From Candidatus Desantisbacteria bacterium CG1_02_38_46 (GTDB lineage Bacteria > Desantisbacteria > UBA1551 > UBA1559), in assembly GCA_001871015.1 (NCBI GenBank), contig MNUO01000093.1, positions 1 to 41,269 of the forward strand: a stretch of 41,269 nt of DNA. Direction: 5' to 3'. The first letter of the stretch is position 1; each line of letters begins with the position of its first letter. The translations under genes were made by a program, and so were the position numbers. The notes under the pieces were generated by a model, which ran no database searches, had not been told where the DNA came from, and worked only from the letters and a program-made list of their open reading frames with translations. Of this stretch, positions 1-41,269 are shown piece by piece.

Positions 1-1483
1 TTTCTGCAGGAACTCCGGTAATTTTCTCTACATATTTCGGGTCGTATTTTTCAATAACCTTCCTGTATTCTTCAAACCCTTCAGTTCTATTTTTAATAAA
101 CTCTTCGTCTTGTAAATTTTCTTTCAATATCACATTCATTATTCCATTAAAAAGTGCAACATCAGTTCCGGGTCTGTGCTGGAGATACAGGTCAGCAAAT
201 CTCGTTATGTCAATTCTTCTGGGGTCAACCACTATCAATTTCGCACCGTTCTTTTTAACTGCTGCCTTGATTCGCAGTGCAATGATTGGATGTGCTTCAG
301 AAGTATTTGAGCCAGTAATAAGAATACATTTGGCGTTTTCCAGCTCTGCAATGGAATTGGTCATTGCCCCACTTCCAAATGCTTTTGTTAAACCTGCAAT
401 AGTTGAAGCATGACACAATCTGGCACAATGGTCAACATTGTTTGTGCCGATAACCGCGCGGATAAACTTCTGGAATAAATAATTCTCCTCGTTTGTACAT
501 TTTGCACTTGAAAGGCCGGCAATGGCACCCGGTCCATATTTATTCTTCAGCTCCTTCAATTTCTGCGCTATAAACTCCAGAGCCTCCTCCCATTCATATT
601 CTACAAACTTAACATTTTTCTTTAATAATGGTTTCTTAAGTCTTGCTGTATGAGAGACAAAATCATAACCAAATTTACCTTTGACACACAGACTTCCTTC
701 GTTAACACCAACAGATTGGTTGGCAGTTACCTTCACAATTTTATTATCCTTGATATTGAGTTCAATACTACAACCGCAACCGCAATACGGACAGATAGTT
801 TGAACTTTTTTGAGTTCCCACTCTCTTCCCTTGAAACGACGCATCTTCTCGGTCAATGCTCCTACAGGACAGACACTGATACACCTTCCACAGAATTCAC
901 AGGTGGATTCCTGAAGAGGTTTATCAAATGCGGCAGATATTTTTGTCCTGAACCCGCGGTTTGAAAAATCAATTGCACTGTCAAACTGAATTTCAGCGCA
1001 CGCATCCACACACCTTCCACAGAGAATGCATTTGTTATAATCCCTGACAATAAATGGATTCCCTGCATCTATGGGATAGTTTACCTTCTCTCCTTGAAAT
1101 GAAGATGATGAAACGCCAAGTTCATAAGCAACTTTTTCTAACTCACAATTCCCGCTCATCTCGCAGGTTATGCAATCCAATGGATGATTGGAAAGCAACA
1201 GTTCAAGATTAACCCTGCGTGCCTTCTGCACTCTTTCTGAATTCGTCTTAACTACCATCCCAGAAGAAACAGGACAGGAACAGGATGCAGTGAGGCTTTT
1301 CATTCCTTCTACTTCCACCACGCAAATCCTGCAGGAACTGGACGGCGGAATTCTCTTCTCTTTTTTGCTATGGCACAAATGTGGAATATGGATATCCACC
1401 AAATCTGCTGATTCCATTATGGTCATTCCCTTCACCGCCTCAACTTCTTTACCATTAATATTCAACTTAATTTTTTCTCCCAT
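1..1483 (-). CDS. Formate dehydrogenase alpha / NuoG-like molybdopterin oxidoreductase (3' part beyond window)
   Basis: Manual reverse-strand translation from ATG 1483: MGEKIKLNINGKEVEAVKGMTIMESADLVDIHIPHLCHS...; 2Fe-2S cysteines, HPLDCITCEMSGNCELEKVAYELG, two 4Fe-4S motifs (CILCGRCVDAC, CEFCGRCISVCPVGAL), CPYCGCGCS, NNVDHCARLCHASTIAG. Open to the window edge, so absent from the ORF track. Confidence 0.9.
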   Translation of the reverse strand, partial: MGEKIKLNINGKEVEAVKGMTIMESADLVDIHIPHLCHSKKEKRIPPSSSCRICVVEVEGMKSLTASCSCPVSSGMVVKTNSERVQKARRVNLELLLSNHPLDCITCEMSGNCELEKVAYELGVSSSSFQGEKVNYPIDAGNPFIVRDYNKCILCGRCVDACAEIQFDSAIDFSNRGFRTKISAAFDKPLQESTCEFCGRCISVCPVGALTEKMRRFKGREWELKKVQTICPYCGCGCSIELNIKDNKIVKVTANQSVGVNEGSLCVKGKFGYDFVSHTARLKKPLLKKNVKFVEYEWEEALEFIAQKLKELKNKYGPGAIAGLSSAKCTNEENYLFQKFIRAVIGTNNVDHCARLCHASTIAGLTKAFGSGAMTNSIAELENAKCILITGSNTSEAHPIIALRIKAAVKKNGAKLIVVDPRRIDITRFADLYLQHRPGTDVALFNGIMNVILKENLQDEEFIKNRTEGFEEYRKVIEKYDPKYVEKITGVPAE

Positions 1484-1528
1484 ATTATTTATCTTCTGAA
1501 AAGTAGAAGCGTCCCCTTTTTACCCTTT

Positions 1529-4500
1529 TTATTCTTCTAAATCACAGCGCAGGCATCGGGTTGCTTCTAATTTTGCTTTTGTCTTAGTTAAGCCGAGTTC
1601 TACTTCCTTGAAATTTTTGCGCTGGCTCAAGGGAAGAACTGCGATACGCTGATGGTATAATGACGATGGCTCTTCTACTCTCTTCCTCTTCGGTGGTCGT
1701 TCAACAAAAATCTTTACTTCTTCAATTTTCTCTCCCCGCAAGAACTTGTCAATATTTTTTGCTGCTTTTTTACCTGCAGCAATTGCTTCAATCGCAGTTG
1801 CAGGACCTGTCCGACAATCACCTCCCATAAAAACTCCGGATAGTGGCGTAGCAAGAGTGCGCCAATTTATTTTATCGGGACTTTGTAATTCCTCTGGTAA
1901 GAATGAAAAATCTGTCTTCTGGCCAATTGCCGGAATTACCATATCAACTTCAAGTGTAAATTCAGAACTTTTAATCGGCATCGGTTTTCTCCTCCCACTC
2001 TCGTCATAATCGCCAAGTTCCATCTGCAGGCACTCAATGCCCTCTACTTTTCCATTTTCGCCTAAAATTCTTTTGGGAGATGCAAGATATATAATTTCTA
2101 TTCCTTCCTTTATCGCTTCTTCAATTTCCTCTTCCATTGCCGGCATCTCACTTTTAGTGCGACGATAAATAATATAAACTTTTTTTGCATCACTCCTCAG
2201 CGAGGACCTTGCTGCATCAATTGCTACATTTCCTCCGCCGATAATAGCAATGACATTGCCCACTTTTTGCTTTTTTCCGAGGTTTAAATTTCTTAAGAAT
2301 CCAATTCCTTCAGCCACACCGTTTTTATCTTCGCCAGGAATACCCAACCTATACCCGGAATGAGCACCAACAGCAATAAAAGTAGCTCTGTATTTCTTCA
2401 ATAAAGCCTTAAATTTTATATCCTTGCCGATTCTTGTATTTGTTTTAATTTTAATGCCTGCGCACAATATCCATTTGATTTCTTCATCAAGGATATTCTT
2501 TGGCAGGCGATAATCTGGAATTCCCACTCTTAACATCCCTCCGGGTTTTGGAAGTGATTCGAAAACAACTGGTGCATAACCGAGCTTTGCAAGTTCAAAA
2601 GCACAGGTCAAGCCCGCAGGTCCTGCACCAATAATTGCCACCTCTATTCCTTTGATTTTATGTCGCACTGGCTTGTAATGTTTTGCATAATCTGTTGCAG
2701 CCCGTTTTAATGCGCAGATTGCCACTGCTTTATCTATTTCTCCCCTGCGGCATCTTCTTTCACAGGGATGATGACAAATCCTGCCACAAACCGCCGGAAA
2801 AGGAAGTTTTTCTCTAATCAACTTAACTGCTTCTTCATATTTTCCTTCTTTTATAAAATTGATGTAGCCAGGCACATCGAGTTCTACAGGACAGGTGTTC
2901 TGACAGGGAGAAGTAAATAACGATTCGCACACAGAAGAACGACAGCGTTTATCAATAATATGGGATTCGTACTCGTCGCGGAAGTACCTGATGGTAGAAA
3001 GAATAGGATTTGGAGCGGTCTGTCCAAGTCCGCACAGAGAAGAATCTTTGACTATTTTTGCCAGCATCTCCAATTTTTCAATATCTCCAACCTCTCCTTT
3101 TCCCTGTGTAATTCGCTCTAACATTTCTAACATTCGTTTTGTTCCAATGCGACAGGGCACACATTTTCCACAGGATTCATCCTGAATGAAATCCATAAAA
3201 AATCTTGCGAGGTCCACCATACAGGTGTTTTCGTCAGCAACAATAAGCCCTCCTGAACCCATTATTGCTCCAAGTTTCTCTAAGGAATCATAATCAACCA
3301 TTGTATCAAGCTCTTTTGTCGGAATACAACCACCTGAAGGACCTCCGGTCTGGACCGCCTTACATTGTTTTCCGTCAGGAATTCCTCCACCTATATCAAA
3401 AACAATTTTGCGTAGTGTAATGCCCATAGGAACTTCCACCAGTCCAGTATTATTAACTTTTCCAGCAAGAGCAAAAACTTTTGTTCCCTTACTTTTCTCT
3501 GTCCCTATTTTTGCATACCAAACACCACCATTGAGAATAATTGGAGCAATATTTGCAAGAGTTTCAACATTATTTATACAGGTTGGCTTTCCATACAATC
3601 CAGATTCCACAGGAAACGGAGGCCTTGGACGTGGCATCCCGCGTTTCCCCTTAATGGAAGCAATTAAAGCTGTTTCTTCTCCACAAACAAATGCTCCTGC
3701 TCCTTCTTTAATAGAAATATCAAATGAAAATCCACTACCCAAAATATTTTCTCCCACTAACCCCAGTGTTTTTGCTTGCTCCAGAGCTATACCAAGATGT
3801 TCAACTGCAATCGGATACTCAGCCCGCACATAAAGAAACCCTTTAGTAGCACCCGTTGCATAAGCAGAAATAAGCATTCCTTCAATCACGCTATGCGGGT
3901 CACCCTCAAGTACTGCCCTGTCCATAAATGCACCGGGGTCACCTTCATCACCATTACAAACAAGATATTTCTCTTCTGATTTAACATTGGAAGCAAGTTC
4001 CCACTTTTTCCATGTTGGAAAACCAGCTCCTCCTCTACCTCTCAATCCTGAAATTCTAACTTTTTCAATCACCTGTCTGGACGACATTGAATCAAGAACT
4101 TTTTCAATTGCCAGATAGCCATCCCGTCGTATATAATGGAAAATATTTGTGGGGTCAATCTCTCCGCAGTTGCGCAAAACAATTTTTTTCTGCTCTTTAT
4201 AGAAAGGAATATCTTTTGAATGAACTACTTTCTGGTAAGTAACAGGGTCCTCATACACCAAATTCATAACTGGCTCGCCTTTAAGTAAGGTTTGTGAGAC
4301 AATTTCTGAAACATTTTCAGGAGTAATTTTCCCGTAAAATATGTCAAAGGGGTCAACCACGAGTACAGGAGCCATTGCGCAGAATCCATGACAACCTGTA
4401 GGTAATATTTCAACTTTTTTGCATAGATTATTCTTTTTAGTTTCCTCTTCAAATGCTCTCATCACTTCTTCAGCACCACTAGCCCTGCACCCGGTCATAC

Positions 4501-4591
4501 AGATACGCACTCTGAGTTTATTTGGGTTATACTTTGCTTTAAGAGTTTTTCTTAACTTATTAAGCTCTTTAATTGAATTAATTTTTTTCAT
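1529..4591 (-). CDS. NuoF-like NADH dehydrogenase subunit fused to a C-terminal GltD-like FAD/NAD(P) oxidoreductase
   Basis: 1020 aa; N-terminal thioredoxin-like 2Fe-2S domain, NuoF core (GRGGAGFPTWKKWE, GAGAFVCGEETALIASIKGKRG, ESCGKCVPCRIGT), then GltD-type CPVELDVPGYINFIKEGKY..CGRICHHPCERRCRRGEIDKAVAI..AIIGAGPAGLTCAFELA. Confidence 0.93.
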   Translation of the reverse strand: MKKINSIKELNKLRKTLKAKYNPNKLRVRICMTGCRASGAEEVMRAFEEETKKNNLCKKVEILPTGCHGFCAMAPVLVVDPFDIFYGKITPENVSEIVSQTLLKGEPVMNLVYEDPVTYQKVVHSKDIPFYKEQKKIVLRNCGEIDPTNIFHYIRRDGYLAIEKVLDSMSSRQVIEKVRISGLRGRGGAGFPTWKKWELASNVKSEEKYLVCNGDEGDPGAFMDRAVLEGDPHSVIEGMLISAYATGATKGFLYVRAEYPIAVEHLGIALEQAKTLGLVGENILGSGFSFDISIKEGAGAFVCGEETALIASIKGKRGMPRPRPPFPVESGLYGKPTCINNVETLANIAPIILNGGVWYAKIGTEKSKGTKVFALAGKVNNTGLVEVPMGITLRKIVFDIGGGIPDGKQCKAVQTGGPSGGCIPTKELDTMVDYDSLEKLGAIMGSGGLIVADENTCMVDLARFFMDFIQDESCGKCVPCRIGTKRMLEMLERITQGKGEVGDIEKLEMLAKIVKDSSLCGLGQTAPNPILSTIRYFRDEYESHIIDKRCRSSVCESLFTSPCQNTCPVELDVPGYINFIKEGKYEEAVKLIREKLPFPAVCGRICHHPCERRCRRGEIDKAVAICALKRAATDYAKHYKPVRHKIKGIEVAIIGAGPAGLTCAFELAKLGYAPVVFESLPKPGGMLRVGIPDYRLPKNILDEEIKWILCAGIKIKTNTRIGKDIKFKALLKKYRATFIAVGAHSGYRLGIPGEDKNGVAEGIGFLRNLNLGKKQKVGNVIAIIGGGNVAIDAARSSLRSDAKKVYIIYRRTKSEMPAMEEEIEEAIKEGIEIIYLASPKRILGENGKVEGIECLQMELGDYDESGRRKPMPIKSSEFTLEVDMVIPAIGQKTDFSFLPEELQSPDKINWRTLATPLSGVFMGGDCRTGPATAIEAIAAGKKAAKNIDKFLRGEKIEEVKIFVERPPKRKRVEEPSSLYHQRIAVLPLSQRKNFKEVELGLTKTKAKLEATRCLRCDLEE

Positions 4592-4609
4592 AAAATTAAC
4601 CTAAATTTT

Positions 4610-5110
4610 TTAATATGATTTCAATATCTGTCTCACTTTTTCAGGTGTAAGCTTTCCGTAGTAATTACGGTTAATCATCATTACTGGAGCAAGAAAACAG
4701 GTGCCCAGGCACCTGACAACTTCGAGGCTAAATTTGAAATCTGATGTGGTACCTTTGTGTCCAATTCCCAGCAGATTTTCGACTGCCTTCAACACTTCTT
4801 TTCCGCCCCTGATATGACAGGCAGTTCCCTGGCATAATTTAATAAGGTTTTTCCCACGGGGCTCAAGGGAAAATTGCGCATAAAAAGTTGCAACTCCATA
4901 GATATGACTCAAGGGGATATTAAAATGTCTGCTCATCTTTTTCAGCGCTTCGGCAGGAAGATAACCGTAAATCTGCTGAATTTCTTGCAGAACAGGAATA
5001 ACCAAATTTGTATTATTCCGCTCTGGATGCTTAGAAAAAATATCTTCCAATTTACCTAAATCCACCCGTGTGCCCAATTTTCCCTCTCTTATTATGGGGT
5101 CACTGACCAC
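4610..5110 (-). CDS. NuoE-like 2Fe-2S subunit
   Basis: 166 aa; GVATFYAQFSLEPRGKNLIKLCQGTACHIRGG and VVRCLGTCFLAPVMMINRNYYGKLTPE. Confidence 0.92.
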   Translation of the reverse strand: MVSDPIIREGKLGTRVDLGKLEDIFSKHPERNNTNLVIPVLQEIQQIYGYLPAEALKKMSRHFNIPLSHIYGVATFYAQFSLEPRGKNLIKLCQGTACHIRGGKEVLKAVENLLGIGHKGTTSDFKFSLEVVRCLGTCFLAPVMMINRNYYGKLTPEKVRQILKSY

Positions 5111-5114
5111 TATA

Positions 5115-5903
5115 TTACATCAAGTTCATCTTTTTCATGTTATCAAGACTTATTTTAAGACTCTCAAATGGATCTCTTTGACAAATATCCTGTTCAACTA
5201 AATACCACTCAACGCCTGCTTTCTTACAAACTTCAAATATAGCCTTCCAGTTCAAATTTCCCTCTCCAACCTCCATCATAATCGGTTTATTTTCCTTTAT
5301 TCCCATATCTTTGCAGTGAAGAAGAGGTAACCTGTTTTTTAATTTCAAACACCACTGTGCAGGGTCAGCCCCACCATATTGTACCCAGTATGTATCCAGC
5401 TCTGCTTTTAGATATCTCGGGTCGCTCTCTCCAAAAAGAATTTCTATTCCAAGTTTATCCCCTCTTACAGAGCCTACTTCGGCATATTTTTCAAATTCTA
5501 TACCATGATTATGGTATGAGAGAATAAGTTTCTCCTTGTTTAATATTTCACCTGCTCTTGTTAATTCCTGCGCTACCTTTTTATATCCATCCGCATTATG
5601 TAATTCCCCTGGCAGGCCAGGGCAAACTACATGTGGAGCTCCAAGAATCTTATGCTCCTCTATAACTTTTCCAGTTTCTTTAACTATTGTATCATAGCCT
5701 GCATGAGTAGAACAGGCATACAATCCTTCGCTATTCAGAATTTTCCTTAATTCCTTTGGGTCAATTGGACCAAGGGCAGAAACCTCAACAACTTCATAAC
5801 CCATTTCCCGCACTTTTTTCAAAGTTTGGGCTATATCACTGGGAGTTTTTGTGTAATCTCTAAGTGTATATAGCTGTACACCAATTTTTGATTTAGTCAT
5901 CAC
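5115..5903 (-). CDS. Sugar phosphate isomerase/epimerase (AP endonuclease 2-like TIM barrel)
   Basis: MTKSKIGVQLYTLRD...LSYHNHGIEFEKY...LLHCKDMG...EVGEGNLNWKAIF. Confidence 0.85.
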   Translation of the reverse strand: MMTKSKIGVQLYTLRDYTKTPSDIAQTLKKVREMGYEVVEVSALGPIDPKELRKILNSEGLYACSTHAGYDTIVKETGKVIEEHKILGAPHVVCPGLPGELHNADGYKKVAQELTRAGEILNKEKLILSYHNHGIEFEKYAEVGSVRGDKLGIEILFGESDPRYLKAELDTYWVQYGGADPAQWCLKLKNRLPLLHCKDMGIKENKPIMMEVGEGNLNWKAIFEVCKKAGVEWYLVEQDICQRDPFESLKISLDNMKKMNLM

Positions 5904-5924
5904 CCCTCCTTTTCACCCATATTA

Positions 5925-6890
5925 TTATGCCCACCACATAGCAGTTTTATCTTCAGAAAGAAGAACTTCCTTCAAAAATGAAACAGCCTTTTGAAATCCC
6001 TCATTCATTGACATAAGACTATCCTCATGTTCAATACTTAACACATAATCATAACCAATCATTCTCAATGTGCTAACAAAATCCTTCCAGAAATCATAGC
6101 CGTGTCCATAGCCAACCGTCCTGAATATCCAGGAACGATTGAGCTTGTCGCCGTAGGACTTGGTATCCAGCACTCCGTTTACTTTCGAATTCATTTCATA
6201 AATCATTGTATCTTTTGCATGAACATGAAAAACAGCAGAACCTAATTTTCTCAGTGAAAGAATTGGGTCAATTCCCTGCCAGAATAGATGACTTGGGTCA
6301 AAGTTAGCACCGATTATATCTCCAACAGCAGACCGTAATTTAAGGAGTGTTTCGGTATTATAAACGACAAAACCTGGATGCATTTCAAAACAAATCATCT
6401 TAATATTATGCTTATTTGCAAATTCTGCTTCTTTTTTCCAGAATGGAATTACTTTTTCTTTCCATTGCCACTCAAGAATTTTTGAGTAGTCATCTGGCCA
6501 TGGGCAGGTTACCCAGTTGGGATATTTCGCTGTATCACAATCTCCAGGACAACCCGAGAAACCAATAACTCTTTCTATGCCCAATTTCTCTGCAAGTAAA
6601 ATGGCATTCCTCTGTGCTGTGCAATGTGCCGTAGCAATCTTCTCGTCTGGATGCAGTGGATTGCCATGACAGGAAAGTGCACTTATTTTTAAATCCCTGT
6701 CCTTCAGCACTTTTTCAAGACTTGCCACCTTCTTGTCATCTTTCAAAAGTTCTTCCACTTTGAAATGGGGCTCGCCTGGATAATTGCCCGCACACAACTC
6801 CACCATTTCAACTCCGCTCCTGGCTACATAATCAAGAGCTTCCTCTAATTTCCTCTGTCCGAACAAAGCCATCATCACTCCTAATTTCAT
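5925..6890 (-). CDS. Sugar phosphate isomerase/epimerase
   Basis: 321 aa; IKMICFEMHPGFVVYNTETLLKL...GANFDPSHLFWQGIDP...VFHVHAKDT. Confidence 0.85.
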   Translation of the reverse strand: MKLGVMMALFGQRKLEEALDYVARSGVEMVELCAGNYPGEPHFKVEELLKDDKKVASLEKVLKDRDLKISALSCHGNPLHPDEKIATAHCTAQRNAILLAEKLGIERVIGFSGCPGDCDTAKYPNWVTCPWPDDYSKILEWQWKEKVIPFWKKEAEFANKHNIKMICFEMHPGFVVYNTETLLKLRSAVGDIIGANFDPSHLFWQGIDPILSLRKLGSAVFHVHAKDTMIYEMNSKVNGVLDTKSYGDKLNRSWIFRTVGYGHGYDFWKDFVSTLRMIGYDYVLSIEHEDSLMSMNEGFQKAVSFLKEVLLSEDKTAMWWA

Positions 6891-6905
6891 AAAAACCTCC
6901 TTAAT

Positions 6906-6927
6906 GGTGTCAGGTCAACCTGACACC
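6906..6927. repeat. Palindrome GGTGTCAGGT-CA-ACCTGACACC
   Basis: 10-bp perfect arms abutting the isomerase stop codon (TAG complement at 6928). Confidence 0.85.
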
Positions 6928-7962
6928 CTATATTAAAATTTTTTTGACTACATCAATAACTTTTGCAGCATCGCCTGTAGCACGGGCTTTCTCAAGTTTA
7001 TCCTTTTCTGCATATATCAACAATGCCTTTTTCATCACATTTGCAAATAATTCTCTTGAAAGAGACATTGCCTTTACAGGATCCAAACGATATGTAAATT
7101 GGTCCTCGCCAAACCATCCATCATAACCGGTATCAATTGCAGCATAACAAAAATCAGCAAGTCGCCAGTTATCTCCTGTGCCAGCAACTCTGTCCTCATC
7201 ATTGGAGTGCAATTTTGCATTATTCAGGTGGAAATTCACAACAGGTACACCCAATCTTTGAACTGCATACAAAGTGAATCCAGGGTCAACTGCATACATC
7301 TGCTCGTGCCCGTAATCAATTGCCACTCCCATATTTTTACTACCGCATTCTTCGTTAACTTCCCGGGCAACCATTGCTGCGAGGTGTGTAGTGGGTATCA
7401 CCATATTCCCCTCCCTGGGCTCATGCAATTTCGCTTCTATACCAAACTTTAATCCCAGAGATTTCGCCTTTTTGTTTATTCTAATACAACCTTCTATAAA
7501 ACTATCAATTATTTTCCCGTAATTAACCTCAAAATTATAATCCCAACCATCTGAACCGGGCCACAGAGCTACGCTTGAGCATCCAAGTTCCTTCGCAATC
7601 TCAACTCCCTGGAGAGCAATTGCAATCGCATCCTCACGAATTGATTTGTTAACATTTGTAATACCACCTAATTTCCACCTTGGATGAGTAAAAAGATTAG
7701 TATTCATATTAGTCGGCATAAGATTGTATCTTTTGAGTGCGCTTTTTACCAATGCAATTCTACCGTCATCCATTTTGAAATTCTCATCTATAAAAATTGC
7801 TTCGTGAAATTCTATCCCCTTTATTCCAGCTTCAGCAATTCTTTTTATCTGGGATATTATTCCTGAATCAATGTCAGGATTATATCCGGTAGTTGCGAAT
7901 CTATCTAAAAAATCCCCTGCACACCAGTGCCCGGCTGCAAAATTAATTTCATAACATCTCAT
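6928..7962 (-). CDS. Xylose isomerase-like TIM barrel protein
   Basis: ORF 6928..8043. Met28 (MRCYEINFAAGHWCAGDF) at 7962 lies just after the rpoZ stop and avoids a 74-nt overlap, so it is the preferred start. Confidence 0.75.
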   Translation of the reverse strand: MRCYEINFAAGHWCAGDFLDRFATTGYNPDIDSGIISQIKRIAEAGIKGIEFHEAIFIDENFKMDDGRIALVKSALKRYNLMPTNMNTNLFTHPRWKLGGITNVNKSIREDAIAIALQGVEIAKELGCSSVALWPGSDGWDYNFEVNYGKIIDSFIEGCIRINKKAKSLGLKFGIEAKLHEPREGNMVIPTTHLAAMVAREVNEECGSKNMGVAIDYGHEQMYAVDPGFTLYAVQRLGVPVVNFHLNNAKLHSNDEDRVAGTGDNWRLADFCYAAIDTGYDGWFGEDQFTYRLDPVKAMSLSRELFANVMKKALLIYAEKDKLEKARATGDAAKVIDVVKKILI

Positions 7963-7969
7963 AAATTCA

Positions 7970-8233
7970 TCAATCTTTTTCCCTTCGAGATACCCTGCGA
8001 ACGTCTTCTTTATCTTCTTCAGATTCTTTCTGTTTACTTTCATCTACTTCCTCCTGCTTAATTGTTATTTTATCCTGAACAATTTCTTCAAAAATTTTAT
8101 TAATTATCTCGCCTGCCTTTATAGTTTTTTCACTATCATTTAACATTTCCCGTGCCCTTTTTACTACAAGGCTGATAAGACCATACTTTGAACCAACTTT
8201 TTTTAATAGTTCGTCAACTGTTATTTTTTCCAA
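7970..8233 (-). CDS. rpoZ: DNA-directed RNA polymerase omega subunit
   Basis: MEKITVDELLKKVGSKYGLISLVVKRAREM; follows gmk as in the common yicC-gmk-rpoZ order. Confidence 0.82.
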   Translation of the reverse strand: MEKITVDELLKKVGSKYGLISLVVKRAREMLNDSEKTIKAGEIINKIFEEIVQDKITIKQEEVDESKQKESEEDKEDVRRVSRREKD

Positions 8234-8807
8234 TTTTACCTCCTGAATCTAATATTTTTTTAATTTCTTTCGCCGCTCCTTCAATCCTGTCATTAACAAT
8301 TAGATAATCATAATATTTAATCTTATGAAATTCTTTCTTCGCAGTCCGCAACCTCTGAATGAAATTTTTTGCTGTTTCTGTCCCTCGTTTTTTAAGTCGT
8401 TTCCCCAGTTCTTTCAGAGATGGTGGAAGAAGGAAAATTAAAATTGAATTGCGAGGACATTTCCTGCGTATTTGAAGTGCGCCCTGAACATCAATCACAA
8501 GAAGTGCTTTTTTCCCATTTTTTATCACCTCATTTATAAACGAACAGCTGGTTCCATAATAACGTCCATGAACCATAGCCCATTCCACAAAAAATCCCTC
8601 TTTAATTTTTCTCTTGAATTCTAGAGGGGTAATGAAAAAATAATCCTTTTTGTCTACTTCATCCTCTCGAGGAAAACGCGTGGTATATGAAATAGAACGT
8701 TTGATATATGGATTTTTTTTCATTATGTATTTTACCACTGTGGATTTTCCTGTTCCTGATGGTGCTGAAATTACAAATATTTTCCCTTCTCTTTTTGCTT
8801 TACACAC
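8214..8807 (-). CDS. gmk: Guanylate kinase
   Basis: GKIFVISAPSGTGKSTVVKYIM...SISYTTRFPREDEVDKKDYFFIT. Confidence 0.95.
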   Translation of the reverse strand: MCKAKREGKIFVISAPSGTGKSTVVKYIMKKNPYIKRSISYTTRFPREDEVDKKDYFFITPLEFKRKIKEGFFVEWAMVHGRYYGTSCSFINEVIKNGKKALLVIDVQGALQIRRKCPRNSILIFLLPPSLKELGKRLKKRGTETAKNFIQRLRTAKKEFHKIKYYDYLIVNDRIEGAAKEIKKILDSGGKIGKNNS

Positions 8808-8820
8808 TGCACTTTATACC

Positions 8821-9693
8821 TCATTCAATATTTTGCACTTGTTCCCTCATCTTCTCTAATTCTTCCTTGATTATAATTGCTTCAGAAGAAATTAAAAAAT
8901 CATCAGCTTTTGCTGAAAGTGTATTTATTTCTCTGCCCATTTCCTGTATTATAAATTCAAAACGCCGTCCTGCTGGTCCAATTTTATTCAATGTGTCCGC
9001 AAAAACTTGCAAATGGCTTTTTAATCGAGAAATCTCTTCTGAAATATCCACCCTTGTAGCAAAAAGAGTTAGTTCTTCAACAAGTCGGGGGTGGTTCAAA
9101 TTCAATTCCGGCAAAAATTCTTTAAGTGTACGCTCAAGTTTTTCCTTATGATATTTCACTGTAAGTGGAATTTGTTCATCTATTTTTTTCAATGAATTTG
9201 AAATGATTGTTATATGTTTCAAAAGATTCTGGTGAATATTATTTCCCTCTTTCAATCTTGAACTAATAAGGGAATCCAATGCTTTTTCTATTCCTTTTTT
9301 CAACAACGGCCAAATCTCAACCAACACCACTTCTTTTTCTTTTAGATTAAAAATCTGGGGAAAGTTCAGTAAAAAGTTCAGATTTATCTCTCCAGGTATT
9401 TTCAGCTTATTCTTAAGCATTTTAAAAATAGCGAGATATCTCTTTGCTTTTGCAACATCTACCTGAACCTCGTTAGATGAATTTCTTTCTCCGTTTATTG
9501 TAAGATTTATCCGTCCCCTCTTAATCCTATTCTGAACAAGCTTTTTAATCTTATCTTCCAATTGAACGATTCCCTCTGGCATCTTTATTATTATATCCAA
9601 AAATCTACTGTTAAGTGAACGCGCTTCAATGAGAAAAGAAAGCTTATTTCTCTTAACTTTGAATTGTCCATAGCCCGTCATACTCTGAATCAT
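8821..9693 (-). CDS. YicC/YloC family protein
   Basis: MIQSMTGYGQFKVKRNKLSFLIEARSLNSRFLDIIIKMP...EEISRLKSHL...GRRFEFIIQEMGREINTLSAKADD. Confidence 0.94.
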   Translation of the reverse strand: MIQSMTGYGQFKVKRNKLSFLIEARSLNSRFLDIIIKMPEGIVQLEDKIKKLVQNRIKRGRINLTINGERNSSNEVQVDVAKAKRYLAIFKMLKNKLKIPGEINLNFLLNFPQIFNLKEKEVVLVEIWPLLKKGIEKALDSLISSRLKEGNNIHQNLLKHITIISNSLKKIDEQIPLTVKYHKEKLERTLKEFLPELNLNHPRLVEELTLFATRVDISEEISRLKSHLQVFADTLNKIGPAGRRFEFIIQEMGREINTLSAKADDFLISSEAIIIKEELEKMREQVQNIE

Positions 9694-9704
9694 TAAAACC
9701 TCTT

Positions 9705-10763
9705 TTAATACTTCCCGTATTTTTTAACTAATTCCATTACTCTCTGGTATTGCTGGAAACTCACATCCTTTGGAATGGAATGGTCAGAATGATAGATATA
9801 TCCTCCACCCTTTTTTGCAACTGCAAATTTACTTGCTATTTCATCTTCTATAATTGCAGGATTTTCGTTAGCCATCTTTCTGACATCTATCCCGCCCATA
9901 AATGCAAGTTTGTCGCCGTACTCCTTTTTTAATTCCCTGACGTCCATTCCTGCTTTGACTTCAAGTGGTTGAAGACAATCAAAGCCCGCTTCAATTAAAT
10001 GCGGAATCAAAACTTTCACATTACCGCAACTATGCAATATCACTGGCATACGCTGCTCATGGAAGTAATCGCATAACATTTTGTCAGAAGGAAATATCTC
10101 TTCTCTATAGCATTTTGGCGAAAAAAGAGAGGTATTGCGGTAACCCATATCGTCATACATAAATGCACCATCGAAATGAAATCCTTTTTTGAGTATCCTG
10201 TCACACATTTCAAGCACTAGCTTAGCATTTGTCATAAACATATCCCTTGCCCAATCGGGTTCGGTTGCCATCAGCACGAGCAATTCTTCACTTTTAATAT
10301 ATGATTGCATAAGGTCATATCCGATAGCGGCGTTATAAGTAATAAATCTGCCTTTACTCCTGTGATGTTCCATTCCATTTTTAAGACCTCCCCATTCCAG
10401 TCGGGTATCATCTGGTTGAAGCCTTTCTTTTATCCTTTCCCAATCATCTTTACCTTTAATCGGCCAGTCTATGATTTCAGGAGTAGTGGAATAGTCCTTG
10501 AAGTTCTTCCGCACACCGCCCTGCTGTGTCTTCTGAATAATAAAAGTTTCGTTTTCTTCAATTATGTCGGTCGGAAATCTGGGTGTACAGTCTGCTCCAA
10601 AACCGGCGAATTCATATCCAAAATAATCTTCTACGCCAACATCCGGCGGCAATCCTTCTTTCTTCCATCGCTCAATTGTCGCTGCCCACGGACCATCATG
10701 AACAGGAACCCTATCAGGCTCTTGATGTCTAAGCACTTTCAAAACTCTTTCTCTTGAAGTCAC
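9705..10763 (-). CDS. Uroporphyrinogen decarboxylase-family protein (HemE/MtaA-like)
   Basis: MTSRERVLKVLRHQEPDRVPVHDG...MPVILHSCGNVKVLIPHLIEAGFDCLQPLE...LAFMGGIDV. Confidence 0.88.
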   Translation of the reverse strand: MTSRERVLKVLRHQEPDRVPVHDGPWAATIERWKKEGLPPDVGVEDYFGYEFAGFGADCTPRFPTDIIEENETFIIQKTQQGGVRKNFKDYSTTPEIIDWPIKGKDDWERIKERLQPDDTRLEWGGLKNGMEHHRSKGRFITYNAAIGYDLMQSYIKSEELLVLMATEPDWARDMFMTNAKLVLEMCDRILKKGFHFDGAFMYDDMGYRNTSLFSPKCYREEIFPSDKMLCDYFHEQRMPVILHSCGNVKVLIPHLIEAGFDCLQPLEVKAGMDVRELKKEYGDKLAFMGGIDVRKMANENPAIIEDEIASKFAVAKKGGGYIYHSDHSIPKDVSFQQYQRVMELVKKYGKY

Positions 10764-10792
10764 TTTTCTTCCTTATTAGAGACCTCTCTCCA

Positions 10793-11266
10793 TCAATACC
10801 TTGGCGAGTCTTCGAAATGGTCTGCCCTACATTTCTTAAAAATATAACCAGACAAAACCAAGAATCCGACCATTGTTATCAATGGTATCCAGACAGGTGC
10901 AGTCCAAGGACATGGAATCAAAAAAAGGCAATCAATGGTGGACAAAGACGGAGGCCAGTTTATAAGAATTTTTAAAGTCACATAATAAAAAATATCCCAG
11001 ATAGCAAATACCCACAAAAATGTTGCAAGCCTTCGTATCCAATTTTTTTCCAGGAGCAATGCAATTGTCACAAGAATTACTATTGTGGCAACTTCTCTGG
11101 TTTGTTCAATAATGAGGAGACTGCGTGGAACCTGTTCCATTACAATCTTAGTAAGATCTATAGCAGAAAGCTGGAGAATCTTTCTTATGTAAACAACCAC
11201 CACTCCTTCCCACCATCCCATCGCAATGCCAAAAATCGTTAAAATAGATAGTTTCTTAAGATTCAT
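10793..11266 (-). CDS. Integral membrane protein of unknown function
   Basis: 157 aa, several hydrophobic segments (FGIAMGWWEGVVVVYIRK; LIPCPWTAPVWIPLITMVGFLVLSGYIF). Confidence 0.65.
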   Translation of the reverse strand: MNLKKLSILTIFGIAMGWWEGVVVVYIRKILQLSAIDLTKIVMEQVPRSLLIIEQTREVATIVILVTIALLLEKNWIRRLATFLWVFAIWDIFYYVTLKILINWPPSLSTIDCLFLIPCPWTAPVWIPLITMVGFLVLSGYIFKKCRADHFEDSPRY

Positions 11267-11326
11267 ATCTCCCCTTGTCCGATAGTTCCTAACTTAATAG
11301 AAAATGCACACAAATGCACATTTTTC

Positions 11327-11354
11327 TTGACTTTTGATAAAAATGTGATATACT
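11327..11354 (+). promoter_or_regulatory. Sigma70-type promoter for candidate sRNA
   Basis: TTGACT (11327-11332), 16-nt spacer, TATACT (11349-11354); direct repeat AAATGCACAC AAATGCACAT just upstream. Confidence 0.65.
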
Positions 11355-11360
11355 ATTATT

Positions 11361-11438
11361 AGACTCAGGGTATAGTGGGAGATGTTGGGTTAACCTGACT
11401 ATCGGTACTACCACTATCACACCTGAGTTTTTCTTTTT
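11361..11438 (+). ncRNA. Candidate small RNA antisense to the DUF3800 3' end, ending in a terminator-like hairpin plus U-tract
   Basis: ACTCAGG(11363-11369)..ATAGTGG(11372-11378)..CCACTAT(11411-11417)..CCTGAGT(11422-11428) followed by TTTTCTTTTT; promoter placed for a start near 11361. Confidence 0.5.
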
Positions 11439-12180
11439 CTGATGGTTTAAAATACCAAATGTTAAATTTGGGAAAATAGGTTTCTACATAGGTTTTTGAA
11501 TATCTATCCCAAGTAATAGGTAATAAATCTTTGGCACCTAATTTTTTTATGAGATATTCTCGAAGGGCTTTTTTATACTTATTTTTTGGAGGAACCAAAT
11601 TATTAGTTACACACCCTAATAGCAAATCGCAAATTTGCAGTACTTGATATTGGTCCAAGCATGAATCAACTTCTTCAATTCTGGTGAGAGTAGGAATTGG
11701 CTTACCCATTGAATAGTTTTGATTCGGTACACAGAAACATTCTTTCATTCTCTCTACAAAAAGGTCACCCCGGCATCTTGTCAAACGATCTGTTAATAAA
11801 ATTCCCATATATGTTTTTTCTGTATTATGAGCAAGCAAAAGTTCTGCAAATTTTTTATAAGCCCTTGCTTTCTTTATATTTTCTGACTCATAAGGAGCAC
11901 CGAAGTATGAAAGATTCATTTCTTTGATCACGATACATCTAAACCAACTTGTACTTTCAAAAAAGGCATCAATAGCTAATTTTGAAACTTTGAGGCTCTC
12001 TTCGTTCTTGCAATAGAAATACTTTATTTCGCGGAACCTTCCGTTTCTCAAGTAAAATTTATTTTCTTTTTTAATCTCACATATCTTTCTATGAAGGAAT
12101 CGCGGATGAGGATTGAACAAAGCTCCTAATAGTAAATAAGCATGTTGCTCATCATAAGATTCATCAAAATATATCAACAT
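11365..12180 (-). CDS. DUF3800-family protein
   Basis: MLIYFDESYDEQHAYLLLGALF...LLTDRLTRC...QYQVLQICDLLLGCVTNNL. The last ~20 residues (RCDSGSTDSQVNPTSPTIP) are encoded by a hairpin element. Confidence 0.72.
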   Translation of the reverse strand: MLIYFDESYDEQHAYLLLGALFNPHPRFLHRKICEIKKENKFYLRNGRFREIKYFYCKNEESLKVSKLAIDAFFESTSWFRCIVIKEMNLSYFGAPYESENIKKARAYKKFAELLLAHNTEKTYMGILLTDRLTRCRGDLFVERMKECFCVPNQNYSMGKPIPTLTRIEEVDSCLDQYQVLQICDLLLGCVTNNLVPPKNKYKKALREYLIKKLGAKDLLPITWDRYSKTYVETYFPKFNIWYFKPSEKEKLRCDSGSTDSQVNPTSPTIP

Positions 12181-12183
12181 TCT

Positions 12184-12483
12184 CTATTCGCCTTTCATTG
12201 CTCTCAGACGATAATATCTCCGGGTATAGTATGCCCAAGATTTTGTAACATCTAAATTTGTTCTTTCCTTTACAGTTTTCCTCAGTCTCAATAATCGTTT
12301 TGTTGTTTCTTTTGAAATTTTCAGGTCGCGAATAAAATGCTTATAATAATTATTTAGAAAAAACCCATTCTTTTCTGACATTTCCAAATACTCCCAAATT
12401 TTATTAGCCACATCCCAATATAACAAAATTCTTTCTTTATCCTGAGTTCTTTTGATTCTTTTTAAGGTTTTCCTGCAATACAT
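12184..12483 (-). CDS. Small basic protein of unknown function, upstream partner of the DUF3800 gene
   Basis: 99 aa, ends 3 nt before the DUF3800 start; RILLYWDVANKIWEYL...YYKHFIRDL weakly resembles DUF1016_N-type sequences. Confidence 0.5.
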   Translation of the reverse strand: MYCRKTLKRIKRTQDKERILLYWDVANKIWEYLEMSEKNGFFLNNYYKHFIRDLKISKETTKRLLRLRKTVKERTNLDVTKSWAYYTRRYYRLRAMKGE

Positions 12484-12551
12484 AATAGTATCACTATAAA
12501 TCTTTTCAAGATATCCAGTTTTTTGTGTTAAGTTTACATTAGTTTTCCTAT

Positions 12552-12622
12552 GGGGTCAGGTCTTGAATTGTGAGTTCATAAATTCATTTTTCTTGTTAAT
12601 TCACAATTCAAGACCTGACCCC
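12552..12622. repeat. REP-like inverted repeat, 22-bp perfect arms
   Basis: GGGGTCAGGTCTTGAATTGTGA ... TCACAATTCAAGACCTGACCCC, 27-nt loop; ends 5 nt from the tyrS stop. Confidence 0.9.
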
Positions 12623-12626
12623 TACT

Positions 12627-13835
12627 TTACTCTCCTTTTATCTTCAGAAATCTGCGTTTTCCAACTTTAAGAACATGCTCGCTGTCCATCAGAATATCAA
12701 AATCAGGACTTGTTATGGTTTTTCCATCCAGTTCAACAGCTCCCTGTGAAATAAGTCTATTAGCTTCTGTTTTGTTCTTAGCTAACCCCTCATTCACAAG
12801 CACATCAATAATCCATACTTTTTCTTTTTCATATTTCCGCGAAGGGATTTCTGATGGCAATTCTCTTTTTTTAAATATTTTATCGAATTCATTTCCTGCT
12901 TTGGCTGCCTCACTTATACCATGGTATCTTTTAACTATCTCATTAGCAAGAAATGCCTTTGCATCTTTCGGATTCATCTTCTCGTCCCGAACATCTTTTT
13001 TCATATTATTGATTTTTTCATCTGATATGGAAGTTAATAATTCCATATACGGAAATATCAACTCGTCCGGAATAGACATCGTTTTGCCATATATTTCCAA
13101 AGGTAATTCGGTTATACCGATATAATTACCATAACTCTTGCTCATTTTTCTTATACCATCTGTTCCTACAAGGAGCGGCAAAGTAAGAATAATCTGTTCC
13201 TTTTTTCCGTAATCCCTTTGTAAATCCCGCCCCACAAGCAAATTGAAAGTCTGGTCAGTTCCACCTATCTCAATATCATTCCCAAGCATAACAGAATCAT
13301 AACCCTGTAATAAGGGATATATAAATTCAAGGAGGCTTATCTCCTGTTTCTTCTTAAATCTTTCTTTAAACTCTGCTCGCTCAAGAACCCTGGCAACAGT
13401 ATAGTATGATGCCATTTTCAAAGTATCTTTAAGGCTCATCTTTCCAAACCACTCACTGTTAAAATGGAGCTCTGTCCTTTTTTTGTCAAGAATTTTAAAT
13501 ATCTGCTCCTGGTATGTTGAGGCATTTTTTCTGATTGATTCCTCTGAAAGGGGTTTTCTTACCTCATTTCTGCCTGAGGGGTCGCCAATCATTGCAGTGA
13601 AATCCCCTATTATAAACTGAACAATATGCCCAAGGTCCTGAAATTCTCGTAACTTGCTCAGTGTAATTGTATGTCCTAAATGAATGTCTGGTGCAGTAGG
13701 GTCTGCTCCATACTTGATTTTTAATGGTCTTGCCTGCTGTCTTGCCTCCTGTAATCTCTTTCGTAATTCTTCCAGGCCAGGTAAAATATCAACAACGTTT
13801 CTTTTAATTATCCTCAACTCTTCTTCTATGTCCAT
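12627..13835 (-). CDS. tyrS: Tyrosyl-tRNA synthetase
   Basis: KIKYGADPTAPDIHLGHTITLSKLREFQDLGH, GTDGIRKMSKSYGNYIGI, C-terminal S4 domain. ATG 13835 preferred over 13904 (GAGG upstream). Confidence 0.95.
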   Translation of the reverse strand: MDIEEELRIIKRNVVDILPGLEELRKRLQEARQQARPLKIKYGADPTAPDIHLGHTITLSKLREFQDLGHIVQFIIGDFTAMIGDPSGRNEVRKPLSEESIRKNASTYQEQIFKILDKKRTELHFNSEWFGKMSLKDTLKMASYYTVARVLERAEFKERFKKKQEISLLEFIYPLLQGYDSVMLGNDIEIGGTDQTFNLLVGRDLQRDYGKKEQIILTLPLLVGTDGIRKMSKSYGNYIGITELPLEIYGKTMSIPDELIFPYMELLTSISDEKINNMKKDVRDEKMNPKDAKAFLANEIVKRYHGISEAAKAGNEFDKIFKKRELPSEIPSRKYEKEKVWIIDVLVNEGLAKNKTEANRLISQGAVELDGKTITSPDFDILMDSEHVLKVGKRRFLKIKGE

Positions 13836-13852
13836 CTTTTCCTCTGGGAAAT

Positions 13853-13880
13853 TTGACTTTTTACCAATAAAGGATATAAT
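13853..13880 (+). promoter_or_regulatory. Sigma70-type promoter of the PBP gene
   Basis: TTGACT (13853-13858), 16-nt spacer, TATAAT (13875-13880); ATG at 13889. Confidence 0.75.
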
Positions 13881-13888
13881 ATGTAGAT

Positions 13889-15748
13889 ATGAAAAAAGGC
13901 ACAAAAATATTCTTGATAATTGTGTTCACAATCCTGGGCGTATTGATTGCACTTCTTGGAATTTCCTTGTTTGGACTCCCTCCACTCAATGTCCTGGAAA
14001 ATTATGAACCCAGTCTCTCCAGTAAAGTTTATTCAGCAGACAATACTCTCTTTGCTGAGTTTGGACCTGAACGAAGAACTCTGGTGTCTATTCAGAATAT
14101 ACCCCAGCACCTGAAAGATGCAGTAATAGCCATTGAGGACGAAAGATTCTTTCAGCACCGTGGGTTAGATTTTCGTGGAATCACCAGGGCAATCTTGAAA
14201 AATCTTCTTAATGTAGGATTTAAAGAAGGTGCAAGTACCATTACTCAGCAACTGGCACGCTCTCTATTCCTTACTCGCGAAAAAACATTAATAAGGAAAA
14301 TGAGGGAAGCACTCCTTTCACTGGAAATTGAAAGAAGATATACAAAAGAACAAATCTTAGAAATGTACCTGAACCAGGTATATTGGGGGGCTGGCACATA
14401 CGGTATAGCTTCTGCATCCTATTCATATTTTAGAAAACAACCCAGAGATTTAAATCTTGCTGAAAGCGCTCTTTTAGCGGGTTTGTTGCAAGCACCAGAA
14501 GCCTATTCTCCTTATCGCCAGTTAGATAAAGCACTGACAAGGCAAAAAATTGTATTGAGAAAAATAAGAGAATGTGGCTTTATAACTGCTAAAGAAGAAA
14601 AAACTGCTAGCTCTGCCTCCCTTTATTTTCACAGTCCAAAGAACAAAGATGTTAAAGCTGCTTATTTTATCGAGTTCTTGCGCATCCAACTTGAAGAAAA
14701 ATATGGAAGCAATGCCCTTTATAAAGGTGGAATGGAAATTTACACTACCCTTGATTTAAACATGCAAAGGGCAGCTGAAGAAGTATTTTTAGAGAACATT
14801 GGTCGCCTGCGTAAAGAACTTAAAAAGAACGATTTAAACGGTGCTCTCATAGCTCTGGACCCCAGGACTGGTGAAATAAAAGCATTAATAGGAGGATATA
14901 ATTTCCAGGAAAGTCAGTTCAACCGTGTAACCCAGTCCAGTCGGCAGCCAGGTTCTGCGTTCAAACCCTTTGTTTATCTTGCAGCTATGGACAGAGGATT
15001 TAAACCAGATGATACAATTATAGACACAGAAGTCATCTATTATACAAAAACAACTGGCAAGTGGGCACCCCGCAACTATGACGGAAAGTTTCGCGGAGAA
15101 GTAAGCCTGAGGGATGCCCTGGCAAATTCAATAAATGTAGCGACTATAAGACTCCTTGAAGAAATAGGTCCGGAAAATGTCATTCCGTATGCCAGAGCTG
15201 CAGGAATCAATAGCTTCCTTGGTGCTGATCTATCCTTAGCACTTGGTACTTATGTAGTTACTCCCATAGAATTAACACGGGCTTTTGCAACCATTGCAAA
15301 CAATGGAATAAAAACAGAACCTTTTGCAATTAGAATGATTAAAGACCATGATGGCAGAATATTAGAAGAAACCTCACCCAAACAGGAAAGAACGTTAAAC
15401 CCACAATCCTGTCAATTGGTCACTGAACTAATGAAGGGAGTTATAGAATATGGCACTGGAAGGTGGGCAAGAGAATATGGATTTACATATCCAGCTAGTG
15501 GAAAAACAGGGACCACTGACGATTACACAGATGCATGGTTTGTTGGATTTATGCCAGAACTTGTTGCAACAGTTTATGTGGGATGCGACGAGAGAAAAAG
15601 TCTGGGTCAAAGAATGAGTGGAAGCGCTGTTGCACTCCCTATCTGGGCAACCTTTATGAAAAAGGCTTATCCTTTTGCTATGTCAAACAAGTCTCCATTT
15701 CCTGCTGATACTATCACACCAGAGACTGAATCAGGGCTAAAGCCCTGA
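13889..15748 (+). CDS. Class A penicillin-binding protein (PBP1A type)
   Basis: TM segment then transglycosylase (IEDERFFQHRGLDFRGI, GASTITQQLARSLFLT) and transpeptidase (QPGSAFKPFVYLAA, KTGTTDDYTDAWFVGF) motifs. Confidence 0.95.
   Translation: MKKGTKIFLIIVFTILGVLIALLGISLFGLPPLNVLENYEPSLSSKVYSADNTLFAEFGPERRTLVSIQNIPQHLKDAVIAIEDERFFQHRGLDFRGITRAILKNLLNVGFKEGASTITQQLARSLFLTREKTLIRKMREALLSLEIERRYTKEQILEMYLNQVYWGAGTYGIASASYSYFRKQPRDLNLAESALLAGLLQAPEAYSPYRQLDKALTRQKIVLRKIRECGFITAKEEKTASSASLYFHSPKNKDVKAAYFIEFLRIQLEEKYGSNALYKGGMEIYTTLDLNMQRAAEEVFLENIGRLRKELKKNDLNGALIALDPRTGEIKALIGGYNFQESQFNRVTQSSRQPGSAFKPFVYLAAMDRGFKPDDTIIDTEVIYYTKTTGKWAPRNYDGKFRGEVSLRDALANSINVATIRLLEEIGPENVIPYARAAGINSFLGADLSLALGTYVVTPIELTRAFATIANNGIKTEPFAIRMIKDHDGRILEETSPKQERTLNPQSCQLVTELMKGVIEYGTGRWAREYGFTYPASGKTGTTDDYTDAWFVGFMPELVATVYVGCDERKSLGQRMSGSAVALPIWATFMKKAYPFAMSNKSPFPADTITPETESGLKP
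15731..15748. repeat. Palindrome TCAGGGCT-AA-AGCCCTGA followed by GTTAC
   Basis: Contains the PBP stop codon TGA (15746-15748). Confidence 0.85.
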
Positions 15749-15760
15749 GTTACATAGTTG

Positions 15761-16804
15761 TTATTTCATCATTCTGACAAGTTTTTTTGTAGCCTGCCTG
15801 ATATTTTCCGCACGCATTATTGCAGAAATAACCGCGACTCCTCTTGCGCCAGCCCCCATAACCAATCTCAGATTCTCCTTGTTTATTCCCCCTATGACAA
15901 AGAACGGAATTTTAATTTTATCTTTCACCCTTCTGATAAAATCCACTCCTGCAGGTTTTAAATCCTGTTTGAGAGCTGAGCGAAAAATGGGACCGATAGA
16001 TATATAATCTGCCCCACCTTGCTGTGCTTTGATTGCCTGATAAAGATTGTGCGTAGAGACCCCTATAATTTTTTCACTTCCAAGAATTAAGCGAGCTAAA
16101 TTAGCAGGAATATCACTCTGCCCTAAATGTACTCCATCAGCATTCAATGCTAAGCATAAATCCACACGGTCATTAATGATAAATAGCACTTTGCGATTCC
16201 TGGTCAAACCCCTGATTTTAAGGCCAATTTTTAGGATATCTCTATCAGAAAGCCTTTTCTCGCGCAATTGCAATATTTTTACTCCACCTGCAATTAAATC
16301 CTTTGCTATTTGAAAATGAGTTTTGTCTTGTCGCACAGACTGGTCAAGGATAACATAGAGACCAGTTAATCGGTGATTAGAAATTTTTAGATTAATCAAT
16401 ATATCTTTTTCCATAGAGTAAACTTGAAACCGCAAACCCTTAAAAACCTCGCCCACATTTTTACTAAACAACTTCGTAAATTCTTCAAGAACGCGCAAAG
16501 ACTCTTCAGTGCGCTTGAAATTAACTTTCAAAATTTCCCTTAAATCTGAGCGGCGAAACTCATCTTTAACATAGGCAGATACACCCACATCTCCCCTCGA
16601 ATCCCTTGCCACAAGCAATCTCTGCCCATCGATGAATAAATTTTCAATTTCCTCTTTTATTTGATGACGAATTGCTTTCAAATAACCTGTGAGACGTTTA
16701 TCCTGCAGGATAAAGCGCACTATTTCTTCAATTATCCTCAATCCTTCCAGGGCACGGTTTAAATTGGCATCAATTATTCTTAAAACTCCGTTACTTCTTT
16801 TCAT
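15761..16804 (-). CDS. thiE: Thiamine-phosphate synthase with N-terminal extension
   Basis: C-terminal ThiE (LTGLYVILDQS, GVKILQLREK, FIINDRVDLCLALNADGVHLGQSDIP, IGPIFRSALK); N-terminal RIIDANLNRALEGLRIIEEIVRF as in cyanobacterial-type TMP synthases. Met10 start at 16804 preferred. Confidence 0.9.
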   Translation of the reverse strand: MKRSNGVLRIIDANLNRALEGLRIIEEIVRFILQDKRLTGYLKAIRHQIKEEIENLFIDGQRLLVARDSRGDVGVSAYVKDEFRRSDLREILKVNFKRTEESLRVLEEFTKLFSKNVGEVFKGLRFQVYSMEKDILINLKISNHRLTGLYVILDQSVRQDKTHFQIAKDLIAGGVKILQLREKRLSDRDILKIGLKIRGLTRNRKVLFIINDRVDLCLALNADGVHLGQSDIPANLARLILGSEKIIGVSTHNLYQAIKAQQGGADYISIGPIFRSALKQDLKPAGVDFIRRVKDKIKIPFFVIGGINKENLRLVMGAGARGVAVISAIMRAENIRQATKKLVRMMK

Positions 16805-16958
16805 CAAAGTATCTTCCGATAAAATATCCAATTAAAACGCAGATTAACAAAAAGAAAATTTTGGGAATTATAATTAATATTCCGATTATAAATCCTATAA
16901 CTGTCCCAATCACCCTTCCATTTTTTCCTTTTAGAATTGAACTTATCTCATTTCCCAT
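16791..16958 (-). CDS. Small membrane protein, DUF2273-like
   Basis: Manual translation, below ORF-track cutoff: MGNEISSILKGKNGRVIGTVIGFIIGILIIIPKIFFLLICVLIGYFIGRYFDEKK*. Hydrophobic, next to amaP and asp23. Confidence 0.75.
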   Translation of the reverse strand: MGNEISSILKGKNGRVIGTVIGFIIGILIIIPKIFFLLICVLIGYFIGRYFDEKK

Positions 16959-16974
16959 TTTCTTCCTCCCTATA

Positions 16975-17040
16975 TCAAACCTTTCTCTCTCCCACTTTGT
17001 GGGTACCCGATTGGCGGATCTTCGAGAAGGTTTGAGTTAC
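16975..17040. repeat. Inverted repeat TCAAACCTTTCTC...GAGAAGGTTTGA with inner CCCACTTTGTGGG, followed by GTTAC
   Basis: Arms 16975-16987 and 17024-17035 (1-nt bulge); amaP stop codon lies in the GTTAC tail (17037-17039). Confidence 0.75.
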
Positions 17041-17597
17041 ACATTTCCAGTGTTTGCCTCGCGGGGTATAATTTTTTCAACAAACACTTTGACCTCCTGC
17101 ACCTCCTGAATCCCAAGAACATCCTGGACGTACCTTTTCACTATTGTCTGCACCCTATCACTTGCTTCCGGAATATTGCTATCAGAGAAAAGGATTATTT
17201 TATTGTAAATTTCCAATCCTTTCTTTCCAACCACTACACGTGGTTTTATCTCTTTTACCTCGTCAATCTGATCACCAAGCCTCCTCACAAATTCACTAAT
17301 TGCTGCAAGCGAAACCTTGACTTCTCCAAGAGGATTGCCAAACGCTATTTCCCTCTTGATAATTTTTTCCTTAAGCGATGCATAAAATATAGCTGCACTT
17401 ATGAGAAGTGAAAGAAGTGCAAGTATACCTCCAATTAATCCTGCATTTAACTGAGCGATATTTTCCATCCACAGGCTCAGAACCTTCTGAGATTCCTTAA
17501 GGTTCAAGATATTCACTGAGATAAGAAACGTGTAAACCGCAAACAGAAAAAAAATAACTGCCCCCAATATCAAGAAAAACTTTACTAACCCTTTCAT
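17037..17597 (-). CDS. amaP: Alkaline shock response membrane anchor protein AmaP-like
   Basis: Two TM segments plus REIAFGNPLGEVKVSLAAISEFVRRLG...; adjacent to Asp23. Confidence 0.82.
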   Translation of the reverse strand: MKGLVKFFLILGAVIFFLFAVYTFLISVNILNLKESQKVLSLWMENIAQLNAGLIGGILALLSLLISAAIFYASLKEKIIKREIAFGNPLGEVKVSLAAISEFVRRLGDQIDEVKEIKPRVVVGKKGLEIYNKIILFSDSNIPEASDRVQTIVKRYVQDVLGIQEVQEVKVFVEKIIPREANTGNV

Positions 17598-17932
17598 TTA
17601 ACCTCCTCAACTCGGACATCTACCCTGGCAACTTCCAATCCTGTTAGCTCCTCAATATCTTTTCTGATTTTTTCCTGTACTTCCTGGGCCATGCTTGAAA
17701 CTTCTTTCCCATATTCAATTATTATTGGAATGGACACAATGACTTCGCCATTGGTAAGAATCTCAGATTTTACGCTCTGAAATGAATCGATTCCAAAAAT
17801 GTGTCCCATCCTGTTTAAAAAACCCCCACCTATTCCCTGTACACCTTTTATTTCCCTTGCCGAGCGAGAGGCTATCCCGGCAATGACTTGTCTGGAAATT
17901 TTCACCACTCCTAACTCATTTCTCTCCAGCAT
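17594..17932 (-). CDS. Asp23/Gls24 family envelope stress response protein
   Basis: MLERNELGVVKISRQVIAGIASRSAREIKGVQGIGG...EVQEKIRKDIEELTGLEVARVDVRVEEV. Confidence 0.9.
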   Translation of the reverse strand: MLERNELGVVKISRQVIAGIASRSAREIKGVQGIGGGFLNRMGHIFGIDSFQSVKSEILTNGEVIVSIPIIIEYGKEVSSMAQEVQEKIRKDIEELTGLEVARVDVRVEEVK

Positions 17933-17946
17933 ATTTCCCCCTATTT

Positions 17947-19296
17947 TTATGTTTCTCCTAAAATCCGCCTCTGAATGAAATTAGTATATATTTCGCCACG
18001 CCTGAAAAATGCATTATCTAATATCTTCCGATGAAATAAAATTGTAGTAGGAACTCCTTCAATGATAAATTCGTCAAGTGCGCGCTGCATCCGACTCAAC
18101 GCCTCCTCGCGTTCCTGCCCCCATGCAATCAGTTTTGCCAGCAGTGAATCATAATAGGGGGGAACAGTATAATTATCGTAGAGATGAGTATCAACTCTTA
18201 TTCCTGGTCCACCAGGCATATGAAATGCAGTAATTTTGCCAGGGGTAGGCGTGAAATTTTTCTGTGGATCCTCTGCATTAATTCTGCATTCAATAGCATG
18301 TCCGTTTATACTAACTTCATCCTGAGCTATTTTTAGTTTTTCTCCACTGGCTATTTTTATTTGTTCCTTGACTAAATCTATTCCCGTAACTAATTCAGTT
18401 ACAGGATGCTCAACCTGAATTCTTGCATTCATCTCCATAAAATAAAATTTTTTTTCACGATCAAGCAAGAATTCTACAGTACCCGCACCCACATATCCCA
18501 CTGCCTTAGCAATCCTTATGGCAAACCTTCCCATTATTTTGCGTAATTTTGTATCAACAACCATTGAGGGTGATTCCTCAATCAGTTTTTGATGTCTGCG
18601 CTGGATTGAACAATCTCTCTCTCCTAAATAGATTATATTTCCCTGACTATCTGCAAGAATTTGAAACTCAATATGTCGTGGTTCCTGAATATATTTTTCC
18701 AGGTAAAGAGCACCATTGCCAAAAGCAGATTCCGCTTCTGCATAAGCAACAGGAAAATTCCTCTTCAATTCCTCCTCGTTTTGAACAACCCTCATGCCTT
18801 TGCCACCACCCCCCAGCGAAGCCTTAATTATCATGGGATAGCCTATTGAACGAATAAATTTTAATGCCTCGGCTTCATTTTTTACAGAATCATTGGAACC
18901 AGGAATTACAGGTATTCCCTCTTTCATCATAATACGGCGTGTCTGTGACTTGTTGCCAACCATATTTAAAGTTTGAGAGGAAGGCCCGATAAACTTCAAC
19001 CCGCAGGATTCGCACACTTCTGCAAAATGAGGGTCTTCAGCCAAAAAACCATAACCAGGGTGAATTGCCTCTGCTCCAGTCACCTCGGCAGCTGTAATTA
19101 TGCTGGGTATATTAAGATAACTTGCCCTGGGAGCAGATGAACCAACACAAATGCTTTCATCAGCAAATCTTACATGAAGACATTCTTCATCTGCATTGGA
19201 ATGAATGGCCACAGTAGCAATGCCCATTTCTTTACATGCACGGATTATTCTAAGCGCAATTTCTCCACGATTCGCAATAAGTATTTTCTTAAACAT
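17947..19296 (-). CDS. accC: Acetyl-CoA carboxylase biotin carboxylase subunit
   Basis: [26 protein letters not shown]...[10 protein letters not shown]...[18 protein letters not shown]. Start at Met21 of the ORF. Confidence 0.96.
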
Positions 19297-19810
19297 TTTG
19301 TGTCGGTTCAACTTGAAATAATACCTGTCCGTATTCAACAGGTTGTCCATTCTCAATTAAAATCTTAACAATTTTCCCATCTACTTCTGATTCAATCTCA
19401 TTCATCAATTTCATTGCTTCAACAATGCAAACTACCTGTCCTTTTTTAACAATACTACCTAATTCCACATATGGGTCCGCATCTGGACCGGGTGTCCTGT
19501 AAAATGTACCTACCATAGGAGAAATAACGGACACCAATTCCTTTCCTTCTGTTTTAGCCTGAGGTGGCACTGGAGCTGAAACAGATTGAGTTTCAGGAGT
19601 TTGAGGAACTGAGGTTGATATCGAAGGTTGAATTGGAGCGGGAACAACCGGGACAGTGGGAATGCTCTGGGAAAGACGACTTGATTCTCCAGGCCTCTTT
19701 TTAATCCTGATTCTCACTCCCTCCCTTTCAATTTCCAGCTCATCGATATCAGCTTCTTGAATTATTTGAATAATATCCCTTAATTCTTTAAGATTCATTA
19801 TAACCCCCAT
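19289..19810 (-). CDS. accB: Biotin carboxyl carrier protein
   Basis: [34 protein letters not shown], Pro-rich linker, [19 protein letters not shown]. Confidence 0.95.
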
Positions 19811-19844
19811 TTTAATATATCATTTTCTATAAAAAAGTCAAGGA

Positions 19845-20426
19845 TTATCCCCTTCCAGCATACTCGCCAGTGCTTGTATTAATCCTGGTTAGGTCTCCCT
19901 TTTCAATAAAAAGGGGAACTTGCAACTTGAAACCTGTCTCTAATATTACTTCCTTTGTGGGCGATGAAACCGTATTTCCCTTCAGTCCTGGAGGCGCATT
20001 TATTACTTTGAGTTCTATAAACTTAGGCAATTCAATACCAAGTGACTGTAATTCATCCCCTTTTGCTTCTTTTTCTTTGTAAAACATTACTTTTAATTCA
20101 AGACCTTCTTTTAAAAATCTCACATCATCGCCAATCTGCGCTTCACTAAATGAAATTTGTTCATAACTCTGCGTATCCATAAAAATAAAATTTGTGCCAT
20201 TTTTGTACAGGTACTGAAAATTGCGTTCATCAATATAAATTTCTTCAAATGTATCCTGGGGTCTGAATGTTCTGTCTATTACTGCCCCTGATTTAATATC
20301 CTTCATACGCAGGCGAACAAAAGCACCGCCTTTGCCAGGTTTAACATGCTGAAATTCAACTACATAATAGAGCCTATCCTCAAACCCTATCACTATACCT
20401 TTTCTTGCATCTCCTGCTGAAATCAT
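19845..20426 (-). CDS. efp: Elongation factor P
   Basis: MISAGDARKGIVIGFEDRLYYVVEFQHVKPGKGGAFVRLRMKDIKSG...FIEKGDLTRINTSTGEYAGR. Confidence 0.96.
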   Translation of the reverse strand: MISAGDARKGIVIGFEDRLYYVVEFQHVKPGKGGAFVRLRMKDIKSGAVIDRTFRPQDTFEEIYIDERNFQYLYKNGTNFIFMDTQSYEQISFSEAQIGDDVRFLKEGLELKVMFYKEKEAKGDELQSLGIELPKFIELKVINAPPGLKGNTVSSPTKEVILETGFKLQVPLFIEKGDLTRINTSTGEYAGRG

Positions 20427-20439
20427 TTTTGAACCCTTT

Positions 20440-21522
20440 TCAAATCTCTGTTATATTTTTGGGAAAATCGGTTAAGATTTCACATCCATTTTTTTTAACC
20501 AATACTGTATCCTCAATTCTTATTCCAAATCTACCAGGAATGTAAACAGCTGGTTCCACAGTGACCACCATATTTTCTCTTAAGGGAGATTTATTCTCTT
20601 TTCCTAAATGTGGTTTTTCATGAATATTTCTACCGACCCCATGTCCAAGGCTGTGTCCGAAATACTTGCCATATCCTTTTTTCTCAATTAAGCTTCGGGC
20701 CTGTGAATCTACTTTTTTGCAAGGCATACCATCTTTTATTTTATCAATTGCTCTTTTCTGAGCTTCGAGGATAAGTGAATATAAAGAAATTTTCTTTTTA
20801 TCTGCTTTTCCAATAAAAATTGTACGGGTGAAATCAGCATGATAACCCTTATATTTTACGCCGAAATCCATTACCACTGCATCTCCACAACATAGTCTTT
20901 TTTCAGAGGGCATTGCGTGCGGAAAACTGGAACGCACTCCTGATGCGACAATTGTGCTAAAAGCAACATCATCGTATGTCTTCAAAAAATAATCTAATTT
21001 ATTGGCAATTTCTCTCTCAGTAATCCCCGGTTTTATAATCTTGAGGATATATGAAAAACCTTTAGTGGTGAGAGCGCAGGCCCTTCTTATATTTCTTATT
21101 TCATCTCTGTCCTTTATAATGCGCAGAGCCTCAACTAAGTTTTTAACTGGCAGAAGTTTCAACTTTTTGATTTTTTTTAAATCTAAATACCTGGAAAGAC
21201 TCATATAATCTGGCTCAATCCCCAATTTTCTTATGTTGTGATATTTTAAAATTTCCTCCAGGCCTTTATTAGTCCTTTGTTGGACTAATTTAATGCTCCA
21301 GTTACCAGTCCCGATGTTACATCGGGATGCCTCTTCGAAATAGAGGAAATCTGTAAGAAAATAAGCATTGTTCTTTGTTATCAGGCATACTCCTTCAATG
21401 GAATTTTCTATGTCAAGTAAATAATATCTATTGGGAGGACTGGTAACTAAAAGTGCGTCCAATCCCCTTTTTTTAATTTCTTCTCTTAATTTTTTTATTC
21501 GGTAGTTCATCAATGTTTTCAC
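20440..21522 (-). CDS. M24 family Xaa-Pro peptidase
   Basis: KPGITEREIANKLDYFLK, GDAVVMDFGVKYKGYHADFTRTIFIG, GHSLGHGVGRNIHEKPHLG, MVVTVEPAVYIPGRFGIRIEDTVLV. Confidence 0.93.
   Translation of the reverse strand: MKTLMNYRIKKLREEIKKRGLDALLVTSPPNRYYLLDIENSIEGVCLITKNNAYFLTDFLYFEEASRCNIGTGNWSIKLVQQRTNKGLEEILKYHNIRKLGIEPDYMSLSRYLDLKKIKKLKLLPVKNLVEALRIIKDRDEIRNIRRACALTTKGFSYILKIIKPGITEREIANKLDYFLKTYDDVAFSTIVASGVRSSFPHAMPSEKRLCCGDAVVMDFGVKYKGYHADFTRTIFIGKADKKKISLYSLILEAQKRAIDKIKDGMPCKKVDSQARSLIEKKGYGKYFGHSLGHGVGRNIHEKPHLGKENKSPLRENMVVTVEPAVYIPGRFGIRIEDTVLVKKNGCEILTDFPKNITEI
21268..21327. repeat. Two adjacent palindromes inside the M24 peptidase CDS
   Basis: ATTAGTCC-tttgtt-GGACTAAT (21268-21289) and TCCCGATGT-T-ACATCGGGA (21309-21327). 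Confidence 0.85.
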
Positions 21523-21537
21523 TTTACACCTTACACG

Positions 21538-22272
21538 CTACACAATATGTTGATATGTTTCTAAATCCCGCTTTAGTATTTTCACCGGAAGTTGTCCTGG
21601 TGCATGTGGTTTATCAATAAATCCATAAGTAATCAGGGAGCCGAGAACTGGAAAAAATATCCGTGAGATTGCTCCAATTCTACCCATCGCAAGTGTAATG
21701 ATATTTTTTTCTTTGTTTTTTAATGTAACAAAGGAAAGTGTTAAAATATCGATGGGTGTCCTAACAAGCGTACTGATCTTTACGATATCGGCCTTTCTCT
21801 TTCTGGATTCATTAATTATCCTCTCAAGTTTTTCTTTTGACGGAGTTTTAGCAAAATTATGATACGAAACAATTGCCAGTTTATTAAACTTGTGCGCAAA
21901 TTTAACCACAGAATCCAGAATGGAATTTGAACTCAATTCCACATCAATGCCATCTACCTCAGGAATAATCATTTTAAACAATTGCAGTCGTTTTTGAGGA
22001 GAAATGAACTTCTTTCCCCCTTCCTCCTTGCTTCTTATTGTTGCGATAACTGGCATACCTTGTTCCTTTGCAATTCTTACCGCACTGAATATCGAAGAAA
22101 CGTCTATTTTTTTAAGTTCATCCAGTCTCAATTCTAAAATTTGTGCTCCATCTTCCTTCGCTTTCTTTATAAACGCCAGGCGAAGATTACTAATTGTAGC
22201 AGCAATTTTAGGAAAATCCCCGAGTTTTATTTTTCCAAGTTTTAACATTTTTTCCTCTAGCAAGAATATCAA
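21538..22272 (-). CDS. aroD: Type I 3-dehydroquinate dehydratase
   Basis: ILELRLDELKK, PVIATIRSKEEGGKK, KLAIVSYHNFAKTPS, ADIVKISTLVRTPID, ITLAMGRIGAISRIFFPVLGSLITYGFI. Confidence 0.92.
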   Translation of the reverse strand: MIFLLEEKMLKLGKIKLGDFPKIAATISNLRLAFIKKAKEDGAQILELRLDELKKIDVSSIFSAVRIAKEQGMPVIATIRSKEEGGKKFISPQKRLQLFKMIIPEVDGIDVELSSNSILDSVVKFAHKFNKLAIVSYHNFAKTPSKEKLERIINESRKRKADIVKISTLVRTPIDILTLSFVTLKNKEKNIITLAMGRIGAISRIFFPVLGSLITYGFIDKPHAPGQLPVKILKRDLETYQHIV

Positions 22273-22284
22273 GTAAATTATAAT

Positions 22285-23597
22285 TTAAGTTTTAAGTGAG
22301 AATTTTAGATTCAAACGCTTCTTCAAAAATTTTTGTTTCCATCCCTCTTTAGAACTTTCAAACCTACCTTGATTATCTTTAAATTGGTCTCCTTTTGGTT
22401 CAATAAAAATCTGATAAATACTTATGGTTCTATTTCTCTTTTTCAAAATCATTATAAAATCTGGTTCAAATGCTCTGCCTTCATCGAAGTCAAAAACTTG
22501 AAAGAATTTTTCATTGCGAAGTAAAGCAATATCTGAATATTTCTGTCTTAACTTTTCTATAACTTCGTCAATAAACTTATATTCTATTTTATCTCGAGTA
22601 ACACCTGATGGCACTGGCTTCTCCATTTCGTCTAAAATAATTTCTTCTTTAATTTCTCCGGTTCTTAATTCATATTCATATTTTTCTTCAATTTTTGCGT
22701 CCTGCAAGCTAAATATTTCCGTTCTTGGATTTTGTATCCGGTCATTTACAAAAATTACACCTTCTTCCCAAAACTCAGTTTCCTTGAAGGAGTCTTTGAT
22801 AAACAAATCTCTCTGAATATACTTTTCCGGCAAAATTCCCATTTCAGTAAGAGCGCTCTTGATTTCACTAATGTATTTAACATTGTGAAAACTATGATAG
22901 TGCAAAGTTTCTATAATCCGCAGTTCATTTTCAACATCTTCGTCAAATTTCCTTTTATATTTGTCCTGTATTTCATCCATCTGAAATGGAAAATATCTTG
23001 CTCCTCTGCCGATAAGCTGCGCCTCGCCCATCGTGGTATTGCCGGGCTTATACTTATCGTGGACCCATTTCCCATCTCAGGTATCATACAACCTGACGAT
23101 ATCAAACAAATTAAGCACATCCCATCCTTCATTTAGCATATTAACCGCAAAGATTGCTCTGATTTCATTATTTATGGTTTCTAAAGAATTAAGTTTTAAT
23201 TGCTTTTCTTCGTCAACATTTTCAGAATCCAAAATCATACACTTTTCATCAGAAAAATCTTCTTGCAATTCTCTAATTAAATTGTCAAAAGTTATATTTT
23301 CTTTTTTAAAATAGTTAAATGCCTTTTCCAGTGTTGTACCTTTTGCCGATGATGCGCCTCATCAGAGATAAGCACAATATCCTTTTCTTCAAAATCTTCC
23401 TCTGTCAAAACATTCTCTTTAGATTGTCTTTTTTGATAACCATTAAAATAAAAATCAAATCTCCCCAACGCTTCTTTCTGATACTCCCGCAGTTCAAACT
23501 TTGGATTGAGATTCTGGACTATCTCATCGCTGACACGAGAAGTAAAATAATCCTGCCCATGTGCTTCTTTTAATGAATTAAAAATTTCGTAAAGCAT
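22285..23597 (-). pseudogene. Decayed type III-like Res/DEAD helicase-nuclease
   Basis: Three ORF pieces (23292-23597, 23077-23268, 22285-23031) read as one protein: NLNPKFELREYQKEALGRF ... IVLISDEAHH / (frameshift) KGTTLEKAFNYFKKENITFDNLIRELQ...MLNEGWDVLNLFDIVRLYDT*DGKWVHDKYKPGNTTMGEAQLIGRGARYFPF. Walker A region missing; in-frame TGA at 23077-23079. Confidence 0.85.
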
Positions 23598-23599
23598 AG

Positions 23600-24598
23600 T
23601 TAACCACTCAAAAGATTGGTAGTAATTTTTATTAAAATATCTTTACCTTTTGGATTGCTTACAGCAATTAAAAGTGATAATGCTGTTAAGGTACTATCAT
23701 TTATCTTCTTTTCCCCGGATAAATGATAAAGATAATTGTTTCTGTCTAAAAAATAAACGAATAAAAAAGAGGCAATCCGTTTATTCCCATCAATAAAAGG
23801 ATGGTCCTTAATAATAAAATACAAAAGATGCGCAGATTTTTCTTCAAGCGAAGGATATAATTCGGTTTTGTTAAATGTCTGGCAGATATTTCCTAAAATT
23901 GCCTTAAATTTCTCTTCGGGTTCTTGTCCAAATAAATCGCTGGCTTCTCTTTTGGTCATCAATTCGGCTTTTATTTTTTGAATTACTCGTTTAGCATCTT
24001 CATACGTCAAAATAAATTTCCCTCTTGCTTTTTTAACAAGTGGTATCTTTTGTTTATCGTACTGCTCAAGCAGAGTAAGTGTTTTAGAATAATTGGAAAG
24101 TAAATTTAATATTTCCTGCTCTTGTCCTGCAAGAAGCTCATGCTTAGTTTTTTCTTGCAGAAAATCAATCGCCATTTGTAATTCTTTCAGACAATTTTGT
24201 GTTTGCAAAAGTCGCTTTTCGTTAATGGTATACCCCTTAACCAAATGCTCTTTAAGGGTTTTTGTTGCCCAAATCCTGAATTGCGTTGCGCGCTTAGAAT
24301 TAACACGATAGCCAACAGAAATAATAGTGTCTAAATTATAAAATTGTGTTTTATAGGTTTTACCGTCAGCGGCAGTATGTTCCAAAATGGAACATACTGA
24401 ATTTCTATCTAATTCCCTACTTTCGAAGATATTATTTAAATGTTTTGTAATTGCCGGCCTTTTAGTATCAAAGAGCAAAGCAATCTGGGCTTGCGTGAGC
24501 CATACGGTCTCCTTCTCCAGCCGTACTTTTAACTCTATTTCTTTTTTAGAGGTCCGGTAAATAACTATTTCGCCTCTATTAAATTCTTGCTTTGCCAT
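23600..24598 (-). CDS. RhuM-like domain fused to Fic/Doc domain protein
   Basis: N-terminal EIELKVRLEKETVWLTQAQIALLFDTKRPAITKHLNNIF...YNLDTIISVGYRVNSKRATQFRIWAT (RhuM); C-terminal HPFIDGNKRIASFLFVYFL (Fic/Doc motif). ORF 23600..24631, Met12 preferred start. Confidence 0.88.
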   Translation of the reverse strand: MAKQEFNRGEIVIYRTSKKEIELKVRLEKETVWLTQAQIALLFDTKRPAITKHLNNIFESRELDRNSVCSILEHTAADGKTYKTQFYNLDTIISVGYRVNSKRATQFRIWATKTLKEHLVKGYTINEKRLLQTQNCLKELQMAIDFLQEKTKHELLAGQEQEILNLLSNYSKTLTLLEQYDKQKIPLVKKARGKFILTYEDAKRVIQKIKAELMTKREASDLFGQEPEEKFKAILGNICQTFNKTELYPSLEEKSAHLLYFIIKDHPFIDGNKRIASFLFVYFLDRNNYLYHLSGEKKINDSTLTALSLLIAVSNPKGKDILIKITTNLLSG

Positions 24599-24627
24599 AA
24601 TGTTTAAATCCCTTCGTAAAATTCGCT

Positions 24628-25179
24628 TCAAAGATTTCTAAAAATACTAATAATTTTCTTGACAACTTCTTCAATTGTCATTTCTGAAGTGTCAATTACA
24701 TAATGTGCACAGGCATTATAATATGGTGCTCTCATTTTTAGCAACTTTTTAATCTCACCCTTCAAACCCATTTTACCCTTCAGTAAAGGTCTCTCATTAT
24801 TCTTGGCACTTTTTATTCTCTTCAGTATAACATCAGGACTTGCTTTCAGATAAAAAACAATCCCGCACTTTCTCAAAATTCTGCGGTTCTCTGCATTTAG
24901 AACAATTCCCCCACCTGTTGAAACAACTACTCCTTTTATTCGAGAAATTTTATTAGCCATCTCCTTCTCAAGTTTTCTAAAATAAGGCTCACCATAAATT
25001 TTAAATATATCCTTTATCTTCATTCCCTGTTCATTTTCAATGAGCACATCTACATCTGCTATAGGCATTTTTAAACGCTGTGCAAGTCTTTTTGCTACAA
25101 CACTTTTTCCGCTTGCCATAAAACCAATAAGAATGACATTCACTTTAAAAATTTCTGACATATTTGACATATTTTTCAT
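24628..25179 (-). CDS. aroK: Shikimate kinase
   Basis: VILIGFMASGKSVVAKRLAQRL...ADVDVLIE...EPYFRKLEKE...VVSTGGGIVLNAENR. Confidence 0.93.
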   Translation of the reverse strand: MKNMSNMSEIFKVNVILIGFMASGKSVVAKRLAQRLKMPIADVDVLIENEQGMKIKDIFKIYGEPYFRKLEKEMANKISRIKGVVVSTGGGIVLNAENRRILRKCGIVFYLKASPDVILKRIKSAKNNERPLLKGKMGLKGEIKKLLKMRAPYYNACAHYVIDTSEMTIEEVVKKIISIFRNL

Positions 25180-26278
25180 AATTTAATTTCATTTCCTGCA
25201 ATGTTTCACCACCAAATTTCTCAGTCATTGCAGATGCAATTTCTATCGCAACCATTGCCTCACCAACAACCCCTGCAGCAGGTACGGCACAGACATCTGC
25301 CCTTAAAACTGGAGCTTTTGCCGGTTTCTTTGTCTTCAAATTCACTGAATTCAAAGGATTGGCAAGCGTGGGAATTGGCTTCATTGCTGCCCGCAGTACT
25401 ATAGGTTCCCCGTTACTCATCCCGCCTTCAATTCCACCGGCATTATTTGTTTTATGGAAAAATCCCCTATTTTTTGAATAGAAAATTTCGTCATGAACCT
25501 GTGAGCCGAATTCTCTGGCTGAATTAAAACCCAATCCTACTTCAATCCCTTTTATGCCCTGAATGCTCATAACGGCAGCAGCTAATTTTGCATTAAGACG
25601 TCTATTCCACTGGATATAACTGCCCAGCCCCACAGGAATATTAAAAACAATCACTTCAAAAACTCCACCTACAGAATCTCCTTTTTTCTTTGCTTCATCA
25701 ATTTTCTTCATCATCTTCTTCTCAGATTCTTTATTCAAGCACCTCAGCGGCGAATCATCTATTTTTTTAATTTTTCTTTTTAGACTATTGACTAAGGACC
25801 CATGCTTGTCCGCCTTTATCCCTCCAATTTCCACTACATAGCTTAAAATTTCAATTTTAAACTCTTTCAGCAGTTTCTTGGCAACTGCGCCAGCAGCCAC
25901 TCTTGCTGCAGTCTCCCTGGCGCTGGCTCTTTCCCATATTTTTCTAATATTCTTTTGATTGTAACTTATTGCACCAGGTAAATCTGCATGCCCCGGACGG
26001 GGAACATTAATCGGTCCTGATTTACGTTTTTGCCAGTCTTTATTCCAGATAGCAAGAGTAATAGCTCTACCTGTGGTTTTATTTAAACGAACTCCGCTTA
26101 ATATTTCTACCTTGTCTTTTTCAATTTTCATCCGCCTGCTTCTTCCATATCCGGCCTGGCGTCTTTTTAATTCAATATTTATACCTTTTACATTTATACT
26201 CAAACCTGCAGGTATTCCTCTCAGGGTTGTAAATAATCCCTTTCCGTGAGATTTGCCACCTGTTATAAATTTTATCAT
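25145..26278 (-). CDS. aroC: Chorismate synthase
   Basis: ITGGKSHGKGLFTTLRGIPAGL...RRQAGYGRSRRMKIEKDKVEILSGV...RPGHADLPGAISY...SARETAARVAAGAVAK. Confidence 0.96.
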   Translation of the reverse strand: MIKFITGGKSHGKGLFTTLRGIPAGLSINVKGINIELKRRQAGYGRSRRMKIEKDKVEILSGVRLNKTTGRAITLAIWNKDWQKRKSGPINVPRPGHADLPGAISYNQKNIRKIWERASARETAARVAAGAVAKKLLKEFKIEILSYVVEIGGIKADKHGSLVNSLKRKIKKIDDSPLRCLNKESEKKMMKKIDEAKKKGDSVGGVFEVIVFNIPVGLGSYIQWNRRLNAKLAAAVMSIQGIKGIEVGLGFNSAREFGSQVHDEIFYSKNRGFFHKTNNAGGIEGGMSNGEPIVLRAAMKPIPTLANPLNSVNLKTKKPAKAPVLRADVCAVPAAGVVGEAMVAIEIASAMTEKFGGETLQEMKLNYEKYVKYVRNF

Positions 26279-26365
26279 ATTTCCCCTACCTTAGCATTTC
26301 TATTATTGTTCCTTTTTCTTGTATGCAAATTTTGATTTCAAACATGCTTTCCCCCTACTTCTCTT

Positions 26366-28585
26366 TCATAATTCTAAGGTTTTCCAATTATTAAAATCGT
26401 TATCCTTTAAATCCCTGTCTTGTCCTTCAAAATAAACCCATCTGCCTTTATAGTCTTTTGGGTCAGCGTTAGTAACTATCCCTCCAAATAACTTTTTACC
26501 TTTTTTGTTTTCGCTTTGGATATATTGATATAATCCTTCAACCTTTGGTCCTGCGGTCTTCAGAGTTAAACCTGCTTTTGTATCAAATAAACCAATCCTT
26601 CCGTCTTTCATCTGTATTATGAAATCTACATAAAAAGGTTTCTGCCAACCATTATCGTAAGGTACAGCAAAGAACGTTGCATCCCGATCCTCGTTCTTGA
26701 ACCACCAAACAATGCCATTTGGTTTTTCTAAAAAATCAACAAACACCTTTTCAATCTTAGACAAATATTTGACATAGAATGGCTGCACGATGGATTTTTT
26801 TCTGTCTTCTTTTATGTCGTCACTGCCAAATTGCAAATACTCAGGAACGTTCCAGATTTCATCAGGAATAAGCAACGGCTTTCTTTTTGCAGTTTCTTTT
26901 ATATATTCCTGTTTCGCAGAATCAATAACATTAACAAAATGCTGTTTGTTTTTGCTGCTTAACGCTATACCGATTATGTCATCCTGTGCTTCTTCGCATT
27001 TTATTTTGAATTTCTGTTCAAAAAAAGTATAAATAGAAGTCTTTATTCTTCCTACGGACCTGTCTTCGGGATATAACGGGCTTAAACTTTGCCTTACAAA
27101 GAAATCGAATGTTTTTTGTAAATCAGAACCGCTCTGGCGAATTGATTTATCGCCCACAATTGTTGCCTTGACTAAAGAATCAACATCTTCTTTTTTCTGG
27201 TCAGCGATAATCCTTGCATCAACATTTCTTGATTTTATATCAACTTTTTTCTTCAAATCATATTTTTTTGCTTCTTTCAAAAATATTTCGATGAAAAGCG
27301 GTGATAACCTTGTTTTCTCGCGATGCCGTTCTGAATGGCAGGATAACAAATTAATCGGCTTATAGTCCTTCTCCCTTATGCTCTTGTAAACCGTGATATA
27401 GTCTTTGGCAATATCTTCTTGTATCTCAATATCTTCCAGATTAGTATAAATATGCCCATAATTCAATATATCGTTTTTATAATGCCCTATATCCGGCTGC
27501 GGCATACGCATAATTCTCCCCACGGTCTGAATGGAAAATATCGCACTGTGCCATTCTCTGAATAATACTAATATCTGGGCACGCGGACAATCCCAACCCA
27601 GAGCTATTGCTTACTTGAAAATAAGAACTTCAACTTCGCTGTCATTTTTTTCAACATTTTCTTTGTTTATATGCTCCCCCGAAAGCCATATAGCTAATTT
27701 ATTATTTTCGGTGGAAATCTTATGCTTGTTCTCTAAAATCTTTATCACCCCGTCTTTCATTGTGTCTTCAAGTTGTCCAATCCTGTCTGGAAGTTGAATT
27801 AACATAAGGGGATTAATATTTGCTCCGTATTTTTGGAATGCGCCTGATAATTCTTTTCTTTTTTTCAACGCCGCATCTATAACCAGTTCCTCGCTTCCAC
27901 TGCTTAATTCCGAGCTTATCTTGCCTTCCTTTAATAAATTCGTGAATCTTTCATTTAATATTACTGCCTTCTTAATCATTCCTTCTTTTTTAACATCTTC
28001 CAAAGCAACTGAAAACATATCGTCAGGATCTGTCATTTTTGGCGTTGCTGAAACTCCAATTGTCAATTTAGATCCCATCATTTCTCTTAATCCTTGAGAA
28101 ATATCGCTTTCTGCATGATGATGAATTTCATCAATAATTAGAATTATTTCCCGCCCCTCTTCTTTCGTCCTTTCAATTACTTTCGATAAATTGAAATCCT
28201 GCTCATTATCCCGTATATAAATATTGTCCGATTTATTTATACTTTCCCAATTTATAAACAAGATTTCATTTTCATTGATTTTTCTGTCTTCTAGATCTTC
28301 AAAAAGGGAGCATTTTAATACTCGGCTTGCTTCAAAATAATTTTCTAATTTTACTTTACTTTGATTGGTTAAAACTGGCCTGGGTGCAGTCCAGATAAAA
28401 GAAAACGATTGCCTGATTTCTCTATCCTCAACCAATTGTTTTAAAAATTCCGCCATCATAATAGTTTTACCTGAACCTGTTGGTGATTTGAAAACAAGTT
28501 TCTTAATGCCGGAATAGCCCAAAAGCCGTTTGGCTTTTTCCAGCAATTCATCAATAGCATTTTCTTGATAATTTTTCAGTTGCAT
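26366..28585 (-). pseudogene. Type III-like Res subunit (DEAD helicase plus PD-(D/E)XK-like C-terminus) interrupted by one in-frame stop
   Basis: ORFs 27611-28585 and 26366-27523 are in the same frame. Helicase (FKSPTGSGKTIMMAEFLK, LIIDEIHHHAE, GVSATP), then VLIFK*AIALGWDCPRAQILVLFREWHSAIFSIQTVGRIMRMP, then FYVDFIIQMKDGRIGLFDTKAG. TAA at 27611-27613. Confidence 0.85.
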
Positions 28586-28587
28586 AG

Positions 28588-28884
28588 TTAACTTCTTTTG
28601 AAACTTAAACTACCAAAATTTTGCCTATCTCTACCAGAATAATATTCACCAACGAGAGTGTTTTCTTTTTCATTAAAAAGTAATCGCGCTGTTCCTCTGT
28701 AAATACTCATAGTTTCTATGGCACCTGATTTTGGTTCGTTAATATATTGATAGCTTAAATATTTCCCCTCTGGTGCTTCAATAACAAAAGATGCGGTCTC
28801 GCTATGAGACGATGATTGCTCGGTAGTTAAAATGATTTTTATTTTTGTCCAAGCTTGAAAAATTTTTGATGATTTCTTTGTTTT
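28588..28884 (-). pseudogene. C-terminal fragment of a beta-strand-rich Cap15-like (S-2TMbeta) protein
   Basis: Manual translation: KIFQAWTKIKIILTTEQSSSHSETASFVIEAPEGKYLSYQYINEPKSGAIETMSIYRGTARLLFNEKENTLVGEYYSGRDRQNFGSLSFKRS*. Open frame with no start and no N-terminal TM part. Family call from motif memory only. Confidence 0.5.
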
Positions 28885-29041
28885 TTACTTCTTTCAATAT
28901 CGGCAATTTCTTTTTGCACATCTCGACTACTTCTTCGGCCTTGTCTTCCCAGACCAAGCCGTATTTCTTGCGCTCCTGAAGGTGTTTAATTTCCCTAACC
29001 AGCTCTTCCTTGCTCCAATTTGAATAATCTTTTTTGCTCAT
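28802..29041 (-). pseudogene. N-terminal remnant of a type III DNA methyltransferase (Mod)
   Basis: MSKKDYSNWSKEELVREIKHLQERKKYGLVWEDKAEEVVEMCKKKLPILKEVKNKEIIKN resembles Mod N-termini; truncated before any catalytic motif. Confidence 0.65.
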
Positions 29042-29044
29042 AGC

Positions 29045-30421
29045 TTACCCTGTCACTTCCCAGTGACCGCCTTTGTCTGGGCCGATTCTTCTTATTAACT
29101 TTCTTTTTTTCAATTTACTGACATTCTTTTTAATTGTCTCCGGACTCAAATTTAACCTGTCAGCTATCTGGTTCCTTGTTAGCCTGCCATCTCCTTCTAA
29201 TAACTTTAGTATGTCTATTTGATTTGCAGATAATCTTTCTGGGTATTTTCTGGGTATTTTCTGGGTATCATCCAATACCTTTTCCCTTGCCATCTTTAAA
29301 TATTCATTGCTCTGCCTGAAAACCGTATAAAAATGGGTTTCGGTATATTCTATTTCGGGAAAAGGCGCATTTTCCTCCTTGCAAATGTCTTTCATTCTCT
29401 GCATTCCAGAACCAAGTTTTTCTCCAAAGTGTATCCTTGAAAACAGGTCAGCAATTAGCTGGTTCCTTCGAAAAACAGTTTTGCCGAGAACGAAGCGTCT
29501 GGGTTTTACCCAAATATTTTCTATCTGAATTCTATCGGGAAAAAATTTCAGGATATTATTATGCCCATGCTCAAAGTAGTCCTTGTGCATCACCGAGTTA
29601 ATAACCGCTTCCCTTACAGCCTCAAAAGGATATTCATATATTTCTTCCCTTTGTGGTTTTCCTGTAAACCTGTAAGCTACCTTTGCATATAATTTTACAA
29701 AGTCCATTACTTTGTCAACAATTTCAAATAAACCCCCGGTTATTTCCTTTCTGTCAATAACGTCTGCTCCACCATGGTCTTTAAACAAAGTGACTGTAAA
29801 AACAGACCATGGAACAAATCTCTGTGGCTCTCTGGCAAAGAAAAGCACTCCAGAATTATTGAAGTATAACTTCCCTTCCTGTCGTTCAGCAACACCAAGA
29901 TTTACAAGAGCAACTTCAGATTTTATTGATTTCGAATCTTCCGCAAGTTCTAAAAATTTTAACAATTTATTTTTATCAAAGTCTTTCGGATAATTGAATT
30001 TGGGTTCTGTCAGCTCGTCGAATTTTACCTTTCCTTCCGATTTAAACAAATCCATTATTTCATTTCTCGTGAGCTTCTGAACATTTGAACCGATCCTCCT
30101 ATAAAAACCCGAGGAGCATTTATAAGGCTTATCGTCACCCTCGCGGACATTTACAATCAGCATATTTTGAAATTGCTCAAGAATTATTTTTACTCTCGGT
30201 TCACAATTATTGGCTATGTCCTGTATCTGTGATTTCAGTCTGTTGCCAACCCGGGTCCCTTTGATAAGACCATCGTCGCTGACGCCCAGAAATATTCTTC
30301 CGCCAGATGAATTGGCAAAAGCAATTAGTTCTCGCTCAATGTTATTCAGGCTTTCTTTGAATTCGACCTTGTAACCCTCTCCCTCCTGAAGAATGAATTT
30401 CAGCTCTTTTTCGGTAATCAC
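29045..30421 (-). CDS. Schlafen/AlbA_2-domain ATP-binding protein with C-terminal winged helix
   Basis: EGYKVEFKESLNNIERELIAFANSSGGRIFLGVSDDG...YPFEAVREAVINSVMHKDY...RLTRNQIADRLNLSPETIKKNVSKLKKRKLIRRIG. Confidence 0.88.
   Translation of the reverse strand: MITEKELKFILQEGEGYKVEFKESLNNIERELIAFANSSGGRIFLGVSDDGLIKGTRVGNRLKSQIQDIANNCEPRVKIILEQFQNMLIVNVREGDDKPYKCSSGFYRRIGSNVQKLTRNEIMDLFKSEGKVKFDELTEPKFNYPKDFDKNKLLKFLELAEDSKSIKSEVALVNLGVAERQEGKLYFNNSGVLFFAREPQRFVPWSVFTVTLFKDHGGADVIDRKEITGGLFEIVDKVMDFVKLYAKVAYRFTGKPQREEIYEYPFEAVREAVINSVMHKDYFEHGHNNILKFFPDRIQIENIWVKPRRFVLGKTVFRRNQLIADLFSRIHFGEKLGSGMQRMKDICKEENAPFPEIEYTETHFYTVFRQSNEYLKMAREKVLDDTQKIPRKYPERLSANQIDILKLLEGDGRLTRNQIADRLNLSPETIKKNVSKLKKRKLIRRIGPDKGGHWEVTG
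29236..29268. repeat. 11-bp perfect tandem repeat x3 within the AlbA_2 CDS
   Basis: TTTCTGGGTAT three times at 29236, 29247 and 29258. Confidence 0.95.
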
Positions 30422-31137
30422 AGGAGTTCCTTTTCCTTGAAACTCAGGAATCCGTTGCGAGCAATAATAACATGGTCCGCCACTTCAATTCCGAGAATCT
30501 TGCCGGATTCCACAAGTCTTTTGGTTATTTCAAGGTCATCCTCTGAGGGTTCGGGGTCTCCTGAGGGATGGTTGTGTGCCACAATGATCTGGGCAGATAA
30601 ATTCCTCACCGCTGGTTCAAAAACCTCCCTCGGATGCACCAAATTAGCATTCAAAGAGCCAACTGAAATAATTTCTCTTTTGATTTCCTGATTGCGACTA
30701 TCGAGATAAAAAACTACAAAGTGTTCTTTTTTGTTATCTCTTAAATCTTTTAATTCTTCCCAGACATCTTTTGGTTTTAAATATACTTCTGCTTTTTTAT
30801 CTTTGAGCAATCTTTTGCCGAGCTCAAAGCAGGCAATAATTTCATAACTCTTGACAGGACCAAGGCCATAAAAATTTCTTAGCTCATCAAAAGTCAAATG
30901 AGGTAATTTTTCAACGGTAAATCTCTTCAAGATTTTACTTGCCAATTCTACAACATTTTCTTTTTTTGTTCCTGACCTCAGAATTATTGCAAGTAGTTCT
31001 GAATTACTAAGTTTTTCAGGACCATATTTAATTAATTTTTCCCGTGGTCGTTCAACCTTTGGTAAATCCTTAATTCTGTTCTTTTCTGCGTCCATAGCTA
31101 CGATTCCTTTTATGACAATAAATGCGGCCAGTGGCAA
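30418..31137 (-). CDS. radC: RadC/JAB-family protein
   Basis: RPREKLIKYGPEKLSNSELLAIILRSGTKKENVVELA...AQIIVAHNHPSGDPEPSEDDLEITKRL. Likely start is the internal MDAEKNRIKDLP. Confidence 0.93.
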   Translation of the reverse strand: MPLAAFIVIKGIVAMDAEKNRIKDLPKVERPREKLIKYGPEKLSNSELLAIILRSGTKKENVVELASKILKRFTVEKLPHLTFDELRNFYGLGPVKSYEIIACFELGKRLLKDKKAEVYLKPKDVWEELKDLRDNKKEHFVVFYLDSRNQEIKREIISVGSLNANLVHPREVFEPAVRNLSAQIIVAHNHPSGDPEPSEDDLEITKRLVESGKILGIEVADHVIIARNGFLSFKEKELL

Positions 31138-31208
31138 TTATCAATATTGGATTCCTGTTTGTTATCACACCGTATTTATCCGTGTTAACCCGTGGCTTAA
31201 TGTCATTT

Positions 31209-31958
31209 TTACAAACCATACCAGAAGAGAATTTGCTTACCCCAGAAAATCGTTACTATTCCGGCAAGCGCAAGGTATGGACCGAATGGAATATAATCTT
31301 TCCTGCCTTTTATCTTGAGCAAGAGAAGAATTGTTGCAATTACGCCTCCAAACAAAAATGAAAGAAAAAGATTGAGTAACAAAAGCCTCCAGCCTAAAAA
31401 TGCACCTAACATTGCTGCCAATTTAACATCGCCTCCACCCATTCCCCCACGGGAGAGAATAACAATAAGATACAAAATACCTGCGCCGATTGCTAAGCCA
31501 AAAAGGGATGGTAAAAATGAATTAGAAAAGAGACTGATTATCAAACCTACAGCCATCCCAGGATAAGTAATTTTATCAGGAATAATTTTATGCTCTAAAT
31601 CTATAAATGTAATCACCACCAGAGCACTGCACAATATTAAATAAGAAATAAAAAGAAGTGGGTTTCTTTCATAAAACATAAATCTGACATACACTGCAAC
31701 AAACAGAAGAGCAGTGATAAGTTCAACGAGGAAATATCTGGGTGAAATTTCTTTTCCACAGTACCGACACTTCTTAAGTGTGATGAAACTTACCAGTGGA
31801 ACTAAGTCCCAGAATCCTAACAAATGCCCACAATAGGGGCAATGAGAACCAGGCGAAACAATTGATTCTTTTCTGGGAAGGCGATAAATACAAACATTTA
31901 AGAAACTGCCTATTGCCAATCCGAAAATGAAAGTTAAAACTAAATAAAAAATCATCAT
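31209..31958 (-). CDS. pilD: Prepilin peptidase (A24)
   Basis: GLAIGSFLNVCIYRLPRKESIVSPGSHCPYCGHLLGFWDLVPLVSFITLKKCRYCGKEIS...DLEHKIIPDKITYPG...GGMGGGDVKLAAMLGAFLGW. Confidence 0.94.
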   Translation of the reverse strand: MMIFYLVLTFIFGLAIGSFLNVCIYRLPRKESIVSPGSHCPYCGHLLGFWDLVPLVSFITLKKCRYCGKEISPRYFLVELITALLFVAVYVRFMFYERNPLLFISYLILCSALVVITFIDLEHKIIPDKITYPGMAVGLIISLFSNSFLPSLFGLAIGAGILYLIVILSRGGMGGGDVKLAAMLGAFLGWRLLLLNLFLSFLFGGVIATILLLLKIKGRKDYIPFGPYLALAGIVTIFWGKQILFWYGL

Positions 31959-31967
31959 CTCTTCCTC

Positions 31968-32023
31968 CTAAAAAGGGGACAGGCTACTTTTTTTATCTTT
32001 CAAAAAGTAGCCTGTCCCCTTTT
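31968..32023. repeat. REP-like palindrome AAAAGGGGACAGGCTACTTTTT...AAAAAGTAGCCTGTCCCCTTTT
   Basis: Forms the leuD C-terminus and stop. Confidence 0.85.
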
Positions 32024-32525
32024 TTATTTTTTTCATTAATCCACCGGCATTCACAATCTCCTGCATAAATGAAGGAAAAGGAGATGTCCTGTGAATCTTT
32101 TTTTGCGTTAAATTATCAATTATTCCATTCGCAAGGTCTATTTTAACTATGTCCCCGCTATGAATCCTGGCGGCATTTTTGCACTCTAAAATTGGCAATC
32201 CGATATTAATGCTATTGCGAAAAAATATACGAGCAAAAGATGAAGCAATCACACAGGAGATGCCCGCTGCCTTAATTGCTAATGGTGCATGTTCTCTTGA
32301 AGAACCGCAGCCAAAGTTTTCTCCTGCAACAATCACATCACCCTTAGATATTTTCTTGCCAAATTGTTTGTCGTCTCCACGGCGACTCTCCGATATTCCT
32401 GTCATGCAATGCTTAGCTAATTCCTTATCATCTGACACATTTAAATATTTGGCAGGAATTATCTCATCTGTGTTCACATTATCCCCAAATTTCCAAACCT
32501 TGCCTTTAATTTGTCGAAGAGACAT
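31968..32525 (-). CDS. leuD: 3-isopropylmalate dehydratase small subunit
   Basis: [30 protein letters not shown]...[47 protein letters not shown] extended to 32636 by repeats; ATG 32525 preferred. Last ~16 aa come from a palindrome. Confidence 0.93.
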
Positions 32526-32531
32526 TTTAAC

Positions 32532-32640
32532 CTCCGCAGAGCGAGCTCTGCCACTACATAAACCTGGAGCGGAAACTCTGCCACTACATAAACCTGGAGC
32601 GGAAACTCTGCCACTCCGCAGAGCGAGCTCTGCCACTACA
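32532..32640. repeat. leuC/leuD junction array: 27-bp repeat, 30-bp repeat x2, 27-bp repeat
   Basis: CTCCGCAGAGCGAGCTCTGCCACTACA (32532-32558 and 32614-32640) around CCACTACATAAACCTGGAGCGGAAACTCTG (32551-32580, 32581-32610). Confidence 0.95.
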
Positions 32641-34000
32641 GGGCCTCTTCAGGACTTGAAATTCTGCCTTTGATTGCAGAAGCGGCAACAACAGCAGGAT
32701 TTGCGAGATAAACCTCACTCTTCAAATCCCCCATTCTCCCTTTAAAATTACGATTTGTAGTAGCAATGCATCGCTCCCCGGCTGCAAGCACTCCCATGTG
32801 TCCACCAAGACATGGTCCACAGCTAGGCGTACTAACAACACCGCCAGCAACAACAAATATTTCCACTAAACCTTCCTTCAATGCAGAAAGATAAACCTGC
32901 TGGGTAGCAGGAATAATTATTAACCTGGTATCGGGATGAACCTTATGACCAGCCAGAACTTTTGCTGCAATTCTCAAATCTTCAATTCTACCGTTTGTAC
33001 ATGACCCTATAAACGCCTGGTCTATTCTAACATTCCCAACCTTACTTATCGGTTTACAATTAGAAGGCAGTGATGGAAAAGCTACCTGTGGTTCAATTTT
33101 TGATACATCATATTCAATAACCTTCTTGTACTTTGCATTTTTGTCTGCCTTAATACCTGTCCCCCCGTCTGCTTGTCGCAGACAAGCGGGGGGGCCACCA
33201 CATAAACCTGCAGAGTAAACTCTGCCACCACATAAACCTGCAGAGTAAACTCTGCCACCACATACTGCAGACCTAAAGGTCTGCGTTACGTTAGCAAACC
33301 CAGAGGTAATTTCGTCCGGCTCAATTATTCCGTTCTTTGCTCCTGCCTCTATTGCCATATTGCACATTGCAAATCTATCTGACATTCCAATTTGCGATAT
33401 CGCATCTCCGGTAAACTCCATTGCACAATAAAGCGCACCATCAACGCCAATATCTCCAATGGTATGAAGTATTAAATCTTTACCGCCTACCCATTTTTTT
33501 AGTTTTCCGTAATAAATGAATTTTAAAGTTTGGGGCACTTTAAGCCAGATTTTTCCTGTTGCAAATACAGCGGCTAAATCAGTTGAGCCAACGCCTGTTG
33601 AGAATGCTCCGAGGGCTCCATATGTGCAGGTGTGAGAATCTGCTCCTATTACAAGATTGCCTGGTTTTATTAATCCTATTTCTGGCAAAAGTGCGTGTTC
33701 TATACCCATTCTTCCAACTTCAAAATAATATTTTATTTTATACCGGCGAGCAAAATCCCTCAAGATTTTTGCCTGCCCGGCACTTTCAACATCTTTATTT
33801 GGAACGAAGTGGTCAGGAACAAGCGCTATTCTATTCCTATTAAAAACTTTCCCCATTCCCAGTTTTTCAAATTCTTTTATGGCAATAGGTGCAGTAATAT
33901 CATTTCCAAGTGCCAAATCTACACTTGCTTCAATAAATTCATCGGGCTGTACTTTTTTTCTAGAACTATGTACAGCAAGAATTTTTTCTGTAATTGTCAC
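32636..34000 (-). CDS. leuC: 3-isopropylmalate dehydratase large subunit with in-frame repeat insertion
   Basis: [34 protein letters not shown]...[25 protein letters not shown]...[19 protein letters not shown]...[23 protein letters not shown]. Insert [40 protein letters not shown]. Confidence 0.93.
33165..33289. repeat. In-frame composite repeat insertion in leuC
   Basis: G-run/GCTTGTC-gca-GACAAGC hairpin; CCACCACATAAACCTGCAGAGTAAACTCTG x2 (33195-33224, 33225-33254); GCAGACCT-AA-AGGTCTGC (33267-33284) plus GTTACG. Confidence 0.92.
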
Positions 34001-34010
34001 GCTTATTACC

Positions 34011-34661
34011 TCATTTTATTTCAAGTTTTAGAAATTTTAAATTCGTTTCTTTAACAGGTCCACCTGCAAGATTAAGGAAATCTGAAATGGTAGTTCCACT
34101 TCTTACCTTGTAAACACTTTCTTTTTTAAACCCCCTTGTCTCAATTTCTAATTCTCCTGGAACCTCACCGCTTTTCTTTTCAGTTGTAAATATCAGGCAG
34201 GAGAGGGTTTGAAATTTTTTTATACCAATTCCTTTAATCTTTTTGATTTCCTCTTTGTTTTTAAAATTACCGTATTTACTGCGATAATCAATTATATTCT
34301 GCGCCAGTTTCGGACCTATACCTGGTAAACTTTCCAGTTCTTTTTTATTTGCTGTATTGATATTTACCGGCATATGGACAATACTATTAGAGTCTAAAAT
34401 AGAAAGGATTGCCTTTCTGGATGCACTTTTGCTAATACCTGCTTTTTCTAAAAGACGCCCAATAGAATCAGATATAGCTACTTTATAAACACCAGGATAT
34501 ACTACTTCACCATATACATATACTTCTACAGATTGCTTGCCCTTTATTATCTCAAAAGAATCTCCTGTTCGATAATCCCTCAAAAGAATAATCAAGGCGC
34601 CAGCAATTATTAAAAAAATTAAAAATAAAAGGGCTTTCTGCTCTTTTTTATTGAACATCAT
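34011..34661 (-). CDS. ComEA-like helix-hairpin-helix protein
   Basis: TM segment, [80 protein letters not shown]. Likely start Met61 of the ORF (34661). Confidence 0.85.
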
Positions 34662-34674
34662 ACACTCTTTTTCG

Positions 34675-34744
34675 CCGGGTAGGTCTTGACGACCGGGTAG
34701 GTCTTGACGACCGGGTAGGTCTTGACGACCGGGTAGGTCTTGAC
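34675..34744. repeat. 18-bp tandem repeat, 3.9 copies, upstream of comEA-like gene
   Basis: CCGGGTAGGTCTTGACGA from 34675; reads (RQDLPG)n in the extended ORF. Confidence 0.95.
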
Positions 34745-34779
34745 AACTAAGGAAATTATACCAAAAGTTATCACAACCT

Positions 34780-34825
34780 TCAGGACTAAAGTCCTGAGTT
34801 ACGTAACTCAGACCTTCAGGTCTGA
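34780..34825. repeat. Chain of three overlapping palindromes
   Basis: TCAGGACT-AA-AGTCCTGA (34780-34797), CTGAGTTACGTAACTCAG (34794-34811), TCAGACCT-TC-AGGTCTGA (34808-34825); contains the glycosyltransferase stop. Confidence 0.9.
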
Positions 34826-36192
34826 TTTTTCTTGACGACAAAAGATAAAATGAGTTTTGAAATATTGATGGCTGAATCAGGATATGCCAATCCCTCTGCC
34901 TTAGTTTTGAGTTCTTCTAATTTTTCTGGATTTTTAAGAAAATTACGAATTATAGACCATACCTTCTCGCCTTTGCCTCCATAAACTCCCACGCCTTTAG
35001 CAAGAAGGAATTTCAAGTTATTATCCTCCTGTCCCTGTATTACCCTCACAAGCACCATTGGCAAAGACGAAACCATGGATTCCGCTATGGTAAGCCCACC
35101 TGGTTTAGTAACAATAAGATCTGATACAGCCATCATTTCATCCACATTATCTACAAATCCGAACACGAGGAAAGGCATATTCATATATTCCTTCATTTTT
35201 TCCATCTCCAACTTCAGTTCTTCATTCTCTCCTGCAACTAATATCATCTGCAAAGGTAATTTTTCCTCCTCGTATTTTTTCAATGTTCCCAGTAAATCGA
35301 TGCAGAAACCTGTGCCACCCCCCATAAAAAGAACAGTGAACAGCTCGGGATTTAAACCGAACTTCCTGCATAATTCTAATTTGTTCTTTGGAAGACTAAA
35401 TTTTCTTGAAATTGGAATTCCGTATTCATAAATTGCATTCCCGGGGATATCCCTGCCCAGTAATATATTTGACATCTCCGGACATGGTGAAATAAAAGCA
35501 TCTACACCTGGTCTTGTCCAGTAAGAATGAACACCAAAATCAGTTATTACCCCGATGAGTGGAATATTTATTTTTTTCTTTTCTTTCAGTTTTGCCACAA
35601 ACATACAGGGAAAAACCTGCGTGCAAACTATTGCATCTGGTTTATAGCTAACAATCAACTCTCCCATTCTAAACAGGAAATATCCACCCAATTTCCTTAA
35701 TAGCCTTAATTTATCCTCTATGAGAGAATAAGGAAATCTGAATTTGTCATTTTTCTCGTCATACATCTTTTCAGCTATCTCAGATTTTGCCCCTAACATT
35801 TGTAATAGTTCTTTCATCCCCATCTCATTATTGACCGGCCCACCATCGACAATACTTTTTATTTCTGACTCAACCCCGCAATCAAAAGCATATTCAAGAG
35901 CCCTCTTAACCTTTATTCCTTTAATCAAACCCTGCAAACCTGACATCTCTGCAATTTTAGCTTTACCCTCCTGTGGGTCATAGAGATATCCCCAGGTTTT
36001 TGGATTTGAATGAAGAAGTTTAAAATAAAATCCACTTATTGCTCTGGCTATTCCCGGATGAGTAAATTGAAAAAAATTTACAATTTCAGTTTCTACACCG
36101 GGCTCCAATTCTCTTAAGGCACTCTGAATAGACTCGGCAGCTTTTTTGTGTCCGGACCCAATAAATGAAGCAAGGATTAGAATCTTAGACAT
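34816..36192 (-). CDS. MGDG synthase/UgtP-like glycosyltransferase
   Basis: MSKILILASFIGSGHKKAAESIQSALRELEPGVETEIVNFFQ...GVITDFGVHSYWTRPGVDAFISPCPEM...VLFMGGGTGF...LIVTKPGGLTIAESM. Confidence 0.9.
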   Translation of the reverse strand: MSKILILASFIGSGHKKAAESIQSALRELEPGVETEIVNFFQFTHPGIARAISGFYFKLLHSNPKTWGYLYDPQEGKAKIAEMSGLQGLIKGIKVKRALEYAFDCGVESEIKSIVDGGPVNNEMGMKELLQMLGAKSEIAEKMYDEKNDKFRFPYSLIEDKLRLLRKLGGYFLFRMGELIVSYKPDAIVCTQVFPCMFVAKLKEKKKINIPLIGVITDFGVHSYWTRPGVDAFISPCPEMSNILLGRDIPGNAIYEYGIPISRKFSLPKNKLELCRKFGLNPELFTVLFMGGGTGFCIDLLGTLKKYEEEKLPLQMILVAGENEELKLEMEKMKEYMNMPFLVFGFVDNVDEMMAVSDLIVTKPGGLTIAESMVSSLPMVLVRVIQGQEDNNLKFLLAKGVGVYGGKGEKVWSIIRNFLKNPEKLEELKTKAEGLAYPDSAINISKLILSFVVKKNQT

Positions 36193-37193
36193 AAATACTT
36201 CAAGCCTGATGCACATAAAATTGTTACAAATGGAATTGCCGGTAAAAAATACCTGATTCCTTCTCCTGGATAAATAAAATGGATAGAAGAAATCAAAAAC
36301 ATCATGAGCATATTTATAAACGAAAGTATTCCGAGTTGATTCTTCTCTATAAACACTCCTGCAACTCCAATTATAAATAAAATCGCCAATCCAGGCGGAA
36401 TACCATAGAAGAATGATTTAGGACCAAAATACCAGGGTTTATCTGGAGTAACTGGAATTGAAGTAACATAAAATTTTGTATGCTCAATCAATTTAGAAGG
36501 AAAACTAAACCACAATGAAGGCCAGCTTAAAATAAATGTCAGGATGCCAAGAACAAGAAAAATAACATAAGCATTCCAGGATTTAGGGGGGTGGTATTTT
36601 ATAATCCAGATCAGCATAGCAACAGGTATTATAAAAGTTGTCATTTTTGAACCCAATGCAAGTCCAAAAATTATCCCTGAAATATATATCCAGTATTTAG
36701 TCTTCAAACCTTTCAGGAAAAATATTACTATCAAAAACCAGAAAAGGGCAAGATTAATATTTATTTCAGCAAGGTGTGCATATTTAACAACTTCCGGAAT
36801 ACACAGAAGAAATACACTTGCACAAATAGCCATACCTCTTCCAAGATAAGGAGATGAAAAGATATACAAAACAACCATTAAAAGTGAAAAATTTATTATT
36901 GTCGCAAGCCGGTATGAAGTAAGATTTCCGACTTTATTATGAAATATTGACCAGGTAATACCAGATAAAATTTTTACAAACGAAGGATGTTCATAACCTA
37001 TATCCCAGTGTCTAAGAAGAACATCTTTTGAAAATGGATCGGGGTTCTTTATCCATTCAATGAACGAACCAGCACACATTGTGTAAACCACTTCATCAGG
37101 AGTCCTGGAATAATCTTTAGTTGAATAAAAAAGCCAGAAAAAAGTGACACCTGCCAGCATTGTAATGAGAATGGCGTAAAATATTTTTTTCAT
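36177..37193 (-). CDS. GT39/ArnT-like integral membrane glycosyltransferase
   Basis: 338 aa multi-TM; SRTPDEVVY...HWDIGYEHPSFVKILSGITWSIF. Confidence 0.75.
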   Translation of the reverse strand: MKKIFYAILITMLAGVTFFWLFYSTKDYSRTPDEVVYTMCAGSFIEWIKNPDPFSKDVLLRHWDIGYEHPSFVKILSGITWSIFHNKVGNLTSYRLATIINFSLLMVVLYIFSSPYLGRGMAICASVFLLCIPEVVKYAHLAEININLALFWFLIVIFFLKGLKTKYWIYISGIIFGLALGSKMTTFIIPVAMLIWIIKYHPPKSWNAYVIFLVLGILTFILSWPSLWFSFPSKLIEHTKFYVTSIPVTPDKPWYFGPKSFFYGIPPGLAILFIIGVAGVFIEKNQLGILSFINMLMMFLISSIHFIYPGEGIRYFLPAIPFVTILCASGLKYLCLRF

Positions 37194-37807
37194 CCTCCTG
37201 CCTGGGTACTCCTTTTTTGAAAAAAGTTTTTAATGTTCTCTGGCATTCTCATCAAAAATAGAACAAGAATTCCAAGTGGAAACAAAAGTAAATATTTAGG
37301 TTCGCCAAAAAACCTGTATGAAACTAGCCAGGTTAAAAATAGAATTAAGGAAAAAGTGATAACTGAACCAATAAAACGAACTTTCATAATATAATGAATA
37401 AATAACCACACTGAAAAAGCAAACAAAGTTTCAAAAGGTAACAAAAAAACTGATGCACCAAGTGATGTAAGAGTTCCCTTTCCCCCTCTGAAATTAAGGA
37501 ATATTGACCAATCATGCCCTGTTACAGTTATCAATCCTATAACAATTAAGCAGGGGAGTGAAATGCCCAGATTTTTTGCTATAAGGACAGGGACTATCCC
37601 TTTACAAAAATCAATGAACGCAATTATAAATGCAGGTGTGCTCCCAATTACTGTAGCAATATTGCCAGCACCAGGATTCTTATCTCCGATGGTTCGAATA
37701 TCTACCCCCTTAGTCCATTTACAGTAGATATAGGATGGAGATATGGAACCCAAAAAATATCCTCCCGCAATCATTCCAAAGGTAATAAAAATAGAACCTG
37801 TCCCCAT
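37190..37807 (-). CDS. plsY: Glycerol-3-phosphate acyltransferase PlsY
   Basis: GGYFLGSISPSYIYCKWTKGVDIRTIGDKNPGAGNIATVIG...TGHDWSIFLNFRGGKGTLTSLG. Confidence 0.92.
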   Translation of the reverse strand: MGTGSIFITFGMIAGGYFLGSISPSYIYCKWTKGVDIRTIGDKNPGAGNIATVIGSTPAFIIAFIDFCKGIVPVLIAKNLGISLPCLIVIGLITVTGHDWSIFLNFRGGKGTLTSLGASVFLLPFETLFAFSVWLFIHYIMKVRFIGSVITFSLILFLTWLVSYRFFGEPKYLLLFPLGILVLFLMRMPENIKNFFQKRSTQAGG

Positions 37808-37815
37808 TTTATTTA

Positions 37816-40239
37816 TTAAACAACTATATTTATCAATTTATCTGGAATGAATATTATATTCTCAATTGTCTTGCCGCCTGTCCACTTTCGCACTTTTTCC
37901 CTGTTCAAAACCATTTTTCTAACATCTTCCTCACTAATTCCAGATGGAACCAGCATTTTGTCCCGAACTCGTCCATTCACCTGAATGATAATTAAAGTCT
38001 CTTCCTCTTTAATCAGTTCAGGATTGTATTTGGGCCAGGACTGATTAAAAATGCTGGGTTTATTTCCCATCGATTCCCACATCTCCTCGCAAATATGAGG
38101 CACAAATGGAGAAAGAAGCAGCACAATAGTTTCTAAAATTTCTTTGCGGATTGGGCTGGATTGTTGCACTGTGTTAATTAATTCCATTATACTGGCAATT
38201 GCTGTATTGAAATGAAACCGCTCAATATCCTCTGTTACTTTCTTAATTGTGTGATGTAACTTTCTTAAGATTCTTTGATTCTCTTGTCCGCCACATTTTT
38301 CTGACTCTACGACCTGTTTTACGAGTCTCCACACTCTATTCAAGAACCTGTTTGCACCTTCTATCCCTTCATCGCTCCACTCGAGATCCGGTTGTGGAGG
38401 AGCTGCAAAAAGCATAAATAACCGCAGAACATCTGCACCATACCTTTCAATAATTTCGTCTGGGCTAACAACGTTCCCTTTTGACTTGGACATCTTTGCA
38501 CCATCTTTAATAACCATCCCATGAACAAGAAGGTTAGTAAATGGTTCTTCATTGTTGACCATACCAATATCCTTTAGAAATTTATTGAAGAATCGTGCAT
38601 AAAGCAGATGGAGTATAGCGTGTTCTACGCCTCCAACATATTGTTCCACTGGCATCCAGTAATTTACATCTTCTAAATTAAACGGAACTTTTTCTGAATT
38701 TATACTTGTATAACGCAGAAAATACCAGGATGAACATACAAAAGTGTCCATTGTATCTGTTTCCCGCCTCGCCCTTCCTCTACATTTAGGGCAGGTACAA
38801 TTTACAAATTCTTCTACATATGCTAACGGCGATTGACCCTTTCTTGTAATTGTTATTTTTTTGGGAAGCTTAACTGGTAAATCATTTTCTGGCACCGCTA
38901 CTATCCCACATTTTTCACAATACACAATAGGAATAGGTGTACCCCAGTATCTCTGGCGGGAAATACACCAGTCCCGAAGTTTATAATAAACTTTTCTTTC
39001 CCCAATCCCCTGCTGTTCCATCCATATCCCAATCTTATCAATTGCTTGTTTATTTTCTAACCCATTAAATTGCCCCGAGTTAACCAGAACCCCTTCTCCT
39101 TCATAAGATTGCGTCATTTCTTCTACATTCTGCAGTTTAGAGTCTGAAGTCTGCTTTTGTATCACAATCCGCATTGGTAGCCCGTATTTCTTAGCGAATT
39201 CAAAATCCCTCTGGTCATGTGTAGGTACTGCCATTATGGCACCTGTCCCGTACTCCGTAAGAACATAATTAGCAACCCAGATAGGAATTTTCTCATTATT
39301 TACAGGATTTACTGCATAAAAACCTGTCCAAATACCCTCTTTTTCCATATCCAAAATGGTAGCGATAGTCATATCCTTTGACTTTGCCTTTTCAACAAAT
39401 TTCTTTATTAATCCCCGGCTTTTTGACAAATGAATTATGTTATTGACAAGCGGATGTTCAGGCGATAAAACAACATAGGTTGCACCGAAGATGGTATCCG
39501 GTCTTGTCGTAAACACCGGTAGTTCCTCATTTTTAATTTTAAATTTTATCTCCACCCCCTCACTTCTACCTATCCAGTTTTTCTGCATCAACAGCACCCT
39601 TTCAGGCCATTCCTTGAGATTTGAAGTGTCAAGCAATCTTTCTGCATACGAGGTTATACTGAGAAACCATTGTTCCAAATTCTTTTGTTCTACTTTTGTA
39701 TTGCACCGCCAGCATTGGCCATCTATTACCTGTTCATTAGCAAGCACAGTCTCACATTTAGAACACCAATTCGCAGGTGTTTTTTTTCTGTACGCCAGCC
39801 CTTTTTCATAAAATTTCAGAAAAAACCACTGATTCCACCTATAATATGACGGTTCGCATGTAATAATTTCTCTTCTCCAATCATAGGAAAAACCAAGACG
39901 TTTAAACTGTGCCCGTATATTATCAATACATTGATATGTCCAGGTGGCTGGGTGCATACTCCTTTCAAAAGCTGAAATCTCAGCAGGCATTCCAAATGAA
40001 TCATATCCAACAGGATGCAGGACATTAAAACCCTGAAGCAGTTTAAATCTTGCTATTACATCTGTGATGGAATATGGTCTTGTATGTCCTACATGAAGCG
40101 TGGCAGAAGGATATGGAAACATTTCGAGAACATAATATTTTTCTTTAGATGAATCTTTCTCGACCTCATAAATTTTATGTTGTTCCCAATATTTTTGCCA
40201 TTTGTATTCTATTTCAGCAAATGGATATTTATCCTCCAT
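37816..40239 (-). CDS. leuS: Leucyl-tRNA synthetase
   Basis: YVLEMFPYPSATLHVGHTRPYSITDVIARF...GVEHAILHLLYARFFNKFLKD...DGAKMSKSKGNVVSPDEIIERYGAD. Start at MEDKYPFAEIEYKWQKYW (40239) rather than 40272. Confidence 0.96.
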   Translation of the reverse strand: MEDKYPFAEIEYKWQKYWEQHKIYEVEKDSSKEKYYVLEMFPYPSATLHVGHTRPYSITDVIARFKLLQGFNVLHPVGYDSFGMPAEISAFERSMHPATWTYQCIDNIRAQFKRLGFSYDWRREIITCEPSYYRWNQWFFLKFYEKGLAYRKKTPANWCSKCETVLANEQVIDGQCWRCNTKVEQKNLEQWFLSITSYAERLLDTSNLKEWPERVLLMQKNWIGRSEGVEIKFKIKNEELPVFTTRPDTIFGATYVVLSPEHPLVNNIIHLSKSRGLIKKFVEKAKSKDMTIATILDMEKEGIWTGFYAVNPVNNEKIPIWVANYVLTEYGTGAIMAVPTHDQRDFEFAKKYGLPMRIVIQKQTSDSKLQNVEEMTQSYEGEGVLVNSGQFNGLENKQAIDKIGIWMEQQGIGERKVYYKLRDWCISRQRYWGTPIPIVYCEKCGIVAVPENDLPVKLPKKITITRKGQSPLAYVEEFVNCTCPKCRGRARRETDTMDTFVCSSWYFLRYTSINSEKVPFNLEDVNYWMPVEQYVGGVEHAILHLLYARFFNKFLKDIGMVNNEEPFTNLLVHGMVIKDGAKMSKSKGNVVSPDEIIERYGADVLRLFMLFAAPPQPDLEWSDEGIEGANRFLNRVWRLVKQVVESEKCGGQENQRILRKLHHTIKKVTEDIERFHFNTAIASIMELINTVQQSSPIRKEILETIVLLLSPFVPHICEEMWESMGNKPSIFNQSWPKYNPELIKEEETLIIIQVNGRVRDKMLVPSGISEEDVRKMVLNREKVRKWTGGKTIENIIFIPDKLINIVV

Positions 40240-40276
40240 TAATTTTCTCCTCTGATGGTTTACTTTGTTCAATCAA

Positions 40277-40366
40277 TTACTTTTGCTTTTTTTTCTTCAT
40301 CCGTTTTTTTCTACTCACACGAAATAAATGTCTTCTCCTTTTTTGTTTTGACTTACTCCTCGCCAT
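40277..40366 (-). CDS. 29-aa highly basic small protein
   Basis: Manual translation: MARSKSKQKRRRHLFRVSRKKRMKKKKQK*; GGAG 7 nt upstream of the ATG (ggagtagagaaATG); lies between hflX and leuS. Confidence 0.5.
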   Translation of the reverse strand: MARSKSKQKRRRHLFRVSRKKRMKKKKQK

Positions 40367-40370
40367 TTCT

Positions 40371-41269
40371 CTACTCCTTTACTATATATTCTTTTAAACT
40401 CTGGGCAACTTCTGTGTCTATTTTTACATCTAAAATTATTTTTCCATCCAGAAATTCTCGCTTTAACACCTCTCCCTTCCTATATATGAATGGCAGAATC
40501 TTCATTCCCAATTGATAAGGAATGGAAAGGCGCAACAAATTTCTCCTTGGCTCAAAGAAATCTGCCATTCTTTGCAGAAGATTATCTAATCCTTCTTTGT
40601 ACAGTGCAGAAATAGCAACACTGTCAGGAGTTTTTTCCACCATTCGATTGATTGCGATTGATGATTTTAACTTATCCTTTTTGTTAAAAACTGTAAGAAT
40701 GGGTTTTTTTTCTGCTCCCAACTCCTCCAGAACTTTATAAACAGTATTTATTTCTTCTTCCATTTTATTAGAACTTATGTCCACTATATGCAAAAGCAAA
40801 TCTGCAACTTTTACTTCCTCTAAGGTAGATTGAAAAGCAGCTACAAGATGGTGTGGAAGGTTCTTGATAAATCCTACTGTGTCTGTTAGTAATACTTCTT
40901 GATTATTGGGAAGTTTAATTCTCCTTGTAGTTGGATCAAGGGTAGCAAACAATTTATCGTCTACCATGACCCGGGCATCGCTCAAAACATTCAATAAAGT
41001 ACTCTTGCCAGTATTTGTATATCCCACTAAAGAAACAAGGCAATGCCCTCCTAAGTAATGTAACCTGCCTTCCTTCTGGACCGCCCTCCTCCTTCTAATA
41101 TTTTCTATTTCTTTTTTAAGTACGCCAATACGCTGCCTGATTCGGCGCCTGTCGTATTCAAGTTTTGTCTCGCCAGGGCCTCTTGTACCTATACCTCCTG
41201 CCAATTGTGAGAGCAAAACTCCATACCCTGTAAGTCGTGGCAAAAGATGCATCAGTTGTGCAAGCTCTA
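40371..41269 (-). CDS. hflX: GTPase HflX (5' part beyond window)
   Basis: ELAQLMHLLPRLTGYGVLLSQLAGGIGTRGPGETKLEYDRRRIRQRI...VSLVGYTNTGKSTLLNVLSDARVMVDDKLFATLDPTTRRI...LTDTVGFI. Open to the window edge. Confidence 0.95.
   Translation of the reverse strand, partial: ELAQLMHLLPRLTGYGVLLSQLAGGIGTRGPGETKLEYDRRRIRQRIGVLKKEIENIRRRRAVQKEGRLHYLGGHCLVSLVGYTNTGKSTLLNVLSDARVMVDDKLFATLDPTTRRIKLPNNQEVLLTDTVGFIKNLPHHLVAAFQSTLEEVKVADLLLHIVDISSNKMEEEINTVYKVLEELGAEKKPILTVFNKKDKLKSSIAINRMVEKTPDSVAISALYKEGLDNLLQRMADFFEPRRNLLRLSIPYQLGMKILPFIYRKGEVLKREFLDGKIILDVKIDTEVAQSLKEYIVKE

What the first reader, a model, noticed from the sequence alone, without database searches (positions are those of the whole stretch)
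11327..11440. Candidate free-standing small RNA antisense to a DUF3800 gene
On the + strand, where nothing else is coded, TTGACT-N16-TATACT is followed within 9 nt by a two-part stem (ACTCAGG/CCTGAGT and ATAGTGG/CCACTAT) enclosing a 32-nt loop with GGGTTAACC, then TTTTTCTTTTT. The layout predicts a ~75-nt transcript starting at the stem base and ending in a U-tract. It covers the 3' end of the minus-strand DUF3800 gene, whose last ~20 residues derive from it. A tandem AAATGCACA repeat upstream of -35 could be an operator.
Basis: partly seen in the sequence, partly recalled or inferred. Interest (0 to 1): 0.72.

Follow-up and report, generated by a model that had tools for sequence, protein, structure and literature searches.

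The report
Small RNA gene facing DUF3800 nuclease
A bacterial gene for a putative nuclease of unknown role (DUF3800) has a tiny self-contained RNA gene facing its end; the same layout recurs at about a third of such genes in distant bacteria, which suggests the RNA is the enzyme's partner rather than an ordinary antisense regulator.

Summary
TTGACT-N16-TATACT with an extended -10, a ~66-nt hairpin (-29.5 kcal/mol, z -3.9) starting at the predicted transcript start, and a U-tract are all there. It is the only such unit found in the window, and 0 of 300 shuffled windows match its promoter, stability and compactness. It is an orphan in sequence: no Rfam match, no second copy in the genome, no close relative of its DUF3800 protein, so covariation could not be tested on it.

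What it is comes from comparison. The other two DUF3800 genes of this genome, and the one in the only same-order genome held, each face a promoter-hairpin-U-tract unit at their 3' end. One is Rfam DUF3800-VII RNA; another belongs to a class without an Rfam match but with strong covariation. Across 386 genomes 34 of 91 DUF3800 genes have such a convergent unit, against 11 of 216 neighbouring genes (p 5e-12). In relatives the RNA usually ends near the stop codon, so the antisense overlap here is probably secondary: this ORF runs 24 codons into the RNA gene.

Best reading: a free-standing partner RNA of a DUF3800 protein, probably binding and restraining it. Association is shown; mechanism is inferred.

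The parts
11302..11320 (+). tandem AAATGCACA-C-AAATGCACA upstream of the -35; possible regulator site, unproven
   Evidence: sequence; only copy in the genome at up to 3 mismatches
11317..11347 (.). inverted repeat CACATTTTT (11317-11325) / AAAAATGTG (11339-11347) around the -35; possible operator or chance
   Evidence: sequence
11327..11354 (+). sigma-70-type promoter TTGACT-N16-TATACT with extended -10 TG
   Evidence: same promoter style at 15 other sites of the genome, 0 in the reversed control
11361..11438 (+). predicted small RNA gene, about 68-78 nt: closing stem 11362-11378 with 11411-11429, inner hairpin 11381-11403, U-tract 11428-11438
   Evidence: equivalent convergent RNAs at related DUF3800 genes
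11365..12180 (-). DUF3800-family gene (P0001, 271 aa), FDES and LQICD motifs present; last 24 codons overprint the RNA gene
   Evidence: Pfam PF12686 E 1e-5 above cut-off; PADLOC PDC-M04A E 1.5e-12; PHROG 3732 E 4.8e-10
12184..12483 (-). 99-aa ORF 3 nt upstream of the DUF3800 ORF, probably same operon; function unclear
   Evidence: weak PHROG 26954 hit E 5.5e-6

Best explanation
11327-11438 is a free-standing small RNA gene that belongs with the DUF3800 gene facing it. Sigma-70 RNA polymerase starts at about 11361 and stops at the U-tract, giving a ~70-nt hairpin RNA. I propose that this RNA folds, binds the DUF3800 protein (a family described as RNase H-fold nucleases) and holds it inactive, in the manner of an RNA antitoxin, as part of a defence or addiction module. 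Antisense pairing with the 3' end of the DUF3800 mRNA is at most a secondary effect. Shown by computation: promoter, fold and terminator anatomy; recurrence of the same layout at DUF3800 genes; known RNA families in the same place. Inferred: expression, binding, inhibition.
For: (1) Anatomy of a complete transcription unit, matched by 0 of 300 shuffled windows at its compactness. (2) All three DUF3800 genes recognised in this genome (this window, contig 97 = L040, contig 71 = L049) and the one in the same-order genome G001 (L022/L033) have a strong promoter plus structured RNA plus U-tract pointing at their 3' ends. (3) The G001 RNA is Rfam DUF3800-VII, 39.5 bits against a threshold of 36.2; DUF3800-VII at L105 (74 bits) and DUF3800-IX at L078 (52.7 bits) are also convergent. 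(4) In 386 genomes, 34 of 91 DUF3800 genes against 11 of 216 other genes of the same loci have a convergent unit, p 5e-12; stricter, 22 of 91 against 9 of 216, p 6e-7, and all 9 strict controls are genes in PDC-M04A DUF3800 loci, so the true background is probably lower. (5) RNA class follows protein subfamily across genomes: one class at L035/L040/L094/L098/L114, another at L115/L125, another at L025/L027/L049. (6) The class at contig 97 shows covariation: 8 of 20 pairs changed on both sides in 5 sequences, 0 of 500 shuffles as high, slid controls 1. (7) DUF3800 is described as an RNase H-fold family linked to ncRNAs (PMC10910872). (8) Precedent: AbiF of C. difficile is neutralised by a ~100-nt promoter-terminator RNA through direct binding (PMC12373285).
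Against: The window RNA has no detectable homologue: no Rfam match, no match to the contig-97 class model, no match to its own single-sequence model elsewhere except weak, probably unrelated ones; so covariation is untested for it. Most DUF3800 genes (57 of 91) showed no such unit in my scan. The protein is a divergent member (Pfam E 1e-5) and no close relative was found. No expression data. Toxicity of DUF3800 and RNA binding are not shown in anything I could read. The single-sequence structure prediction failed (pLDDT 34). Orphan copies of the contig-97 RNA class without DUF3800 show that the link is not absolute.
Confidence: 0.55

Rival explanations
1. Cis-antisense RNA: the RNA (or its transcription) represses DUF3800 by pairing with the mRNA 3' end or by collision of polymerases.
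For: In the window the RNA is perfectly complementary to the last 24 codons; convergent transcription is inherent in the layout.
Against: In most relatives the hairpin's U-tract lies near the stop, so little or no coding sequence is covered. A sister RNA is conserved in structure with compensatory changes, which pairing to the mRNA would not require. A strongly self-folded RNA is a poor duplex-former (general knowledge).
Confidence: 0.15
2. The RNA is an activating cofactor or guide that makes DUF3800 an RNA-directed nuclease.
For: RNase H fold reported for DUF3800 and its occurrence beside Cas12a2 systems (PMC10910872; PMC12669027); RNA class tracks protein subfamily.
Against: No array, variable region or spacer-like segment was seen next to the RNA; the RNA is almost fully self-paired.
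Confidence: 0.15
3. Trans-acting small RNA unrelated to DUF3800, sitting there by chance.
For: Complete promoter-terminator unit; no homologue to tie this RNA to this protein.
Against: Enrichment at DUF3800 genes, and all four DUF3800 genes seen in this order having one.
Confidence: 0.1
4. Chance promoter-like and hairpin sequence; no transcript.
For: About one looser look-alike is expected per shuffled window; the sequence is an orphan.
Against: At its actual strength and compactness 0 of 300 shuffled windows match; its position matches a recurrent layout.
Confidence: 0.05

Closest known systems
DUF3800-associated RNA families of Rfam (DUF3800-VII RF02967, DUF3800-IX RF02968; also VI RF02915, XI RF02975)
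   Same: Small structured RNA gene beside a DUF3800 gene; VII and IX were found here in the same convergent position; VII in the same order of bacteria with nearly the same promoter sequence.
   Different: The window RNA matches none of the 4227 Rfam families at E up to 10. The VI and XI members seen here lie upstream of the gene, not convergent.
AbiF / RCd22 of Clostridioides difficile (RNA-neutralised toxin, type III-like; PMC12373285)
   Same: About 100-nt ncRNA with its own sigma-A-type promoter and terminator, next to the gene of a protein that it neutralises by binding.
   Different: RCd22 lies upstream, on the same strand, and is partly co-transcribed with abiF; the protein family is unrelated. 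Here the RNA is convergent and separately transcribed.
Type III toxin-antitoxin (ToxIN)
   Same: An RNA partner of a nuclease is the proposed principle.
   Different: ToxI consists of tandem repeats upstream of toxN and is cut out by ToxN (general knowledge); here one single-copy hairpin, no repeats, opposite strand, an RNase H-type family.

Membership tests
DUF3800-associated structured RNAs (as a kind) | lies immediately beside a DUF3800 gene | tested here: met
   PF12686 E 1e-5 above cut-off, PDC-M04A E 1.5e-12
DUF3800-associated structured RNAs (as a kind) | own promoter and intrinsic terminator, stable fold | tested here: met
DUF3800-associated structured RNAs (as a kind) | structure supported by covariation among homologues | tested here: inconclusive
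   no homologue of the window RNA found; a sister RNA of the same genome has it
Rfam DUF3800-VII or any other registered DUF3800 RNA family | covariance model score at or above the family threshold | tested here: not met
   no match at E up to 10
Type III toxin-antitoxin (ToxIN kind) | tandem RNA repeats directly upstream of, and co-transcribed with, the toxin gene | tested here: not met
   single-copy RNA, convergent strand
Type III-like RNA antitoxin (function) | RNA binds and neutralises a toxic protein | not testable with these tools
   needs binding and toxicity assays
cis-antisense RNA | overlap with the target coding sequence conserved in relatives | tested here: not met
   hairpin and U-tract mostly end near the stop codon in relatives

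The most novel reading that the evidence does not exclude
DUF3800 proteins form a large, largely unrecognised set of RNA-partnered nuclease modules in which each protein subfamily has its own small structured RNA encoded face-to-face with the gene or operon; the window RNA is a new class of it, and some RNA classes also exist as orphan copies that act in trans.
Probability: 0.4. Interest if true: 0.75.

Novelty: new variant of a known kind. Interest (0 to 1): 0.52.

Why it matters
DUF3800 is a widespread family, described as RNase H-fold, whose function is unknown. Rfam holds several RNAs named after it, but I found no mechanism in the papers I could read. Here the association is measured independently: about a third of DUF3800 genes in 386 diverse genomes face a self-contained RNA gene, and most of those scanned match no Rfam family. 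If the RNA is a bound partner, the pair becomes directly testable by co-expression and pull-down in simple two-gene loci. The comparison also corrects the antisense reading: the overlap with the coding sequence in this window looks like a later extension of the ORF.

Tried and rejected
Terminator of the DUF3800 gene itself: rejected, no U-tract follows the hairpin on the minus strand. Leader or attenuator of a + strand gene: rejected, no + strand gene follows. Short peptide on the RNA: only ATG-TTG-GGT-TAA. Registered RNA family: none (the microRNA matches are the palindrome at 12551-12622). Repeat copies of the hairpin in the genome: none; the DNA matches at contigs 50 and 77 are to the promoter only. 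Homologues of the protein in IMG/VR, plasmids, phages and GTDB contigs by peptide patterns or tblastn: none; only two genomes of the phylum are held. Membership of the window RNA in the contig-97 class: rejected. Single-sequence structure prediction: unusable, so no fold search was run. The source paper of the DUF3800 RNA motifs as I remember it (Nucleic Acids Res 2017, gkx699) is not held, so I could not compare with its own description. My first scan for antisense hairpins without a promoter requirement was less specific and was replaced by that.

Full report
Observation. Transcription from TTGACT-N16-TATACT with an extended -10 would start at about 11361, two bases before the ACTCAGG stem, and end in TTTTTCTTTTT. 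The RNA folds to -29.5 kcal/mol, z -3.9. Loose look-alikes are expected about once per shuffled window, but at this strength, stability and compactness none appears in 300 shuffles. The promoter is the genome's own style: the pattern TTGACWTT-N9-TGTGNTATACT has 16 sites against none for the reversed pattern, most of them upstream of genes. I built that pattern partly from this site, so the count shows the style, not the site.

What the neighbour is. The minus-strand gene is a divergent DUF3800 protein (Pfam E 1e-5 above cut-off; PADLOC candidate defence model PDC-M04A E 1.5e-12) with FDES and LQICD motifs like those of the other members. A KFN-x-[FW] motif near the C-terminus lies 12-17 residues from the end in most related proteins that have it, and 34 residues from the end here. 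The extra tail is the part encoded by the complement of the RNA gene and its U-tract, so the reading frame has run into the RNA gene.

The key comparison. A DNA search of 59 related genomes matched only the promoter, but one match in the same-order genome G001 sits at the 3' end of a DUF3800 gene, pointing at it, and is followed by a different hairpin and T-tract. That hairpin is Rfam DUF3800-VII RNA (39.5 bits, threshold 36.2). The other two DUF3800 genes of the window's own genome also face such units: contig 97 (TTGACA-N17-TATAAT, L040) and contig 71 (TTGACT-N17-TATAAT, L049).

Statistics. I gathered DUF3800 loci from 386 genomes and scanned antisense to each gene's 3' end for promoter, folded RNA and U-tract. 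At relaxed thresholds 34 of 91 DUF3800 genes and 11 of 216 other genes of the same loci have one (p 5e-12); at stricter thresholds 22 of 91 and 9 of 216 (p 6e-7). All nine strict control hits are genes of 146-198 codons in PDC-M04A DUF3800 loci, so they probably belong to the same system; in these loci the RNA seems to sit at the end of the operon. The scan sometimes takes a later U-tract than the one closing the hairpin, so single positions in that list are approximate.

Covariation in a sister class. The contig-97 RNA belongs to a class shared with DUF3800 loci L035, L094, L098 and L114. On a plain MAFFT alignment of the five, 8 of 20 pairs have changes on both sides, against a shuffled mean of 4.2 with 0 of 500 reaching it, and 1 in every slid control. 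The Rfam scans that included L035, L040 and L098 did not match it. A covariance model of it found a further convergent copy at a DUF3800 gene (L140, G377) and three strong copies with no DUF3800 ORF recognised within 1.5 kb (L137, L138, L139). The pair counts on the model-fitted alignment lean towards the structure and include one reverse-strand row, so I rely.

The window RNA itself remains an orphan. It has no Rfam family, no match to the contig-97 class and no second copy in the genome, and its protein has no close relative in four collections. Its place in the DUF3800 RNA kind therefore rests on anatomy and position, not on homology.

Mechanism. The RNA classes follow protein subfamilies across genomes, are structured, are separately promoted, and abut but rarely overlap the coding sequence. 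This fits an RNA that is bound by the protein. Published work describes DUF3800 as an RNase H-fold family associated with ncRNAs (PMC10910872) and as an accessory nuclease of some CRISPR loci (PMC12669027). A close functional precedent is AbiF, neutralised by direct binding of a ~100-nt RNA (PMC12373285). I therefore favour an RNA that restrains the nuclease, with an activating cofactor and cis-antisense action as the main rivals. Expression, binding and restraint are all inferred.

Noticed in passing
L133 1501-1569 (own genome contig 97), L132, L134, L135, L136, L140: A DUF3800-linked RNA class with strong covariation (closing stem, GAYAAGAGCCC hairpin, CCGAAAGG hairpin, GTAG, GGTC) not matched by Rfam in the loci scanned.
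   Followed up: yes
L137 1501-1566, L138 1501-1566, L139 1501-1566: Orphan copies of that RNA class with no DUF3800 ORF recognised within 1.5 kb: between dapF and a 5'-3' exonuclease gene, beside a type I restriction-modification hsdM, and in a third unrelated spacer. They hint at action in trans.
   Followed up: partly
L049 (own genome contig 71), L027, L025: Another shared convergent RNA motif, GGATCGGGGTGTCTCCCGGTCGA plus terminator hairpin, at DUF3800 proteins ending in GLK-x-FP.
   Followed up: partly
L026, L037, L054, L055, L056, L057, L059, L061, L062: In PDC-M04A DUF3800 loci the convergent promoter-hairpin unit faces a neighbouring 146-198-codon gene; several begin with a shared CTCATCTACCA-like stretch.
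   Followed up: partly
window 12551-12622: Nearly perfect palindrome (GGGGTCAGGTCTTGAATTGTGA type) between the 99-aa ORF and tyrS; related pieces at several other places of the genome; looks like a REP-type element.
   Followed up: partly
window 22285-30421: Defence-like stretch with pieces of type III restriction helicases (ResIII at 23292-23597 and 27611-28585), a RhuM-Fic protein (23600-24631) and a Schlafen AlbA_2 protein (29045-30421).
   Followed up: partly
L002 minus strand, about 1350-1535: The same promoter style followed by a leader with a short ORF and an attenuator-like hairpin with T-tract before a gene.
   Followed up: no
L021 minus strand, reverse-complement position 1797 onward (G001): TTGACA-type promoter followed by two hairpins and a T-tract with no DUF3800 seen; another candidate small RNA.
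   Followed up: no
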